From the NCBI RefSeq assembly GCF_019285515.1, contig NZ_CP079095.1, positions 1,488,001-1,552,000 of the forward strand: a DNA stretch of 64,000 nt, given 5' to 3'. The stretch is from Methylococcus sp. Mc7. GTDB taxonomy: Bacteria; Pseudomonadota; Gammaproteobacteria; Methylococcales; Methylococcaceae. Under the pieces are notes generated by a model, which did not search any database, was not told where the DNA came from, and saw only the letters and a list, made by a program, of their open reading frames with translations. Shown in pieces: positions 1 through 64,000 of this stretch; the first letter of the stretch is position 1, and each line of letters opens with the position of its first letter. The position numbers were made by a program, and so were the translations under genes.

Positions 1-250
1 ATTTCAGGATTCAGCCGATCAAGCGACGGTGGCCAGATATGCCCGAGCGATTTAGTAGATTATTCTGTGGTTTTTCCGCGCTCAATTCAACCGATCCGGG
101 TATCGGCTCGAAAGTTTTTTCCGCTGGACGGTTCCGCGGCTCCACTGCGGGTCGATCGTACGCCGGGGCTTTTCGGCGTAGACAGCCCCAGCCGTTAATT
201 GGACAATCAGAGACGGGACTCACAGAGTGAGGGAGGCGGAGTAAACGCAG
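1..250. other. Left-edge non-coding stretch
   Basis: No convincing gene is visible here. Short open frames lack any recognisable protein character. The last 20 bases hold a purine-rich ribosome-binding region (GGAGG and GGAG) serving the gene that starts at 251. The upstream neighbour lies outside the window. Confidence 0.5.
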
Positions 251-826
251 ATGGCCGATCATCACCACGCATCCGAGCTGGAGCACGGCGCCGCAGGCAG
301 GAAGGCGGCTGCGATTGTGTTCATAGTCGGCATCACGGCGCTCATCGTCGCGCTGGATCGGTTTGGTGTGTTCGGTCCCGGCCACGAGGGCGGCGAGGAG
401 CGGACGGAACAGGCCGCGGAGCAGACCGGCCGCCCGCTGCCGGAGCCTTCGGTTCGGGTGGACGAGGAAGCGCCAGCGGCCGGCGAAGGTGATGAAGCGC
501 TGCTTCCCCTTTCCGTAACGGGCAATTATTCCGGCAGCGAAATCCGTACCGCCGGTTACAGCGAGGGCATGAGTTTTTCGCTGGAGATGTCCCTGGACCA
601 GCGCGGCCGGGCGGTCTACGGGAATTATTCCAACAGCGCCGGCGATGCGGGAAATCTGAAGGGCTCGGTGGAGGGGGAGGTGTTTTCCGGGCGCACGGAA
701 TCGCTGATGCTGCCCGGCAATTTCTGCGATTTCGAGGCCGAAGCCAAGCAGGGTGGTGCGATCATCCAGGGCGAGTTCCGTTGCACCACGGGGCACCGGT
801 CCAGGTTCACCCTCAAGCGCCGCTAG
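251..826 (+). CDS. Hypothetical membrane-anchored protein
   Basis: This 191-residue protein is not recognised as a named family. It starts with a His-rich cytoplasmic tail (residues 1-18), followed by one hydrophobic segment at about residues 19-36. An acidic, proline-rich linker (about 45-85) then leads to a C-terminal domain of about 100 residues rich in Gly, Ser and Thr, with two Cys (one in NFCDFE, one in FRCTTG) that could pair outside the membrane. The layout suggests a single-pass protein with a beta-rich periplasmic domain. The start is supported by GGAG about nine bases upstream. It faces the next gene tail to tail with only 7 bases between. Function unknown. Confidence 0.65.
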   Translation: MADHHHASELEHGAAGRKAAAIVFIVGITALIVALDRFGVFGPGHEGGEERTEQAAEQTGRPLPEPSVRVDEEAPAAGEGDEALLPLSVTGNYSGSEIRTAGYSEGMSFSLEMSLDQRGRAVYGNYSNSAGDAGNLKGSVEGEVFSGRTESLMLPGNFCDFEAEAKQGGAIIQGEFRCTTGHRSRFTLKRR

Positions 827-833
827 CGGACGC

Positions 834-1535
834 TCAGCGCCGGTGCGGCGGGAACAGGCGCGGGTTGCGGGCCACGAAGCGCCGCACCAGCCGGTCGGCG
901 ATGAGCGAGTCGCCGTTCTTGACGTAGTGATAGCCCATCCAGGCGGCCAGAAAAGCCCCTGCGGAGTCGACGATGAGGTCGGTCATGGTGTCGCGTGCCG
1001 ACTTCTGCATGTTGAATCCGAAGCCCTGGTCCATCAGGAATTCGAAGATCTCCCACAAGGCGCCCACCGACATCGAATAACAGAATGCCGTGATCGCGAC
1101 GTAGAACGGCGCCATTTTCACCCGATGGGTGCAGTGGAAGGCGTAGATCAGCAGGAAGCCCAGGAGTCCCATGACCAGCGCCGAAACGCTGTGCAGCAGC
1201 AGGTCCCACCACCAGAATCGTTCGTAGAACATCGCCACTTCGCCCAGGCCGAATGCCGCGTACAGGAACAGGCAGGTGAGGAAGGTGAACTCCACCGGCA
1301 ACTGGACCTGGAACTGGCGGGCGATCATGGCGGGCAGGAAGGTCAGGGCGAGCACCGCGAGCGAAGTGAAGGCGACCAGCCATTGAGTCTCGTGCAGGGC
1401 GCCGATGAAGACGCCCAGGATCAGGGCCTGCAGGACCAGCGACAGCCAGATCTGCAGGCGGTCGGCCCAGTCTTCCGGGGCGAGCGCCGCCCGCAGGCGC
1501 GACGGTTTGCGGCGGCGCCGGTGTAGCGCTCCCAT
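834..1535 (-). CDS. Multi-pass inner-membrane protein, DUF2238/YjdF-like
   Basis: The 233-residue product has a basic N-terminus (MGALHRRRRKP) and about six hydrophobic segments. It carries the charged or aromatic in-membrane signatures typical of the DUF2238/YjdF group, such as WWWDLLLH, GALWEIFEF and DSAGAFLAAWMG. No enzymatic role is established for the family, so function is unknown. The ATG at 1535 is chosen over an upstream in-frame ATG at 1637 because the longer version would run into ttcA and adds only low-complexity basic sequence. It lies 4 bases downstream of the ttcA stop, so it is probably co-transcribed with fabA-fabB-ttcA. Confidence 0.72.
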   Translation of the reverse strand: MGALHRRRRKPSRLRAALAPEDWADRLQIWLSLVLQALILGVFIGALHETQWLVAFTSLAVLALTFLPAMIARQFQVQLPVEFTFLTCLFLYAAFGLGEVAMFYERFWWWDLLLHSVSALVMGLLGFLLIYAFHCTHRVKMAPFYVAITAFCYSMSVGALWEIFEFLMDQGFGFNMQKSARDTMTDLIVDSAGAFLAAWMGYHYVKNGDSLIADRLVRRFVARNPRLFPPHRR

Positions 1536-1539
1536 GGGG

Positions 1540-2409
1540 TCAGAGGGAGAGGATGTCCAGTCCGGCTCCGCGCTCCGGCGCCGCGTCCGCAGTGTCGCGG
1601 AGGGATTCGAGACCCGCGAAGTCGAACAGCTTGGCATCGGCGAGCTGCGAGGGGGCGACGTTCTGGAGCGCGGTGAACAGGGTTTCGACCCGGCCCGGAT
1701 GGCGCTTTTCCCAATCCTTGAGCATGGCTTTCATGGCCTGGCGCTGGAGGTTTTCCTGCGAGCCGCAAAGATTGCAGGGGATGATGGGGAAGGCGCGGAT
1801 CCTGGCGTATTCGGCGATGTCTTCCTCCTTGCAATAGGCCAGCGGCCGGATCACGATGTGGCGGCGGTCGTCGCTGAGCAGCTTGGGCGGCATGGCTTTC
1901 AAGGTGCCGCCGTAGAACAGGTTCAGGAAGAACGTTTCCAGGATGTCGTCGCGATGGTGTCCCAGGGCGATCTTGGTGATGCCGTTGTCGGCCGCGTAGC
2001 GGTACAGCAGGCCGCGCCGCAGGCGGGAGCACAGTCCGCAGGTGGTCTTGCCTTCCGGGATGATGTTCTTGACGACGCTGTAGGTGTCCTGCTCGATGAC
2101 GTGGAAGGGGATGTCCCGCTCCGACAGGTAGTTCGGCAGGACGTCGGCCGGAAACCCCGGCTGCTTCTGGTCCAGGTTGACCGCGATGAGGTCGAAGCTC
2201 ACCGGCGCGTTGATCCGCAGTTTCAGTAGGATGTCCAGCAGGGTGAAGGAGTCCTTGCCTCCGGACAGGCAGACCATCACGCGGTCTCCCTCCCGGATCA
2301 TCCCGTAGTCGGCGATGGCCTGTCCGGCGAGCCGCCGCAGCCGCTTTTGCAGCTTGTTGAACTCGTAGCGTTCCTTGGCGTAAAGAGAGGCTGCTGCGTT
2401 ACCCGGCAT
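1540..2409 (-). CDS. ttcA: tRNA 2-thiocytidine biosynthesis protein TtcA
   Basis: This 289-residue PP-loop ATPase is expected to thiolate cytidine 32 of certain tRNAs in the cytoplasm, using ATP and an iron-sulfur cluster. The PP-loop SGGKDS is at about residues 49-54. The CxxC pair that defines TtcA is seen in [12 protein letters not shown] (about 130), and a third Cys lies in PCNLCGS (about 215). Length matches the family. Its start overlaps the end of fabB by 11 bases, so translation is probably coupled. The last residues are rich in Ala and Gly and not conserved. Confidence 0.92.
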
Positions 2410-3619
2410 GGCGTTGGAAGATCAGGGTCGCGTTGGTGCCCCCGAAACCGAAGCTGTTGGACATCACGGTATCGAGGTGGACCCCGTCGATTCGCTCGCG
2501 GGCGATGGGCACGCCTTCCGCACCGGGGTCGAGGTTCCGTATGTTGGCGGAAGCGCTGATAAAGCCATGCTCGAGCATCAACAGGGAATAAATCGCCTCG
2601 TGCACGCCGGCGGCGCCCAATGCATGGCCGGTCAGGGATTTGGTGGAGCTCACCGGCGGAACATCATCGCCGAACACGGCCTTCATGGCCTCCAGTTCGC
2701 GGATGTCGCCTACCGGCGTGCTGGTGCCGTGGGCATTGACGTAGTCGACTTTCGCCGCGGACATGGTGGCCATCGCCTGCCGCATGCAGCGCACAGCGCC
2801 TTCGCCGGAAGGCTGCACCATGTCGTAGCCGTCGGAGGTGGCGCCGTAACCGGTGAGTTCCGCATAGATCCGGGCGCCGCGCGCCTTGGCGTGCTCCAGT
2901 TCCTCCATGACGAGGACGCCGCCGCCGCCGGAGATGACGAAGCCGTCGCGGTCCGCGTCGTAGGGTCGGGAGGCGCATTCCGGCGTGTCGTTGTACTTGG
3001 CCGACAGCGCGCCCATCGCGTCGAACAGCACGCTCATGGTCCAATGAATCTCTTCGCCGCCGCCGGCGAATACGATGTCCTGTTTGCCCAGTTGGATCTG
3101 TTCCGCGGCATTGCCGATGCAGTGGGCGCTGGTGGCGCAAGCCGAGCTGATCGAATAGTTGACGCCCTTGATCTGGAACGGCGTGGCCAGGCAGGCGGAG
3201 TTGGTGTTGGACATCGATCGCGGCACCATGTAAGGCCCGACCTTCTTGACGCCCTTTTCGCGGAAAGTGCTCCAGGCGGCCAGCATGTTGGAGGTCGACG
3301 GTCCGCCGGATCCCATGATCAGGCCGGTGCGCGGATCGGAAACCTCGCCGGTTTCGAGCCCCGCGTCGGCGATGGCTTCCTGCATGGCGAGATAGTTGAA
3401 CGCGGCGCCGTCGCCCATGAAGCGGCGGACTTTGCGGTCGATGAGATCGTCGGGATTCAGCCGGATCGGGGCATAGACCTGGCTGCGGAAGCCGAGTTCG
3501 CCGTATTCCTCGGAGCGGCAGACGCCGGAGCGCCCGAGCCGCAGGGACTCGACGACCTCTGCTTTGTTGTTGCCGATGCTGGAAACGATGCCGATGCCGG
3601 TAACGACTACACGTCTCAT
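2399..3619 (-). CDS. fabB: 3-oxoacyl-ACP synthase I (FabB)
   Basis: The 406-residue thiolase-fold enzyme condenses malonyl-ACP with acyl-ACP and is needed to elongate cis-unsaturated chains made by FabA. The start [16 protein letters not shown] is typical. The nucleophile Cys is in [14 protein letters not shown] (about residue 163), and the two His are in [11 protein letters not shown] and [12 protein letters not shown]. The C-terminus ends in the usual [12 protein letters not shown] block. It lies 11 bases downstream of fabA, the classic fabA-fabB pair of gammaproteobacteria. This pair indicates the anaerobic route to unsaturated fatty acids. Confidence 0.95.
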
Positions 3620-3630
3620 GTCTGTGCTCC

Positions 3631-4146
3631 TTAGAAGTCGTCCGTGCTCGTGAAAAGACCGACTCGAAGGTCGTTGGCCTCATAGATGACCTTGCCGTCG
3701 CACTCCATCTCCGCGTCGGCGATACCCATGACCAGTTTGCGCAGGATCACCCGCTTGAGGTTGATGCGATAGGTCACGAGCCTGTGGTGCGGGAGGACCT
3801 GGCCGCGGAATTTGACCTCCCCGACGCCGAGTGCGCGGCCCCGCCCCTTGCCGCCGATCCAGCCCAGGTAGAATCCGACCATCTGCCACATGGCGTCCAG
3901 CCCCAGGCACCCCGGCATCACGGGGTCCGAGATGAAATGGCAATCGAAAAACCACAGTTCGGGTTTGACGTCCAGCTCGGCGACGATCATCCCCTTGTCG
4001 AAGGCGCCGCCCACCGAGTCGATGTGAGTGATGCGATCGAACATCAGCATGGGCGGGGCGGGCAGCTGGGCGTTGCCGGGCCCGAACATTTCACCTCGGG
4101 CGCATTGCAGCAACTCGTCCCACGTATAGCTGTTGTGTCTTGACAT
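3631..4146 (-). CDS. fabA: 3-hydroxydecanoyl-ACP dehydratase/isomerase (FabA)
   Basis: At 171 residues this is the normal length for FabA. FabA dehydrates 3-hydroxydecanoyl-ACP and isomerises the trans-2 product to cis-3, starting unsaturated fatty acid synthesis. The hot-dog fold signature is clear: the catalytic His is in [17 protein letters not shown] and the Asp in LGLDAMWQ about 14 residues later. It is the first gene of a probable fabA-fabB-ttcA operon. A purine-rich AGAAGAAAAG precedes the ATG, and an AT-rich stretch with a consensus -10 lies about 55 bases upstream. Confidence 0.95.
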
Positions 4147-4198
4147 CGACTTTTCTTCTTATGGTTATGGTGGTCTGGGGAGGCAGAGAAATTTTTAT

Positions 4199-4204
4199 AT
4201 TATA
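4199..4204 (-). promoter_or_regulatory. Probable -10 element for fabA
   Basis: On the minus strand this reads TATAAT, a perfect sigma-70 -10 box inside an unusually AT-rich stretch (4191-4213) of an otherwise GC-rich window. It lies 52 bases upstream of the fabA ATG. No good -35 is seen at 17 bases (TCCTGG), so it may depend on an activator. A FabR/FadR-type site was not recognised. Confidence 0.45.
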
Positions 4205-4253
4205 TCAAGAAAATACCGGTTCCAGGAATGGCGGTGTCGCTCGAGCGTCCGGG

Positions 4254-5459
4254 CTAGCGGTAGAGGAGCACCGTTTCCCGCTCCTCGAGCCACGAGGTTT
4301 CGTCCGGGCGGGCGAGCGCGTCGAGGTCGGCCGGTGTTGCGGCGGGATCGTCCACCCAGAGGCGCAGCAGTTCCGAGCCGTTGATCAGGTCGATGGCGAG
4401 ACGGTCGAATTCGTATTCGTAAGGGAAGTCCCGCCAGATCGGATAATCCGGTTGCAGCTCGCGCAGCGACTTGAACGCCAGCGCCATGAGCCGCCAGGGG
4501 CGGAAGCTCTCATGCCGGTAAGCGGCGGTTTCGGCGTGGATCTGGATGCCCGAGCACAGCCGGCCGGCATGCTTGTGGAATGTCGGCTCGAACCAGCAGT
4601 CCCGCAGGATGCAGCCGTCGAGCCAGTGGGGCGCCAGCGAGTGCATGGTGGTCATGAGTTTTCGCGCGTCGATGTCCGGCGCTCCGAACAGTTCCAGGGG
4701 GCGGGTGGTTCCCCGCCCCTCGGAGAGAGTCGTGCCTTCCAGCAGGACGGTCCCGGCATAGCAGCGCGCCATCGAAAGATTGGGGGCGTTCGGGCTGGGG
4801 TTCACCCAGGCGTATTCGCCCGCCGGCCAGCCGTAGCCGGGGTCCTCGGAGGGCCTCCATCCTTCCATGGCGACCACTTCCAGGTCCAGGTCGAGGCGCA
4901 GCGTGCGTACGAACCACTGGGCGAGTTCGCCCATCGTCAGGCCGTGGCGCATGGGAAGCGGGCCCGCGCCGACGAAGCTCTCCCATCCCTGCCGTAACCG
5001 CAGGCCTTCCACCGGTCGACCGGCCGGGTTGGGGCGGTCGAGTATCCATACCGCCTTGCCGCCGTCGGCGGCGGCTTCCAGGACGTAGCGCAGGGTGGTG
5101 ATGAATGTGTAGATGCGGCAGCCGAGGTCCTGCAGATCGATCAGCAGCACATCGAAACTGTCCAGCATCGCTCGAGTCGGCCGGCGGGTTTCCCCATAGA
5201 GGCTGAACACCGGGATGCGGTGGCGGGGGTCGAGGAAGTCCGGGGATTCGACCATGTTGTCCTGTTTGTCGCCGCGCAAGCCGTGCTGGGGGCCGAAGGC
5301 CGCGGTCAGATCGATTCCGCCCGCCGCGGCGAGGGCGTCCAGCGTGTGGGTCAGGTCGCGGGTGACGGATGCGGGATGCGCCAGCAGGGCGATCCGGCGG
5401 CCTTTCAATGGGGCGCGCAGCCCCGGGTCCTGCAGCAGGCGTTCGATGCCGAGCTTCAT
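4254..5459 (-). CDS. NamZ-like exo-beta-N-acetylmuramidase (DUF1343)
   Basis: The 401-residue protein matches the DUF1343 family, whose characterised member NamZ releases N-acetylmuramic acid from peptidoglycan fragments. Typical blocks are the N-terminal RIALLAHPASVT, AAFGPQHGLRGDKQDN, PVFSLYGE, DVLLIDLQDLGCRIYTF and the later LEGTTLSEGRGTTRP. No clear signal peptide is seen at the chosen start, so it may act in the cytoplasm on recycled muropeptides. An in-frame extension upstream to 5780 is rejected because it lies within the next gene in another frame. The ATG overlaps the stop of the upstream DOMON-like gene by 4 bases, showing coupling. Confidence 0.85.
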   Translation of the reverse strand: MKLGIERLLQDPGLRAPLKGRRIALLAHPASVTRDLTHTLDALAAAGGIDLTAAFGPQHGLRGDKQDNMVESPDFLDPRHRIPVFSLYGETRRPTRAMLDSFDVLLIDLQDLGCRIYTFITTLRYVLEAAADGGKAVWILDRPNPAGRPVEGLRLRQGWESFVGAGPLPMRHGLTMGELAQWFVRTLRLDLDLEVVAMEGWRPSEDPGYGWPAGEYAWVNPSPNAPNLSMARCYAGTVLLEGTTLSEGRGTTRPLELFGAPDIDARKLMTTMHSLAPHWLDGCILRDCWFEPTFHKHAGRLCSGIQIHAETAAYRHESFRPWRLMALAFKSLRELQPDYPIWRDFPYEYEFDRLAIDLINGSELLRLWVDDPAATPADLDALARPDETSWLEERETVLLYR

Positions 5460-6103
5460 GCGATGTCCTGGTTTTTCAGTTGCTGTCTCGTTCCCGGGCG
5501 GTGTGCAAGCGTGAGTGCGAAGCTGTCCGGATGGTGGAAGTCGGGCGTTTCCGCCGGATGGCGGAGGGCCCAGTAGGAGAGCGCCCTCCCCGCGTCTTCG
5601 ATGACTGCGCACAACGCGATCCGCAAGCTTGTATGGACACCGATGCCGGCGAGAAGTTCGGGGCTTAGGGTTGCGTCCAGCTCGAGCCGGCTTTCGGTCT
5701 GGCGGCGGGTCAGCGCGGGCTGCGGCCCTTGTCCGAATTCTTGCCCGTTGCGATAGCCGGAAAAAACGAATGCGGCCCACTCGCCCGATGGCGAAAAATT
5801 GAATTCAAGATACCGCGCGCCGTCGTCCGGCCTGAGGAAAGCTTCGAAGCAGGTATGCTCCCACAGGCCGCGGGTCCAGCGCCCGTGCGAGGGGGGAGGA
5901 AGGGAGAGTGCCGCCAGATCGCCTTCGAGCACGAAGCGCAGTTCGAGGGCGCCATCTGCTGGCCGGCGCACGCTCGCTTCGATCCGGTGGACCGGCGGAC
6001 AGGATTGGGAGCGGTGGCAGACCAGGTCCGCGGTGCAAAAGCGGGAAGCCTTCATCGTGTGGGCTGTGTCAGTTTTCACCGGCCGGTTGCGTTTCTGCAT
6101 CAT
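5456..6103 (-). CDS. DOMON-like domain protein
   Basis: The 215-residue protein resembles bacterial DOMON-like beta-sandwich proteins. Supporting blocks are LWEHTCFEAFLRP, YLEFNFSPSGEWAAF, and a C-terminal SYWALRHPAETPDFHHPDSF, which in this family often closes the ligand-binding face. The true ligand is unknown; DOMON folds elsewhere bind haem or sugars. No signal peptide is seen. The start is uncertain: ATG at 6103 overlaps the previous gene by 35 bases, and an in-frame ATG at 6055 gives 199 residues with no overlap; neither has a good ribosome-binding site. Coupled to the NamZ-like gene by a 4-base overlap. Confidence 0.75.
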   Translation of the reverse strand: MMQKRNRPVKTDTAHTMKASRFCTADLVCHRSQSCPPVHRIEASVRRPADGALELRFVLEGDLAALSLPPPSHGRWTRGLWEHTCFEAFLRPDDGARYLEFNFSPSGEWAAFVFSGYRNGQEFGQGPQPALTRRQTESRLELDATLSPELLAGIGVHTSLRIALCAVIEDAGRALSYWALRHPAETPDFHHPDSFALTLAHRPGTRQQLKNQDIA

Positions 6104-6338
6104 CGGGAACGAAGCCCGGCGGAATGTGCGGCTGGCCGGAGTTTTCCTGGCGTCCTCGCATCAGCAGGGCGCGGATGCGTTCGGACAGCTCGTGCCGGGT
6201 CTTGGCCTTTTCGGCCTCGATTTTTTCCGACGCCGTCCGGGCAGCCTGTTCCTGGTAGAGCCGCCAGGTCTCGACGGTGAATTGGGACGCCAGAGTGCCC
6301 AGGAATACGCCGATCGCGATTTGCAGTACCAGTTTCAT
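6069..6338 (-). CDS. Small membrane-anchored protein
   Basis: Starting at the ATG at 6338 the product has 89 residues. It has an N-terminal hydrophobic segment (KLVLQIAIGVFLGTLASQF, about residues 2-20), then a charged, helix-forming region (about 28-60) rich in Glu, Lys and Arg that could be a coiled coil, and a Pro-rich tail. Family not recognised. A much longer in-frame start at 6485 adds 49 residues of low-quality sequence overlapping the cyclase promoter region and is rejected. It appears to head the minus-strand DOMON-NamZ group and to be divergent from the sterol operon. Confidence 0.6.
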   Translation of the reverse strand: MKLVLQIAIGVFLGTLASQFTVETWRLYQEQAARTASEKIEAEKAKTRHELSERIRALLMRGRQENSGQPHIPPGFVPDDAETQPAGEN

Positions 6339-6445
6339 TGTGCTCGTTAAAGACGGAATCCGCGGGAATTGTTGCCAATCCGTTAATGCTACCGCGGGGA
6401 GGGGGGTCGTGAATATTTTTCCGGTGTGCTCCGCGGTGCTGGACG

Positions 6446-8716
6446 GTGTGGTGGTTTTCCCACAAAATAGTCGCACATGACGCATTTCACAGTCCGCCAG
6501 GCTCTGATGATCGATTTGCTGCCGATGCGCTTTCCCTCAGACCGGGGCGATTCGATCCGGAATTGGCATGGGCTTTCATCCGGGCAGGCTTCATCCCGGT
6601 TCCTCAGATATCCCGAGTACGGCAAGCCGCGATCTTGAACGCTCAATACGAGGAAAGCATCGGAGAGGTGCCCGGGGGGGTGGCGCAGCGCGCCCGTGCG
6701 GCCATGAAGCATCTGCTTTCGCTGCAGCGGCCTGCCGGTGACTGGGAAGGGGAAATGGTGTGGTGCACGATGATCCTCGCCCAGGCGGTGATCGTGCGCG
6801 CAGTCGTCGGGCGTCCCTATTCGGAACGGGAACGGGCGGAAATCGTCAAGCATTTCGAGGTTTCCCAGCTTCCCGACGGCGCCTGGGGCATGCATCCGGA
6901 AAGCCCGGGCTATGTCTTTTTCACCGCCTTGGCCTATGTCGCCTTGCGCCTTCTGGGTCTTCGGCCGGATACGCCTCTGCTCGTCAGAGCGCGAGCGTGG
7001 CTTCACGCTCGGCCGGAGGGCGTCAAGGCGGTTCCCACCTGGGGCAAGTTCTGGCTGGCGCTGCTCGGCCTGTACGGACGGGAAGGCGTCAACGCCGTGC
7101 CGCCGGAGCTGTTCCTCCTGCCGCGCTGGCTGCCTTTTCATCCGAGCCGGTTCTACTGCCATACGCGCCTGATCTATCTGGGCATCGCCTACCTTTCCGG
7201 GGGCCGGTTCGCCGCGTCCCTCCCGGAGCCGCTGCGGGATGCGCTAAGGGCGGAGCTGTATGCCGAGCCGTACGAGTCTATCGATTTTGGGGCTTACCGC
7301 CATGCCGTCGCCCGGACCGATCTCTATGTGCCGATCAGCCGCGTCCTGAGGCTGGTTTACGATCTCCTGGCGCGTTACGAGCATCGGCCCTGGAAGGCGC
7401 TGCGGCGGAGGGCGTTGGCCGTCTGCTTCGAGCAGATATTGAGAGAGCAGCGCTCCACGCGTTACCAGAGTATCTCCCCGGTCAGCGGCTTGCTGAACTG
7501 CCTGGCGATCTTCGCGCACGATCCGCGCCATCCCGATCTCGCGCCCAGCCTCGAAGGTGTCGAAGCCTGGCGCTGGGAGGACGAAGCCGAAGGGCTGCGC
7601 TATGTGGGCGCGCGTTCCAACTCCTGGGACACGGCTTTCGCCGTGCAGGCCTTGGCCGAACTGCCGCAGTTGGACGAGGAGGCGGAGCGCGCGCTGAACC
7701 GGGCTCAGGGTTTTCTCGACGAGGCGCAGATGACCGAGGAACTGGCCGATTACCGCGAGGCATGGCGCGATCCCGCGCTTGGGGGTTGGTGCTTTTCCGA
7801 TGGCCGGCACCGCTGGCCGGTGAGCGATTGCGCGGCGGAGGCGGTGAGCGCCCTGTTTGCGCTGTACGAGCGCGGGGATGTCCGGATTGCGGCGCGCCTG
7901 GGAGCCGACCGCTTGCGTCTGGGCGTGGAATTCATCCTGTCCCGCCAGAACGCGGACGGCGGTTTCGGTACCTACGAGCGGCGGCGGGGCGGACGGCTGC
8001 TGGAGCTGGTCAACCCTTCCGAAATGTTCGGCCAATGCATGACCGAGCTGTCCTATATCGAGTGCACGGGATCTTCCCTCGGGGCATTGGCGCATTATTT
8101 ACGGCATTATCCGGACCTTCCGGGAGGAAGGATCGCAACGGCGATCCGGAAAGCGGAGAGCTTCCTGAGAAGCCGGCAGCTCGACGACGGTTCGTTTCCG
8201 GGCTTCTGGGGCATCAACTACACCTATGCGGTGTTCCATGTGGTCAAGGGCTTGCGGATGGCCGGTGCCGAACCGGCGGACCCGGTTCTGCAATCGGCCG
8301 CCGGCTGGCTGCTAGCGAAGCAGCGGCCCGATGGTGGCTGGGGCGAACACTATTCGAGCTGTCTCGAGGGGCGCTACGTCGAAAGCGGGCGCAGCCAGAC
8401 CGTGATGACCGCCTGGGCGCTGCTCGCGCTCATGGAGGTTTATCCGGCCGCGCACGAGGCCGTCGAGCGAGGCATTGCCTGGCTGTCCTCTCAACAGCGG
8501 GACGACGGCGGCTGGCCCCGGCAAGGGGTGAACGGCGTGTTTTTCGGGGCAGCCATGCTGGACTACCGGCTCTACCATATTTATTTCCCGGTCTGGGCGC
8601 TGGCGCGCTACGTCCGGCTGGAAGGCGCGAAAGCTTCGCCGAGCGCTGGTTTGAACAACGCCGGTCCGGCCTATGCCGGAGCCGAAGGACATCATGACAC
8701 GGGTTATCGCAGATGA
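6446..8716 (+). CDS. Oxidosqualene cyclase (lanosterol/parkeol-type)
   Basis: Product about 756 residues. It cyclises 2,3-oxidosqualene to a sterol skeleton on the inner membrane face. Triterpene-cyclase QW repeats are plain: QRPAGDWEGE, QNADGGFGTYE, QLDDGSFPGFWG, QRPDGGWGEHY, QQRDDGGWP. The acid motif that protonates the epoxide, DCTAE in eukaryotic enzymes and DxDD in hopene cyclases, appears as VSDCAAEA, so this is the oxidosqualene type and not squalene-hopene cyclase. Its tail overlaps the squalene monooxygenase start by 4 bases, which makes the substrate link explicit. The N-terminus is uncertain: the GTG at 6446 has a weak ribosome-binding site, and an in-frame TTG at 6635 just ahead of the first conserved region is an alternative. 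Confidence 0.9.
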   Translation: MWWFSHKIVAHDAFHSPPGSDDRFAADALSLRPGRFDPELAWAFIRAGFIPVPQISRVRQAAILNAQYEESIGEVPGGVAQRARAAMKHLLSLQRPAGDWEGEMVWCTMILAQAVIVRAVVGRPYSERERAEIVKHFEVSQLPDGAWGMHPESPGYVFFTALAYVALRLLGLRPDTPLLVRARAWLHARPEGVKAVPTWGKFWLALLGLYGREGVNAVPPELFLLPRWLPFHPSRFYCHTRLIYLGIAYLSGGRFAASLPEPLRDALRAELYAEPYESIDFGAYRHAVARTDLYVPISRVLRLVYDLLARYEHRPWKALRRRALAVCFEQILREQRSTRYQSISPVSGLLNCLAIFAHDPRHPDLAPSLEGVEAWRWEDEAEGLRYVGARSNSWDTAFAVQALAELPQLDEEAERALNRAQGFLDEAQMTEELADYREAWRDPALGGWCFSDGRHRWPVSDCAAEAVSALFALYERGDVRIAARLGADRLRLGVEFILSRQNADGGFGTYERRRGGRLLELVNPSEMFGQCMTELSYIECTGSSLGALAHYLRHYPDLPGGRIATAIRKAESFLRSRQLDDGSFPGFWGINYTYAVFHVVKGLRMAGAEPADPVLQSAAGWLLAKQRPDGGWGEHYSSCLEGRYVESGRSQTVMTAWALLALMEVYPAAHEAVERGIAWLSSQQRDDGGWPRQGVNGVFFGAAMLDYRLYHIYFPVWALARYVRLEGAKASPSAGLNNAGPAYAGAEGHHDTGYRR

Positions 8717-10062
8717 GTTCGATTGAATTGGGGGAGTGGGACGTTCTGATCGCCGGCGGCAGCGTTGCCGGTTCCGCGGCCGCGGCAGCATTGTCGGGGC
8801 TGGGCTTGCGGGTCCTGATCGTCGAGCCCGATCCTGACCCCGGCCGCAGGCTGGCGGGTGAGCTGATCCATCCTCCCGGCATCGACGGGCTGCGCGAGCT
8901 CGGATTGATCCGGGACGATTCGCCACGGGGAAGCGTGGTCAACGGCTTTGCCATATTTCCCTTCAACGATGGCGAGGGCTCGCCTGCGACACTGCTGCCA
9001 TACGGCGAGATCCATGGGCGCCGGCGTTGCGGCCGCGTGATCGAGCACAGTCTGCTCAAGAGCCATCTGCTGAAGACGGTGCACGGTTTCGAGCGGGTCT
9101 CCGTCTGGCTCGGCGCCAGGGTGACGGGGATGGAGCACGAAGACGGCAAGGGCTATGTCGCCACCGTGACTCACGAAGGAACCGACACGCGGGTGGAGGC
9201 TCGGCTGATCATCGGGGCGGACGGCCCGATGTCCCAGTTGCGGAAAATGGTCGGCATTTCCCACGTAACCCAGCGCTATTCCGGCATGATCGGTCTCGAG
9301 GTCGACGACGCCCATCTGCCGAACCCCGGCTACGGCAACATCTTTCTGAACCCGGCCGGCGTGTCCTATGCCTATGGCATCGGCGGCGGGCGGGCGCGGG
9401 TCATGTTCGAGGTGCTCAAAGGGGCGGATTCGAAGGAGTCCATCCGTGAGCATCTGCGTCTGTTCCCCGAGCCCTTCCGGGGCGACATCGAGGCGGTACT
9501 GGCCCAGGGCAAGCCCTTGGCGGCGGCGAACTACTGCATCGTTCCGGAGGCGAGCGTCAAGGCGAACGTCGCCCTGATCGGGGATGCGCGGGGCTGCTGC
9601 CATCCGCTGACCGCTTCCGGCATCACCGCTGCGGTCAAGGATGCCTTCGTCATGCGGGATGCCCTCCAGGCGACCGGACTGAACTTCGAGGCGGCGCTCA
9701 AGCGCTATTCGGTCCAGTGCGGCCGCTTGCAACTCACCCGCCGCACGTTGGCGGAAGAACTGCGCGAGGCGTTTCTGGCGCAGACGCCGGAAGCCGAGCT
9801 GCTCAGCCAGTGCATCTTTTCCTATTGGCGCAACAGCCCCAAGGGGCGGCAGGCATCCATGGCCCTGTTGTCGACCCTCGACAGCAGCATCTTCTCGCTG
9901 GCTTCGCAGTATGCCCTGGTGGGTCTCCAGGCTTTCCGCCTGCTGCCGCAGTGGCTGAGCACCAAGACGGCGGGCGACTGGCTCCGCGGCGTGGCGCAGC
10001 TCGTTTCCAAGAGCCTCAAGTTCCAGCAGGACGCGCTGAGCCAGGCGCTGCGGGCGAAATGA
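8713..10062 (+). CDS. Squalene monooxygenase (squalene epoxidase)
   Basis: The 449-residue flavoprotein should convert squalene to 2,3-oxidosqualene with O2, the step before the cyclase encoded immediately upstream. The FAD-binding start VLIAGGSVAGSAAAAAL (about residues 13-29) is followed by the ribose-binding Glu in LIVEPD. The second FAD motif GDARGCCHPLTASGI (about residues 291-305) is the GD motif of this family with the usual HP. The C-terminal 80 residues are hydrophobic or amphipathic, consistent with membrane association. ATG and the upstream TGA share 4 bases, so the two proteins should be made together. Confidence 0.9.
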   Translation: MSSIELGEWDVLIAGGSVAGSAAAAALSGLGLRVLIVEPDPDPGRRLAGELIHPPGIDGLRELGLIRDDSPRGSVVNGFAIFPFNDGEGSPATLLPYGEIHGRRRCGRVIEHSLLKSHLLKTVHGFERVSVWLGARVTGMEHEDGKGYVATVTHEGTDTRVEARLIIGADGPMSQLRKMVGISHVTQRYSGMIGLEVDDAHLPNPGYGNIFLNPAGVSYAYGIGGGRARVMFEVLKGADSKESIREHLRLFPEPFRGDIEAVLAQGKPLAAANYCIVPEASVKANVALIGDARGCCHPLTASGITAAVKDAFVMRDALQATGLNFEAALKRYSVQCGRLQLTRRTLAEELREAFLAQTPEAELLSQCIFSYWRNSPKGRQASMALLSTLDSSIFSLASQYALVGLQAFRLLPQWLSTKTAGDWLRGVAQLVSKSLKFQQDALSQALRAK

Positions 10063-10083
10063 CTTCGGGCCGTTTTCGCAAGT

Positions 10084-10677
10084 CTACGCGGCGACCCGCG
10101 TAAACACGTCCGCCGGTGCCCGGAGCGCGGCCGCGAACTCTTCGTGGTGGTCGCGATGGCAGAGCCAGACACGGGTCTTTCCCGCCCGCAAAAAGCGTCC
10201 GAAGGCCTGATCGACCAGGCCTGAAGCCTGTGCGGCGCCGACGCTCGCTTCGACCGGCGGCAGCGGTGCGGATTTGATCAGCACGAGGTCACCGGCGCCG
10301 ATTTTCCCGGCGAGCCACACGGCCAGGCTGTCCGAGGTCACTTCCCATCCCGGATTCACGGCGATGTCGTCGGGGTGGGGGAGCCATACCGCGGATTTTC
10401 CTCCCTCGAGCACCATTCGCACCGCCGCCGGATCCCGGGCGGTTTCCAGATCCGGCTCCAGTCCTTTCAGCATCAGGCCGTATTGTGCCATCGCCAGGAT
10501 GGCCATGGCGTGAGCGGCCTCATCGCCGAAAGCTCGACGCTCCTGGGCCCGGCGCACCGTATCCGCGAATTCCCCGCCGCCGGGGACGATCGCTACCCCG
10601 GAACTTTTCAGGGTTCGCAGCCAGGGGACCAGCGTAGGGGAATCGCCAAGGCTGCCGCCGAGCTTAACGACCCACAT
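10084..10677 (-). CDS. mfnE: Amino acid kinase family protein, MfnE-like
   Basis: This small (197 residues) amino acid kinase fold protein has the nucleotide-binding motifs VVKLGGSLGDS at the N-terminus and VAIVPGGGEFAD about 30 residues on. In archaea the related MfnE phosphorylates aminomethylfuran phosphate on the way to methanofuran, and homologues sit in methylotroph H4MPT clusters. That role is inferred here from context and size; it is half the length of glutamate-5-kinase and lacks a PUA domain. Its start overlaps the end of pabB by 14 bases and it ends the mfnD-mfnF-pabB-mfnE run. Confidence 0.75.
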   Translation of the reverse strand: MWVVKLGGSLGDSPTLVPWLRTLKSSGVAIVPGGGEFADTVRRAQERRAFGDEAAHAMAILAMAQYGLMLKGLEPDLETARDPAAVRMVLEGGKSAVWLPHPDDIAVNPGWEVTSDSLAVWLAGKIGAGDLVLIKSAPLPPVEASVGAAQASGLVDQAFGRFLRAGKTRVWLCHRDHHEEFAAALRAPADVFTRVAA

Positions 10678-12070
10678 GGTCGCCGGTACGGGCGATGCGG
10701 AAGCGCTCCAGAAGGTTCAGCAGTGCGGCGGCCTTGTCGAAGCATTCCTGGTATTCCGAGGCGGCCGAGGAGTCCGCCACGATGCCGCCGCCGGCCCAGA
10801 AGCGGATCGTGCTGTCCGACTGCACCAGGGTGCGGATGGCGATGTTGGTGTCCATGTTGCCGTCGAAGCCGAGATAGCCGATGGCGCCGCAATAGACGCC
10901 GCGCCGGTTGGGTTCGAGTTCCTCGATGATTTCCATGGAACGGATCTTGGGAGCCCCGGTGATCGAGCCGCCGGGAAAGCTGTCGCGCAGCAGGCTGATG
11001 GCGTCGTGGCCGGGCGCCAGCGTGCCGGTGACGGTGCTGACCAGATGATGGACGGTGGCGTAGCTTTCGACGTCGAAAAGCTTGGGTACCCGTACCGAGC
11101 CGGGCTGGCAATGTTTGCCGATGTCGTTGCGGAGCAGGTCCACGATCATCAGGTTCTCCGCCCGGTCCTTTTCGCTGTGCCGCAGGGCTTCCTCCTGGCG
11201 GCGATCCTCCAGCGGATCGGCGGAGCGCGGCCGGGTGCCCTTGATGGGCTTGGTCTCCACCCTGCCGTCGAGCACTCGCAGGAAGCGTTCCGGAGACGAA
11301 CTGAGTATGCGTGCCTGCGGTCCGTTGATGAATGCGCTGAAAGGCGCCGGATTGGCCTGGCGCAGGGTCTGGTACAGCGTCCAGGCGTTGCCGCGGCAGG
11401 GCGCGGCGAAGCGCTGCGCCAGGTTCACCTGATAGCAGTCGCCTTCGCGGATGTAATGCTGGATGCGCTCGAAGGCGGCGACGTATTCCCGCCGGCTCAT
11501 GTTCGCCCGCACCGGTGCCAGCACGTCGAAGCCGGTGCGCTGCCAGCCCAGCGTCTGGATCTGGCTGAACGACCGCACCAGATGCGGCCAGCGGGCGGAG
11601 GTGGCGGGCGAGCGGCCCTGGCTCACCAGCCAGCTGCGGCCTTGCAGATGGTCCACGACGACCGCCCAGTCGTAGATGCCGACGGCCATGTCCCCGATGT
11701 TTTCGGCATCGGCCGCGTGCTCCGGCAGTTTCTCCAGGCGCCGGCCCAGGTCGTAGCCGAAATAGCCCAAGGCGCCCCCGGCGAACGGCAGTTCGCCGAA
11801 AGGATTGGCGGTGGCGCCCAGTTCCCGCCGCAGGAGGGAAAACGGATCTTCCGGCGACAGGGCGACCTCGCCGCCCTGCCGGCGGATCTCGCTGATGTGG
11901 CCGCGGGTGACCAGCGTGGCGAGCGGGTCGGCGGCGATGATGTCATAGCGGCCGTGCCTGCAGTGCGGAAAGCCGCTGTCGAGGAATACCGCCCAGCGCC
12001 GGTCCGCCCACGGCCCGAACAGGGCGGCGCTGTCTTGGAAATAGGGAAGTTCGGCGATTCGGGGGGTCAT
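10664..12070 (-). CDS. pabB: Aminodeoxychorismate synthase component I (PabB)
   Basis: The 468-residue enzyme turns chorismate into 4-amino-4-deoxychorismate, precursor of p-aminobenzoate. The chorismate-binding C-terminal half shows the PIKGTRPR signature whose Lys marks PabB (about residues 243-250), then SEKDRAENLMIVDLLRND and SFPGGSITGAPK. The start MTPRIAELPY is chosen because it overlaps the previous stop by 4 bases (ATGA); the longer open frame to 12535 runs antisense-like through mfnF. Location inside the methanofuran/H4MPT genes fits, because MptG condenses pABA with PRPP. The pabA and pabC partners are not in the window. Confidence 0.92.
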   Translation of the reverse strand: MTPRIAELPYFQDSAALFGPWADRRWAVFLDSGFPHCRHGRYDIIAADPLATLVTRGHISEIRRQGGEVALSPEDPFSLLRRELGATANPFGELPFAGGALGYFGYDLGRRLEKLPEHAADAENIGDMAVGIYDWAVVVDHLQGRSWLVSQGRSPATSARWPHLVRSFSQIQTLGWQRTGFDVLAPVRANMSRREYVAAFERIQHYIREGDCYQVNLAQRFAAPCRGNAWTLYQTLRQANPAPFSAFINGPQARILSSSPERFLRVLDGRVETKPIKGTRPRSADPLEDRRQEEALRHSEKDRAENLMIVDLLRNDIGKHCQPGSVRVPKLFDVESYATVHHLVSTVTGTLAPGHDAISLLRDSFPGGSITGAPKIRSMEIIEELEPNRRGVYCGAIGYLGFDGNMDTNIAIRTLVQSDSTIRFWAGGGIVADSSAASEYQECFDKAAALLNLLERFRIARTGDHVGR

Positions 12071-13128
12071 GCTTTTTTCACGAGCGGGAACGCCAGGCAG
12101 GCCACGGCCGCCGCCGGCAGGCAGTCGGAAACCGGGAGCGCCGTGACGGTGGCTGGGCGGGGAAGGAGGTCGATCGCATCCAGATAATGCCGGCCCGAGC
12201 GTGCGGCGACGGCGCGAACCAGGAAACGCCCCGCGCCGGCCCCGACCAGCGGGCTCTCCGCCGGCAGCAGGTTTCGGGAGAACTGCCGCTCGACCGCGCT
12301 GCCTATGCGCGAAAGCTGTCGCTCCCTTAAGCAAAGCGCCAAGTGTCGCCATTGCTCGGGGCTGCCGTCGTCCCGGTCTCGCCCCAGCAGCCGCGCAAGG
12401 CGCCGTTCGCTGCCTGCGACGCTCTTCTCGCCGCCGTCCGCCGCGGGCATCTGGTCGGTGTGTTCTGCGAGTTCGCCGGTGAGGCGATAGATGTCGGCGG
12501 TGGTCGCGAAGTGTTCCGCCATGAGGTTGACCCATTCTCCTTCGAAGGGAAGCTTGTCGGCCAGCGCCATGGCGGAGGTGCGCACGACGCCGGTGTAAAT
12601 GAGTTCATCGTATCGCAATCTGTCATAATCGGTATAGCCTCGGCTATGGACCTCCCCACCGGCCAGTGCGATCAGGTCGGTCGTCGTGCTGCCGATGTCG
12701 ACGAGCAAGGCCGGCTGCCGCAGGCGGTTGGCGATGAGCGATGCGCTCGCCAGCCAGTTGGCCGATGCCACGTCGAGCGCATGCGCAGGCCCGACGGCGT
12801 CGGCGCGGAGGAAGCCGGCACGTCCGGCGAAAACCATTATTCCTTCCGCGCCGAAACGCCGGAGCATCGTCGCAATCAGGGCCTGGACCCCCGCAGTGCG
12901 GTCCTCGAAATGGTCGGCCAGTTCGCCGGTCATCGTGACGGCGTGGCGGCAGGATGGGGGGATGCCGAGATCGCTCACGGCTTCGGAAAGGGCGCTTTCG
13001 AGCCTGTCCAGCCCCAGCCAGAGCGGGCAGGGGTATTGCCGGACGTCGGCGATGGCGCCGGTGTCCGTGAGGGCGACGGCCTTGAGGTGGGCCCCGCCGA
13101 TGTCCCAGCCGACCAGTTCAATGCGCAT
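12067..13128 (-). CDS. mfnF: H4MPT-linked hydantoinase/oxoprolinase-like protein, MfnF-like
   Basis: The 353-residue protein belongs to the ASKHA/hydantoinase-A-like group found next to C1 genes. In archaea MfnF joins the furan and the glutamyl-tyramine parts of methanofuran. Seen here are VGWDIGGAHLKAV (phosphate 1 loop, residues 6-18), MTGELAD, and LVDIGSTTTDLIAL (phosphate 2 loop). Assignment rests on these motifs and on its place between MfnD-like and PabB genes, overlapping both by a few bases. Methylotrophs make a variant called methylofuran, so the exact substrate may differ from the archaeal one. Confidence 0.8.
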   Translation of the reverse strand: MRIELVGWDIGGAHLKAVALTDTGAIADVRQYPCPLWLGLDRLESALSEAVSDLGIPPSCRHAVTMTGELADHFEDRTAGVQALIATMLRRFGAEGIMVFAGRAGFLRADAVGPAHALDVASANWLASASLIANRLRQPALLVDIGSTTTDLIALAGGEVHSRGYTDYDRLRYDELIYTGVVRTSAMALADKLPFEGEWVNLMAEHFATTADIYRLTGELAEHTDQMPAADGGEKSVAGSERRLARLLGRDRDDGSPEQWRHLALCLRERQLSRIGSAVERQFSRNLLPAESPLVGAGAGRFLVRAVAARSGRHYLDAIDLLPRPATVTALPVSDCLPAAAVACLAFPLVKKA

Positions 13129-14110
13129 CGGAGCGCTCCAGGTTCAGGGCAACCGGCGTTCCCCGTTGAGTCCGGGGCGGCGGCAGGCGGCCGGTCCGGT
13201 GGAGTTCGAGCGTCATGGCGGCGGGATTTTCGCCGGTGGCCGCCTTCAGGCCGGCATAGGACGTGGTCAGCCGGGGGTTGATTTCGAGGATGACGGGGCC
13301 GCCGGCTGTCCGGATCAGGTCTATTCCCGCATAGCCCCAGAGTTCGGGCAGTGCGGCGGCCACGCCGCAGGCGAGCGTTTGCCAGCGGCCGTCCGGATCG
13401 TCCAGGGCATTGACAGTGCAGCCGCGGAGGGTGAATCCGTCGCCGGTTTTTTCCACGTGCTGGCGGTTGCAGCTCAGCAAACGGGCGCGGCCATCGGAAA
13501 ACAGTGCGCTGAGGCTGAAGGAATCGCCTTCGAGCAGGGGTTGCGCGACCCAGCGTCCCGGCCCCGGGATGACAACGCATCCGGAACGGATGATCCTGGC
13601 GCCTGCGCAGCCGGCGCCGTCATCGGGCTTGACGACGAGGGCGGATGACGCATCGTCTTGCCGTGCCTGCCAGGGCGAAGTCGGTACGGCCGGCAGACGG
13701 TGGCGCTCCAGAGTCTTAGCCGTGGCGAGTTTGCTCGCCGCGACCGCGACGGCGCTCGCGGGACTGTTCAGCAGCGGGGTTGCCGTGCGCTCCACTTCCC
13801 GGCACAGCCGTTCGAGCACGCCGCCGGTTTCCGGAGCGATGGGCCAGACCGCGTCGCAGCGTCCGATGGCGTCCTGCCAAATCCGGTCGGGATCGTCTCC
13901 CGCCGCGATGGGCGTGGCCGTGACGCCGCGCGGCAGGCAACCGAAATCCAGGCGGTCGTCCCGGAGGATGAACGGCCTGACGCCCGGTATCTCGAGCAGG
14001 TCCTCGATCAGGGCGCGCAGCATGAGTTCGCCTTCGGCGGCAAGGCCCGGCGGCAGAGGTTCCCGCCGCAGGCCGCCGCCGGTGATGAATTCGAAAACCA
14101 ATATGTCCAT
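13118..14110 (-). CDS. mfnD: ATP-grasp ligase, MfnD-like (tyramine/tyrosine-glutamate ligase)
   Basis: The 330-residue ATP-grasp protein begins MDILVFEFITGGG, a start shared with archaeal MfnD, which links glutamate to tyramine for methanofuran. The ATP-grasp features are SKLATAKTLERH (entry to the fold), LVVKPDDGAGCAGARII (ATP-binding Lys and loop) and the metal-binding VILEINPRLTTSY near the end. It is first in the minus-strand cofactor run and overlaps mfnF by 11 bases. Its start lies only 43 bases from the divergent HisA-like gene. Because methylofuran carries tyrosine in place of tyramine, the real acceptor is unsettled. Confidence 0.78.
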   Translation of the reverse strand: MDILVFEFITGGGLRREPLPPGLAAEGELMLRALIEDLLEIPGVRPFILRDDRLDFGCLPRGVTATPIAAGDDPDRIWQDAIGRCDAVWPIAPETGGVLERLCREVERTATPLLNSPASAVAVAASKLATAKTLERHRLPAVPTSPWQARQDDASSALVVKPDDGAGCAGARIIRSGCVVIPGPGRWVAQPLLEGDSFSLSALFSDGRARLLSCNRQHVEKTGDGFTLRGCTVNALDDPDGRWQTLACGVAAALPELWGYAGIDLIRTAGGPVILEINPRLTTSYAGLKAATGENPAAMTLELHRTGRLPPPRTQRGTPVALNLERSDAH

Positions 14111-14153
14111 GCGCCCGATTTCTTAAGGAGGGGCGGACAACGCCATTGAATCA

Positions 14154-14837
14154 ATGAAGATCATTCCCGTGCTCGATCTCATGCGGGGACTTGTCGTTCA
14201 TGCCGTCAAAGGGCGACGCGAGAGCTACCAGCCGCTCAGCAGTCCCCTGTGCCGGGACGCCGATCCCTTTGCGGTGGTTGAAGCCTTCCTGAATCTCCAT
14301 CCGTTCGACACCTTTTATATCGCCGATCTGGACGCCCTCATGGGCTTCGGCCGCCAGAACAGGCTCGTTGCAGCGCTGCGGACGGCGTTTCCCGGTGTCG
14401 TCTTTTGGCTGGATCAGGGGGTGCCCGAAGTGAACGATGCGGCGCGGGACGCCATCGTCCCGGTCATCGGCAGTGAATCGCTCCCGACGGTGGAGCGGCT
14501 GCAGCGAATTGCGGTTCACGATTGGATATTGTCGCTGGATTTTTTCGAGGGGGGGCTGAAAGGGTGTTCCGAAATCCTGGACAAGCCGCAGAGCTGGCCG
14601 GAGAGGGTGATCGTCATGACTCTGAACCGGGTCGGCAGTTTCGACGGTCCCGATCTGGGTCTCCTCGACCGTGTCCGTCAACTGGCGCCGGACAGGGCGC
14701 TGATCGTGGCGGGAGGAGTGCGCCACGGCGGAGACCTGGAGGCTTTGGAGAGCCGGGGTGTTCATGCCGTCCTGATGGCGAGCGCTTTGCATTCCGGATC
14801 GCTCGAATTGAGTCGGCTCGGCAGTGCAAGGTCCTGA
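14154..14837 (+). CDS. HisA-related TIM-barrel protein of the H4MPT gene set
   Basis: The 227-residue protein is clearly HisA/HisF-like. It has an N-terminal IIPVLDLMRGLVVHAV with the catalytic-type Asp, FYIADLDALMG in strand 2, SLDFFEGG in the middle, and a phosphate-binding end LIVAGGVRHGGDLEAL then AVLMASALHSG. True HisA sits with his genes; this group instead occurs in methanogens and H4MPT methylotrophs, with no proven function. It is the only plus-strand gene inside the cofactor cluster. A strong AAGGAGG (14125-14131) lies 22 bases before the ATG, further than normal, so an unusual start (ATT at 14145) is conceivable. Confidence 0.8.
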   Translation: MKIIPVLDLMRGLVVHAVKGRRESYQPLSSPLCRDADPFAVVEAFLNLHPFDTFYIADLDALMGFGRQNRLVAALRTAFPGVVFWLDQGVPEVNDAARDAIVPVIGSESLPTVERLQRIAVHDWILSLDFFEGGLKGCSEILDKPQSWPERVIVMTLNRVGSFDGPDLGLLDRVRQLAPDRALIVAGGVRHGGDLEALESRGVHAVLMASALHSGSLELSRLGSARS

Positions 14838-14873
14838 AAAAGGAAAAGCGCCAAAAAACAGCGCTTTTCCCTT
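14837..14873. terminator. Bidirectional hairpin terminator between HisA-like gene and fae
   Basis: A perfect 10-bp stem (14842-14851 with 14861-14870, GGAAAAGCGC / GCGCTTTTCC) has a loop of nine bases. On the minus strand it is followed by a run of five T, suiting fae. On the plus strand only CTTT follows, so termination of the HisA-like transcript may be weaker. Confidence 0.75.
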
Positions 14874-14920
14874 TGCCGTCGCGGGACCGGCGCCGAGGCG
14901 GCGGTCCCGGCCGCGCGCAA

Positions 14921-15433
14921 TTAGTTGTGAGCTGCGAACGGATGAGCTTCGCTGCCCTTGCGAGCAACCACGTCGGCAGCCTTCGGCTCGCCGGCAACGG
15001 CGCGCTTGATGGACAGCTTGGTCGCTTCGTAGTTGTAATCCTGGATCTTGGCGTCGTCTTCGGCCAGCCAGTGGATGAATACGCCCACGCAGATGAACAG
15101 GTCGTCGGCTTCGTCGGCCGGAATGGTGCCGTCTTCCACGCAATCGGCAACGGCCATGGCGACACCGCGCTGCGCGGGTCCGAACATCTGGGTGGCCTGC
15201 TTGCCGTTCTTGATGGTGACTTTGTTGAACATGACGGTGTTCGGCTTGCACAGCAGGTTGGGTGCAACCACTGCCAGCAGGGAGGTGAAGCCGTCTTTGT
15301 TGTTGGTCAGGGTGTTGGCGAAAGCAGCTTCCGCTGCGCTGCCGCGGGGACCCATGATCAGGTCGATGTGAGCGATTTCGTTGCCGCCGCCGCACAGTGC
15401 TTCGCCGACCAACAACTTGTTTACTTTACCCAT
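14921..15433 (-). CDS. fae: Formaldehyde-activating enzyme (Fae)
   Basis: The 170-residue cytoplasmic enzyme speeds the condensation of formaldehyde with tetrahydromethanopterin to methylene-H4MPT, the entry to the dissimilatory C1 route. The sequence is highly typical: [17 protein letters not shown] with the catalytic His (residue about 20), [20 protein letters not shown], and [15 protein letters not shown]. The ATG at 15433 follows a strong GAGGAAAT. An in-frame ATG at 15484 also has a fair ribosome-binding site and would add 17 hydrophobic residues encoded by a T-rich leader. It is separated by 128 bases from the CitG-like gene, so it may have its own promoter. Confidence 0.96.
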
Positions 15434-15561
15434 CTGAATTTCCTCTTGTGAAAAAAACGAAAAAAACTTTTTTAATAAGGACATGGTTACTTCCCCGGGA
15501 GAGGTTCTCGAGACCGAAGTTTCTCGCGGAGTGTCCGCATCGGTCCCACGTGTCCGAAGGT

Positions 15562-16428
15562 TTAACCCCGGCGTGTCCCGGCAAAAATCGCCTCCAGGCG
15601 CACGGCTAGCAGACCGGCGACCGTCAGGTCGGCAGTCGTGCCAGGGTTTATCCCGCACGTCTTGAAATCGGCATCCACGTCCCGTAGAAGCCCCAAAACC
15701 GATTCAGGTCGCGCGGTATAGGACAGCGTTTTCTCGATGAGCACCATCTTCTCCGATACCCACGGGGAGTAGCGGGGCCCGAATTTGCGTTCGATGTGGC
15801 TGTCCGGTATGCGTGCGAGCACGCCGGAAAACGCAGCCACCGCCGCCCAGCCTTCATTGTCCCATCGGGACAGCGCACTATGATAACGTGGAATTATGAA
15901 ATCAAAAACATCCGTATAGTCGCAGGTGTATTGATAGGCAATGCGGTCCCGGCCGGCGGCCAGCCGCATCGCATCGCGCAGCGGGATGCTCGGCGGGGTG
16001 CGCACGTCATGCTCCGGGGCTTCACCCAGTCCGCCGGGTCGGGCCAGGCAGATGGCCCGGTAGACCCATTCGGCGTCTTCGACGGTAGTGGCATGCAGCA
16101 CTCGCCCGAGGCTCTCCCGCAGCGTTTCCCCGGCCCGCCCGGCCCGGGCCGCTGCGATCAGTGGCGCGGCCAGCAGGACGATGCCCAGATTGGTGTTGCA
16201 CTCCACGGCGTGCCGGGTGGCCTCGACCGCCCGGTAAATGCGTTCGCCCAGGCACGGTTCCGCCCGGCACAGCTCCGGCGCGCTGACCAGAGCGCTCCGC
16301 CGGAAATGTTCCACGGTCATGCCGTGGCCTTCGGAGTGCACGCTGACGTTGCCGGGCTTGAATGCCCCCAGCTCGGTCTCGCAGGCCCAGCGGTAGGCGG
16401 CTTCGAGTGATGCGGCGGAGACGGTCAT
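15562..16428 (-). CDS. CitG/MdcB-like triphosphoribosyl-dephospho-CoA synthase family protein (H4MPT-linked)
   Basis: The 288-residue protein resembles CitG, which makes the prosthetic group precursor of citrate lyase. Family blocks include [33 protein letters not shown], and [19 protein letters not shown]. No citrate or malonate lyase genes are present; homologues recur in H4MPT methylotroph clusters (described as orf7 in Methylorubrum). By analogy it may transfer a phosphoribosyl unit in dH4MPT synthesis, but this is inference. Its ATG overlaps the RimK-like stop by 4 bases. Confidence 0.82.
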
Positions 16429-17351
16429 TTCGCGGTGCAACGTGCGGATTCGTCGCGTTGGCAGCGGCCGAGAAAATCGTCCGCGAGCAGATCGGCGATG
16501 ACGACTTCGCTGACGCTCTGAAGGCCCTTCCACGCCGGTACGCTGTTGACCTCCAGCACGGTGTACCGTCCGTGCTGGTCGCGGATGATGTCGATGCCGG
16601 CATAGGCGATGTCCAGCGTCCGGGCGGCATCTTCGGCCAGGCGGCACAGGAGGATGTCGTCGAGCCGGGCGGGTTCGCAGCGCGCGCCTTGTGCCACGTT
16701 GTTCAGCCAGGTCACGCCGCAGCGGCGCATCGCCGCCACGGTGCGCCCGCGGATGACGAAAACGCGCCAGTCGTGAGGGGCGTTCTCGTCGCAGCAGACG
16801 TAACGCTGGAGATAGTAGATCCCGTTGGCCGAGGCCAGGCTTGCCAAGTCTTCCGGGCGGTCGTGGCGTTGCAGGCCGGTGCCTTGGGAGCCGAACAGCG
16901 GCTTGGAAACGAGGCGATGCCCGGCCGCCAGTTCGCGGCGGGCGATTTCCATGGCGGCTTCGGGATCGCCGAGCACCCAGGTCGGCGGTGTCGGAATCCC
17001 GGCCCGCTGCAGCAGGAAGCTGGTCATACCCTTGTCCACGGTGCGTTCGATGGCCCGGGCATCGTTGTAGACGGGGACGCCGAGCAGGTTGAGCCCGTGC
17101 AGGATGTCGAGGTAGAAGGTCACCTGTTCCAGCGAGCCGCCGGGAATGCCCCGTACGAACACCCCCGCCGGCAGGTGTTCGGGGAAGCCTGACAGGCGGA
17201 CCGGCAGCGCCGGGTCTTCCAGGTCCAGCCGGCAGCCGGTCAACGACACGTAGGCGCAGCCGAAACCGCGCGCGGCGAAAGCCTGTTTCAGCCGCGCCCC
17301 GTGCCAGCCGGGGTCGTCCGTGATGATGGCGATACGCCCCGGTTCAGCCAC
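16425..17351 (-). CDS. RimK-family ATP-grasp ligase (H4MPT-linked)
   Basis: The 308-residue ATP-grasp protein has the RimK layout: [21 protein letters not shown], then [11 protein letters not shown] (ATP-binding loop), [10 protein letters not shown] and the metal-binding [14 protein letters not shown]. RimK relatives add glutamate to proteins or cofactors; the archaeal relative MptN glutamylates H4MPT. Glutamylation of dH4MPT or of methylofuran is a reasonable guess, not shown. The GTG start at 17351 is chosen because it overlaps the mch stop by 8 bases; an ATG further upstream at 17393 would lie deep inside mch. This matches the gene called orf17 in other methylotrophs. Confidence 0.82.
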
Positions 17352-18339
17352 CGAACGAGCGCTCCAGGAGTTCCACGTCCACTTCCCCGGCATGGAAGCT
17401 GCGGCCGGAGTCCACGGTCGTGACGATCACGCCGGCCGGGCTGAACAGCATGGCATCGACCTTGAAGAAGTCGTATTTGTATTCCTTGAATACTTCGGCG
17501 AACGGCTTGCCGTAATCGCGCGAGACCGAGCTCGGCAGCTCGTTGGCCAGGGTTTCGGCGGCTTCGTCGCTGCCCTTGACGAACAGATGCACGCGTCCGC
17601 CGAACAGGATGGCGTCGTTGGTGCGGCCCATGGCCTTGATGAAGTTCGGGTGCGGCGGCGGGACCGGGGCGCAGCCGGTGCCGTCGATGATGTTCTCCAA
17701 CGGGAAGTGGAGGGCATGCGCCTTGTGCAGGGCGACTTCGAGCACCCGTGCCACCACCTGCATGCCGCCCGCCAGGCTGCTGGTCGGCGTGAGGATGACG
17801 GTGAGATGAGAGGGATCCAGCTTGCAGGCGCGGGCGATCTTGTCGGTGACCTCGACCGGCGGGATCTTGTCGACTTCCATCACGATCGCCGTTTCGGTAT
17901 GGCTGTCGCGGTAGTCCAGTTCCTTGTACAGCTCCTCCACCGGCTCTTCGTTGCCGTCCTTGATCTTGGTGGCCATGGCGCGCGCGGGTCCCGAGCCGAG
18001 GGCATAGAAGCCGTCCTTGCCTTCGCCATGCGAAAGGCTCCAGCCGGCGTATTGGCTGCCCAGACAGGCGATCACCGGGTTGGAAGTGTGGACGTTGACC
18101 ATCAGCGGCCATTTGGTGAAGGTGTCGGTATGGGTGAGGGTGACGCGCCCGAGCCCGCCCATGCAGATTTCGCCGATGAGGCGGCCGGCTTCCAGGCTGC
18201 CCGGCACCCTGATGCCGGCGTCGATGATGGTGCAGCCGTTGGGCAGCCGGTCGATCTGGAGGCGCAGCTTGTCGGCATAGGTGATCAGGTATTTGACGAT
18301 AGGCTGGCTGTGAGCATTGACGCTGACGCGATTCTGCAT
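17344..18339 (-). CDS. mch: Methenyltetrahydromethanopterin cyclohydrolase (Mch)
   Basis: The 331-residue enzyme interconverts methenyl-H4MPT and N5-formyl-H4MPT, between the methylene-H4MPT dehydrogenase step and the Fhc complex. Characteristic stretches are [66 protein letters not shown] and [14 protein letters not shown]. Length is normal. It is preceded by an ATP-grasp gene (24-base gap) and followed by the RimK-like gene in overlap, the same order seen in other H4MPT methylotrophs. The methylene-H4MPT dehydrogenase gene (mtdB) is not in the window. Confidence 0.96.
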
Positions 18340-18363
18340 GATGGTCCTCTTGAAAATAGGGAG

Positions 18364-19527
18364 TTACGGGTCTCTCGCGGGTCGGGTGCCGGGCGCGCAG
18401 GTGGCCGCGAGCTCGCCTGCGGCGGTCATCGTTCGCATGAGGGAGGTTTTCCGCGCGGCGAGGCTCAGAAGCACTTCGCTTTCGTCTGCTCCTTCGGCCG
18501 TGATCGTGCACAGCGGTGCGCCTTTCTCGATGCTGCATCCTGGGCTGGGCCGGTCCCGGCACCACACTGGCCATTCTAGTGTCCCAGGAGGTTCCACGTC
18601 ATGAGGGGCGTAGATGATTCGGAACGCGCGGGCCGGGAATGCGGGGAGGGCAAATTCGGGCAGCCCCTCGAGACAGGCGCGGATATGAAGCCCGGCCAGA
18701 CCGGATGGGAACTCGTCGTCGTAAAGCGCCATGGTGGCGCTGGGGCGCGGATTGAGTTCGAGCACACGGATTCCGCCATCCTCGTCCGTCATGAAGTCGA
18801 GGCTGTTCAGGCCGCGCAACCGCAGGGCCGGGACGAGCCCGGCCACAATCCCACGCACTGCCTCTCGTTGGAACGCGGCCAGCGATGTCCGGTTGATCGC
18901 TCCGGCAAACCGGAACGGCAGGTGCGGATCGGCTGCCGAGGTCCACAGGGTATTGAAACCGATGATTCTCGATTCCGCGCCATCGGCCAGAAACAAGGCC
19001 GACATGGGAGGCGTTTCCAGGCGACGCTGGAAGTATCCATCCGGCCTCGAGATTTCCGTATCGCGGGCGAAATTCACGGCGCCTCCACCCTCGCTGCCGC
19101 CATGCTTGACCAGCCAACCGCGAACGTCGCGGGGCGCGTCGAAGCGCGTTTCCGGGAAAGATATGCCCAGGCTGGAAAGGAGTGGAAAAAACAGGCGGGG
19201 CGTCTTTGCGAGGCGGACGGTTTCCGGGGCGTTGCCGGCGAGGACGCGTCCGCGGGCGAGGCATTCGATCACGCCGGGCAGGGAATCCAGGCCGCCACCG
19301 TAAAACGCGACGTCGGTGGGTTCCATCCGCTCGATGGCCGATCGCAGGGCGGAGGCGTCGAAGCCGCTCTTGCCGAGCGGCACGACCCGGCATTCGCGGC
19401 AGTGTTCCCGGGTGTCCAGGTCGCCGAATCCGTCGATCGCGAACGGCGTCCATCCTCCCCGCTTCAGCGAGCGGCCGAGGGTGGAGGCGGATGCCGCGAC
19501 CACCAGGGCGGAGCCGGCTTCCTGCAT
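18364..19527 (-). CDS. H4MPT-linked ATP-grasp protein of unknown substrate
   Basis: The 387-residue protein has a divergent ATP-grasp fold: WLVKHGGSEGGGAVNFA is the ATP-binding loop region and LNSLDFMTDEDGGIRVLELNPRPSATM carries the metal-binding Glu and Asn. The first 120 residues form a Rossmann-like pre-ATP-grasp domain (VVAASASTLGRSL). Relatives occur mainly beside mch and mptG in methylotrophs and methanogens. It is a probable carboxylate-amine ligase for a C1 cofactor, either polyglutamylating methylofuran or modifying dH4MPT. It starts 7 bases after the mptG stop and is surely in the same transcript. Confidence 0.8.
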   Translation of the reverse strand: MQEAGSALVVAASASTLGRSLKRGGWTPFAIDGFGDLDTREHCRECRVVPLGKSGFDASALRSAIERMEPTDVAFYGGGLDSLPGVIECLARGRVLAGNAPETVRLAKTPRLFFPLLSSLGISFPETRFDAPRDVRGWLVKHGGSEGGGAVNFARDTEISRPDGYFQRRLETPPMSALFLADGAESRIIGFNTLWTSAADPHLPFRFAGAINRTSLAAFQREAVRGIVAGLVPALRLRGLNSLDFMTDEDGGIRVLELNPRPSATMALYDDEFPSGLAGLHIRACLEGLPEFALPAFPARAFRIIYAPHDVEPPGTLEWPVWCRDRPSPGCSIEKGAPLCTITAEGADESEVLLSLAARKTSLMRTMTAAGELAATCAPGTRPARDP

Positions 19528-19534
19528 CTAGACG

Positions 19535-20527
19535 CTAGGCTTGGACGGGATCCGGCTCGGTGGCCGGTATCGCAAGCGTCACGTCGGCCCCCCGGTTGCG
19601 GGGCCGGGCGATCTTGAAATCGAGATACGCCGCGGTGTCCAGCGCGCCGGCCGCCGCCGTCAGCCGGCGCGCTTCCTGTTCGGAAGCGGCGAGACAAAAG
19701 CCCGTAGGCCCCCATGAGCTCTGGCCGACGCCCACCGCGCCTTGCGTCGCGAGCCAGTCGAGAGCGGCGGCGACGTCGGGGCTGGTGAAGCGCCCGCCTT
19801 GCGCGGGGGCGAAATAATCGCCCACGGATCGCTGGATTTCGGCGATGCCGGCGCCGAAGGTCTCGAGCCGGTTTTCCGCCAGGGCGGGCAGCGTCTGCAT
19901 CAGGATCAGATGGCTCAGGCGGGCGGCCTCCTGCTCCGGGAACGGTGGCAAAGCCCGGAACGCGTCGATTTCCTGCTTGCCGTGGAGTCCTTGCCCCCGG
20001 GAGTCGAACACCAGGATGAAGCGCCAGTCCTCCGGCACCGGCAACCGGGCGATCACCGGCGGACTGACGGTCTCCGGGCCGCGCCCGCCGTCGACGATGA
20101 GTCCGCCCTGTTCGAACGATGCCAGGCCGATGCCCGATCTCGCGCCCCTTTCGATGCGCGGAGCGAGATCCCTGGGCGTGAGCGGCAGCCCATAGGCCCG
20201 GATGAGCGCGCTGCCCAAGGCAAGAGCCATTTGCGTGCCGGATCCCAGACCGACATGCTCCGGAATCGCGGATTCGATTTCGACCGTGGCCGAGCCCGGC
20301 AGGCTCAAGGCGGCTTCGAGCTTTTCCAGGATGGCCAGTGCTTTTTCCGCCGACGGTCCGACAGCGCGCGGCTCTCGGCTCGGCCAAAGGCTCAGACGCG
20401 TCGATATGTCCTCGATCGCGACGCCGATGCTGCCGAATCTGCGCCCGAACGTGCCGGAGATGTCGATGAACCCGAGATGCAGGCGGGCGGGGGCGTGGAC
20501 ACGGACGCGGGGAGACGGTTTCGGCAT
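19535..20527 (-). CDS. mptG: Beta-ribofuranosylaminobenzene 5'-phosphate synthase (MptG)
   Basis: The 330-residue GHMP-kinase-fold enzyme condenses p-aminobenzoate with PRPP and releases CO2 and pyrophosphate, the first committed step of methanopterin synthesis. Seen are VHAPARLHLGFIDISG at the start, the GHMP loop IPEHVGLGSGTQMALALG (about residues 85-102), and GVGQSSWGPTGFCL toward the C-terminus. The ATG at 20527 is preferred over the in-frame ATG at 20605, whose extra residues are unconserved. It heads the minus-strand H4MPT operon and faces fhcB across 276 bases. Confidence 0.93.
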   Translation of the reverse strand: MPKPSPRVRVHAPARLHLGFIDISGTFGRRFGSIGVAIEDISTRLSLWPSREPRAVGPSAEKALAILEKLEAALSLPGSATVEIESAIPEHVGLGSGTQMALALGSALIRAYGLPLTPRDLAPRIERGARSGIGLASFEQGGLIVDGGRGPETVSPPVIARLPVPEDWRFILVFDSRGQGLHGKQEIDAFRALPPFPEQEAARLSHLILMQTLPALAENRLETFGAGIAEIQRSVGDYFAPAQGGRFTSPDVAAALDWLATQGAVGVGQSSWGPTGFCLAASEQEARRLTAAAGALDTAAYLDFKIARPRNRGADVTLAIPATEPDPVQA

Positions 20528-20614
20528 GGCGTTCGGAGGGTGATGCAGGGGCGATATCTGCGCCGGTCGGAGGGCTTGGCCCGTTCGGTCGACACGGCGC
20601 GGCAAAAGGTCTCT

Positions 20615-20643
20615 AGCCTAGAGGAATGGGACCGTTTTGTCGA
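20615..20643 (-). promoter_or_regulatory. Possible sigma-70 promoter for the mptG operon
   Basis: On the minus strand TCGACA (20638-20643) and TAGGCT (20615-20620) are separated by 17 bases, 5/6 and 3/6 matches to consensus. It lies 88 bases before the mptG ATG, in the divergent region shared with fhcB. Confidence 0.35.
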
Positions 20644-20678
20644 TTGTTCGCTCCCGTTCGGCAGGTTGGGGGGTCAAG

Positions 20679-20707
20679 TTGAAAAACGGGTCTGGATTCC
20701 CTATTCT
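20679..20707 (+). promoter_or_regulatory. Probable sigma-70 promoter for fhcBADC
   Basis: TTGAAA (20679-20684) and TATTCT (20702-20707) are separated by exactly 17 bases. The start of transcription would fall near 20714, giving a leader of about 90 bases before fhcB. The divergent mptG promoter candidate lies about 35 bases away, so a shared regulator is possible. Confidence 0.6.
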
Positions 20708-20803
20708 TGCCAGCCACGCGGATGGCTGCCTGTCCCCCGCCCACGATGACGGTGGACTCGGAACCACTTCAGACTCTCCATCAGAGCATATTAAGGAAAG
20801 GGC

Positions 20804-22075
20804 ATGACCGACAACACCTCGGCCAAGGTCTGGGACAACGTTCCCAGTCCGTTCTGCGGGATCGCCTCCGACGACCTGAAAATCGAGGTTTCCGGCTCGA
20901 GCGTGCGGGTGCTGGCGAATGGCGATGCCGTCACGATTCCCGGTTTCGAGCAGCCCGTGACCGATACCGCTCCCCGTATTGCCGGCAAGCCGGCTTCCCT
21001 GGACGAAGCGGTGCGGCGGGCGGCGGCGATTCTGAAGGATGCCAGGCTGCCGGTATTCAGCGGCTTCGGAACCGACGTCAACGATACTCGTGCCGCGCTC
21101 GCGCTGATCGACAAGGCCTGCGGCGTGTTCGATCAGGCCCGCGCCGGCGGCGGCGTCCGCAACCTGCTGGTGCTGGCCGATTCGGGTTGGATCGCGACGA
21201 CGCTGGCCGAGGTGAAGAACCGGGTCGAAGTCCTCCTGGTTTTCGGCAGCGATGTCGAGGCCGCCTTCCCCCGCTTTTTCGAGCGCTTCGTCTGGAACAA
21301 GGAGACCCTGTTCGGGCAGGATCCCGCCAAGCGGGAAGTGATCTGTCTCGGCCGGGCTCCAACCGGCGATGCGGCTGTATCGCCCGACGGGCGTCGTCCG
21401 CAGGTGATCGAATGCGCCCCTCAACATCTGCCGGAGCTCGCCGCTGCGCTGTCGGCCCTTGCGCGGGGCGCATCGCTCCAGGCCGAATCGGTGGGCGGCG
21501 TGCCGGTCGAGGTGCTGCAGGGCGTCGTGGACCGGCTGAAGCGGTCGAGCTACAGCGTCGTGACCTGGGTGGCGGGGCAGCTCGATTTCCCCCATGCCGA
21601 TCTGACGGTGCAGCAGGTTTGCCAGACGGTGACCGCGCTCAACAAGGAAACCCGCGCCGCGGTCCTGCCTCTGGGCGGACAGGACGGCGACAGGACCGCC
21701 AGTCAGGTCTGCGCCTGGCTGACCGGCTATCCCACCCGGGTGAGTTTCGCCCGCGGCTTCCCCGAATACGACCCGTACCTCAACGATGCCGCCCGTTTGC
21801 TGCAGGAGGGTGAGGCCGATGCGCTGGTCTGGGTGTCGAGCCTCTCGGTGGCGCCGCCGCCGGCGGCAGAGGTGCCGACCGTGGTGATCGGCCGCTCCGG
21901 CATGCAGTTCGACAAGGAGCCGGAGGTGTTCATTCCCGTGGGTGTTCCGGGTATCGACCATGCCGGCCACATGTACCGCTGCGACAACGTCGTGGCCATG
22001 CCGCTCTATCCGCTGCGCGACTGCGGGCTGACAAGCGCTGCCGCCGTGCTGACGGCGATCGAGCAGTCGCTCTAG
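20804..22075 (+). CDS. fhcB: Formyltransferase/hydrolase complex subunit B (FhcB)
   Basis: The 423-residue protein is related to FwdB/FmdB, the molybdopterin subunit of archaeal formylmethanofuran dehydrogenase. In methylotrophs the FhcABCD complex instead transfers formyl from H4MPT to the furan cofactor and hydrolyses it to formate, and FhcB has lost the redox centre. This is visible: the N-terminal cluster motif CxxCxxxC is reduced to SPFCGIASDDL with one Cys, and no Cys or Sec ligand loop is seen in the middle. Other family blocks (LVFGSDVEAAFPRF, VTWVAGQLDFPHAD) remain. The ATG follows AAGGAAAGG. First gene of the operon; 28 bases before fhcA. Confidence 0.92.
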   Translation: MTDNTSAKVWDNVPSPFCGIASDDLKIEVSGSSVRVLANGDAVTIPGFEQPVTDTAPRIAGKPASLDEAVRRAAAILKDARLPVFSGFGTDVNDTRAALALIDKACGVFDQARAGGGVRNLLVLADSGWIATTLAEVKNRVEVLLVFGSDVEAAFPRFFERFVWNKETLFGQDPAKREVICLGRAPTGDAAVSPDGRRPQVIECAPQHLPELAAALSALARGASLQAESVGGVPVEVLQGVVDRLKRSSYSVVTWVAGQLDFPHADLTVQQVCQTVTALNKETRAAVLPLGGQDGDRTASQVCAWLTGYPTRVSFARGFPEYDPYLNDAARLLQEGEADALVWVSSLSVAPPPAAEVPTVVIGRSGMQFDKEPEVFIPVGVPGIDHAGHMYRCDNVVAMPLYPLRDCGLTSAAAVLTAIEQSL

Positions 22076-22103
22076 CGCCTGCTTCCTTGGGAGACTCGAA
22101 ATC

Positions 22104-23771
22104 ATGCTGATCAAGCTTACGGGCGGCACCGTCTACGATCCGGCGAACGGCGTCAACGGCCAGGTGCGCAACCTTTTCATCCGCGACGGCAGGATCGTCC
22201 ACTCACTGAACGGCGCCACGCCGGATCAGGAGTACGACCTGCGCGGCAAGGTGGTGTTGGCCGGCGCCATCGACATGCACACCCACATCGGCGGCGGCAA
22301 GGTGACCATCGCCCGCAACCTCCTGCCGGAAGACCACCGCGCCGACCCCGAGCCGCGCCGGGGCCTGATGCGGGCGGGCTGCGGCCATGCCGCGCCTTCG
22401 ACCCTGACCACCGGTTACCGCTACGCCGAGATGGGCTACACCGCCGGTTTCGAACCCGCCGTGCTGCCGATCAACGCGCGCCAGGCGCACATGGAAATGG
22501 CCGATGTCCCATTACTGGACGTCGGCGGCTACGTGATGCTGGGGAGCGACGATTTCTTCCTGCGGCTCTTGTCCTCGGGCAGCGACCAGCAACTCATCAA
22601 CGACTACGTCGCCTGGACGATCCGTTCCGCCAAGGCGATCGGCATCAAGGTCGTCAATCCCGGCGGCATCAGCGCCTTCAAGTTCAACCAGCGCATGCTC
22701 GATCTGGACGAAAAGCACGTGTACTACGGCGTGACGCCCCGGCAGATTCTGAAGTCGCTGGCGCGTGCCGTGCACGAGCTGGGCGTGCCGCATCCGCTGC
22801 ACGTCCACGGCTGCAACCTCGGCGTGCCGGGCAACGTCGAGACCACGCTGAACACCATCAGCGGCATCGAAGGCTTGCCGATGCACCTGACCCACATCCA
22901 GTTCCACAGCTACGGCGTCGAGGGCGACCGCAAGTTCTCCTCCGGCGCGGCGCGGATCGCCGAGGCCATCAACGCCAACAAGAACATCACGATCGACGTC
23001 GGCCAGATTCTGTTCGGCCAGACCGTGACGGCTTCGGGCGACTCGATGCGTCAGCATGCCAACGCCGGCCATGCCCACCCCGACAAATGGGTCTGCATGG
23101 ACATCGAATGCGATGCCGGCTGCGGCGTGGTGCCGTTCAAGTACCGCGACAAGAACTTCGTCAACGCGCTGCAGTGGTGCATCGGCCTGGAAACCTTCCT
23201 GCTGATCGACGATCCCTGGCGCGTGTTCCTGACCACGGACCATCCCAATGGCGCACCGTTCACCACCTATCCGCATCTGATCCGGCTGCTGATGGACAAG
23301 AGCTTCCGCAATGACATGCTGGCCACGGTCAATCCGGAAGCGGCGGCGCTGAGTACGCTTGGCTCGATCGACCGTGAATATTCCTTATATGAGATCGCCA
23401 TCATGACCCGGGCCGGTGCGGCCAGGCTGCTGGGGCTGACCGACCGCGGCCATCTCGGGGCGGGTGCGGCGGCGGACATCACCGTCTACACCGACCAGGC
23501 CGACAAGGAAAAGATGTTCACCCGGCCGGATTACGTCTTCAAGGACGGCGAACTGGTCGTGCGCAACGGCGAGGTCGTCAAGGTCGTGTGGGGCAATCTG
23601 CACATCGTCCAGCCGGAATTCGACAGCGGCGTCGAGGCGCGGTTGCGCGATTACTTCGACCGCTACCACACCATGAAGCTCGACAATTTCGTCATCAACG
23701 ATTGGGAAATCGAGGGCGATGGCCGCAGCAAGATCCTCGTCCATCCCTGCCATCAGGGGGCACGGTCATGA
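22104..23771 (+). CDS. fhcA: Formyltransferase/hydrolase complex subunit A (FhcA)
   Basis: The 555-residue amidohydrolase-family subunit hydrolyses the formyl-furan cofactor to formate. The metal-binding AIDMHTHIGGGKV is at about residues 54-66. Further candidate ligands are HVHGCNLG, LTHIQFHSYG and the Asp in FLTTDHPNGAPF. The N-terminal GTVYDP and C-terminal GHLGAGAAADITVY blocks are the usual small beta-sandwich of the superfamily. Length matches archaeal FwdA. Its TGA overlaps the fhcD ATG by 4 bases. Confidence 0.94.
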   Translation: MLIKLTGGTVYDPANGVNGQVRNLFIRDGRIVHSLNGATPDQEYDLRGKVVLAGAIDMHTHIGGGKVTIARNLLPEDHRADPEPRRGLMRAGCGHAAPSTLTTGYRYAEMGYTAGFEPAVLPINARQAHMEMADVPLLDVGGYVMLGSDDFFLRLLSSGSDQQLINDYVAWTIRSAKAIGIKVVNPGGISAFKFNQRMLDLDEKHVYYGVTPRQILKSLARAVHELGVPHPLHVHGCNLGVPGNVETTLNTISGIEGLPMHLTHIQFHSYGVEGDRKFSSGAARIAEAINANKNITIDVGQILFGQTVTASGDSMRQHANAGHAHPDKWVCMDIECDAGCGVVPFKYRDKNFVNALQWCIGLETFLLIDDPWRVFLTTDHPNGAPFTTYPHLIRLLMDKSFRNDMLATVNPEAAALSTLGSIDREYSLYEIAIMTRAGAARLLGLTDRGHLGAGAAADITVYTDQADKEKMFTRPDYVFKDGELVVRNGEVVKVVWGNLHIVQPEFDSGVEARLRDYFDRYHTMKLDNFVINDWEIEGDGRSKILVHPCHQGARS

Positions 23772-24664
23772 TCATCAACGGCGTACACATCGACGAGACT
23801 TTCGCCGAGGCCTTCCCGATGCGCGCCACGCGCGTGATCGTCACGGCCCAGAATCTCAAATGGGCCCAGCACGCGGCCCAGGCCATGACGGGCTTCGCGA
23901 CCTCGGTCATCGCCTGCGGCTGCGAAGCCGGCATCGAGCGGGAGCTCGATCCCGCCGAAACTCCGGATGGACGTCCTGGCGTATCGGCGCTGCTGTTCGC
24001 CATGGGCGGCAAGGGGCTGGCGAAGCAGCTCGAGACCCGGGCCGGGCAGTGCGTGCTGACCTCGCCCACCTCCGCGCTGTTCGCCGGTTTAGATGAAGGC
24101 GAACAGATTCCTTTGGGGAAGAATCTGCGTTATTTCGGCGACGGCTTCCAGATTTCCAAGCGGATCGGCGGCAAGCGCTATTGGCGCGTGCCGGTCATGG
24201 ACGGCGAGTTCCTCTGCCAGGAAACCACCGGGATGATCAAGGCGGTCGGCGGCGGCAATTTCCTCATCCTGGCCGAATCGCAGCCCCAGGCGCTGGCGGC
24301 GTGCGAGGCGGCGATCGATGCCATGCGCAGGATACCCAACGTCATCATGCCGTTCCCCGGAGGCGTCGTCCGTTCGGGTTCCAAGGTCGGCTCCAAGTAC
24401 AAGACCTTGCCGGCATCGACCAACGACGCCTTCTGCCCGACCTTGAAGGGACAAACGCGGACGGAGCTGTCGCCGGAAATCGAGTCGGTGATGGAGATCG
24501 TGATCGACGGCTTGAGCGATGCCGATATCGCCAAGGCGATGCGCGCAGGCATCGAGGCGGCCTGCGGACTGGGTGCGGCCAACGGCATCCGGCGCATCAG
24601 CGCCGGCAACTACGGCGGCAAGCTCGGGCCGTTCCTGTTCCACCTCCGCGAAATCATGGCTTGA
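23768..24664 (+). CDS. fhcD: Formylmethanofuran:H4MPT formyltransferase (FhcD/Ftr)
   Basis: The 298-residue subunit moves the formyl group between N5-formyl-H4MPT and the furan cofactor. Typical stretches are MIINGVHIDETFAEAFPMRA at the start, SVIACGCEAGIE, RVPVMDGEFLCQE, MPFPGGVVRSGSKVGSKY, and ISAGNYGGKLG near the end. The ATG at 23768 overlaps the fhcA stop; the open frame extends further upstream inside fhcA but without family similarity. Size equals archaeal Ftr. Confidence 0.95.
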   Translation: MIINGVHIDETFAEAFPMRATRVIVTAQNLKWAQHAAQAMTGFATSVIACGCEAGIERELDPAETPDGRPGVSALLFAMGGKGLAKQLETRAGQCVLTSPTSALFAGLDEGEQIPLGKNLRYFGDGFQISKRIGGKRYWRVPVMDGEFLCQETTGMIKAVGGGNFLILAESQPQALAACEAAIDAMRRIPNVIMPFPGGVVRSGSKVGSKYKTLPASTNDAFCPTLKGQTRTELSPEIESVMEIVIDGLSDADIAKAMRAGIEAACGLGAANGIRRISAGNYGGKLGPFLFHLREIMA

Positions 24665-24698
24665 ACGCCGTCCGGCCCCGGCCAACAAGGAATCGACT

Positions 24699-25511
24699 AT
24701 GACTGCTTTGACCTTTACGCTGAAGTCGCCGCTGCAGCAGCGGCTCGACGTCTCTCCGCTCGTTCCGGACCTTCTGTTGGGCAAGTCGCAAAAGGAAGTC
24801 GCCGCGCTGACCCTGCAATACGGCAATCGCCGGATCGCCGCGGGGGAACTGTTCGCTGTCGAAGGAGACGATGCGGAGTCGGTCCGTATTTCCGGCTCGC
24901 CGAAACTCGACTTCGCCGGCAGGGCGATGACGCGGGGTTCCCTCATCATAGAAGGCGATGCCGGGGCTTATCTCGGCATGCACATGAAAGGAGGGCGTTT
25001 GTGCGTCTCAGGTTCGGCCGGCCTGTACGCGGCGTGCGAGCTCAAGGGCGGCATCGTCGAGATATCCGGAAACGCCGGCGACCTGCTCGGGGGCGCTCTT
25101 CCCGGCAACAAGAAGGGCATGTCGGAAGGTGTCGTGATCGTCCGTGGCGATGCCGGAGATCGTGTCGGCGACCACATGCGACGCGGCTCGATCCTGATCG
25201 AAGGCAATGCCGGGACGTATCTCGGGGCCCGGATGACGGCCGGCACGATCGCCGTACAGGGGCGCATCGGCGCCTGTGCCGGCTATGCCATGAAGCGCGG
25301 AACCCTGTTGCTGTACGGTTCCCCGGCGGCCATCGGCGCCACCTTCAACGACTGCGGCCTGCATACCCTGGGTTTCCTGCCTTTGCTCCTCAAGGGTTAC
25401 CAGGGTTTGAACACCTGCTTCTCCGACCCTCAGGCACGCCGGGCGCGCGTGCGGCGTTTGGCCGGGGACCTGTCGGTCCAGGGCAAGGGCGAAATCCTCC
25501 TGGTCGCTTGA
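24699..25511 (+). CDS. fhcC: Formyltransferase/hydrolase complex subunit C (FhcC)
   Basis: The 270-residue protein is a FwdC-type right-handed beta-helix, related to the C-terminal domain of glutamate synthase. Repeats of the form GxxGxxxGxxM/L are easily seen: RGSLIIEGDAGAYLGMHMKG, SGNAGDLLGGALPG, RGDAGDRVGDHMRRGS and EGNAGTYLGARMTAGT. It holds the complex together; no catalytic role is known. The ATG follows AAGGAATCG after a 34-base gap from fhcD. Last gene of fhcBADC. Confidence 0.93.
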   Translation: MTALTFTLKSPLQQRLDVSPLVPDLLLGKSQKEVAALTLQYGNRRIAAGELFAVEGDDAESVRISGSPKLDFAGRAMTRGSLIIEGDAGAYLGMHMKGGRLCVSGSAGLYAACELKGGIVEISGNAGDLLGGALPGNKKGMSEGVVIVRGDAGDRVGDHMRRGSILIEGNAGTYLGARMTAGTIAVQGRIGACAGYAMKRGTLLLYGSPAAIGATFNDCGLHTLGFLPLLLKGYQGLNTCFSDPQARRARVRRLAGDLSVQGKGEILLVA

Positions 25512-25708
25512 CCCTCGCGGTCCTGTCCGGCCTCGCCGGACTTCCAGGCGCCCTGTCGCAAGCCGCCAGGAGGCCCTGGCTCCCGCCAGTCCGGATGGCG
25601 GCGGGGCGTTTCGTCCCACGCCGCCCGTTACCTTTTCCCATCCATGGGCGCAGATTCATGAAGTTAGCTCACGGCGGCGAACCTGCGTCAAAATGCCGCA
25701 GATTTTTC

Positions 25709-25736
25709 TTGACAGCCTCGGGGCGGGTGATAGACT
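25709..25736 (+). promoter_or_regulatory. pmoC promoter in the 366-base fhcC-pmoC gap
   Basis: A perfect TTGACA (25709-25714) and TAGACT (25731-25736) are separated by 16 bases, a strong sigma-70 promoter. Transcription would begin near 25743, leaving a leader of about 135 bases before pmoC. The rest of the gap (25512-25877) holds a short palindrome just after fhcC (GTCCGGC/GCCGGAC) but no T-run terminator and no gene. A two-codon-frame mini-ORF starting at 25798 ends after six codons and is probably not meaningful. Confidence 0.7.
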
Positions 25737-25877
25737 GCGACGCACCAAAAGGGCCGGCCAGCCTGAGGGCTGCGGTTCTGAGGGGTGGCAAGGATGCATG
25801 AACCAAGCAGGGAAGTGAGAGAAGATTCACCGGGCAATGCGCCGGTGTTTACGTCGATATAACAGTTGGAGGTAAAA

Positions 25878-26660
25878 ATGGCAGCAACAACTTTGGGTGG
25901 TGCAGCCGCGGCCGAAGCGCCGATGCTGGACAAGAAGTGGCTCACATTCGCGTTGGCGATCTACACCGTGTTCTACATGTGGGTGCGCTGGTACGAAGGC
26001 GTCTACGGCTGGTCCGCCGGCCTGGATTCGTTCGCGCCGGAGTTCGAAACCTACTGGATGAACTTCCTGTACACCGAGATCGTCCTGGAAATCGTGACGG
26101 CTTCGATCCTGTGGGGTTACCTCTGGAAGACCCGCGACCGCAACCTGGCCGCGCTGACCCCGCGTGAAGAGCTGCGCCGCAACTTCACCCACCTGACCTG
26201 GCTGGTGGCCTACGCCTGGGCCCTCTACTGGGGCGCTTCCTACTTCACCGAGCAGGACGGCACCTGGCATCAGACGATCGTGCGCGACACCGACTTCACC
26301 CCGTCGCACATCATCGAGTTCTATCTGAGCTACCCGATCTACATCATCACCGGCTTTGCGGCGTTCATCTATGCCAAGACGCGTCTGCCGTTCTTCGCGA
26401 AGGGCATTTCGCTGCCGTACCTGGTGCTGGTGGTGGGTCCGTTCATGATTCTGCCGAACGTGGGTCTGAACGAATGGGGCCACACCTTCTGGTTCATGGA
26501 AGAGCTGTTCGTGGCGCCGCTGCACTACGGCTTCGTGATCTTCGGCTGGCTGGCGCTGGCCGTCATGGGCACGCTGACCCAGACCTTCTACAGCTTCGCT
26601 CAGGGCGGACTGGGACAGTCCCTCTGTGAAGCCGTGGACGAAGGCTTGATCGCGAAATAA
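25878..26660 (+). CDS. pmoC: Particulate methane monooxygenase subunit C (PmoC)
   Basis: The 260-residue integral membrane subunit of pMMO has about six membrane helices. The conserved metal-site residues in the membrane are visible as Asp127 and His131 (EQDGTWH) and His144 (TPSHIIEF), equivalent to the Asp/His/His site of solved structures. The ATG at 25878 is set by a perfect GGAGG 5 bases upstream; an in-frame stop at 25860 rules out a longer protein except for a TTG at 25866. First gene of pmoCAB. M. capsulatus carries two near-identical pmoCAB copies, so this should be one of them. Confidence 0.97.
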   Translation: MAATTLGGAAAAEAPMLDKKWLTFALAIYTVFYMWVRWYEGVYGWSAGLDSFAPEFETYWMNFLYTEIVLEIVTASILWGYLWKTRDRNLAALTPREELRRNFTHLTWLVAYAWALYWGASYFTEQDGTWHQTIVRDTDFTPSHIIEFYLSYPIYIITGFAAFIYAKTRLPFFAKGISLPYLVLVVGPFMILPNVGLNEWGHTFWFMEELFVAPLHYGFVIFGWLALAVMGTLTQTFYSFAQGGLGQSLCEAVDEGLIAK

Positions 26661-26670
26661 GGAACTGTCA

Positions 26671-26689
26671 GGCCGGCGGGCCGGTTTTT
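26671..26689 (+). terminator. Weak hairpin with T-run just after pmoC
   Basis: GGCCGG/CCGGTT (two G-U pairs) around a CGGG loop is followed by a T run (26685-26689), starting 11 bases after the pmoC stop. It resembles a leaky terminator that could make pmoC mRNA more abundant than pmoAB. Confidence 0.35.
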
Positions 26690-26747
26690 GGGGTTCTGGC
26701 GACAGGCTCCGTGCCGGTCCGGCGGCCGGAAAGGACTCGCGGCGATG

Positions 26748-26772
26748 GGTGTCCGGGGTTTTCCCGGGCACC
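26748..26772 (+). promoter_or_regulatory. Intercistronic stem-loop before pmoA
   Basis: A 10-bp stem with one G-U pair (26748-26757 with 26763-26772, GGTGTCCGGG / CCCGGGCACC) encloses a GTTTT loop. It ends 26 bases before the pmoA ribosome-binding site, with no T-run. It could be a processing or stabilising element in the pmoCAB mRNA. Confidence 0.5.
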
Positions 26773-26810
26773 GTCGAAAATAAGAAACGACAAATTTGGA
26801 GGTAACTTTA

Positions 26811-27554
26811 ATGAGTGCTGCGCAATCTGCGGTTCGTTCGCACGCCGAAGCGGTCCAGTTGTCCCGGACCATCGACTGGATGGCGTTGTTCGTGGTGTTC
26901 TTCGTGATCGTGGGCTCGTACCACATTCACGCCATGCTCACCATGGGCGACTGGGACTTCTGGTCGGACTGGAAAGACCGTCGACTGTGGGTCACCGTGA
27001 CCCCGATCGTGCTGATCACCTTCCCGGCGGCCGTCCAATCCTACCTGTGGGAACGGTATCGTCTGCCCTGGGGCGCCACCGTCTGCGTACTCGGCCTGCT
27101 GCTGGGTGAGTGGATCAACCGCTACTTCAACTTCTGGGGCTGGACCTACTTCCCGATCAACTTCGTCTTCCCCGCCTCGCTGGTACCGGGCGCCATCATC
27201 CTGGACACCGTCCTGATGCTGTCGGGCAGCTACCTGTTCACCGCCATCGTCGGCGCCATGGGCTGGGGTCTGATCTTCTACCCGGGCAACTGGCCGATCA
27301 TCGCGCCGCTGCACGTCCCGGTGGAATACAACGGCATGCTGATGTCGATCGCCGACATCCAGGGCTACAACTACGTCCGCACGGGCACCCCGGAATACAT
27401 CCGCATGGTAGAGAAGGGCACCCTGCGTACCTTCGGTAAGGACGTCGCCCCGGTATCGGCATTCTTCTCCGCGTTCATGTCGATCCTGATCTACTTCATG
27501 TGGCACTTCATCGGTCGCTGGTTCTCCAACGAACGGTTCCTGCAGAGCACCTGA
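26811..27554 (+). CDS. pmoA: Particulate methane monooxygenase subunit A (PmoA)
   Basis: The 247-residue membrane subunit of pMMO is the standard marker for methanotrophs. Conserved blocks used as diagnostic sites are present: GDWDFWSDWKDRR, FPINFVFPASLVPGAI, and LMSIADIQGYNYVRTGTPEYI with the E-rich tail region. It has about seven membrane segments. The ATG at 26811 follows GGAGGTAAC. There are 150 bases after pmoC and 105 before pmoB, both containing structured RNA. Codon use is strongly biased toward C-ending codons, as expected for a very highly expressed gene. Confidence 0.98.
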   Translation: MSAAQSAVRSHAEAVQLSRTIDWMALFVVFFVIVGSYHIHAMLTMGDWDFWSDWKDRRLWVTVTPIVLITFPAAVQSYLWERYRLPWGATVCVLGLLLGEWINRYFNFWGWTYFPINFVFPASLVPGAIILDTVLMLSGSYLFTAIVGAMGWGLIFYPGNWPIIAPLHVPVEYNGMLMSIADIQGYNYVRTGTPEYIRMVEKGTLRTFGKDVAPVSAFFSAFMSILIYFMWHFIGRWFSNERFLQST

Positions 27555-27659
27555 TCCTGACAGATCGGGCCGACGCAAGACCCATGTGAAAGACCGCCGT
27601 CCGGCTTGGCGACAGGCCGGCGAGTGACCCAACAGCAAGAACTCGAAAGAGGAGAGATC

Positions 27660-28904
27660 ATGAAAACAATAAAGGACCGGATTGCAAAATGGTCTGCAAT
27701 CGGACTGCTGTCCGCCGTGGCAGCGACCAGCTTCTACGCCCCGAACGCCGCCGCCCACGGTGAGAAATCGCAGGCCGCGTTCATGCGTATGCGTACCATC
27801 CACTGGTACGACCTGAGCTGGTCGAAAGAGAAAGTCAAAGTCAACGAAACCGTGGAAATCAAAGGCAAGTTCCACGTGTTCGAAGGCTGGCCGGAGACGG
27901 TCGACGAACCGGATGTCGCGTTCCTCAACGTCGGCATGCCGGGCCCCGTGTTCGTCCGCAAGGAATCGTACATCGGGGGTCAGCTGGTGCCGCGTTCGGT
28001 ACGTCTGGAAATCGGCAAGACCTACGACTTCCGGGTCGTCCTCAAAGCCCGTCGTCCGGGTGACTGGCACGTACACACCATGATGAACGTCCAGGGCGGT
28101 GGACCGATCATCGGCCCCGGCAAGTGGATCACCGTGGAAGGCTCCATGAGCGAATTCCGGAACCCCGTCACCACCCTGACCGGGCAGACGGTGGACCTGG
28201 AGAACTACAACGAAGGCAACACCTACTTCTGGCACGCCTTCTGGTACGCCATCGGCCTCGCCTGGATCGGCTACTGGTCGCGTCGTCCGATCTTCATCCC
28301 CCGTCTGCTGATGGTGGATGCGGGCCGTGGGGACGAACTGGTGTCCACCACCGACCGCAAGGTGGCGATGGGCTTCCTGGCCGCCACCATCCTGATCGTG
28401 GTCATGGCCATGTCCAGCGCCAACAGCAAGTACCCGATCACCATCCCGCTGCAGGCCGGTACCATGCGTGGCATGAAGCCGATCGACCTGCCGGCGCCGA
28501 CGGTGGCGGTGAAAGTGGAAGACGCCACCTACCGGGTACCGGGCCGCGCCATGCGGATGAAGCTGACCGTGACCAACCACGGCAACAGCCCGATCCGGCT
28601 GGGTGAGTTCTACACCGCCTCGGTGCGTTTCCTGGATTCCAACGTCTACAAGGACACCACCGGCTATCCGGAAGACCTGCTGGCCGAAGACGGTCTGAGC
28701 GTCAGCGACAACAGCCCGCTGGCCCCCGGTGAGACCCGCACGGTCGACGTGACGGCGTCCGACGCGGCGTGGGAAGTGTATCGTCTGTCCGACATCATCT
28801 ACGACCCGGACAGCCGTTTCGCCGGTCTGCTGTTCTTCTTCGACGCTGAAGGCAACCGTCAGATCGTGCAGATCGACGCACCGCTGATCCCGTCGTTCAT
28901 GTAA
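27660..28904 (+). CDS. pmoB: Particulate methane monooxygenase subunit B (PmoB)
   Basis: The 414-residue subunit has two periplasmic cupredoxin domains joined by two membrane helices. The signal peptide (residues 1-32, ending NAAA) exposes His33 as the mature N-terminus. Together with His137 and His139 (GDWHVHT) it forms the CuB site; all three are present. Membrane helices lie at about 185-205 and 235-255. The ATG at 27660 follows GAGGAGAG. A strong terminator at 28951 closes the operon. Confidence 0.98.
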   Translation: MKTIKDRIAKWSAIGLLSAVAATSFYAPNAAAHGEKSQAAFMRMRTIHWYDLSWSKEKVKVNETVEIKGKFHVFEGWPETVDEPDVAFLNVGMPGPVFVRKESYIGGQLVPRSVRLEIGKTYDFRVVLKARRPGDWHVHTMMNVQGGGPIIGPGKWITVEGSMSEFRNPVTTLTGQTVDLENYNEGNTYFWHAFWYAIGLAWIGYWSRRPIFIPRLLMVDAGRGDELVSTTDRKVAMGFLAATILIVVMAMSSANSKYPITIPLQAGTMRGMKPIDLPAPTVAVKVEDATYRVPGRAMRMKLTVTNHGNSPIRLGEFYTASVRFLDSNVYKDTTGYPEDLLAEDGLSVSDNSPLAPGETRTVDVTASDAAWEVYRLSDIIYDPDSRFAGLLFFFDAEGNRQIVQIDAPLIPSFM

Positions 28905-28950
28905 TCGTCCAAGGGGGGGCCTTCGGGACTCCCCTTCCGGCGGTGAAAGC

Positions 28951-28988
28951 AAAAACCCCCGGCCGGTGACGGTCGGGGGTTTTTGTTT
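28951..28988 (+). terminator. Rho-independent terminator of pmoCAB
   Basis: AAAAACCCCCG pairs with CGGGGGTTTTT (with a short mispaired centre), followed by TTTTGTTTG, 47 bases after the pmoB stop. A classic intrinsic terminator. Confidence 0.92.
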
Positions 28989-29021
28989 GTCCAGGGGTTT
29001 TGGGCGTCAGGCTCAAAGCAA

Positions 29022-29043
29022 AGGCCCCGGATCACCGAGGCCT
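29022..29043 (-). terminator. Possible terminator of typA
   Basis: AGGCCTCGG and CCGGGGCCT pair on the minus strand (one mismatch) around TGAT, followed by TTGCTTT, 28 bases beyond the typA stop. The T-run is interrupted, so efficiency is doubtful. Confidence 0.45.
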
Positions 29044-29071
29044 CGTGCCGCCGGGGGCTGCGGGGCCGCTG

Positions 29072-30892
29072 TCAGGCCTCGGCGCTTCGGGAAGCCTTCT
29101 TGCGCTCGTGTTCCTGCAAGAGTTTCTTGCGGATACGAATGGTCTGGGGGGTCACTTCCACGAGTTCATCGTCATCAATGAATTCTATCGCCTGCTCAAG
29201 ACTGAACTTGATCGCGGGCGTCAGCAGGATGTTCTCGTCACTGCCGGCCGCCCGGATGTTGGTGAGCTGTTTGGCTTTCGTGGGGTTGACCACCAGATCG
29301 TTTCCCCGAGTATGCACGCCGACCACCATACCTTCGTACACTTCGTCGCCATGCTCCACGAATAGACGTCCCCGTTCCTGGAGATTGAACAACGAGAATG
29401 CCAACGCCTTGCCCGCCGTGTTGGAAATCAGCGCCCCATTCGTTCTCTGTCCGATCGCTCCTTTCTTGATCGGTCCGTAGTGATCGAACACGTGATACAG
29501 CAGGCCGGTTCCGGATGTGGTGGTGAGGAACTCCGTCTGAAATCCGATGAGTCCGCGGGATGGGATGACGTACTCGAGACGCACACGTCCTTGACCATCC
29601 GGCACCATGTTCTGGAGGTCGCCCTTGCGCTCGCCGAGTTTTTCCATGACGGCGCCCTGATGTGCCTCCTCGAGTTCGATCGTCACGAATTCATAGGGCT
29701 CGCAAGGTTCTCCGTCGATTTCGCGGATGATGACCTCGGGTCTGGAAACGGCCAGCTCGTAACCTTCCCGCCGCATGTTTTCGATCAGAATGGAAAGATG
29801 CAGCTCGCCTCGGCCGGAAACCGCAAATTTATCGGGGTCTGCCGTGTCCTCCACCCGCAGTGCGACATTGTGGATCAGCTCCCGATTCAACCGGTCGCGA
29901 ATCTGCCTTGACGTCAGAAACTTGCCTTCCCTTCCTGCGAAAGGCGAATTGTTTACCTGAAAGGTCATGCTTACCGTGGGCTCGTCCACGGTGAGCGGGG
30001 GAAGCTGTTCGGCAAATCCAACCGCACAGAGCGTATCCGAAATCTCGAGCCCTTCGATACCGGTGAAAGCGATGATGTCGCCGGCGCTTGCCTCGTCTCT
30101 TTCTATGCGCTCCAGGCCGTGGAACGCCAGGACCTGAAGAATGCGGGCGGCGCTTTGCCTGCCATCGCGTTTGATCAGCGTGACGGGGGTATTCCTTTTG
30201 ACGGTGCCTCGGGTGATTCTTCCGATGCCGATGACCCCTACGTAGGAATTGTAATCGAGGCTGCTGACCTGCATCTGAAACGGGCCGTCGACATCCACGT
30301 CGGGCGGCGAGACGTGATTCACGATGGCTTCGAACAGCGGTTCCAGCGTCCCTCCGGTGATATCCGGGCTCAGCCCGGCATAGCCGTTCAACGCCGAGCA
30401 GTAGATGACCGGAAAGTCGAGCTGGGCTTCGGTGGCGCCGAGGCGGTCGAACAGGTCGAAGGTCTGGTCCAGCACCCAGTCGGGGCGGGCGCCGGGCCGG
30501 TCGATCTTGTTGATCACGACGATGGGATGCAATCCCATGGCGAAGGCCTTTTGAGTGACGAAGCGGGTTTGCGGCATGGGGCCGTCCACGGCGTCGACCA
30601 GAAGCAAAACCGAATCGACCATGGAAAGGACCCGCTCGACTTCACCGCCGAAGTCGGCATGGCCAGGAGTATCCACAATGTTGATACGGTAATCCCGCCA
30701 CTTGATCGCGGTATTTTTCGCTAGGATGGTGATGCCTCGCTCTTTCTCGAGGTCGTTGGAGTCCATGACGCGCTCACCCACCCGCTCGTGAGCGGCGAAA
30801 GTGCCGCTTTGCTGGAGCAGTTTGTCTACCAGGGTGGTTTTGCCGTGGTCGACATGGGCGATGATCGCAATGTTACGTAACTTGTCTACCAT
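29072..30892 (-). CDS. typA: Ribosome-associated GTPase TypA/BipA
   Basis: The 606-residue translational GTPase has the G1 motif AHVDHGKTT (about residues 13-21), [12 protein letters not shown] (G3) and [10 protein letters not shown] (G4), then EF-G-like domains III and V and the BipA-specific C-terminus ending in basic residues. It assists ribosome assembly and translation under stress. The ATG at 30892 ([10 protein letters not shown]) matches the usual start; another ATG at 30901 would add three residues. A long perfect hairpin lies about 30 bases upstream, so expression may depend on read-through or on a promoter overlapping it. Confidence 0.95.
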
Positions 30893-30922
30893 GATTCTCA
30901 AAGGGGTCGTGTGGGAAAAAAG

Positions 30923-30958
30923 AAAGCACCCCGCTTCACGGTGAAGCGGGGTGCTTTT
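30923..30958 (-). terminator. Strong terminator after the rhodanese gene
   Basis: A 17-bp perfect inverted repeat (AAAGCACCCCGCTTCAC and its complement) is almost without a loop. On the minus strand it is followed by TTCTTTTTTC. On the plus strand TTTTT follows too, so it can stop both directions. It separates the def-to-rhodanese run from typA. Confidence 0.85.
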
Positions 30959-31014
30959 TGGAAAATTAGACCGCGATTCAGCTCAGCGGTTTCATGGGGA
31001 ACTACGGGCCGCCT

Positions 31015-31407
31015 TTAGCTTTGTTCCCAGGGGAGGCCGCGATAACGCCATCCTCCTCTCGAGCTGCGATGGCGGCTGTCATCCAGAGGGCCTTCGAAAC
31101 CTTCGCATATATTGTACAGTTTCGAATAGCCGGCGGATGCTAGCTGCTCCGCGGCTTCCTGGGAGCGCTGGCCGCTTCTGCACAGGAGCAGGATCGGAGT
31201 CGTGCCGTCGGAGGCGAGCTGCTTGACCCCATCGAGGAAATCCGGATTGATTCGCCAGGTCGGCGCAAATTTCCACGGAACGTTGCATGCCCCCGGCGGG
31301 TGTCCGATCATGGCGAACTCGATGGGGTCGCGCACGTCGAGAAGAACGTGATCGGGATGGTCCAGTATTAACTGCCAGGCGGCAGCGGGGTCGATTTGCT
31401 CGATCAT
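31015..31407 (-). CDS. Single-domain rhodanese-like sulfurtransferase
   Basis: The 130-residue protein is a complete rhodanese domain: LLDVRDPIEF, AMIGHPPGACNVPW and the active-site loop LLCRSGQRS with Cys at about residue 77. The loop has six residues, typical for sulfur rather than phosphatase substrates. It is cytoplasmic. Its ATG overlaps the stop of the upstream methyltransferase by 4 bases, hinting at a joint role in sulfur, selenium or tellurium chemistry, though this is inference. A tail of Ser, Arg and Gly residues follows the domain. Confidence 0.88.
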   Translation of the reverse strand: MIEQIDPAAAWQLILDHPDHVLLDVRDPIEFAMIGHPPGACNVPWKFAPTWRINPDFLDGVKQLASDGTTPILLLCRSGQRSQEAAEQLASAGYSKLYNICEGFEGPLDDSRHRSSRGGWRYRGLPWEQS

Positions 31408-31991
31408 GAATCGGGTCTCTGGGCTATAAGAAAAGCTTCGTCACGTTGGCCGGCATCCGGTTTGCCCGTCAGCGCTTCATCCCGGTAATAACGGATCAGC
31501 AGCCCGTCAAAGAGCCGGATGAGTTCGTTGTCGCGCAGCAGAAAGCGGGGGTTGCCGGGGCCGGAACCGCTGGTCTTGGTTTCCATGAAAGTCTGATAGA
31601 ACAACAAACCGCCAGGTTCGAGCGCGTCCGCGATGTCCCGCGCCAGCGTCCGCTCCAGGAATCTGGCGACGACGATCACGTCATAACGTTCGGCGGCCCA
31701 ATGGCGTTCCATGACATCTGCGACGCGGGCGTTGATGGACAGCCCTTCCGCGCACGCGGTATCGGTCAACGCCTCGATTCCCGCCTCCGAAATGTCGATG
31801 GCGTCCACCTCGAACCCGCGGCGGGCCAGAAACACGGCATTGCCGCCGAGCCCGCAGGCGAGGTCCAGAGCTTTGCCGCCGGCCGGAAGGAGATGCTCAT
31901 TCTCGGACAGTACCGTTGCAGCTCCAGGGAAGGGAGCCTTCCAGCCCCGATAGATCCGGTCCCATTTTTGCCGGGTCGTTTCAACGTCCAT
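31404..31991 (-). CDS. Class I SAM-dependent methyltransferase (TehB-like)
   Basis: The 195-residue enzyme has a seven-strand SAM-binding fold: ALDLACGLGGNAVFLARRG (motif I, about residues 41-59), VDAIDISEAGIEAL, and YDVIVVARFLER. Overall it resembles small TehB-type methyltransferases that act on tellurite, selenite or thiols, but substrate cannot be read from sequence. It starts 2 bases after the trkA stop and is coupled to the rhodanese gene. Confidence 0.82.
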   Translation of the reverse strand: MDVETTRQKWDRIYRGWKAPFPGAATVLSENEHLLPAGGKALDLACGLGGNAVFLARRGFEVDAIDISEAGIEALTDTACAEGLSINARVADVMERHWAAERYDVIVVARFLERTLARDIADALEPGGLLFYQTFMETKTSGSGPGNPRFLLRDNELIRLFDGLLIRYYRDEALTGKPDAGQRDEAFLIAQRPDS

Positions 31992-31993
31992 CG

Positions 31994-33367
31994 TCAGCTC
32001 CTCGAGGCATCCCCCTGGAACATCTGCTCGATGATCGGGATCACCTTCTTGTCGAGCAGGAACATGATGACATGATCCCCGTCCTCTATGACGGTGTCGT
32101 GATGGACTTGTATCACCTCTTGATCCCTGACCAGGGCACCCATGACCACGCCCGGCGGAATCGGGATGCGGTCTATCGGTATGCCGATCACCTTCGATTT
32201 TCCCGGAGTTCCGTGGGCGACGGCTTCGAGCGCTTCGGCGGCACCATGCCGCAGCGAATGGACCTGGACCACGTCGCCTTTGCGGATATGACGAAGGAGG
32301 GCGCCTATGGTGGATTGCTGCGGCGAAATGACCAGATCGATCTGGTTGGGATCGACGATGTCCGCGTAAGCGGCTTTGTTGACCAGGCTGATGACGCGCC
32401 GTGCACCCAGCCGCTTGGCCAGCATCGCGGAGAGGATGTTGGCTTCGTCGTCGTTGGTGATGGCGCAGAAGATGTCGGTGTTTTCGATGTTCTCACTCAG
32501 CAGCAGCTCCTTGTCGGAAGCGTCTCCCAGCAACACCACGGTATTGGTCAGGTCTCCCGCGATCTTCTTGGCGCGGTCGGCGTTTTTCTCGATGACCTTG
32601 ACCTGATAACGGTGTTCCAACGCTTGCGCCACCCGCTTGCCGACATGTCCGCCCCCGGCGAACATGAGCCGCTTGTAGGGTTTGTCGAGCTCGCGCAGCT
32701 CACTCATCACGTCGCTGATCTCCTCGGACGAGGCCATGAAGAACACTTCGTCGCCGTGTTCTATCGTCTGCCGTCCATTCGGGATGATGGGGCGAGCATT
32801 GCGGAAAATGGCGGCGATCCGGGCATGGACGTTCGGCATGTGCTGATGAAGCTCGCGAATTTCCCGGCCGACCAAGGGTCCTCCCGTCAGTGCCCGGACC
32901 GATACCAGCCGGACCCGTCCTTCGGCGAAATCCAGAACCTGGGAGGCGCCTGGATATTGCAGCAGCCGTTCGATCATCTGGGTGACGATCTGTTCGGGGC
33001 TGATGACCACGTCTATGGGCACGCCCTCCTTCGAGAATATCTCCGGATAGCTCAGATATTCGATGGCGCGCACCCGCGCGATCTTCTTGGGAATATTGAA
33101 CAAGGTGTGCGAGATCTGGCAGGCCAGCATGTTGGTTTCATCGTCGCTGGTCACCGCGATGAGCATGTCGGTGTCGTCGGCGCCCGCGCGCTTCAGCACC
33201 GTGGGATGCGCCGCATTGCCCTGTACGGTGCCGATGTCGAAGCGGTCGTGCAGCTCCCGCAGGACACTGGTCTGTTTGTCCACGACTACGATGTCGTTGT
33301 CCTCGCTGCAAAGGCTGGCCAGTACGCTCGAGCCGACCTGGCCGGCACCCAGGATGATGATCTTCAT
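31994..33367 (-). CDS. trkA: Trk potassium uptake regulatory NAD-binding protein TrkA
   Basis: The 457-residue peripheral membrane protein gates TrkH/TrkG potassium channels. It contains two RCK repeats: IIILGAGQVGSSV (residues 2-14) opens the first Rossmann fold and LMFAGGGHVGKRVA (about 232-245) the second; each is followed by a TrkA_C domain. Length and duplication match the family. The trkH partner is not in the window. Position after ntrYX is conserved in many proteobacteria. Confidence 0.94.
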   Translation of the reverse strand: MKIIILGAGQVGSSVLASLCSEDNDIVVVDKQTSVLRELHDRFDIGTVQGNAAHPTVLKRAGADDTDMLIAVTSDDETNMLACQISHTLFNIPKKIARVRAIEYLSYPEIFSKEGVPIDVVISPEQIVTQMIERLLQYPGASQVLDFAEGRVRLVSVRALTGGPLVGREIRELHQHMPNVHARIAAIFRNARPIIPNGRQTIEHGDEVFFMASSEEISDVMSELRELDKPYKRLMFAGGGHVGKRVAQALEHRYQVKVIEKNADRAKKIAGDLTNTVVLLGDASDKELLLSENIENTDIFCAITNDDEANILSAMLAKRLGARRVISLVNKAAYADIVDPNQIDLVISPQQSTIGALLRHIRKGDVVQVHSLRHGAAEALEAVAHGTPGKSKVIGIPIDRIPIPPGVVMGALVRDQEVIQVHHDTVIEDGDHVIMFLLDKKVIPIIEQMFQGDASRS

Positions 33368-33390
33368 GTGAAACTGTTGGATTTGCCTGC

Positions 33391-34758
33391 TTAGCGCTTG
33401 TCTTTGAACTTGATGCCCAACGCGTTGAGCTTCCGGTATAGATGCGTACGTTCCAGGCCGATGGCCTGGGACAGCCGGGCGACGCTGCCGCCGTACTTGT
33501 CCAGATGGTATTCGAGATAAGTCTTCTCGAAGCGTTCGCGGGCTTCCTTCAGCGGTAGCTCGAAAAAGTCGGACTTGCCTTCCGCTTTCAGCGTGTCGGT
33601 CGTGCCGCCGAGTATGGATTTGACCTCATCCAGCGAGACGTCTTCGCCGCTGCCCAGAATCAAGAGCCGCTGGACCAGGTTTTTCAGCTCCCGGATGTTG
33701 CCGTTCCAGACGTAGTGACGCAAAAAGTTCTGTACCGAGACCGGAAAACGCCGGAACGGGAGCTTTTCCCGGCTGACGAAATAGTCCACGTAAAACCGGA
33801 GCAATTCAGGCACGTCCTCGCTGTGCTCCCGAAGCGGCGGAATTTTGAGCGTCACGGCGTTCAGCAAATAAAACAGCTCCCGGCGGAAAAGTCCGGCGCG
33901 GACTGCGTCGTCCAGGGGCACATGCGTCGATGCGACCAGACGGAAATCCGTGTGGATGGGTTCGGTGCCGCCGACGCGGTAAAACGCACCGGTCTCCAGC
34001 GCTCCCAGGAGGCGCACCTGGGTTTCCGGCTCGAGATCGGAGACGTCCTCGAGAAAAAGCGTGCCTCCACGGGCCTGTTCCAGCAGCCCCCTCCGGATCT
34101 TGCCGTTGTTTTCGCTGCCGAAGAATTCGATGGCGGACGCCGCGGGCGAAATGGTGCCGGCGGCGACCTCCAGGAAAGGCCCGGAGCGGCGTGAGCTGTG
34201 GGTATGCAGGTAACGTGCGGCGGTCTCCTTGCCGCTGCCGGCCTCTCCGACCAGCAGGACACGTGCGTCATGCTGCGCGAGGCGTTTGATCTGCTCCCGC
34301 AGCAGCTCCATCGAAGCGCTCTTGCCGACCAGTTCCACCGGCGCCGTTTCGGCCGCGCGTCTCACCCCCGCGGTTTCGCGTGTCAGCCGGACCGACTCCA
34401 GCGCCCGCTCCACGGTGATCAGGAGTTTCGCCATCGAGATGGGCTTTTCCAGTACGTCGTGGGCGCCCAGGCGGGTGGCTTCTATGGCGGTTTCCACCGT
34501 GGCGTGCCCGGACATCATGATGACGGGGCAGTCTATCGCTCCGCTTTCCAGCCATTCCCGGAGCAGCGAAATGCCGTCCTCGTCCGGCATCCAGATATCC
34601 AGCAGGACCAGGTCCGGCCGATGTTCCCGGACGGCCTGGCGGGCGGCGGCCCCGTTTTCGGCGCCTACCACCGTGTAGCCTTCGTCGGTGAGGATGTCCT
34701 GCACCAGTCCGCGGATGTCGGGCTCGTCATCGACGACCAATATGCAGCCTTGATTCAT
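33391..34758 (-). CDS. ntrX: NtrX-type response regulator lacking the GAFTGA motif
   Basis: The 455-residue regulator has a receiver domain with phospho-acceptor Asp54 (LLDIWMP), an AAA+ domain with Walker A GEAGSGKE (171-178), and a C-terminal Fis-type HTH (GSVARLSQAIGLERTHLYRKL). The sigma-54 contact loop GAFTGA is missing: where EKGAFTGA is expected the protein reads EFFGSENNGKIRRG (211-224), and Walker B is LFLED in place of LFLDE. It therefore probably does not remodel sigma-54 polymerase. Paired with NtrY by a 4-base overlap. Confidence 0.9.
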   Translation of the reverse strand: MNQGCILVVDDEPDIRGLVQDILTDEGYTVVGAENGAAARQAVREHRPDLVLLDIWMPDEDGISLLREWLESGAIDCPVIMMSGHATVETAIEATRLGAHDVLEKPISMAKLLITVERALESVRLTRETAGVRRAAETAPVELVGKSASMELLREQIKRLAQHDARVLLVGEAGSGKETAARYLHTHSSRRSGPFLEVAAGTISPAASAIEFFGSENNGKIRRGLLEQARGGTLFLEDVSDLEPETQVRLLGALETGAFYRVGGTEPIHTDFRLVASTHVPLDDAVRAGLFRRELFYLLNAVTLKIPPLREHSEDVPELLRFYVDYFVSREKLPFRRFPVSVQNFLRHYVWNGNIRELKNLVQRLLILGSGEDVSLDEVKSILGGTTDTLKAEGKSDFFELPLKEARERFEKTYLEYHLDKYGGSVARLSQAIGLERTHLYRKLNALGIKFKDKR

Positions 34759-36959
34759 GATCTCGCTCCAGAGCTCCCGCCATTCGCTTCGGCTCGCATG
34801 TCTGTTTCTGGGATCGGGAACCGGATGATGAAGCCGGCGCCCTGCTGGTGCCCGTTTTCCACGCGGATGGTCCCGCCGTGTTCCTCGATGATTTTCTTGA
34901 CGATCGCAAGTCCCAGGCCGGTGCCCTTGGTCTTGGTGGTGACGTAGGGTTCGAAAATCCGATCCACCTGGTCCTTCGGAATGCCGGGCCCGTTGTCCCG
35001 GACCGTCAGTTGCACGAAGGTCTCTCCCTGGTCGACCGTCTTGCTAAGAACAAAGCACATATTACCTTGTGTGGACGGTGCCAGGGCTTCCTGGGAATTC
35101 TTGATGAGATTGTGCAGGACCTGTCGCAGCTGCAGCGGGTCGGCGGAAATCCTGGGCAGGTTCGGTTCTTCGTCGATTTCGAACGCGATGCCGGATTGCG
35201 GCGGGTACAACGCCACCACCTCTTCCACGATTTCGGCCAGCGCAACCCGCCGGAGCTGGATGGTCGAAGATCTCGCGTATTCGGCGAAGGCATTGACCAT
35301 GGCTTTCAGGGCCTCGACCTGATGCACGATGGTGCGGGTCGAACGGTCCAGGACTTCCGCGTCGCGGGCATCGAGCCGGCTGGCAAGCTTGTGATGCAGG
35401 CGTTCGGCGGAGAGCTGGATCGGCGTGAGCGGATTCTTGATCTCGTGGGCAAGGCGCCGGGCGACCTCGCTCCACGCCGCTTGGCGCTGGGCAAAGATGA
35501 GTGCCGTGATGTCGTCGAATACCACCACGGCGCCGAGTTTTTCGCCGCTGCCATTGAACAGCGGGGTGCCATGGCAGTACAGCTCACGCCGGCCCATGGG
35601 GCCGAGGAAGGATATCTCGTCCTGCCAGGTGCCGGCGCCCTTTTCCAGCCAGCGTTCGATACGGTCCAGCGGCTCGGCGAGATAGGGATGTTCGGCTTTG
35701 AGCTGGCTGACGGGGAGGCCCAGGTAGTGGTGGGCGGGAACGTGCAGAATGTCGTCCACGGCACGGTTCGCGGTGAGGAGCCGCGAGGCGTTGTCGAAGC
35801 TGAGCACGCCGGACGAGAGATTGGACAGCACGGTTTCGAGGTAGGTGCGCTGGCGCTCGACTTCGAGCCGCGACAGCCGGGCCTCTTCGCTGGCCTGGGC
35901 GAGTTTTTCGGTCATCGTGTTGAACGACTCGACCAGGAAGCCGAGTTCGTCTTTCGCCCGCACCGCGAGGCGCTGGCCGTAGCGGCCCTCGGCGACCGCG
36001 CGCGTGCCCTGGGCCAGCCGCCGCACCGGCGCGACGATTCGGCGGATGCTCACGAACGCTACCCAGATGGCTGCCAGGAGGCTGAGCAGCAGCACCAGCG
36101 ACAGTGTGAGAATGAACGTGTGCTTGAGGGAACTGCGGAGGAAGCCGAGTTCCTTGTAGTGCACATAGGCCGATTCGACGGTGCTGGCAAGCTGGGATAT
36201 CCGCAGCGGTACGGGGAACACGGCTTGCAGGAAAAGGGGGTCGTCGGAGGGGATGGCCACGACGGCACGGATCTGCAGATTGCCGTCCTGGTTGGGTTCC
36301 AGGCGGATATAGGACTTGCCTTGCTTCACCCGGAGCAGAACCCCGGCATCCGGCAGATCGGGGAGGATGAAGCCGAGCTGAGAGCCGCCGGCCGCGATGA
36401 TCCGCCCTTGCCTGGAAAACACCGTGAATTCGCCTTCCCCCACCTCGTCCCGGAGTTCGGTCAGGCGCAATGGATATTCCATGATCGGGACAAGCTGCAA
36501 CTTGGCTGCCGCCTGTTCGGTCTGGTGCAGCATGGTGCGCATCCGCTCGTCGAGTGCTGCCTGCCCCAACTCCAGCGCATCCTCCATGGCCTGGTCGATG
36601 CGGACGTCGAACCAACTGTCGATGCTTTGTTTGAGGAACTGCATGGAGTAGTAGAACACGATGGATGCCGGCGCCAGGCTGAGCAGGACGAAGAGAAACG
36701 CCATGCGGGCCGTCAGATGGGAGCCGGCCGCCCGCTTGGCGAGCTGCCGGAGGAGTCCGTACACATTGACGACGACCAGCGTCAGCAGCAGGATCGAACC
36801 GACCGAGTTGATGAGGACCAGCAGCGAGTACATGCTGCCGAGCTGCGGCGAACTCTGCGTGGCGGAGCTCATCAGGTGCAGCGAGGCGACAATGGCCGTG
36901 AACAGCGCGATCACGACCAGGCTGAGCGGCAGGCGGATTCTCAGTTTGCGAATGACCAT
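34755..36959 (-). CDS. ntrY: NtrY-type membrane sensor histidine kinase
   Basis: The kinase has about 734 residues. It begins with membrane segments near residues 8-28, 42-65 and 80-105, then a periplasmic sensing region of about 170 residues and a further membrane helix. A HAMP linker and a PAS domain (about 380-490) follow. The His box is RLAHEIKNPLTPIQ, and the ATPase boxes are NLIKNSQEAL, DNGPGIP and GTGLGLAIV. The start is uncertain: ATG at 36959 directly before the first membrane segment, or GTG at 36986. Both overlap the DUF4390 gene, so translation is coupled. Confidence 0.9.
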   Translation of the reverse strand: MVIRKLRIRLPLSLVVIALFTAIVASLHLMSSATQSSPQLGSMYSLLVLINSVGSILLLTLVVVNVYGLLRQLAKRAAGSHLTARMAFLFVLLSLAPASIVFYYSMQFLKQSIDSWFDVRIDQAMEDALELGQAALDERMRTMLHQTEQAAAKLQLVPIMEYPLRLTELRDEVGEGEFTVFSRQGRIIAAGGSQLGFILPDLPDAGVLLRVKQGKSYIRLEPNQDGNLQIRAVVAIPSDDPLFLQAVFPVPLRISQLASTVESAYVHYKELGFLRSSLKHTFILTLSLVLLLSLLAAIWVAFVSIRRIVAPVRRLAQGTRAVAEGRYGQRLAVRAKDELGFLVESFNTMTEKLAQASEEARLSRLEVERQRTYLETVLSNLSSGVLSFDNASRLLTANRAVDDILHVPAHHYLGLPVSQLKAEHPYLAEPLDRIERWLEKGAGTWQDEISFLGPMGRRELYCHGTPLFNGSGEKLGAVVVFDDITALIFAQRQAAWSEVARRLAHEIKNPLTPIQLSAERLHHKLASRLDARDAEVLDRSTRTIVHQVEALKAMVNAFAEYARSSTIQLRRVALAEIVEEVVALYPPQSGIAFEIDEEPNLPRISADPLQLRQVLHNLIKNSQEALAPSTQGNMCFVLSKTVDQGETFVQLTVRDNGPGIPKDQVDRIFEPYVTTKTKGTGLGLAIVKKIIEEHGGTIRVENGHQQGAGFIIRFPIPETDMRAEANGGSSGARS

Positions 36960-37498
36960 CGGAACCAGGGGCTGTTCAGATGCCACTGGGGGGAGAGATA
37001 GGCCGTGGGGCGCAACGGCAGGGGGAGCGATTCGATGTCCAGCGTCACCGAGAGGGAGGCGCGATATTCGCCGTCGACCAGCGTTCTAGGGGCTTCGACC
37101 GGCAGGTTTCTTATCCTGCCCAGTTCCTCCAGGAGAGTGCGCAGACTGGCGAAGTTCTCGGTCACGCCGGATTCCGCCACCGTCAGTTGATAGGCGCGAG
37201 CCAGAGGGTGAAAACGTATGGTCCGCCGATGGTTTTCGGAGATCATGGTCTCATCCCACCACCAAGGCCTGACCCGCTTCACCCGAAGACGCATGACCAG
37301 GGTCAAGGGGACGCCGTTGTGCATGGCTTCGATGGCGGTGTCGCTGAAATGGTAGTCGATGTCGGCATCGAGTCCCCAGGAGCGGTCCTCGTGCCGGAAC
37401 AGCTCGGCGCGGCGCACGGTGAACCCCGCTTCGGCGTTCCAGCCCGCGATGGGGGCGAGGAGGCAGAAGAGGGCCAGCCAGCCGGCAAACCTGTTCAT
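36941..37498 (-). CDS. DUF4390 exported protein
   Basis: The 185-residue protein starts with a signal peptide (MNRFAGWLALFCLLAPIAGWNAEA). The remainder is beta-rich with FTVRRAELFRHEDRSWGLDADIDYHFSDTAIEA-type sequence, of which the DADIDY-F-S block is typical of DUF4390. It ends with LSPQWHLNSPWFRW. The family is nearly always encoded between rsmB and ntrY, suggesting an envelope role linked to NtrYX signalling, but nothing is proven. Its ATG overlaps the rsmB stop by 4 bases. Confidence 0.85.
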   Translation of the reverse strand: MNRFAGWLALFCLLAPIAGWNAEAGFTVRRAELFRHEDRSWGLDADIDYHFSDTAIEAMHNGVPLTLVMRLRVKRVRPWWWDETMISENHRRTIRFHPLARAYQLTVAESGVTENFASLRTLLEELGRIRNLPVEAPRTLVDGEYRASLSVTLDIESLPLPLRPTAYLSPQWHLNSPWFRWSFAN

Positions 37499-38790
37499 CC
37501 CGTCTTGCGCAAACGGGCATAGAAGAAGCCGTCCATGCCGGACTCCCCCGTGAGAATCTGGCGTCCATGGCGCAAGGGGATGCCCCAGTCCGCGGTCAGC
37601 GGCAGTTCGGCCGCATCGCCGCGGGTCTCCAGAAAGCGGCGTATCTGCAGTTCGTTCTCGGCGCGGATGACCGAACAGGTGGCATAGACGAGGATGCCGC
37701 CCGGTTTGAGCAGGGGCCAGGCGGCGTCGAGGATGGCTGCCTGCAGCTCATTCAGTGTGTCGAGATCGCGCGCCTGCCGTAGCAGCTTGATGTCGGGGTG
37801 GCGCCGGATGACCCCGGTCGCCGAACAGGGCGCATCGAGCAGGATACGGTCGAAGGGCCGGCCGTCCCACCATGCTTCCGGCGCGCGGGCGTCGCCGGTG
37901 ACCACGGTGGCGGACAGTCTTTCCCGCTCCAGGTTTTCGCGGATACGCGCGCACCGTTCGGCATCGATGTCCACCGCGACGGCTTCGACGCTTCCCCGGC
38001 AGAGTTCGAGCATGTGCAGCGTCTTTCCGCCGGGGGCGGCGCACAGGTCCAGAATCCTTTCGCCCGGTTCGGCGCCCACCAGCGGCGCCGCCAGCTGGGC
38101 GGCTTCGTCCTGGACCGACACCCGCCCGTCGGTGAAACCCGGCAATGCTTCGATCGGGACCGGCGATTCGAGGGTCAGCCCCCAGGGCGAATGGAGGCAG
38201 GGGCGGGCGGCGATGCCGGCTTCGGCCAGCCGCGCGAGGTAGCCTGCGCGGTCCTCCATGAGGGGGTTGACGCGGATCGTCATCGGCGGCGGCAGGTTGT
38301 TCTGCTGCACGAGAGTTTCCCACCGCTCGGGCCAGTCGGCGGCGAGCCGGTCGCGCAACCAGGCGGGATGGGCGTCCCGGCTCGCGGGGTCCTGCAGGGC
38401 CCGGTTTTCCAGTTCCTCCTTGCGCCGCAGATAGTTCCTCAGAATGGCGTTGAGCAAGGGTTTCGCCCAGCTTTTCCGGCCGGCCGCCTCGACCGTTTCC
38501 GAAACCGCGGCATGAGGTTTGACGTTCATACTGCGCAACTGGTGGAGGCCGATCAGAGCGAGCAGCCGGACTTCCGGGTCGCGGATCGGCTTGGTCGCGA
38601 GTTTGCCGAGCAGGAAGTCCAGCGGCTCGAAGGCGCGAAGTACGCCGTAGCACAGCGATTGCACGAATGCCCGGTCCCGGGCGTCCGGCAATGAGGGAAG
38701 GCGTCTTCCCAGCGCCCAGGTCAGCGAATGGCGGTCGACGACGACATCATGAAGCGCCGCGGCAGCCAGCGTGCGGGTTTTAGTCGTCAT
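37495..38790 (-). CDS. rsmB: 16S rRNA m5C967 methyltransferase RsmB
   Basis: The 431-residue enzyme has an N-terminal NusB-like RNA-binding domain (about 1-140) and a C-terminal Rossmann methyltransferase domain. SAM motif I is ILDLCAAPGGKTLHML; the two catalytic Cys are in LLDAPCSATGVIRRHPDIK (general motif IV) and VYATCSVIRAENE (motif VI). Start and stop overlap the flanking fmt and DUF4390 genes by 4 bases each. Confidence 0.95.
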   Translation of the reverse strand: MTTKTRTLAAAALHDVVVDRHSLTWALGRRLPSLPDARDRAFVQSLCYGVLRAFEPLDFLLGKLATKPIRDPEVRLLALIGLHQLRSMNVKPHAAVSETVEAAGRKSWAKPLLNAILRNYLRRKEELENRALQDPASRDAHPAWLRDRLAADWPERWETLVQQNNLPPPMTIRVNPLMEDRAGYLARLAEAGIAARPCLHSPWGLTLESPVPIEALPGFTDGRVSVQDEAAQLAAPLVGAEPGERILDLCAAPGGKTLHMLELCRGSVEAVAVDIDAERCARIRENLERERLSATVVTGDARAPEAWWDGRPFDRILLDAPCSATGVIRRHPDIKLLRQARDLDTLNELQAAILDAAWPLLKPGGILVYATCSVIRAENELQIRRFLETRGDAAELPLTADWGIPLRHGRQILTGESGMDGFFYARLRKTG

Positions 38791-39713
38791 GTCCCCAGCC
38801 GTTTTCCGTCCATCGCATGAGCGTTGAGGAAATCCGCGGCGCTCATCCGCCGCTTCCCTGGGGCCTGGATTTCAAGGATTCGCAAAGTGCCCCGCCCGCA
38901 GGCCACGTCGAGGTTTTTCGCGGACGCGGCGACGGTGCCGGGTTGGGCGTCCGGCGGGGTATCCAGAGCTTGCGCCGACCAGATCCGCAGTGCCGTTCCA
39001 TCCAGCGTCGTTTCCGCCACCGGCCAGGGATTGAACGCGCGCACCCGGCGGCAGATATGGGGCGCATCCTGCCGCCAGTCGATGCGGGCCTCGGATTTTT
39101 CGATCTTCTCGGCGTAGGTGACCAGGCTCTCGTCCTGGACTTCACCGGGCAGGCTGCCGGCCGCCAGGCCGGGCAGCAGCTCGATCAGCAGTTCGGCCCC
39201 GAGGCCGGCGAGGCGGTCATGCAAGGCGGCGGCGGTATCGTCGCCGCCGATCGGACAGCTCCGCTTACCGAGCATCGGGCCGGCGTCCAGGCGCGGCTCG
39301 ATGCGCATGAGGGTGACGCCGGTTTCCCGATCGCCGGCGAGGATGGCCCGCTGGATCGGGGCCGCGCCGCGCCAGCGGGGGAGCAGGGATGCGTGGATGT
39401 TGACGCAGCCGAGCCGCGGAACGGCCAGGATGGGCGTCGGCAGGATCAGGCCGTAGGCCACCACGACCATCAGGTCCGGCGCCAGGTCGCGCAGCCGTTC
39501 GAGTTCCTCCGGCCCTTTCAGGGATTCCGGCTGGAACACCGGGAGGTCGTGGTCGGCCGCGAGTTGCTTGACCGGGCTGGCCGCGATTTTGCGGCCGCGG
39601 CCGGCCGGCCGGTCGGGCTGAGTGTAGACGGCGCACGGTGGGTTGCCCGATGCGATCAGGGCGCGCAAGGCAGGGACGGCGAACTCTGGGGTGCCGGCGA
39701 ATACGATTCTCAT
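38787..39713 (-). CDS. fmt: Methionyl-tRNA formyltransferase
   Basis: The 308-residue enzyme formylates initiator Met-tRNA using 10-formyl-tetrahydrofolate. It begins MRIVFAGTPEFAVPAL, and the catalytic triad region appears as CVNIHASLLPRWRGAAPIQRAI (Asn, His) with the Asp in the following ETGVTLMRIEPRLDAGPML. The C-terminal OB-like domain is intact. The upstream gene is def (81-base gap); the pair is one of the most conserved in bacteria. Confidence 0.96.
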   Translation of the reverse strand: MRIVFAGTPEFAVPALRALIASGNPPCAVYTQPDRPAGRGRKIAASPVKQLAADHDLPVFQPESLKGPEELERLRDLAPDLMVVVAYGLILPTPILAVPRLGCVNIHASLLPRWRGAAPIQRAILAGDRETGVTLMRIEPRLDAGPMLGKRSCPIGGDDTAAALHDRLAGLGAELLIELLPGLAAGSLPGEVQDESLVTYAEKIEKSEARIDWRQDAPHICRRVRAFNPWPVAETTLDGTALRIWSAQALDTPPDAQPGTVAASAKNLDVACGRGTLRILEIQAPGKRRMSAADFLNAHAMDGKRLGT

Positions 39714-39794
39714 GAAGCCGTTGCTGCGGTTGGGCGGATGCGGCGGCTCTGCCGCAGTCGGGTGATCAGCGTTTTCCGCTCCGGCTTCGGGCGG

Positions 39795-40331
39795 TCAAAC
39801 GGCCGCCGCGGCACGTGGCGCCTTGTTGATTTCCTTCAGGCGCCGCTCCTTCTGGAGTTTCTTGCGGGCCATCTGGCGTTTCAGGGCGGAAAGGTGGTCG
39901 AGGAAGAGCTTGCCCTGCAGGTGGTCCATCTCGTGCTGGATGCAGACGGCCAACAGCCCCTCCGCCGACATCTCGAAGAATTCGCCGTTGCGGTCCTGGG
40001 CGCGGATGCTGACCGACTCCGCCCGGCACACTTTTTCGAAAATCCCGGGCACCGACAGGCAGCCTTCCTCCATCTCCCCGTTCCCGTTCTTTTCGAGCAG
40101 CTCCGGGTTGATCAGGCAAAGCGGCGCGTTTTTTTCCTCGGAAACGTCGATGACGAGGATGCGCTTGTGCACGTTGACCTGGGTGGCCGCCAGGCCGACA
40201 CCGGGCGCCGCGTACATGGTCTCGAACATGTCGTCGACGGTCCGGCGCAGGGCGTCGTCGAACACTTCGACGGGCGCGGCTTTCTTGCGCAAACGTTCGT
40301 CAGGAAATTCGAGAATGGATAGAATGGTCAC
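39795..40331 (-). CDS. def: Peptide deformylase
   Basis: The 178-residue metalloenzyme removes the formyl group from new proteins. All three motifs are present: GVGLAATQV (about 43-51), EGCLSVPG with the metal Cys (about 90), and [11 protein letters not shown] with the two metal His (about 133-143). The GTG at 40331 ([14 protein letters not shown]) is chosen because it matches the family start; an open frame extends to 40583 but its residues are unlike deformylase. Divergent from the LysM gene, with 169 bases between. Confidence 0.94.
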
Positions 40332-40500
40332 GGTGGCCTCTTCCGCCGGGCGCGCGGGAAACAATAGCTGCTCAAGCATGGAGAATTCTAACGAATTCCG
40401 CCGGGAGAATGAATCTAAAGCCTGATGCAGCGGGAAACGCATCGTCTGTGAACGGTAAGACAAGCAAACTTCACTCCAGTTTCCTCGCGATGCCACGAGA

Positions 40501-41532
40501 ATGCCCATGAGCGCCAAGTTCGCAACCGGCTTGGCGCTGCTCTTCGCCTGTGCGCGGATCTTGGCGGCCGAGGTCGCCCTCAATCCGGACCCTCCGGAGC
40601 GCTACCTGGTGCAGGCGAACGATACCCTCTGGGACGTCGCCTCCCGTTTTCTGCGGAATCCGGCACAGTGGTCGCAGGTGTGGTACCGGAACCCGGCGTT
40701 GGGTAACCCCGACCAGATCTACCCGGGCGACGTGCTCGTGCTGCGCCGGGGGGGCGGCGGGCCCAGGATCGAGCTCGAGACCGCCCCGGCCGTCCCGTTG
40801 AGCCCCGTCATCCGGGTGACGCCGCTGGTGCGGGAGATCCCGGTCATTCCGGCGGACGCCATCCGGGCATTCCTGACCCGGCCCAGAGTCCTGGACAGCG
40901 CCGACGCCGACACCCTCCCTTACATCGTCGGGTTTCCGGACGAACACATCTCCGGCGGCGCCGGTTACGGCATCTATGCGCGAGGGGTCAAAGCGGCCAA
41001 GGGCGGCGTTCTGGCGGTCGTGCGTCCCGGCCCCGCCTATCGCGACGGGGTGACCGAAGAGGTGCTCGGCCATGAAGCCTTGTATATCGGGGACGCCCAG
41101 GTCCGCAGCACCGGCGAGCCGTCGGAGCTTCTCCTGGTCCGGGCCGAGCGGGAGGCCGTGATCGGTGACCGCCTGCTGGCCGTCGAACCGCAAGAGCTTA
41201 CGACTTCGTACACGCTTCACGCTCCGGAGAAGCCGGTCTCCGGCAGGATCATCGGTGTGCTCGACGGCGTGACCCAGATCGGGCAATACCAGGTGATCGT
41301 CCTGGACCGGGGCGGCAGGGACGGCCTGGAGGTCGGGCACGTGCTCGACATCTACCGTGAAGCCGACACGATCAAAGACTATGTCGCCGGCGGTTTCGGC
41401 AACGTCGTCGAGACGCCGCCGGACTGGTCGGGTTCGCTGGTGGTCTTCCGGCCCTTCGACCGCGTCAGTTATGCGCTTGTAATGAAGGCCGTCAGGGCGA
41501 TGCACATCGGTGACATCGTCAGGTCTCCGTGA
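40501..41532 (+). CDS. LysM domain peptidoglycan-binding protein
   Basis: The 343-residue protein has a signal peptide (about residues 1-22, ending ILAAE), then one LysM domain ([16 protein letters not shown] to IYPGDVLVL, about 36-85), then about 240 residues of unrecognised beta-rich sequence. It is likely periplasmic and binds peptidoglycan. The same type of gene commonly precedes dprA in gammaproteobacteria. Two ATGs (40501, 40507) are possible; neither has a clear ribosome-binding site. Confidence 0.88.
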
Positions 41533-41542
41533 TGTCCGGCCG

Positions 41543-42637
41543 ATGACGGACGCCGCTTTGCGCTATTGGCTGGCCCTGGCGCGGCTACCCGGTGTCGGGC
41601 CGCGCCGCGCGGCGTCGCTGCTGGACCGGTTCGGCTCGGCCAGCGCGGTGTTCGCACAGCCGCGGGAGGCCTACGAGGGGCTGCGCTTGAACGGGGATGC
41701 GCTGCACCGCCTGATGCGCCCCCGATGGGAGGACGTCGAGGCGGATCTCGCCTGGCTGTCGCAGCCGGGACATGGTTGCCTCACGCTGCACGACCACGAA
41801 TATCCTTCCTTGTTGCGCGAGATCGTCGATCCGCCGGTGGTGCTTTTCACGAGCGGGGATGCGGCCGTGCTGCGGAGCAAGCAGATCGCCATCGTCGGCA
41901 GCCGCAACCCCACGGCGACGGGGGAGCGGACGGCAAGACGGTTTGCCGCGGCCTTGTCTCGAGCCGGGTTGACGGTCACCAGCGGCCTGGCTTCGGGGAT
42001 AGACGCCGCCGGACATGAGGGGGCACTGGAGGCCGGAGGCCCGACCGTCGCCGTGTTCGGATGCGGGCCGGACCGCATCTATCCGCCCCGGCACCAGACC
42101 CTGGCCGACGCCATCGCCGCCAGCGGCGGGGTGCTGGTGTCCGAGTTTCCGCCCGGCACCCCGCCGAGCCGGGAGGGGTTCCCGCGCCGCAACCGCATCA
42201 TCAGCGGCCTCAGCCTCGGCGTCCTGGTGGTCGAGGCGGCGCTGAAATCGGGTTCGCTCATCACCGCGCGCCAGGCGATGGAACAGGGGCGCGAGGTCTT
42301 CGCCATTCCCGGTTCGATCCTCGATCCCCTGGCTCGGGGCTGCAATGCCCTGATCCGCGAGGGCGCCAAACTGGTGGAATCGGTGCCGGACATCCTCGAA
42401 GAGCTCGGCGCGTTGGCGGGTTTCGTGGATCGCCAGGGAGTTTCTCCCGCCGTCCCGCCGGCGGACGCGGAGGCCGCGCGGATTCTGGCGCATATTGCCT
42501 ATGCGCCGACGTCCGTGGATACTCTAGTCGCGGCAACAGGTTATACAGCGAACCTCATCGCCTCGAAACTCGTCCTGCTCGAGATGGAGGGCCATGTGGC
42601 GGCTGCGCCGGGCGGCGGATACTGCCGTGTAAAGTAG
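41543..42637 (+). CDS. dprA: DNA processing protein DprA (Smf)
   Basis: The 364-residue protein loads RecA on incoming single-stranded DNA during transformation. It has an N-terminal SAM-like helix-hairpin region (LARLPGVGPRRAASLLDRFG), a central Rossmann domain (IVGSRNPTATGERTARRFA, GLASGIDAAGHEGAL, FPPGTPPSREGFPRRNRIISGLS) and a C-terminal winged-helix DML1-like domain. It begins 10 bases after the LysM stop. No other competence genes are present in the window. Confidence 0.94.
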   Translation: MTDAALRYWLALARLPGVGPRRAASLLDRFGSASAVFAQPREAYEGLRLNGDALHRLMRPRWEDVEADLAWLSQPGHGCLTLHDHEYPSLLREIVDPPVVLFTSGDAAVLRSKQIAIVGSRNPTATGERTARRFAAALSRAGLTVTSGLASGIDAAGHEGALEAGGPTVAVFGCGPDRIYPPRHQTLADAIAASGGVLVSEFPPGTPPSREGFPRRNRIISGLSLGVLVVEAALKSGSLITARQAMEQGREVFAIPGSILDPLARGCNALIREGAKLVESVPDILEELGALAGFVDRQGVSPAVPPADAEAARILAHIAYAPTSVDTLVAATGYTANLIASKLVLLEMEGHVAAAPGGGYCRVK

Positions 42638-42672
42638 GGAGCGTCCCGACGTTCCCCCACTCGAGAGGGCCA

Positions 42673-43140
42673 ATGAAAGAAAACGTGTTTGATGTGTTGA
42701 TCTACCTGTTCGAAAACTATCTGGACCGCGATGCGGAGCAGGCGCCGGATCCCGACGAGATGCGGACCGAGCTGCTGGAAGCGGGTTTTCCGCAGCAGGA
42801 GATCAATCGGGCGTTCGACTGGCTGGAGACGCTGGGCGCCCAACAGCCGATGCGTGCCGCCTCCCTCCCGGCTTTCCGTATCTTTTCGTCGGAAGAGCTG
42901 GCCAAGCTGGATGTGGAATGCCGCGGTTTCCTGATGTTTCTGGAGCAGAGCGGCATCCTGACCGCGGCGAGCAGGGAAATGGTCATCGATCGCCTCATGG
43001 CTTTGAACGAGGAACCCATCTCGCTCGAAAATCTGAAATGGGTCGTCTTGATGGTGCTGTTCAGCCAGCCCAGCGAGGAAGTCGCGTTCGCGCGCATGGA
43101 AAATCTCGTTTATGAAAGTTTTCCCGGCTATATCCACTAG
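42673..43140 (+). CDS. smg: Smg / DUF494 family protein
   Basis: The 155-residue acidic, helical protein starts MKENVFDVLIYLFENYLD, the hallmark of the Smg family. Its function is not known, but it is almost always between dprA and topA, as here. The ATG is preceded by GAGAGGG. No membrane segment or catalytic motif is seen. Confidence 0.92.
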   Translation: MKENVFDVLIYLFENYLDRDAEQAPDPDEMRTELLEAGFPQQEINRAFDWLETLGAQQPMRAASLPAFRIFSSEELAKLDVECRGFLMFLEQSGILTAASREMVIDRLMALNEEPISLENLKWVVLMVLFSQPSEEVAFARMENLVYESFPGYIH

Positions 43141-43225
43141 AGCCCGGGTGGCAGCTCCGGCCGGGACTGCAGGCGCGAAGCCGCGGCCCGTTCGGGGAGC
43201 CACCTGAGGCAGGTCTCATTCATTC

Positions 43226-45532
43226 ATGGCTCAACACCTCGTCATCGTCGAATCGCCGGCCAAAGCCCGGACGATCGAAAAATATCTCGGCAAGTCTTTC
43301 CAGGTCTATGCCTCCTACGGGCATGTGAGGGACCTGATCCCCAAGGAAGGCGCGGTCGATCCCGACCACGACTTTTCGATGAAGTACGAAATCATCGAGA
43401 AGAACAAGAAGCACGTGCAGGCGATTTCCAAGGCCATGGAAAAAGCCGATGCGCTGTACCTGGCGACTGACCCCGACCGCGAGGGCGAGGCGATTTCCTG
43501 GCATCTTTACGAACTGCTGAAGGAGCAGCAGGTCCTCGACAGCAAGCCGGTGCACCGCGTGGTGTTTCACGAAATCACCAAGCGCGCAATCACCGAAGCC
43601 GTCGAAAACCCCAAAGCGCTCTCGGCCGATTTGATCCATGCCCAGCAGGCCCGACGGGCGCTCGATTACCTGGTCGGTTTCAAGCTTTCTCCCCTGCTGT
43701 GGAAGAAGATTCGCCGCGGGTTGTCGGCGGGCCGTGTGCAAAGCCCGGCCTTGCGGATGATCGTGGAGCGCGAACTCGAGATCGAGCGCTTCGAGGTCCA
43801 GGAGTATTGGACGATCGAGGCGGCGATCCAATCCGAAGACCAGGTGCTTTCGGCCCGCCTGACCCATCTGGCCGGCAAGAAGCTGGAGCAGTTCAGCATC
43901 GCCAACGAAGAGCAGGCGCAAGCCGCTCGGCAGAGCTTGCTGGAGCAGGCCCGCGGCAAATTGCAGGTGGTCAAGGTCGAAGAGAAGGAGCGCAAGCGCA
44001 ATCCGGCAGCGCCCTTCACGACCTCGACCCTGCAGCAGGAAGCCGCCAGGAAGCTGGGCTTCACCACCCGCCGGACCATGACGGTGGCGCAGCAGCTCTA
44101 CGAAGGCATCGACCTCGGCGGCGAGGCGGTCGGGCTCATCACCTACATGCGTACCGATTCGGTGAACCTCGCCCAAGAGGCCATCCAGGAATTGCGTGCG
44201 CTGATCGAGTCCCGCTACGGCAAGGACAACGTGCCGGAGCAGCCGCGCATGTACAAGACCAAGAGCAAGAATGCCCAGGAGGCGCACGAGGCGATCCGTC
44301 CGACCTCGGCGTTCCGCAGCCCGGAGTCGGTCAAGGCTCACCTGACGCCCGACCAGTTCAAGCTCTACAGCCTGATCTGGAAGCGCAGCGTGGCCTGCCA
44401 GATGATCCATGCGACCTTGAACACCGTCACGGTCGATTTCGCCTGCGGCAGTACCGACAACCTGTTCCGCGCCACCGGTTCGACCGTGATCCATCCGGGC
44501 TTCATGTCGGTGTACCGGGAAGGACGGGACGACGTGCCGGAGGAAAGCGACGAAATCTATCTGCCCAAACTGGCGGAGGGGCAGGAGGTCGACCTGAGGG
44601 ACGTGATCCCCTCGCAGCATTTCACCGAGCCGCCGCCGCGCTACACCGAGGCCAGCCTGGTCAAGGCGCTGGAAGAGTACGGCATCGGCCGGCCGTCGAC
44701 CTACGCGACCATCATTTCGACGCTGCAGCAGCGGCATTACGTCGAGCTGGAGAACAAGCGCTTCCATCCCACCGATCTGGGGCGGGTGGTGAACAAGTTC
44801 CTGACGGAGCATTTCAACCGTTACGTCGACTACAACTTCACCGCCGATCTCGAAGACGATCTGGATGCGGTGTCGCGGGGCGAGAAGGACTGGATTCCGC
44901 TGATGCGGGAATTCTGGGGCCCCTTCCATACCCTGATCGGTGAGAAGGACGAAAGCCTGAAACGGGCCGACGTGACGCATGAGGCGATCGACGAGAAATG
45001 CCCGGAATGCGGGAGTCCGCTTTCGATCCGGCTGGGGCGCAACGGCCGGTTCATCGGCTGCACCAACTATCCCCAGTGCAAGTACACGCGGAATCTGGCC
45101 GGCAAGGAATCGGAGCAGGCCGAGCCCGAGGTCGTGGAAGGGCGGCAGTGCCCCAAGTGCAACTCGCCGCTGGTCATCAAGACCGGCCGCTACGGCCGTT
45201 TCATAGGCTGCAGCGGCTATCCCGCCTGCCGCCACATCGAGCCGCTGGAGAAGCCCACCGATACCGGCGTGACCTGCCCGGAGTGCGGCCAGGGCACCTT
45301 GATCAAGCGCAAGTCCCGCTTCGGCAAGCTGTTCTATTCCTGCTCGACCTATCCCAAATGCAGCTATGCGGTGTGGAATCCCCCGATCGCCGAGGCCTGC
45401 CCCGCCTGCCAGTGGCCGGTGCTCACCCTGAAGACCACCAAGCGCCGCGGCACCGAGAAAGTCTGTCCGCGCAAGGAGTGCGGTTATGCGGCGCCGTACG
45501 AAGGTGAGCCGCTGACCGATTCCGCCGCCTGA
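43226..45532 (+). CDS. topA: DNA topoisomerase I
   Basis: The 768-residue type IA topoisomerase relaxes negative supercoils. The N-terminal Toprim domain starts HLVIVESPAKARTIEKYLG, with the acidic triad in DPDREGEAISWH; the active Tyr is in GLITYMRTDSVNL (about residue 308). The C-terminal part carries three Cys4 zinc ribbons (from about 592, 645 and 690), for example CPECGSPLSIRLGRNGRFIGC, and a fourth degenerate one (CPACQWP to CPRKECGY). The ATG follows a weak ribosome-binding site. Confidence 0.96.
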   Translation: MAQHLVIVESPAKARTIEKYLGKSFQVYASYGHVRDLIPKEGAVDPDHDFSMKYEIIEKNKKHVQAISKAMEKADALYLATDPDREGEAISWHLYELLKEQQVLDSKPVHRVVFHEITKRAITEAVENPKALSADLIHAQQARRALDYLVGFKLSPLLWKKIRRGLSAGRVQSPALRMIVERELEIERFEVQEYWTIEAAIQSEDQVLSARLTHLAGKKLEQFSIANEEQAQAARQSLLEQARGKLQVVKVEEKERKRNPAAPFTTSTLQQEAARKLGFTTRRTMTVAQQLYEGIDLGGEAVGLITYMRTDSVNLAQEAIQELRALIESRYGKDNVPEQPRMYKTKSKNAQEAHEAIRPTSAFRSPESVKAHLTPDQFKLYSLIWKRSVACQMIHATLNTVTVDFACGSTDNLFRATGSTVIHPGFMSVYREGRDDVPEESDEIYLPKLAEGQEVDLRDVIPSQHFTEPPPRYTEASLVKALEEYGIGRPSTYATIISTLQQRHYVELENKRFHPTDLGRVVNKFLTEHFNRYVDYNFTADLEDDLDAVSRGEKDWIPLMREFWGPFHTLIGEKDESLKRADVTHEAIDEKCPECGSPLSIRLGRNGRFIGCTNYPQCKYTRNLAGKESEQAEPEVVEGRQCPKCNSPLVIKTGRYGRFIGCSGYPACRHIEPLEKPTDTGVTCPECGQGTLIKRKSRFGKLFYSCSTYPKCSYAVWNPPIAEACPACQWPVLTLKTTKRRGTEKVCPRKECGYAAPYEGEPLTDSAA

Positions 45533-45549
45533 GCGTCGGTTCGGCGCGC

Positions 45550-46110
45550 GTGGCTTGGGTTTCCGGGTTCCGTGTCGGCCTTGCCGCGGACGCCCTGCGC
45601 CGGGGCCGGATAGTGGCCTATCCCACCGAGGCGGTCTACGGGCTGGGATGCGATCCCTTCAACGAAGACGCCGTTCGCCGGCTGCTGGCGCTCAAGCGCC
45701 GCAGCGAGACCAAGGGCCTGATCCTGATCGCGGCGGACGTGGAAGCCGTCGAAGCCCTGGTCGACCTCGCCCGCGTCCCGCGCAGCGACGAAGTGCGCGC
45801 GGGCTGGCCCGGGCCCATGACCTGGCTGATCCCGGCTCGCCCCGGCATTCCCGACTGGCTGCGCGGTGCCCATGATTCCCTGGCGGTCCGGGTCACCGCC
45901 CATCCCGTGGCGGCCGCCCTGTGCCGCGCCTTCGGCGGCGCGATCGTCTCGACCAGCGCCAATCTGTCCGGACACCGGCCCGCTCGAACCCCCCTGCGGC
46001 TGTGGTGCCAGTTTTCCCGGCAGGCGATCCATTTCCTGCCCGGCCGCCTCGGCGGCGCCGTTCGTCCCACCGCCATCTTCGACGCAATGAGCGGGCAGCG
46101 CATCCGCTGA
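45550..46110 (+). CDS. tsaC: Threonylcarbamoyl-AMP synthase TsaC (YrdC/Sua5)
   Basis: The 186-residue YrdC-domain enzyme makes threonylcarbamoyl-AMP from Thr, bicarbonate and ATP for the t6A37 modification of tRNA. Key blocks are GRIVAYPTEAVYGLGCDPF, LKRRSETKGLILIA, WPGPMTWLIPA and AIVSTSANLSG. It is the short form without a Sua5 C-terminal domain. It starts with GTG 17 bases after topA. Confidence 0.93.
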   Translation: MAWVSGFRVGLAADALRRGRIVAYPTEAVYGLGCDPFNEDAVRRLLALKRRSETKGLILIAADVEAVEALVDLARVPRSDEVRAGWPGPMTWLIPARPGIPDWLRGAHDSLAVRVTAHPVAAALCRAFGGAIVSTSANLSGHRPARTPLRLWCQFSRQAIHFLPGRLGGAVRPTAIFDAMSGQRIR

Positions 46111-46164
46111 AGCGGCGCGTGTCGCAAATCCGACAAAGGCGGGCCCAGTCCGCTTCTATGTGGG

Positions 46165-46245
46165 AGAACCACCCTGCGGAGATGCCGCCGGCAGGCCCCC
46201 CGGAGCCGATAACCCTCGGGAAACCGCGGTCTTCCGGGCTCCCCG
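46165..46245 (+). other. Structured leader upstream of the FAD oxidase gene
   Basis: The 208-base gap after tsaC contains two G/C-rich hairpin-forming segments: CCTGC/GCAGG around 46173-46195, and GGAGCC/GGCTCC from 46202 to 46242 enclosing a loop region with AACCCTCGGGAAACC. It could be a folded RNA leader. It does not match a riboswitch class I know. Confidence 0.3.
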
Positions 46246-46318
46246 TGCACCCGCCGAGGCGATGGAACGCTGTTTGCTGGGAATCGTCAAACGATCCCGG
46301 AATGTGAGGAGCCCCCCC

Positions 46319-47890
46319 ATGCTCGAAATTGCCATTGTCGGAGGCGGACTGTGCGGCTTGGTGCTCGCGCAGGGCCTGCAGGCCAGGCGGTGCGACTTTA
46401 TCCTGTTCGAGGCGCGCGGCCGGTTGGGCGGACGCATCCTGTCGGTGCATAGCGAAAAGGCCGGGATGGTGCTGGACCTCGGGCCCACCTGGTTCTGGCC
46501 GGAAATCCAGCCGCGCATGCTCAAGCTGGTGACCGATCTCGGATTGCGCAGCTTTCCCCAGCACGATACGGGCGAAGTCCTGTACCTGACCGACCACGAC
46601 AAGGCGCCGGACACGCTGAGCCGGCCCGGTCTGCACGGCGGCGCCCACCGTCTCGAAGGCGGAATGGCGAGCCTGGTGGAGGCGTTGAGCCGGAGCCTTG
46701 CTCCCGGCGCATTGAGACTCGGCCATGAGCTGACCGCCGTGACCGACCGCGGCGATCACGTGGAACTGAGCTTCGCCCACGGGGCGGAAACCGTCGTCGT
46801 TGCGGCGCGGCGCGCGGTGCTGGCGTTGCCGCCGCGCCTGGTCGAGGAACGCGTTCGCTTCGAGCCGGCCCTGGAAGGCAAGGTACTCGAAGCCCTGGGC
46901 GACACCTACACCTGGATGGCCGACCAGGCCAAGGCGCTGGTGGCCTACGACAAACCCTTCTGGCGCGAGGTCGGCCAGTCGGGAAATGCCTTCGTCCAGC
47001 ACGAACATGTGGTTCTCGGCGAGATCTTCGATGCCTGCGACGCGAATGGCGAGCGGGCCGCCCTGGGCGGCTTCTTCGCGCTACCTCCGGAGGCGAGGGC
47101 CGCGTTGCTGCCAGGCATGCCGATGCTGGTCTCCAGCCAGCTGGTACAGGTCTTCGGCGTCGAGGCGGAGCGAGGCGAGGCGCGCTTTCAGGATTGGGCG
47201 GCGGAGTCCTATACCTGCAGCCGGAGGGATCACGTGCCGCCGGACAATCACCCGGAATATGGCCATCCGCTGCTGCGGCGGCCGCAATGGGGCGGGCGGC
47301 TGCATTTCGGCGGTTCGGAGACCGCGAGCTACGGCGGCGGCTACCTCGAAGGCGCCCTCGAGGCGGCTGCCCGGCTCCAAAGGGCGCTCATCGTGGATCG
47401 GCCCCCGGTCGTGCCGTGTGTCGCGCGGAACGAGCAAGGCATCGCCGGCTTCGGCGAGTGGGTGGCCGCTCGGCGTGGGGGCGTTCTCGAACGCTACAAG
47501 CGATTGCTCCACCAGAATCTGGCGAGCCAGCGCACCGAGCAGCTTACCCAGCGGGCCGTGCTCGGCGTCATGGAACAGGTCTACAGCGAAGCCTTGGCAA
47601 GGCTCGGCGAGCTTTCCTTCGATCCCCCCGCCGGGAGCATCGAAGCCGGAGTCGCGGCGCTGGCGCAAGACCTGCTGGCCCCCTTCGTCGGCTTCAACAA
47701 GTTCCTGCTCGACGAGGCGATCGCGTTCAACGGCAGTTCCTGCGCGCTGTCCAATTTCCCGTCCGAGCACCGGCCTTCGTCCGAATATCTGGAAACCACG
47801 GCTCGCGACCTGGCAGCCGCCTGGCGCGAGTTCGCCTACAACGTCAACGCCCTTCTGGCGGGCCGCCTGGCCGTGCGGGCGGCGGCGTGA
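46319..47890 (+). CDS. FAD-dependent amine-oxidase-like protein with extra C-terminal region
   Basis: The 523-residue flavoprotein starts with the dinucleotide-binding motif IAIVGGGLCGLVLAQGL (residues 4-20), FEARGRLGGRI, and an amine-oxidase-type C-terminal FAD contact LHFGGSETASYGGGYLEGAL (about 341-360). The substrate is unknown. After about residue 370 comes a further 150-residue stretch, mostly helical, with no family I recognise. The ATG at 46319 follows GTGAGGAG; an in-frame start at 46160 would cover the structured leader. It leads a run of closely spaced genes (28 bases to the next). Confidence 0.78.
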   Translation: MLEIAIVGGGLCGLVLAQGLQARRCDFILFEARGRLGGRILSVHSEKAGMVLDLGPTWFWPEIQPRMLKLVTDLGLRSFPQHDTGEVLYLTDHDKAPDTLSRPGLHGGAHRLEGGMASLVEALSRSLAPGALRLGHELTAVTDRGDHVELSFAHGAETVVVAARRAVLALPPRLVEERVRFEPALEGKVLEALGDTYTWMADQAKALVAYDKPFWREVGQSGNAFVQHEHVVLGEIFDACDANGERAALGGFFALPPEARAALLPGMPMLVSSQLVQVFGVEAERGEARFQDWAAESYTCSRRDHVPPDNHPEYGHPLLRRPQWGGRLHFGGSETASYGGGYLEGALEAAARLQRALIVDRPPVVPCVARNEQGIAGFGEWVAARRGGVLERYKRLLHQNLASQRTEQLTQRAVLGVMEQVYSEALARLGELSFDPPAGSIEAGVAALAQDLLAPFVGFNKFLLDEAIAFNGSSCALSNFPSEHRPSSEYLETTARDLAAAWREFAYNVNALLAGRLAVRAAA

Positions 47891-47918
47891 CGAAAGCGCA
47901 GCTTCACAGGAGCACTCG

Positions 47919-49040
47919 ATGCTTGAATTGGACGTAAGACTGAGCCGGGGCCATTTCGATCTATCCGCCCGGCTCGCCATAGACAGCCCGATGACCGCGT
48001 GTTTCGGACCGCCGGGCGCCGGCAAGAGCACGCTGCTGGGCATGATCGCCGGGGTCGTGAGTCCACATCGGGGCTGGATCCGGCTGGGCGGCGAGACGGT
48101 TTTCGACAGCCGCCAGGGCGTACGCGTGCCCGCCGCCCGCCGCCGGGTCGGCCTCGTGCGTTTCGACCCGGCCAGCCATCCAAGGCAGACGGTGGGCGAG
48201 CTGCTCCGGGACACGCACCGGAATTCGGTTCGGACCGGCGCCTTCGGATTCGCCGAGGTGGTCGACCTCCTGGATCTAGAACCTGTGCTCGAAAGCGGCG
48301 TTCAAGCCTTGTCGGCTGGCGACAGGCAGCGGGTCGCGTTGGCCCACGCGCTGATTCCGTCCCCGCGCCTGCTGCTGCTCGACGATCAGCTCGAAGTTTC
48401 GGGCGTCTCCAACTCGGCCCTGCTGCCCTATCTCACGCGGGTCCGCGATGAGCTGAACGTCCCCGTCATTTACGTCAGCCATTCGCTGGGCGAGGTATTG
48501 CAGCTCACCAACCGCATGGTGCTGATGGTCAACGGCCGCGTCCTGGGGGTCGGGGATCCGCATGAAATCATCACCGACAAAATCCTTTCCACCGTCTCGG
48601 CCCTGCAGGGCATAGAGAGCGTGCTCCCCGTGACCGTGCTGGGCCATGAGGCCGAGAATGGCTGCACCATCGCCTACTACCACGGCACCGAGCTGGTGCT
48701 GCCGATGGCCGCGCATCTGGCGCCGGGCGATTCCACCCACGTCTCCATCCGCTCCAGCGACATCGCGCTGTCGAAGCAGTACCTGCGGGGAACGTCGATC
48801 CAGAATCAGATCAAGGGGCGGGTGTGCGCGGTCATCCGTACACCGGGGCATGCCGTGGTACAAATCGACTGCGGCGTCACCCTGCTGGCGGGCATCTCCC
48901 TGAAAGCGCTCCACGACATGGCTTTGCAGGAAGGAGACACGGTCTATTGCCTGATCAAGGTGCATGCGTTCTCCTACGTGGGCAACCCGTCACGGGACCG
49001 GTGTCCCGCGGATAGCGTGGAAGTACCAGCCATCCATTGA
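47919..49040 (+). CDS. ModC-like ABC ATPase with degenerate catalytic motifs and a TOBE/Mop domain
   Basis: The 373-residue protein is laid out like the molybdate importer ATPase ModC. Walker A GPPGAGKS (30-37) is intact. The other motifs deviate: the Q-loop reads LVRFD in place of VFQD, the signature is LSAGDRQRV in place of LSGGEKQRV, Walker B ends LLLLDDQL in place of LLLLDEPL, and the D-loop SALD is EVSG. The switch His is kept (VSHSL). A C-terminal TOBE/Mop oxyanion-binding domain spans about 290-360 (IQNQIKGRVCAVI). No ModA or ModB gene is nearby, so it may sense or store oxyanion rather than transport it. Confidence 0.8.
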   Translation: MLELDVRLSRGHFDLSARLAIDSPMTACFGPPGAGKSTLLGMIAGVVSPHRGWIRLGGETVFDSRQGVRVPAARRRVGLVRFDPASHPRQTVGELLRDTHRNSVRTGAFGFAEVVDLLDLEPVLESGVQALSAGDRQRVALAHALIPSPRLLLLDDQLEVSGVSNSALLPYLTRVRDELNVPVIYVSHSLGEVLQLTNRMVLMVNGRVLGVGDPHEIITDKILSTVSALQGIESVLPVTVLGHEAENGCTIAYYHGTELVLPMAAHLAPGDSTHVSIRSSDIALSKQYLRGTSIQNQIKGRVCAVIRTPGHAVVQIDCGVTLLAGISLKALHDMALQEGDTVYCLIKVHAFSYVGNPSRDRCPADSVEVPAIH

Positions 49041-49071
49041 AGAATCGAGCTAATTCCCAAGGCAGACATCG

Positions 49072-49383
49072 ATGAGTACCTATATCAAGACCACGCAGGA
49101 CGGCCGCAAGGTCGAAGTCATCGGACTGGCCGTTTGCCTCGACGGCCACAAGGAAGCCACCCGCCTGGTTTCCGTCAGCGGGCACCCCAACCGGGACGCC
49201 ATCCTGGCGGCGATGCCGTCGGCTACCCACATGGCGGGCCGGCTGCCGCTCTCGGCGGAAGAGGCCGCCGCCGCCCAGGCGGCTTTGGATGCGGCGCGGG
49301 AGGCCTATGCGCGCAGCCCCAAAGGGCTTTCGGAACGCATTCGCGCGGTTCAGAACCAAGCCTTGGCCAACCGCGACGGCTGA
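49072..49383 (+). CDS. Small conserved-looking protein of unknown function
   Basis: The 103-residue protein has an N-terminal alpha/beta half (YIKTTQDGRKVEVIGLAVCL) with one Cys, then an Ala-rich amphipathic helix (LSAEEAAAAQAALDAAREAY). No membrane segment or known motif is seen. It starts 31 bases after the ModC-like gene and ends 17 bases before the DUF364 gene, so it is in the same transcript. Good codon usage and tight spacing support it as real. Confidence 0.65.
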   Translation: MSTYIKTTQDGRKVEVIGLAVCLDGHKEATRLVSVSGHPNRDAILAAMPSATHMAGRLPLSAEEAAAAQAALDAAREAYARSPKGLSERIRAVQNQALANRDG

Positions 49384-49400
49384 CCCGGCCGCGTTCGCGG

Positions 49401-50396
49401 ATGACGAATCCTTACGAAATCTACGACCTGCTGCAGGACTATGCCGGTGCCCCGGTGCCGGTGGGCACGGTTGCGATCGGCCTGGTCTGGACGCTTTGCG
49501 AAGCCGACGCCGTCGGGCTCTCGATGAGCCCGGGCGTTCAGACCCGTACGCTTCCCTGGGCCGGCACGCTGCGCGGCAAGACCTTGTCCGAACTGGCCGC
49601 CTGGGTGCGGGAGTTCGATCCGTACCGGGCCACGGTCGGCATGGCGGCGGTCAACGCCGGCATCGGCCGGCTCGGCCTGCTCCCGGACGGGGAGACGCTG
49701 GCGCCCAAAGCCGGCGCGAACAACAACCTTGCCGTGTTCGAACACTTTCTCACCGAAATGCGCGGCAAGCGGGTCGTGGTGATCGGCCGTTACCCCGGAC
49801 TGGACCGGTTCGCCGAAACCCACGCCCTCGAACTGACGGTCCTGGAGCGTCGGCCCGGTCCCGAAGACCTGCCGGATTCCGCCTGCGAGTACCTGCTTCC
49901 GGAAGCGGACTGGGTATTCCTCACCGCCACGTCGATTCCGAACAAGACCTTTCCGCGTCTCGCCACCCTGGCGCGCGATGCCACCACGGTGCTGATGGGA
50001 CCCACCGTCCCCTGGTTGCCGGAACTCCGGCATTTCGGCATCGACTATCTGGCCGGCGTGGAGATCGCCGATCCCGGCACCCTGAAGGATACCGTGTGCG
50101 AGGGCGGCGGCGTCCGGATTTTCGACGCCGGGGTGCGCTACCGGATCGCGCCCATCGGCATGGAAGCCAGCAAGGCATGGGCGCGCCGCATGATCGCCGC
50201 GGCGGCGGCGGAGCGGGAGCGCCTCAAGCAGGACATGGAGGCATGGTATGGCCGGGGCGGCTCCATGCGTTTTCCGGAGTATGCGCAACTGGAAGCGGTC
50301 GACCGCCGCCTGTCGCGTCTCGACACCTGCTTCAAGCGGCTCTGGGACGCCTCGCCCGATCCGCTGCCGGAACGGTTTTCCGGCGTCTCCCGCTGA
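49401..50396 (+). CDS. DUF364/DUF4213-type putative metal-chelation protein
   Basis: The 331-residue protein resembles the DUF4213/DUF364 family, suggested to bind heavy metals. Family features are the N-terminal VGTVAIGLVWTLCEAD, GMAAVNAGIGR, and the Rossmann-like RVVVIGRYPGLDRFAE with YLLPEADWVFLTATSIPNKTFPRL. The C-terminal 60 residues are helical and basic and not typical. Location beside a ModC-like ATPase supports metal or oxyanion handling, but no activity can be read directly. Confidence 0.75.
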   Translation: MTNPYEIYDLLQDYAGAPVPVGTVAIGLVWTLCEADAVGLSMSPGVQTRTLPWAGTLRGKTLSELAAWVREFDPYRATVGMAAVNAGIGRLGLLPDGETLAPKAGANNNLAVFEHFLTEMRGKRVVVIGRYPGLDRFAETHALELTVLERRPGPEDLPDSACEYLLPEADWVFLTATSIPNKTFPRLATLARDATTVLMGPTVPWLPELRHFGIDYLAGVEIADPGTLKDTVCEGGGVRIFDAGVRYRIAPIGMEASKAWARRMIAAAAAERERLKQDMEAWYGRGGSMRFPEYAQLEAVDRRLSRLDTCFKRLWDASPDPLPERFSGVSR

Positions 50397-50508
50397 TCCG
50401 GCGCCAATGGCCGGCGGTCATCGGACGCCCCAATAACCCTGCGGTTTGACGGGTTTTGCCGGGACAGTACAATGCGGTCGGAATCAAATCTTTCTGGAGA
50501 CGGTCTCG

Positions 50509-51501
50509 ATGGTTGCTGAACTCAGAGTTTCGCCCGAACACCATGCGGATGCCCCGGCCCGGTTCGACGGCCATCTGCTGGACAAGCTCTGCAAGGAGAC
50601 TTTGGCGTCTTCCGGCGACGCCGGCCTGCTGGACCGGCTGCGCCAGGCCTATCCAGGGTATCCGCTGCACCTTGCCCGGCTGGGACACGAGTGGTACCGT
50701 CTGGGCGGCATCGTCAAGGCGAACGGCGTGAGGATCGCGGCGGACATCGGCGAGTGGGCGGAGCGCTCCTACATCGAATGCGGTCAGAATTTCAACACGC
50801 TGCTCGCGTACTGCGAGGAAGGCGGCTTCCTGGCTACCCAACACACCGGCGTCACCCTCTATATCGTCGCCCAGACCGGCTCCCGCGCGGAGGATTTCGT
50901 CCAGATCGAAGTGGACCGGACCCAGGAAACCGCGGACCGCTACCTGATCGACGCCGAAAATCCGCCGGAGGACCTGGAAGGGCTGATCGATCCCATCGAG
51001 CCGGTCGAAGTCGAGCCTTTCGCGGTGGGTGCCGCCCGCTACACCTACCGCCGCAAGACCGAGGTGGCCCTGTTCATGCGCGAACTGGGGCGGCATCGTG
51101 CGGACCGCCACCCCGCCCAGCGTTTCATGGACGACTGGAACGACAGCAGCGCAGGCCAGCAAAGAGCCTTCTGCGAGGACTGGAGCCTGCGTCTGTTCCA
51201 GCACATCGGCCGCCATGGTGAGCAGATCATGAACGTCGAGATCGTCCACAACCGCACCCGCGAAGTGCCGCGCCTGGAAGGGCCGGACGGCAAGAAAGGC
51301 AAGGCCCTGGCGGCGCTCCTCAACCGTTTCGATGCGCAGGCGGGCTACCCCTTCGCCTGGTACTTCCACATGCTCAAGGGGCTGGTTTCGCCGCATGTGG
51401 GCGAAGCGGTGCAGCGCGACCTGTCCAAGGACTATGCCTATCTGCCCGACCGCGACGCCGCCGTGCTGAAGCGGTGGGCCGCGGCGCCTTACTGTTTGTG
51501 A
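50509..51501 (+). CDS. Unknown 330-residue protein
   Basis: I do not recognise this family. The protein is soluble, acidic, with no signal peptide. It has a central linker rich in Glu and Pro (about 165-192) separating an N-terminal alpha/beta part (about 45-155, including YIVAQTGSRAEDFVQIEVDRT) from a helical C-terminal part with LFQHIGRHGEQIMNVEIVHNR and PFAWYFHMLKG. Several His and Cys residues (ECGQNF, LAYCEEGGFLA) could bind metal. It begins 112 bases after the DUF364 gene, so it may have its own promoter. Confidence 0.7.
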   Translation: MVAELRVSPEHHADAPARFDGHLLDKLCKETLASSGDAGLLDRLRQAYPGYPLHLARLGHEWYRLGGIVKANGVRIAADIGEWAERSYIECGQNFNTLLAYCEEGGFLATQHTGVTLYIVAQTGSRAEDFVQIEVDRTQETADRYLIDAENPPEDLEGLIDPIEPVEVEPFAVGAARYTYRRKTEVALFMRELGRHRADRHPAQRFMDDWNDSSAGQQRAFCEDWSLRLFQHIGRHGEQIMNVEIVHNRTREVPRLEGPDGKKGKALAALLNRFDAQAGYPFAWYFHMLKGLVSPHVGEAVQRDLSKDYAYLPDRDAAVLKRWAAAPYCL

Positions 51502-51635
51502 GCCGGGGCCCGCTCGTCGGAGCGGCCCGGTAGGCTTGCCCGCGGAGGTGCGGCGGATGTTCCGCCCGCATTGGGCGGCGGTCCGGACCTGTGGTAGAAA
51601 GCGCGGGAGGAAATCCGAAACACAGGCAGACGAGA

Positions 51636-54600
51636 ATGAAATCCCTCCCGCATTGGGTGCGCATGCCGTGGTTCAACGCGCTCGCGGTGGTGCTGGCGCT
51701 GACCGGGTTGTACGCGGTGCTGGGGTTCGTCCTGCTGCCCCGCCTGGCCGAACATCTTGCTCCGGAGCTGGCTGCCAGGTACCTCAAACGGCACCTGTCG
51801 ATTGCCGAGGTCCGCTTCGATCCGTTCCGCTTCAGCCTCGACCTGCAGGGTTTCGCGCTCGACGAGGTTTCGGGCGAGCCCCTGCTGAGCTTCGCCCGCC
51901 TTTCGCTCAATCTCGACCCGGTCGGCTTGCTGGACAACACCTTGACGTTTTCCGAGGCTCTGGTCGAAAAGCCTTCGGTCGACCTGGTGGTCGACGCGGA
52001 GGGGCGGCTGAATCTCGCAAAGCTCGCGGACGAGTTGCCCGAATCGGCGGAACCGGGGAAGCGGGACGGCCAGCCCCTGGCGGTGACCTTCAAACATCTC
52101 TCGATGGTGGGCGGCAAAGTCAGGTTCGCCGACCGGTCGAGGACGGCGCCTTTCGAGGAGACGTTCGATTCCATCGATCTCGAAGTCGCCGATCTTTCCA
52201 CCTTGCCCGAGGTCCAGGGAACCCACCACGTGACCGCGAAATTCCGTGAGCGCGGCATCCTGGACTGGCGGGGCGGGATTTCGATCAATCCGCCCTATTC
52301 CGAAGGCGACTTGCGAGTCGGAAATGTCCCCCTTGCGGCCCTCTGGCCTTTCGTGAAGGAACGGATCGCTCTGGCCGAACCGGGAGGGGAGCTGGGGGCC
52401 GTCGCGCATTACAGGCTGGCCGAAGGGCCTGCCGGACTCGATCTGAGCGTGAGCGGCCTGACCGCGGAAATCGAAAGTTTGAAGCTGATTCCGGAGGGAG
52501 GTTCCGAACCGATCCTGACCCTGGCCCGCCTCGAAGCGAGGGATGCCGGATTCGACCCGGCAAACCGCCTGGTCCGCGTGCCGAAGTTCGAAATCCGGGA
52601 AGGCCGCTTGCGCGCGGCCGTCGACGAAGCCGGCGAAATCGACTGGCTGAAACTGTCGAGGCCGGATGCACCGGCCGCCGCCCCTCCCGTTTCGAAGGAT
52701 CAGCCGGAGCCGCCGTGGCGGGTCGAGGTCGGTGCTTTCAGTATGGCCAAGATCGGCGTCGATTATGCCGATGCCAGCCGGCGTGCTCCGGTCTGCCTCG
52801 GCGTCGGCGCGCTCGAGCTTTCGTTTGCCGCCGCCATGGAGGTCGGGGCGGAGGATTTGAAGGCGGCGATAAGCCGCCTGGCAATCCGGATGGACAACAT
52901 CGCGCTGACCGCGGCCGGCGCCTCGGGGCAGCGGGAAGACCTGGCGACGCTGGAATCGCTCACGGTCGAGGACGGAAATCTGGACCTGGCCAAACGCGAA
53001 ATCGCCATCGGCCGGATCGCCCTGAAAGGCGGCGGCACCCGCATCGACCGCGAGGCGGCGGGCGGCATCCTCCCGGCGGAGGCGCTGGCGCCCAAGGCCA
53101 GCGCGGGCCGTCCTCCGGAGCCGCCGGAGGCGGGGGCATGGCGCTACGCCTTGCAGCAGTTCGTCCTCGAGGATTTCGGCGTGGCAATGGCCGACCGGAC
53201 TTTCGTCCCGGCGATCGCTTACGACCTGGACAGGCTGCGGCTGAGCTTGGGGCCGGTCGCCAGCGGCGCGGTTACGCCCATGACGTTCGACGCGGCATTC
53301 GCGGTCAGGCAGGGCGGGGAGTTCAAGGCGTCGGGTTCGCTGTCCCAAAGCCTGGACCAGGCCGATGGCGAGGTCCGGTTGGAGCGGATCGATCTCAAGT
53401 CCCTGCATCCCCTGGTGGCCCGCTTCTCCCGCCTGCGGCTCGAAAGCGGGGATTTGTCGGCGCAGCTCGAATTCGGCTACCGGCAGGATTCCGGCACGGC
53501 CTTGAAGGCCAAGGGCGATCTGAGCGTGGGCGGGCTGCTCTTGAAAGAGACCGCCAGCGGCAAGCGGTTCCTGTCGTGGAAGAATCTGTCCGCGGAAGCG
53601 CTCGACTTCGGACTGGCGGAAGGGCGGCTGGCGGTCAAACAGGTGCGCATCGCCGAGCCGGGCTGGAATATGGAGATCTTCGAGGACCGCTCGACCAACA
53701 TCGAGAGGATTTTCGCCGGCGACCGGCCGCCCGGCGCGGCACCGAAAGCCGTCGAGGGCCGGCGCCGGACGGAAAAGTCCAAGCCGTTGCTCGTGACGGT
53801 GGAAGCCGTTCGTGTCGAGAAGGGCGACATCGATTTCAGCGACATGTCGCTCGTCCTCCCCTTCGCCACCCGTATCCATGATTTCTTCGGTACGGCGGCG
53901 GGCCTTTCGACCCGGCCCGAGGCGCGGACGATGCTCCAATTCCACGGGCAGGTCGACCGCTACGGCGCGGTCAACGTCTACGGTCAGTTGAGCCCCCTGG
54001 CGCCGAAACATTTCGGCGACGTCAGCGTGGCGTTCCGCAATGTGGACATGCCGTCTCTGTCACCCTACAGCGCGACCTTTGCCGGCCGGGAAATCACCTC
54101 GGGCAAGCTCAACCTGGACATCCGTTACCAGATCGACGACGGCCGGCTGAGGAACGACAACAGGATCGTGCTGGAACGGTTCGCGCTGGGCGAGCGGATC
54201 GAGAGCCCCAAGGCGGTCTCGCTGCCGCTCGACCTGGCGGTCGCGCTGCTGACCGACGGCGACGGCAAGATCGAGGTATCGGTTCCCGTCGAGGGCGATC
54301 TCGGCAATCCCAGGTTCGATTATGGAAAAGTGATCTGGGAGGCTTTCGTCAACGTGATCACCAGGACGGTGACCGCGCCGTTCAGGGCCTTGGGCGGGCT
54401 GTTCGGGGGCAACGGCGAAGAGATGGGGGGCGTGTTGTTCGAGCCCGGCAGGGCCGACATCGGGCCGCCCGAGCTGGAGAAGCTCCACAAGGTCATGGTC
54501 GCTTTGGCCCAGCGTCCTCGGCTCAGCCTGGAGGTGCGGGGCGGCGTCGATCCGGACCTGGACGGGCGTGCGCTGAAATCCTTGCAGGTACGGCGGGCAC

Positions 54601-55043
54601 TCGCTGCGAAGCTGGGTTTCCGGTGGTCGCCGGAGGAGGAGCCGGGGCCGGTTCCGTTCGACAGTGCCGCCAGCCAGTCGGCGCTCGAGGAGCTGGCCGA
54701 CGAGCGCGGCGGTCCGAACGCAGTGGATAAGCTTCAGGCCGCTTTCGAAAAGAAGGAAGGCAGAAAGGTCGGGCGCATCGGCCGCGTTTCCGCCCTGGTG
54801 GGCCGCCCCAGTCCGGATTCGGCGTTCTATCGGGCGTTGTTCGAGCATCTGGTCGAAACCGCGCCGCTGGCTGCCCAGGATCTGGAGGCTTTGGCCGGCC
54901 GCCGTGCCCAGGCGGTGGCCGTAGAGTTGACGCGGCGGGGCGCACTGGACCCTGGCCGCGTCAAAGTCGGCGATACCACGTCCGGCGATGTCAGGGACCG
55001 GCGGATCGTCACCACGCTGGACCTGAGACCGGCGGGGGGCTGA
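51636..55043 (+). CDS. Large AsmA-like DUF748 envelope protein
   Basis: The 1135-residue protein has one N-terminal membrane segment (about residues 12-35, NALAVVLALTGLYAVLGFVLL). A very long beta-rich region follows, with repeated FSLDLQGFALDE / LSLNLDPVGLLDNTL style AsmA/DUF748 units. A C-terminal segment resembles an OmpA-like fold: VLFEPGRADIGPPELEKLHKV then LEVRGGVDPDLDGRALKSLQVRRA. Such proteins are thought to bridge or organise the envelope, and AsmA relatives move phospholipids. The ATG at 51636 is chosen just before the membrane segment; GGGAGGAAA lies 20 bases away. Confidence 0.82.
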   Translation: MKSLPHWVRMPWFNALAVVLALTGLYAVLGFVLLPRLAEHLAPELAARYLKRHLSIAEVRFDPFRFSLDLQGFALDEVSGEPLLSFARLSLNLDPVGLLDNTLTFSEALVEKPSVDLVVDAEGRLNLAKLADELPESAEPGKRDGQPLAVTFKHLSMVGGKVRFADRSRTAPFEETFDSIDLEVADLSTLPEVQGTHHVTAKFRERGILDWRGGISINPPYSEGDLRVGNVPLAALWPFVKERIALAEPGGELGAVAHYRLAEGPAGLDLSVSGLTAEIESLKLIPEGGSEPILTLARLEARDAGFDPANRLVRVPKFEIREGRLRAAVDEAGEIDWLKLSRPDAPAAAPPVSKDQPEPPWRVEVGAFSMAKIGVDYADASRRAPVCLGVGALELSFAAAMEVGAEDLKAAISRLAIRMDNIALTAAGASGQREDLATLESLTVEDGNLDLAKREIAIGRIALKGGGTRIDREAAGGILPAEALAPKASAGRPPEPPEAGAWRYALQQFVLEDFGVAMADRTFVPAIAYDLDRLRLSLGPVASGAVTPMTFDAAFAVRQGGEFKASGSLSQSLDQADGEVRLERIDLKSLHPLVARFSRLRLESGDLSAQLEFGYRQDSGTALKAKGDLSVGGLLLKETASGKRFLSWKNLSAEALDFGLAEGRLAVKQVRIAEPGWNMEIFEDRSTNIERIFAGDRPPGAAPKAVEGRRRTEKSKPLLVTVEAVRVEKGDIDFSDMSLVLPFATRIHDFFGTAAGLSTRPEARTMLQFHGQVDRYGAVNVYGQLSPLAPKHFGDVSVAFRNVDMPSLSPYSATFAGREITSGKLNLDIRYQIDDGRLRNDNRIVLERFALGERIESPKAVSLPLDLAVALLTDGDGKIEVSVPVEGDLGNPRFDYGKVIWEAFVNVITRTVTAPFRALGGLFGGNGEEMGGVLFEPGRADIGPPELEKLHKVMVALAQRPRLSLEVRGGVDPDLDGRALKSLQVRRALAAKLGFRWSPEEEPGPVPFDSAASQSALEELADERGGPNAVDKLQAAFEKKEGRKVGRIGRVSALVGRPSPDSAFYRALFEHLVETAPLAAQDLEALAGRRAQAVAVELTRRGALDPGRVKVGDTTSGDVRDRRIVTTLDLRPAGG

Positions 55044-55138
55044 CTTCTCCCGCGCGATATCAGTGCGGGAACGAGGGGAGCATGCGACGCCAGGCGATGG
55101 AATCGCCCGCGAAATTTGGGTACTCTCCGATTGGCAAT

Positions 55139-55176
55139 GGCCCCGCCCCCTTGTGCTCATCAAAGGTGGCGGGGCC
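55139..55176 (+). terminator. GC-rich hairpin after the DUF748 gene
   Basis: A 9-bp perfect stem (GGCCCCGCC 55139-55147, GGCGGGGCC 55168-55176) with a 20-base loop lies 96 bases past the stop and 22 bases before the next gene. No T-run follows, so it may be a Rho-type pause or a leader structure rather than a terminator. Confidence 0.3.
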
Positions 55177-55197
55177 GCAACGCCGAGGTGACGCTGC

Positions 55198-55992
55198 ATG
55201 ACGATACCGCTGATCGAGGTTCGCCCTCCGGTTTCCGCCGGGGGAAGGTGTGGCAGCCGGCCACTCGCCATCGTACTCCTGCTCGGCGGCCTGTTCGCTC
55301 TCGCGACGGTGCCCCTCGGCTGCGCTCTTGCCCAGCCGGACGACTACGCGGCGGCCCGCGGACGCATGGTCGAGCTGCAGCTCAAGGGGGCCGGGCGCGA
55401 CATCAGTGATCCGGGGGTGCTCAAGGCGATGGCCGAGGTGCCTCGGCACGAATTCGTGCCCCAGCCGCTGCGGGAATACGCCTACAGCGACAGCCCGCTG
55501 CCCATCGGCTTCGGACAGACGATTTCCCAGCCCTACATCGTCGCCTTCATGACCGAGCGGCTCGAGCCCAAGCCCTCCGACAAGGTGCTGGAAATCGGGA
55601 CCGGATCGGGTTACCAGGCGGCCGTGCTGTCGAAGCTGGTGGCGGAGGTTTACACCATCGAGATCGTCGAGCCGCTGGGGCAAAGGGCCAAGGCCGACCT
55701 TCAGCGCCTGGGCTTCGGCAACGTGAGGGTCCGGATCGGAGACGGCTACCGGGGCTGGCCGGAAGCCGCGCCTTTCGATGCGATCATCCTGACCAGCGCT
55801 GTGAGCGACGTGCCGGAGCCTCTCATCGGACAGCTCAAGGAGGGCGGCCGGATGATCGCGCCGCTCGGCCCGTCGTATTACCAGGATCTGTATCTGCTGA
55901 AAAAGCAGGGCGGAAAACTGGAACGGCGGGCGGTCCTTCCGGTCCGGTTCGTCCCCATGACCGGCGAGGTCTTGAGGGGGACGAAGCCGTGA
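55198..55992 (+). CDS. pcm: Exported protein-L-isoaspartate O-methyltransferase (PCMT)
   Basis: The 264-residue protein carries the PCMT core: RGRMVELQLKGAGRDI, VPRHEFVP, YSDSPLPIGFGQTISQPYIVAFM, the SAM motif VLEIGTGSGYQAAVL, and ILTSAVSDVPEPLIGQL. The enzyme methylates isoaspartyl residues in damaged proteins. The extra N-terminus (1-49) contains a hydrophobic segment and an Ala-x-Ala cleavage site (GCALA then QPDD), so it looks exported to the periplasm, unlike the cytosolic E. coli enzyme. Confidence 0.9.
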   Translation: MTIPLIEVRPPVSAGGRCGSRPLAIVLLLGGLFALATVPLGCALAQPDDYAAARGRMVELQLKGAGRDISDPGVLKAMAEVPRHEFVPQPLREYAYSDSPLPIGFGQTISQPYIVAFMTERLEPKPSDKVLEIGTGSGYQAAVLSKLVAEVYTIEIVEPLGQRAKADLQRLGFGNVRVRIGDGYRGWPEAAPFDAIILTSAVSDVPEPLIGQLKEGGRMIAPLGPSYYQDLYLLKKQGGKLERRAVLPVRFVPMTGEVLRGTKP

Positions 55993-56012
55993 TGCGGCAT
56001 TGAGCGTCGACG

Positions 56013-57305
56013 ATGCAGGAAGTACGCCGATTCGGCTTGCCTTCCGCCACCTTGCTGGTAGTGGCCAGCATGGTCGGTTCCGGCGTTTTCACGACCGGCG
56101 GCTTCCTGCTGGAAGCGTTGCGATCGCCCTGGCTGGTCTTGCTGGCCTGGCTGGCCGGCGGAGCGATCGCCGCCTGCGGCGCCCTGAGTTACGGCGCGCT
56201 GGCGCAGCGTTTTCCGGAATCGGGGGGAGAATACCTGTTCCTGTCCCGTACCCTGCATCCCGCCGCCGGCAATGTCGCCGGCTGGGTGTCCCTGGTGGTG
56301 GGTTTTTCCGCGCCCATGGCTGCCGCCGCTTACGGTTTCGGCGAGTACCTGGCGCCCTGGACGCCCTGGCATGCGCCTCAACTGACCGGAACACTGCTGC
56401 TGGCCGCCTTCGCCTTGCTCCACGGCGCGCACGGCCCGGTGGGTACCGGGGTGCAGAACTTCGCCGTCGCGTTCAAGCTCGTGCTCATCACGGGCTTCGT
56501 TGTGCTGGCCTGGCCGCGGCTGGCCATCGCGCCGCTTGCCACCGGATCGAGCGAGGGCGCCGGCTTCGGCGCCTTCTTTTCCTCGCTCATCTGGGTCTCG
56601 TTCAGTTATTCCGGCTGGAACGCCGCCGTCTACCTCGGCGGCGAAGTGCGCGATCCCGAACGCAGCCTGCCGCGGGCGCTGCTGCTGGGCACCGGCCTGG
56701 TCACCGTGCTCTATCTGGCGCTGAACACCGCGTTCATGTTTTCCGCCGCTCCCGAGGCACTGGCGGGCAAGGCGGACATCGGCCGTGCCGCGGCGCTCGC
56801 GCTGGGCGGCCCCGTCTGGGGGGATTTTCTAACCCTGCTGGTGGCTTTCGCCCTGTCCCTCTCGGTTTCGGCCATGATGATGGCCGGTCCCCGCGTCAGC
56901 GCGTGCATGGCGCGGGACGGGTATCTCCCGCCCTGGTTGTCGCTGCATGAAGACGGCGCGCCCAAACGGGCGACGTTCCTGCAATGCGCCCTGTCTTTGG
57001 CGCTGCTATGGAGCGCGGGCTTCAAGGATTTGCTGACCTACACCGGCTTTACCCTCGGGTTGAGCACCGCGGCGACGGTCTTCGGCCTGATCCGGCTGCG
57101 GCTCAAGGAGGGTGATGCCTGCCCGGTCATCGGCTGGCCGTGGGCGCCGCTGGTCTACCTGCTGGCGGTCCTCGCCATGACCGCCGCCGCCTTGGTCCGC
57201 CAGCCCCAGGCTGCTTTTTGGGGGCTTGCCACACTGCCGGCGGTTTGGGCGCTTTGGCGCATGGGCGCCATCTGGTCCGGAAACGCCCGCACCGGCTCCG
57301 GTTGA
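56013..57305 (+). CDS. APC-family amino acid permease
   Basis: The 430-residue protein has about 12 membrane segments and the APC start pattern LVVASMVGSGVFTTGGFLLEAL, with the GSGVF unwound-helix motif in TM1 that binds substrate carboxylate. It includes FPESGGEYLFLSRTLHP, which is typical of the family's TM2-3 region, and SYSGWNAAVYLGGEVRDPERSLPRAL in TM6. Substrate unknown. It follows pcm by 20 bases. A methanotroph may use it for amino acid efflux or scavenging. Confidence 0.88.
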   Translation: MQEVRRFGLPSATLLVVASMVGSGVFTTGGFLLEALRSPWLVLLAWLAGGAIAACGALSYGALAQRFPESGGEYLFLSRTLHPAAGNVAGWVSLVVGFSAPMAAAAYGFGEYLAPWTPWHAPQLTGTLLLAAFALLHGAHGPVGTGVQNFAVAFKLVLITGFVVLAWPRLAIAPLATGSSEGAGFGAFFSSLIWVSFSYSGWNAAVYLGGEVRDPERSLPRALLLGTGLVTVLYLALNTAFMFSAAPEALAGKADIGRAAALALGGPVWGDFLTLLVAFALSLSVSAMMMAGPRVSACMARDGYLPPWLSLHEDGAPKRATFLQCALSLALLWSAGFKDLLTYTGFTLGLSTAATVFGLIRLRLKEGDACPVIGWPWAPLVYLLAVLAMTAAALVRQPQAAFWGLATLPAVWALWRMGAIWSGNARTGSG

Positions 57306-57367
57306 CGGACTTCCCGGGTAAAATGGCGGCACCGAAACCAAAAATCGCGCAGCCGTCGCCGAAAGAC

Positions 57368-57748
57368 ATGCCAAGAAAGACCAACCCCGATCCCAGCAAA
57401 CTCGACCGCATCGTCGCCGAAGCCCGCCGCAGCCAGGAGGAGCGGGAGCGCGGCTACCGCGAGCGGGCGCTCAAGATGTACCCCTGGGTTTGCGGACGCT
57501 GCGCCCGCGAATTCAACCACAAGAATCTGCGGGAACTCACGGTACATCACCGCGACCACAATCACGACAACAATCCGGCCGACGGCAGCAACTGGGAGTT
57601 GTTGTGCCTGTACTGTCACGACAACGAGCACCAGCGCTACCTCAGCGCCGACATGACCGGCAAGGTCGAGGCCGGGGCACGGCAGGCTACCACGCTGACC
57701 CACAATGCCTTCGCCGGCCTGGCCGATCTGCTGAAGGCGAAAAAGTAA
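57368..57748 (+). CDS. HNH nuclease-domain protein, YajD-like
   Basis: The 126-residue protein has an HNH fold: WVCGRCAREF and LLCLYCHDNEHQ supply the two CxxC zinc pairs and LTVHHRDHNHDNNPADGSNW the HNH core. It is similar in size and layout to E. coli YajD, whose role is unknown. The ATG at 57368 is preferred; an in-frame ATG at 57323 would add 15 residues. It lies 3 bases before slyX. Confidence 0.85.
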   Translation: MPRKTNPDPSKLDRIVAEARRSQEERERGYRERALKMYPWVCGRCAREFNHKNLRELTVHHRDHNHDNNPADGSNWELLCLYCHDNEHQRYLSADMTGKVEAGARQATTLTHNAFAGLADLLKAKK

Positions 57749-57751
57749 ACC

Positions 57752-57970
57752 ATGACGGTGGAAAACGAGGCGCGGCTGGTCGACATCGAAACCAAGCTCG
57801 CTTATCTGGAGGACACCGTTCTCGCCTTGAACGAAGTGCTCGCTCGGCAGCAGAAACAGATCGATCGGCTCGAATCCAAAATCCGGCTGGTGGTCGAGCG
57901 CGTGCAGCAGATGTCGGCGCTGGCCGAGCCGGCTGCTCCGGCGGCGGACGAAAAGCCGCCTCATTATTGA
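57752..57970 (+). CDS. slyX: SlyX-like coiled-coil protein
   Basis: The 72-residue protein fits SlyX: VDIETKLAYLEDTVLALNEVL then QQKQIDRLESKIRLVVERVQQM, a continuous heptad coiled coil over residues 8-55, and a Pro-rich end PPHY. Function of the family is unknown. It is the last core gene before the restriction-modification island. Confidence 0.88.
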   Translation: MTVENEARLVDIETKLAYLEDTVLALNEVLARQQKQIDRLESKIRLVVERVQQMSALAEPAAPAADEKPPHY

Positions 57971-58088
57971 GCCAGGCCCCTGACGGGACGGGAGCACTGT
58001 AGCGCCGGGACCGGCAGAGGCGAAGCCACATTCCGCGAATGCACCGCGTGCCGGAAAGGCGAGCCATGAAGAATCAGGAAGATCACCC

Positions 58089-60628
58089 ATGCCCTTGACC
58101 CTCCCTCAACTCGAACGCCACCTCTTCAAAGCCGCCGACATCCTGCGCGGCAAGATGGACGCCTCCGAGTTCAAGGAATACATCTTCGGGATGCTGTTCT
58201 TGAAGCGCTGTTCCGACGTGTTCGACCAGCGCCGCGAGGAGGTAATCCGCCTCGAAACGAGCGCCGGCAAGACCGAGGCCGAAGCGCGGCTCGCCGCCGA
58301 AAACCCCCGCTGGTACAAAACCGAGGGCACCTTCTGGGTGCCGCCCCAGTCGCGCTATGAGACCCTGGTCAACGACGCCCACCACAACGTCGGCGACTAT
58401 CTGAACAAGGCGCTCACCGGCATCGAGACGGCCAACACCAGCCTGTACGACGTGCTGGAGCACATCGACTTTACCCGCAAGGTCGGTCAGAGCAAGATCC
58501 CCGACATCAAGCTGCGCCAGCTCATCACCCACTTCGGCACCTACCGCCTGCGCAACGAGGACTTCGAGTTCCCCGACCTGCTGGGCGCCGCCTACGAATA
58601 CCTGATCTGCGAATTCGCCGACTCGGCCGGCAAGAAGGGCGGCGAGTTCTACACACCGCGTTCCGTGGTGCGGATGATGGCGCGGCTGATCAAGCCGACG
58701 CTGGCCCACGACATCTACGACCCCTGCTGCGGCTCCGGCGGCATGCTGATCGCGGCCAAGGAGTACATCGACGAGCATGGCGAGGACGGCCGCAAGGCCA
58801 ACCTCTTCGGGCAGGAGTTCAACGGCACCTGTGGTCCATCGCCAAGATGAACATGCTGCTGCACGGCATCAGCACCGCCGACCTGCAGAACGAGGACACC
58901 CTGGCCGATCCGCAGCACGTCGAAGGCGGGGAGCTGATGCGCTTCGACCGCGTGCTCACCAACCCGCCCTTCTCCATCAACTGGGGCAACACCGAGAAAA
59001 ACGCCGACGGCACGCCCGCCTGGGCACCAAGGTTCCCCGAACGCTTCCGCTACGGCCAGGTGCCGCTGGGCGCCAAGAAGGCCGACCTGATGTTCCTGCA
59101 GCACATGCTGGCCGTCACGCGCGACGGCGGCATGGTCGCCACCGTCATGCCGCACGGCGTGCTGTTCCGGGGCGGCGAGGAAAAGACCATCCGCGCCGGC
59201 ATCATCGACGCCGACCTGCTCGAAGCCGTGATCGGCGTCGCGCCCAACCTGTTCTACGGCACCGGCATCCCCGCCTGCATCCTGGTGCTGCGCCAGCAGG
59301 TGCAGAACGGCGCCAATCGCGTCAGCGGCAAGCCGCCGGAGCGGCAGAACAAGGTGCTGTTCATCAACGCCGACCGCGAGTTCTTCGAGGGCCGGGCGCA
59401 GAACCATCTGCTGCCCGAGCACATCGAGAAGATCGTCACCACCTTCGACGAATTCAAGGCCGTGCCAGGTTTCTCCGCCATCGTGGACAACGCCACCCTG
59501 AAGGCCAACGACTACAACCTCAACCTCCGCCGCTACGCCGACAACGCCCCGCCGCCCGAGCCGCACGACGTGCGCGCCCACCTGGTGGGCGGCGTGCCCA
59601 AGGCCGAGGTCGATGCGAAGGCCGCGCTGTTTGCGGCGCATGGCCTGAACCCGCTGGACCTGTTCATCGTTCGCCCTGAGCCTGTCGAAGGGCAAGCCGG
59701 GCTTCGACAAGCTCAGCCCGAACGGCAGTATTACGATTTCAAACCCGAACTGTCCCGGCGCCAGGACCTCAAGCCCGCCATCGAAGGCAATGCCGGGCTG
59801 GTTGCCAAGGAGACCGCCGTCCGCGCCGCCTTCGAGGACTGGTGGCGGCAGCACGGCGCGCGCATCACCGCCCTGGCGGGGCAGATGGACGCCGCCAGCC
59901 TCGTCGCCCTGCGCAACGACCTGCTGGCCAGCTTCAGCACATCGCTCGAAGCCATCGGCCTGCTCGATCCCTTCCAGGTGCGCGGCATCGTCGCCGGCTT
60001 CTGGTACCAGACCAAGTACGACTTCCTCACCTTGCAAGCGCGCGGCGCCAAGGGCGTGGCCGACGCCTGGCGCACCAGCATCGTCACCGCGCTGGAGGAC
60101 AAGGTTGCCAAGGAAAGCCCGCTGGAGCACAAGCTGGTCAAGTTCCTGATGAGCGACTTCGTCGAGGCCATCACCGAGCTGGAGGCGAAGAAGGCCGAGC
60201 TGGACAGCCAGATCAAGGCGGCCAGTCCCAAGGATGCCGACGCCGAGGAAAGCGAAGCCGCGGAGGCCGCGGACGAGGACGCCGACGACGAAACCGCGGT
60301 GGACGAAGCCCAGATCAAGGCCTGGAAGAAGGAGCTCGCCGCCGTCAAGAAGCAGCTCAAGGCCAAGAAGGAGAGCTTCGCCGTCCACATCACCCGCGAG
60401 GTCGACGGCCTCACGCCCGAAGCCGCCGCCGACCTGCTGCTGACCATCCTGCACGACGACATGCAGGCCATCGTCGAGCGCTACATCGCCGCCCAGCGCA
60501 AGGCCATCGTCGCCGCCTTCGAGAACTGGTGGGACAAGTACCGGGTGACGCTGACCGAGATCGAGGGCAAGCGGGATGAGGCGGCGCAGGCGTTGCAGGG
60601 ATTCCTGAAAGGGTTGCGGTATGTCTGA
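58089..60628 (+). pseudogene. hsdM: Type I restriction-modification M subunit, interrupted by a frameshift
   Basis: The N-terminal part (58089-58850) holds the HsdM_N domain and SAM motif [11 protein letters not shown]. It then runs out of frame at about 58830: the sequence reads [10 protein letters not shown]-stop, where the family has FNGT followed by [13 protein letters not shown]. The second part from the other frame (58847-60628) continues with the catalytic LTNPPFSINWG. Adding one C near 58830 restores a single protein of about 846 residues. The second part also contains an inserted repeat (59669-59723) and a charged Asp/Glu-rich stretch (about 60230-60310). If real, the methylase is inactive or made by frameshifting; a sequencing error is the other option. 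Its end overlaps hsdS by 8 bases. Confidence 0.85.
59669..59723. repeat. Palindromic dispersed repeat inserted in-frame in hsdM
   Basis: A 23-base arm (from GTTCGCCCTGAGCC) is mirrored by the arm from 59701 to 59723, with 19 of 23 matching. In the reading frame it encodes RPEPVEGQAGLRQAQPER. The same GCCCTGAGCCTGTCGAAGG-type palindrome is known as a dispersed repeat in many proteobacteria. Its length is compatible with an open frame, so it adds about 18 residues without breaking the gene. Confidence 0.75.
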
Positions 60629-61937
60629 GCGTTGGCAAACCGACCCGCTTGGAAAGTACTGCTACATCAAGGCTCGCATCGGCTGGCGGGGACTCGCCGC
60701 ATCCGAGTATAGGGAGTCAGGGCCTTTTCTCATTGCGGGGAAGCACATTGAGAGCGGGCGCATCGACTGGGATGCCACCGATCACATCTCGGAGTTCCGC
60801 TACAACGAATCGTCGGAGATCGCCCTTGCAGAAGGTGATGTGATTCTTTCAAAAGACGGCACCATCGGGCGCGTAGCTCGCATCGATTCGCTACCAGGAA
60901 AAGCAACGATCAATGGAACGATGATGCTCGTTCGCCCCGTGCGGGGGATCGACTATCGCTTTCTGTATCACGTCCTGAACGGTGCTGAGTTCAAGAAACT
61001 CATCGATGACAAGGTCTCGGGTAGTTCGATCCCGCATATCTTTCAGCGGGACATGGTCACCTTGCCGGTGTCCTTCCCGCCAATCGCGCATCAGACGAAG
61101 CTGGCCGAGGTCCTCGACACCCTCGACACCGCCATCCATGAAACCGAGGCGATCATCGCCAAGCTCAAGGCCATCAAGCAGGGCCTGCTGCACGACCTGC
61201 TGACGCGCGGCATAGCCGCCAACGGCGAACTGCGCCCGCCCCAGGCCGAGGCGCCGCATCTCTACAAGCCCTCGCCGCTGGGGTGGATTCCGAAGGAGTG
61301 GGACATCAAGCAGCTTGCAGAGTTGCTAGGCAACGTCGATCCGTCTATGCGCTCAGGCCCGTTTGGCAGTGCACTTTTGAAGCAAGAGCTGGTTGAAGCT
61401 GGATTCCCGCTGCTCGGAATCGACAACGTCCATGCCGAGCGGTTTGTTTCCAGCTACACGCGCTTCGTGACACCAACGGAATTCGCGCAGCTGTCGCGCT
61501 ATGCAGTTCGCCCCGACGACTTGATGATCACGATCATAGGCACTGTCGGGCGATGCTGCCTGGTGCCGGACGACATCGGTCAGGCTCTGTCTTCCAAGCA
61601 CACTTGGACGATCTCTCTCAATCAACAAATCTACTCGCCCTACTTGGCCATGTTGCAGGTCAATTTCTCGCCTTGGGTGCTTGGGCACTTTGCTCGAGAT
61701 CAGCAAGGCGGGACGATGGCTGCAATTCGGTCTGAAACACTGAGATCCACTCGGCTTCCGGCACCTCCGCGTACAGAGCAACGCCTTATTGAAAAGGGCC
61801 TTCGCGAGCTGGACAAGAGAATTGACCTAGAGGTTGATTCTCTTGCGAAGCGCCGGTCGGAGAAAACCGCCCTCTCGGACGACCTCCTCACTGGCCGCGT
61901 GCGCGTCACGCCGCTGCTGGAGGCCACTGCGCCGTGA
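60621..61937 (+). CDS. hsdS: Type I restriction-modification specificity subunit
   Basis: The 438-residue protein gives the system its DNA target. It has two target-recognition domains (about 5-155 and 225-375), each followed by a conserved helix: AEVLDTLDTAIHETEAIIAKLKAIKQGLLHDLLTRG and IEKGLRELDKRIDLEVDSLAKRRSEKTALSDDLLTGR. The recognition domains are visibly less GC-rich than the conserved parts, as expected from domain exchange. It starts within the end of hsdM and overlaps the next gene by 4 bases. It is intact, unlike its two neighbours. Confidence 0.92.
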   Translation: MSERWQTDPLGKYCYIKARIGWRGLAASEYRESGPFLIAGKHIESGRIDWDATDHISEFRYNESSEIALAEGDVILSKDGTIGRVARIDSLPGKATINGTMMLVRPVRGIDYRFLYHVLNGAEFKKLIDDKVSGSSIPHIFQRDMVTLPVSFPPIAHQTKLAEVLDTLDTAIHETEAIIAKLKAIKQGLLHDLLTRGIAANGELRPPQAEAPHLYKPSPLGWIPKEWDIKQLAELLGNVDPSMRSGPFGSALLKQELVEAGFPLLGIDNVHAERFVSSYTRFVTPTEFAQLSRYAVRPDDLMITIIGTVGRCCLVPDDIGQALSSKHTWTISLNQQIYSPYLAMLQVNFSPWVLGHFARDQQGGTMAAIRSETLRSTRLPAPPRTEQRLIEKGLRELDKRIDLEVDSLAKRRSEKTALSDDLLTGRVRVTPLLEATAP

Positions 61938-63591
61938 CCCACCCGCTGCCGCCCGCCGAATCGCTGACGGTCGAGTTCAAGAGCGACCGCAAGCGGTTGT
62001 CCGACGCTGAACTGGTCGAGGCGGTGGTCTGCCTGGCCAATGCCGAGGGCGGCGAGTTCTGGCTGGGGGTGGAAGACGACGGTACGCCCACCGGCCTGCA
62101 CCCCGAGCATGCGCTGCTGACGGGGCTGCCGGGCCTCGTTGCCGCGCGCACCTCGCCCGCCGTGGCGGTGCAGGTGCAGGCGGTCGAGGTGGGCGGTGTG
62201 CGGGTGGCGCGCGTTGCGGTACCCAAGGGGGCGACCGAGGTGGCCACGGCATCCGGCGTGTATTTGCGGCGTCGCATCCGGCATGATGGCCGGCCGGAAT
62301 GCGTGCCCATGTTGCCGCACGACCGCGCCAGTCGGCTCGCGCATCTGGGCCTGGTGGACGCTTCGGCCCAGGCGGTGGCTGGCGCCACGCTGGCAGACTT
62401 CGACCCATTGGAGCGCGAGCGGCTGCGCCAGACCGTGCAGCAATACGGCGGAGACCGGGTGCTGCTGGAGTTGGATGACGATGCGCTGGACGGCGCGCTG
62501 GGTTTCACCGCGCGCCAGCCCGACGGCAGCCGCGTGCCCACGCTGTGCGGCTTGCTATTGGTGGGGCGCGAGTCGGCGCTGCGCGAGCTGGTGGCCATGC
62601 ACGAGGTGGCTTTCCAGGTGCTGGAACGCGAAGCGGTGCGCTTCAACGAATTCAGGCGCTTTCCGCTGCTCAAGGCGCTGGACTGGCTGGAAACCAACTT
62701 CCGCCCCTACAACCCCGAGGAGGAGTTGCAGGTGGGGCTGTTCCGCGTGCCGGTCCCGATGGTGGACATGGCGGCCTTCCGCGAGGCCGTGGCCAACGCG
62801 CTGATCCACCGCGATTACCACCGCCTGGGCGCTGTGCATGTGCGGCTGGACGATCAGGGCCTGACCATCAGCAACCCCGGCGGTCTGGTGGAAGGCGTGA
62901 CCCTGGCCAACTTGCTGACCACCGAGCCGCGCCCGCGCAACCGCGCGCTGGCCGATGCGATGAAGCGCATCGGCGTGGTCGAGCGCTCGGGCCGGGGTGT
63001 GGACACGATCTACCGCGGCATGCTCAAGTTCGGCCGCCCGGCGCCGGATTACTCGCGCACCGATGCGCACAACGTGGTGGTGCGCCTGCCCACCGAGCCG
63101 GCCGATCTGGATTTCCGCCGTCTGGTGGTGGAGGAGGAGGAGCGGCGGCGAGGCGGCGACCTGCCCATCGACAGCCTGATCGCACTGGCGGCGGTGCGGG
63201 AACTCAAGCGGGTGACGGCGGAAGAGCTGGCTGGGCGCATCCAGCGCGATGCCGCCAGCGCCAAGCGCACGCTGGAGGCGCTGACCGAGGCGGGCCTGGT
63301 GGAAGCCCACGGCAGCACGCGGGGACGCAGCTACACCCTTTCAGCGGCCGTCTACCGGGTGGCGGGTGACAAGGCGGGTACACCCGGCAGGCTGGCTTCG
63401 CGCCGATCCAGAACGAACAAATGGTGCTGAGTTACGTCCGCCAGCACGGCCAGATCCGGCGCGCCGAGGTGATGGATCTTTGCCATTTGAGCGAGGGTCA
63501 AGCCAAGGAATTGATCCGTAAGCTGAAGGAGCGAGGCGCTTTGATCCAGCATGGCGAGCGGCGAGCTGCGTATTACACGGCTGGTTCTTGA
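61934..63591 (+). pseudogene. AlbA-2/RecG-like ATP-binding HTH protein, frameshifted near its C-terminus
   Basis: The open frame to 63430 gives 498 residues. An N-terminal AlbA_2 (Schlafen-type) domain (SLTVEFKSDRKRLSDAELVEAVVCLANAEGGEFWLGV start) is followed by a GHKL-type HATPase_c_4 region (ANALIHRDYHRLG, ISNPGGL, RSGRGVDTIYRGM) and winged helices. After AAVYRVAGDKAG the frame breaks up. One base earlier, near 63378, the other frame continues as RQAGFAPIQNEQMVLSYVRQHGQIRRAEVMDLC to a TGA at 63591. This is a normal C-terminal winged helix. One lost T therefore explains the break. The protein sits between hsdS and hsdR, where such accessory genes are common; its role is unknown. Confidence 0.78.
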
Positions 63592-63620
63592 TCGAGGACA
63601 GGGGGCTGCGCTATGGCGGT

Positions 63621-63650
63621 TTTTGGATGGTTTTGGATGGTTTTGGATGC
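63621..63650 (+). repeat. Three tandem 10-bp repeats in the hsdR leader
   Basis: TTTTGGATGG occurs three times in a row, with one final mismatch. It lies in a short open frame that begins with ATG at 63613 and ends with a TGA that overlaps the hsdR ATG (63683-63685, TGATG). Because 10 is not a multiple of 3, a change in copy number would shift that short frame. Confidence 0.8.
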
Positions 63651-63683
63651 ATTCCGCCAAATGCCCAGCCGGAGGGCGCTCTG

Positions 63684-64000
63684 ATGGGCTGGGAACTCGA
63701 AGACGTCGAAAAGCCTTTCGTCGCCCAGTTGCAGGCGCTGGGCTGGGCTCACACCGAAGGCAACCTCGACACCCCGGCGCTCACCGGCCGCAGCAGCTTC
63801 TCCGAGGTGATCCAGGAGGGCGTGCTGCGCGAGCGTCTGCGCGCCCTGAACCCCGGCCCCGATGGCCAGCCGTGGCTGGACGATGCGCGGCTGTCGGAAG
63901 CCGTGGCCGCCATCACCCGGCTGGGCACGCACAAGCTGATGGAGGCCAACCGGAAGGCCACCGAGACCTTGATCCGCGGCCTGACCGTCGAGGGCCTGCC
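63684..64000 (+). CDS. hsdR: Type I restriction-modification R subunit, N-terminal part (runs off the window)
   Basis: The 105 visible residues (MGWELEDVEKPFVAQLQALG onward) are the normal start of HsdR. The part seen leads toward the nuclease domain; no catalytic motif is reached. GGAGG lies 8 bases before the ATG. The frame stays open to the window edge. The gene cannot be judged intact. Confidence 0.82.
   Translation, partial: MGWELEDVEKPFVAQLQALGWAHTEGNLDTPALTGRSSFSEVIQEGVLRERLRALNPGPDGQPWLDDARLSEAVAAITRLGTHKLMEANRKATETLIRGLTVEGL

Follow-up and report, generated by a model that had tools for sequence, protein, structure and literature searches.

The window (the whole 64 kb stretch of Methylococcus sp. 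Mc7 DNA analyzed here) contains a run of five open reading frames with a nif-type promoter ahead of the first. The sequence-only reading of this DNA had described the five frames, separated by gaps of 28, 31, 17 and 112 bases from gene 1 to gene 5, and this layout is confirmed, with all five on the forward strand. The genes and the sites associated with them are as follows:

46120-46135, + strand: NifA-type upstream activator sequence TGT-N10-ACA, 199 bases 5′ of the gene 1 start and 143 bases 5′ of the -24/-12 site
46263-46278, + strand: sigma54 (RpoN) -24/-12 promoter TGGAACGCTGTTTGCT, score 10 of 11, 56 bases 5′ of the gene 1 ATG
46319-47890, + strand: gene 1 (523 aa), an FAD-dependent member of the amine-oxidase family, C-terminal ~160 aa unannotated
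47919-49040, + strand: gene 2, degenerate ModC-like ABC ATPase with a TOBE domain (373 aa)
49072-49383, + strand: gene 3, 103-aa protein of no assigned family
49401-50396, + strand: gene 4, DUF4213-DUF364 protein (331 aa)
50446-50473, + strand: weak sigma70-like promoter candidate ahead of gene 5 (chance alone would give 0.4 in the scanned stretch)
50509-51501, + strand: gene 5, 330-aa protein with no Pfam assignment

The five genes belong together, as first proposed: their order is intact in all six Methylococcus genomes compared (the source and five others of the genus), and each has a mean pairwise dN/dS of 0.11-0.17. Scans of the 64 kb window for RNA families and tRNAs gave no matches. Among the open-access literature matches listed there is neither a description of the run nor expression data for Methylococcus nif regulons. 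The accessible part of the M. capsulatus Bath genome paper places the main nif cluster of that strain at MCA0229-0239 and does not mention the run (PMC517821); the accessible parts of PMC3912193 and PMC8305402 likewise contain nothing relevant to it.

Several features of the upstream region point to NifA and sigma54. First, no other site in the window, whichever the strand, has the score of the -24/-12 site, which lies within a block that is invariant in all six genus genomes while its flanks diverge. Second, the sequence TGT-N10-ACA, the consensus for NifA upstream activator sites, is matched only three times in the window (at 46120, 40447 and 41757), and the copy at 46120 is the only one on the + strand located 60-200 bases before a -24/-12 site scoring at least 9; its TGT and ACA are retained in all six genomes, again while the flanks diverge. 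Third, the nifH gene of the same genome, used as a positive control, has TGGCACACCGGTTGCA together with two TGT-N10-ACA sites, and the genome encodes NifA itself (TIGR01817, 663 bits against a cut-off of 528.85). Finally, a -24/-12 site scoring at least 10 is present within 250 bases for 16 of 20 nifH genes, for 9 of 16 orthologues of the FAD gene (six of the nine from the genus), and for 15 of the 1046 unnamed genes in the set. Five orthologues of the FAD gene (G017, G021, G025, G029 and G031) have no site scoring above 8; the gene just upstream codes for flavodoxin in the last four and is clpX in G017. Genes 2-5 and their orthologues all lack a preceding -24/-12 site of score 10.

The genes also track nifH, which is present above cut-off in 39 of the 81 genomes compared. 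Gene 4 occurs in 38 of the 81, 37 of them nifH-positive; the corresponding figures are 30 of 31 carriers for gene 5, 18 of 18 for gene 3, and 18 of 18 for gene 1 (orthologues at E<=1e-30, three of which, in G060, G066 and G069, are just 40-46% identical). When the genomes are collapsed to 29 genera, 18 have both gene 4 and nifH, each of the two stands alone in 1, and 9 have neither, with a Fisher p of 1e-5 that, like the other Fisher p values, is computed without regard to the relatedness of the genomes. The departures are G024 and G061, with nifH and no gene 4, and G035, an 83% complete genome with genes 4 and 5 and no nifH.

The arrangement in other genomes leads in the same direction. Genes 1-2-3 are contiguous in four other genera-level genomes (G006, G018, G020 and G031), and in G006, G020 and the nif plasmid of Methylococcus sp. 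EFPC2 they lie behind nifEN...nifQ...clpX-flavodoxin, where a neighbor name such as nifN denotes one representative per cluster plus BLAST matches to it. Of 80 gene-5 stretches, 74 carry nif genes, as do 18 of the 30 gene-4 stretches from outside Methylococcus; for gene 4, wide stretches cover 29 of 32 non-genus genomes (all except G009, G035 and G037). The gene calls behind the gene-5 figure, the gene orders and the promoter counts are crude, and missed some genes (the window's own gene 2, and gene 3 on L308). Clustering of homologues in other genomes, which the sequence-only reading had proposed as a check, is thus found.

Because the run combines a NifA/sigma54-type promoter with nifH tracking and placement in nif clusters outside the genus, we conclude that it is a satellite operon of the Methylococcus nif regulon (probability about 0.93). 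The case for this assignment is good, and the biochemical functions given below for its products are inferred. It could be argued that the five genes are chance neighbors with unrelated functions, as outside the genus they occur apart, at two or three separate loci. This is hardly credible given the shared nif-type promoter and the separate nif linkage of each part, and we reject it on the order conserved in six of six genomes, the per-gene dN/dS values and the nifH tracking. The suggestion that the run serves a metal- or oxyanion-dependent process outside known families needs revision: with a nif-type promoter, nifH tracking and orthologues in nif clusters, there is no need to invoke an undescribed process, and we reject a free-standing metal process on promoter, synteny and co-occurrence, all of which lead to nif. 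The run resembles nif accessory operons such as the nifENX-nifQ and nifV-nifW units in its TGT-N10-ACA and -24/-12 sites, its co-occurrence with nifH, and the nif-cluster gene order of its relatives; it differs from them in lying ~560 kb from nifH and the main nif cluster and in containing genes without nif names.

We further consider it likely that this NifA/sigma54-controlled operon is an accessory one for molybdenum handling and Mo-nitrogenase maturation, and the link to molybdenum raised by the sequence-only reading is likely to hold. Under N2-fixing conditions, NifA and RNA polymerase-sigma54 would switch the operon on, and its products would support Mo-nitrogenase. The known components of nitrogen fixation in aerobic methanotrophs would then increase by five genes.

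The gene 2 product is similar to ModC of ModABC over its full length, with both an ABC domain (ABC_tran, 71.1 bits) and TOBE (33.0 bits), and scores 241.8 bits against the modC model TIGR02142, below the cut-off of 285.05. Its Lys in Walker A and its Asp in Walker B are retained. In all ten clade members, the Q-loop Gln is lost, the catalytic Glu is replaced by Asp, and the LSGG signature is altered; the H-loop His is lost in four of the ten and kept in the Methylococcus genus. The ATPase is thus degenerate, as originally described, with pumping motifs lost in ten of ten and yet under purifying selection. Full length in six of six genus genomes and a mean dN/dS of 0.148 exclude a decaying pseudogene.

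It is quite improbable that gene 2 codes for a working second ATPase serving a remote ModAB permease, which would make the operon a system for molybdate uptake. The full-length likeness to ModC would favor this, as would the retained Walker A, Walker B Asp and TOBE and, within the genus, the H-loop His; we nonetheless reject it on the lost motifs. Moreover, no modAB lies in the run in any of the six genus genomes, so that gene 2, unlike ModC, has no adjacent permease or binding protein. The reported absence of modA and modB therefore stands for the neighborhood and fails for the genome, in which modA, modA, modB, modC and mop are grouped elsewhere (G000:C1:3464902-3468772). There modB is adjoined by its own modC, intact in catalytic Glu, Q-loop Gln and LSGG, and no modAB pair is left as a partner for the gene 2 ATPase.

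At E<=1e-50, gene 2 has matches in 31 genomes; the only two without nifH (G012 and G034) have matches that retain all canonical motifs. A wider clade of gene 2 paralogues comprises 20 genomes, all nifH-positive, in a tree whose rooting we chose, from which 8 of 38 matches were left out as having no locus, and in a count that omits the ambiguously placed G050 copy (L180). Relatives of 42-44% identity sit in modABC-mop operons (L213, L215, L216, L219 and L222).

The gene 2 protein is most likely an ATP-binding, non-pumping binder of molybdate. It would bind ATP and, through TOBE, molybdate, yet be unable to complete an ABC importer's transport cycle; its most likely role is therefore intracellular, as a buffer, sensor or carrier of molybdate en route to NifQ and FeMo-cofactor. 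Only part of the path that molybdate takes between the importer and FeMo-cofactor is understood, and to our knowledge NifQ is the one established molybdenum donor on it. A more specific scheme, which we regard as speculative, is that a ModC duplicate has parted from the transporter and now serves nitrogenase alone as a soluble, ATP-gated carrier or sensor of molybdate. Whether TOBE holds or releases molybdate would depend on the binding of ATP without its productive hydrolysis, and the molybdate, together with a ligand made by the DUF364 protein, would be passed to NifQ and FeMo-cofactor assembly. If so, the 20 genomes of the wider paralogue clade would represent stages in one conversion of a transporter to a carrier.

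The gene 4 protein matches DUF4213 (65.2 bits) and DUF364 (PF04016; 135.3 bits against a cut-off of 23) with no NCBIfam match, and aligns over residues 5-248 with the solved structure 3l5o (E 9.6e-24). It shares the DUF4213-like N-terminal and DUF364 C-terminal domains with known members of the family (Dhaf4260, PDB 3l5o), and differs from them in that its orthologues track nifH and in having ~80 additional C-terminal residues outside the 3l5o alignment. A search of plasmids for DUF364 at E<=1e-20 returned one record. In the open-access literature we found no paper linking DUF364 with nitrogenase; the accessible part of PMC2954201 reports genome contexts with molybdate, tungstate and vanadium transport, and proposes metal chelation from structure and context. 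The vanadium context, together with the presence of two nifH genes above cut-off in some relatives, might suggest that the nitrogenase served by the run is an alternative one (V or Fe-only). We consider this very improbable, as the source genome has a single nifH above cut-off, clustered with nifD-like, nifE, nifN and nifQ genes. We favor instead a role with Mo-nitrogenase, in which the gene 4 protein would act on a small metal-binding ligand at the same step as gene 2; the chances that genes 2 and 4 handle molybdenum in this way are about even. Genes 2 and 4, together with the two unnamed small nif-linked proteins, are named candidates for the molybdate-delivery step.

The FAD protein of gene 1 shares the amine-oxidase domain PF01593 (122.6 bits against a cut-off of 19.8; residues 1-360) with flavin amine oxidases such as MAO and putrescine oxidase, and departs from them in its additional C-terminal ~160 aa, which belong to no known family. 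This C-terminal part is covered by matches only in Methylococcaceae, G248 and Methylocella, with a weak one (40%) in G066. K205, proposed by eye as a putative equivalent of the MAO active-site Lys, is invariant in all 15 aligned orthologues. In seven of the nine full-length copies outside the genus (L183-L186, L188, L190 and L191), a flavodoxin gene lies just upstream; at L183, small genes are inserted between the two. In Methylocella tundrae the FAD gene is full-length (55%) and preceded by a homologue of the nif-type 2Fe-2S ferredoxin, but the 12 kb around it contain none of the searched nif set.

These neighbors raise the possibility that the operon is mainly concerned with redox supply to nitrogenase or its protection from oxygen, the FAD enzyme serving a flavodoxin/ferredoxin chain (passing electrons to it or taking up oxygen on its behalf) and the other genes being ancillary. 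That the hosts are aerobes also favors this. We find it doubtful as an account of the whole operon: within the Methylococcus genus no flavodoxin adjoins the FAD gene, we know of no amine-oxidase-family flavoprotein that reduces flavodoxin, and the DUF364 and ModC-like proteins are left unexplained. Within an operon for molybdenum handling and maturation, the FAD oxidase, flavodoxin-adjacent in most relatives, may itself have a redox or oxygen-protection function, and we tentatively assign it a redox role next to electron supply.

Genes 3 and 5 have no Pfam match above cut-off and no NCBIfam match. Gene 5 gave an acceptable predicted structure (pLDDT 77.4, pTM 0.72; residues ~251-305 poor), for which Foldseek returned nothing at E<=0.001 (its top hit has E 0.05) and VIA-align a top Z of 4.1, so that we assign it no fold. 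In other Methylococcales, gene 5 follows nifHDK-nifT-nafY(-LRV), and its distant relatives (25-29% among the matches listed) are on conjugative plasmids, with no nif genes in the two stretches examined. For gene 3 the predicted structure has a mean pLDDT of 50.7 from a four-sequence alignment, and in G329 it is beside iscS/hscA, with no nif-specific gene on the 20 kb covered. The positions of relatives behind nifK and nafY/LRV suggest that both proteins could act on nitrogenase or its maturation, a role that we put forward with some reserve. Relatives of gene 3 lie behind nifHDK in G229 and directly behind nifK in Paraburkholderia aromaticivorans, a betaproteobacterium, which makes this 103-aa protein a candidate unnamed nif gene beyond the methanotrophs.

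The five-gene run can be solidly placed as an accessory unit of the nif regulon that has so far gone without a name; what the sequence establishes is a promoter of the nif type, the linkage to nif, the conservation of the run and the loss of ABC motifs. The five open reading frames, strands and intergenic gaps of the sequence-only reading were borne out when the window was re-read. Genes 1 (an FAD-dependent amine oxidase relative), 2 (a degenerate ModC-like ATPase) and 4 (DUF4213-DUF364) belong to known domain families in Pfam and NCBIfam, and neither resource has a family match for genes 3 (103 residues) and 5 (330 residues). The host genome is a single 4.0 Mb contig, of which the window takes up positions 1488001–1552000, and the gene order is kept in all five other genomes of the genus compared; Methylococcus capsulatus Texas carries the run, with genes 4, 1 and 2 on the stretch fetched (L223) and gene 3 also read. 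Mean dN/dS values for genes 1 to 5 are 0.170, 0.148, 0.147, 0.163 and 0.106 (15 pairs per gene), and because all lie within 0.106–0.170 the five genes, degenerate ATPase included, are on this measure maintained by selection. Elsewhere in the window, positions 20804–28904 apparently hold formylmethanofuran-type genes and pmoCAB, recognized by eye from their first residues.

The gene preceding gene 1 ends at 46110, and two candidate regulatory sites lie between it and gene 1:

46120–46135, plus strand: candidate NifA-type site, TGT-N10-ACA, TGTCGCAAATCCGACA
46263–46278, plus strand: candidate sigma54 −24/−12 promoter, TGGAACGCTGTTTGCT

When −24/−12 sites are scored over 11 positions on both strands of the window, 46263–46278 is the sole site scoring at least 10, and 16 score at least 9. 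TGT-N10-ACA occurs three times in the window, and its pairing with a −24/−12 site at a spacing of 60–200 bases occurs once per strand, the minus-strand pair using the same palindrome and a weaker −24/−12 site (score 9). In an alignment of six genomes of the genus the promoter falls within an invariant block, and the DNA separating it from the activator site is widely changed; nifH of the same genome has the same arrangement. Sites scoring at least 10 are present at 16 of 20 nifH genes, at 15 of 1046 genes without a name in the comparison set, and at 9 of 16 gene 1 orthologues (11 at a score of at least 9), these nine not being independent since six come from one genus. There are none at genes 2 to 5 and their orthologues (0/27, 0/13, 0/33 and 0/18, respectively). 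NifA is encoded in the same genome and, judging from these sequences, would activate the run.

The distribution of the genes follows that of nifH, which is above the cut-off in 39 of 81 genomes (own, genus, family and order). Gene 4 is present in 38 genomes (37 with nifH), gene 5 in 31 (30), gene 2 in 31 (29, at E≤1e-50), and genes 3 and 1 in 18 each, all with nifH (gene 1 at E≤1e-30). One-sided Fisher p values range from 2e-19 to 1e-7 with relatedness ignored; collapsed to 29 genera, the association of gene 4 with nifH has a p of 1e-5. Gene 4 and nifH agree genome by genome in g8 and g11, two genera containing genomes both with and without nifH, and in genus g19 the only nifH-positive genome lacks gene 4.

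Beyond the genus the run is broken up. G006, G018, G020 and G031 each have genes 1-2-3 in an uninterrupted block, and in G031 gene 5 comes next. The block stands behind nifE-nifN-nifX-DUF269-DUF683-ferredoxin-nifQ-...-clpX-flavodoxin on one strand in G006 and G020. In G018, which matches plasmid NZ_CP070492.1 (Methylococcus sp. EFPC2) in length and position, it comes after clpP-clpX-lon-flavodoxin with a few small genes in between and with nifT and nifZ farther along. A flavodoxin gene is shortly upstream of gene 1 in seven of the nine family genomes outside the genus with a full-length copy. Gene 5 is found behind nifHDK-nifT-nafY, often with an LRV gene; of 78 gene calls, 57 have LRV as the immediately preceding gene. 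Of 80 gene 5 stretches, taken from among the 178 relatives listed, 74 bear nif genes, and a nif-specific gene shares the stretch with gene 4 in 18 of 30 cases (29 genomes). The main nif cluster of the Mc7 genome (L195, L212; nifHDK ... nifEN ... nifQ ... clpP-clpX-iscS ... nifV-nifW) contains no flavodoxin gene and no gene 1, 2 or 3. The simplest reading would be that the genus has assembled parts of two or three nif sub-clusters into a single operon, which lies about 560 kb from the main cluster. The 89.6 kb EFPC2 plasmid (L345) carries nif genes together with gene 4, gene 5 and genes 1–3, and suggests a mobile nif island in the family of that strain. A protein of about 530 residues is also encoded near nif genes in Methylococcus (L195 15485–17074, with a nitroreductase domain) and in unrelated Gammaproteobacteria (L308 5312–7018 and L309 16713–18326, alike by first residues only).

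A tree of 30 gene 2 relatives and the genome's own ModC unites the six genus copies with those of G031, G018, G020 and G006 in a single clade (support 1.0). In all ten the Q-loop Gln is absent, the catalytic Glu is replaced by Asp and LSGG is altered, and four lack the H-loop His; all ten keep the Walker A Lys and the Walker B Asp, and their TOBE domain is well conserved. A less degenerate group of ten copies (G010, G015, G021, G057, G060, G063, G066, G069, G077 and G079) has the catalytic Glu in seven, and nifH is present in all 20 genomes of the clade and this group (p 1e-8, from a count compiled for this analysis). Copies with canonical motifs sit in modABC-mop operons (L213, L215, L216, L219, L222). 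Because the ABC motifs are lost, Walker A/B and TOBE are kept, and canonical copies occupy modABC-mop operons, gene 2 looks like a duplicated transporter ATPase that has lost the transport cycle and retained ATP binding; molybdate binding is probably retained too. In other Methylococcales (L205, L206, L207, L192) a partly degenerate ModC paralogue adjoins a mop gene; the paralogues of L205 and L206 are also close to a complete modABC having its own modC.

The functions of the products we infer as follows. The gene 2 product would bind molybdate, the gene 1 product would have a redox role, and those of genes 3 and 5 would act in maturation. The gene 4 product would carry out ligand chemistry, following PMC2954201, where DUF364 proteins are suggested to make or hydrolyse flavin-, pterin- or siderophore-like chelators and a genomic association with the transport of Mo, W and V is reported. 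Through the nif assignment, the path by which Mo reaches FeMo-co, a question settled only in part, becomes accessible to testing.

Beyond the methanotrophs, the gene 3 profile matches in five of 369 genomes of the class, Mc7 included. Gene 3 is behind nifHDK in G229, ahead of nifEN in G340, and 5 kb from nifHDK in G248, where a full-length gene 1 is nearby; no nif-specific gene was found on the 20 kb covered in G329. In these four genomes it is followed within 1 kb by c82, an unnamed gene for a protein of about 160 residues. The order on Paraburkholderia aromaticivorans pBN1 is nifK, a relative of gene 3 (51% across 90 residues), a c82 relative, nifE, nifN, nifX ... nifQ ... modB-modA-ABC, and in Bradyrhizobium sp. 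BWA-3-5 a gene 3 relative adjoins fdxB-nifX-nifN-nifE. The c82 proteins, which are without a Pfam family, follow the 103-residue gene in beta- and gammaproteobacterial nif operons and lie behind gene 1 in some Methylococcaceae:

L343 2766–3248: c82 gene
L307 9777–10241: c82 gene
L309 9666–10130: c82 gene
L310 10472–10936: c82 gene
L308 10769–11248: c82 gene
L190 5386–5868: c82 gene

The gene 1 profile matches in 27 of the 369 genomes at E≤1e-60, over the whole length only in Mc7 and G248. Methylocella tundrae plasmids have a long copy of gene 1, with no nif genes within 12 kb. Distant gene 5 relatives (25–29% among the matches listed) occur in 141 further plasmid records, mostly of Burkholderia and Bradyrhizobium; 99 of 142 records are typed conjugative, and in the two stretches opened (L346 5992–7083 and L347 5980–6936) repABC or vapBC lies close to the relatives. 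It is possible that gene 5 belongs to a plasmid-borne family recruited into nif clusters. Finally, a gene for a SIR2-like protein adjoins nif genes (nifH or nifT) in several diazotrophs:

L066 8159–9022: SIR2-like protein gene
L200: SIR2-like protein gene
L344 3438–4301: SIR2-like protein gene
L345 13477–14319: SIR2-like protein gene
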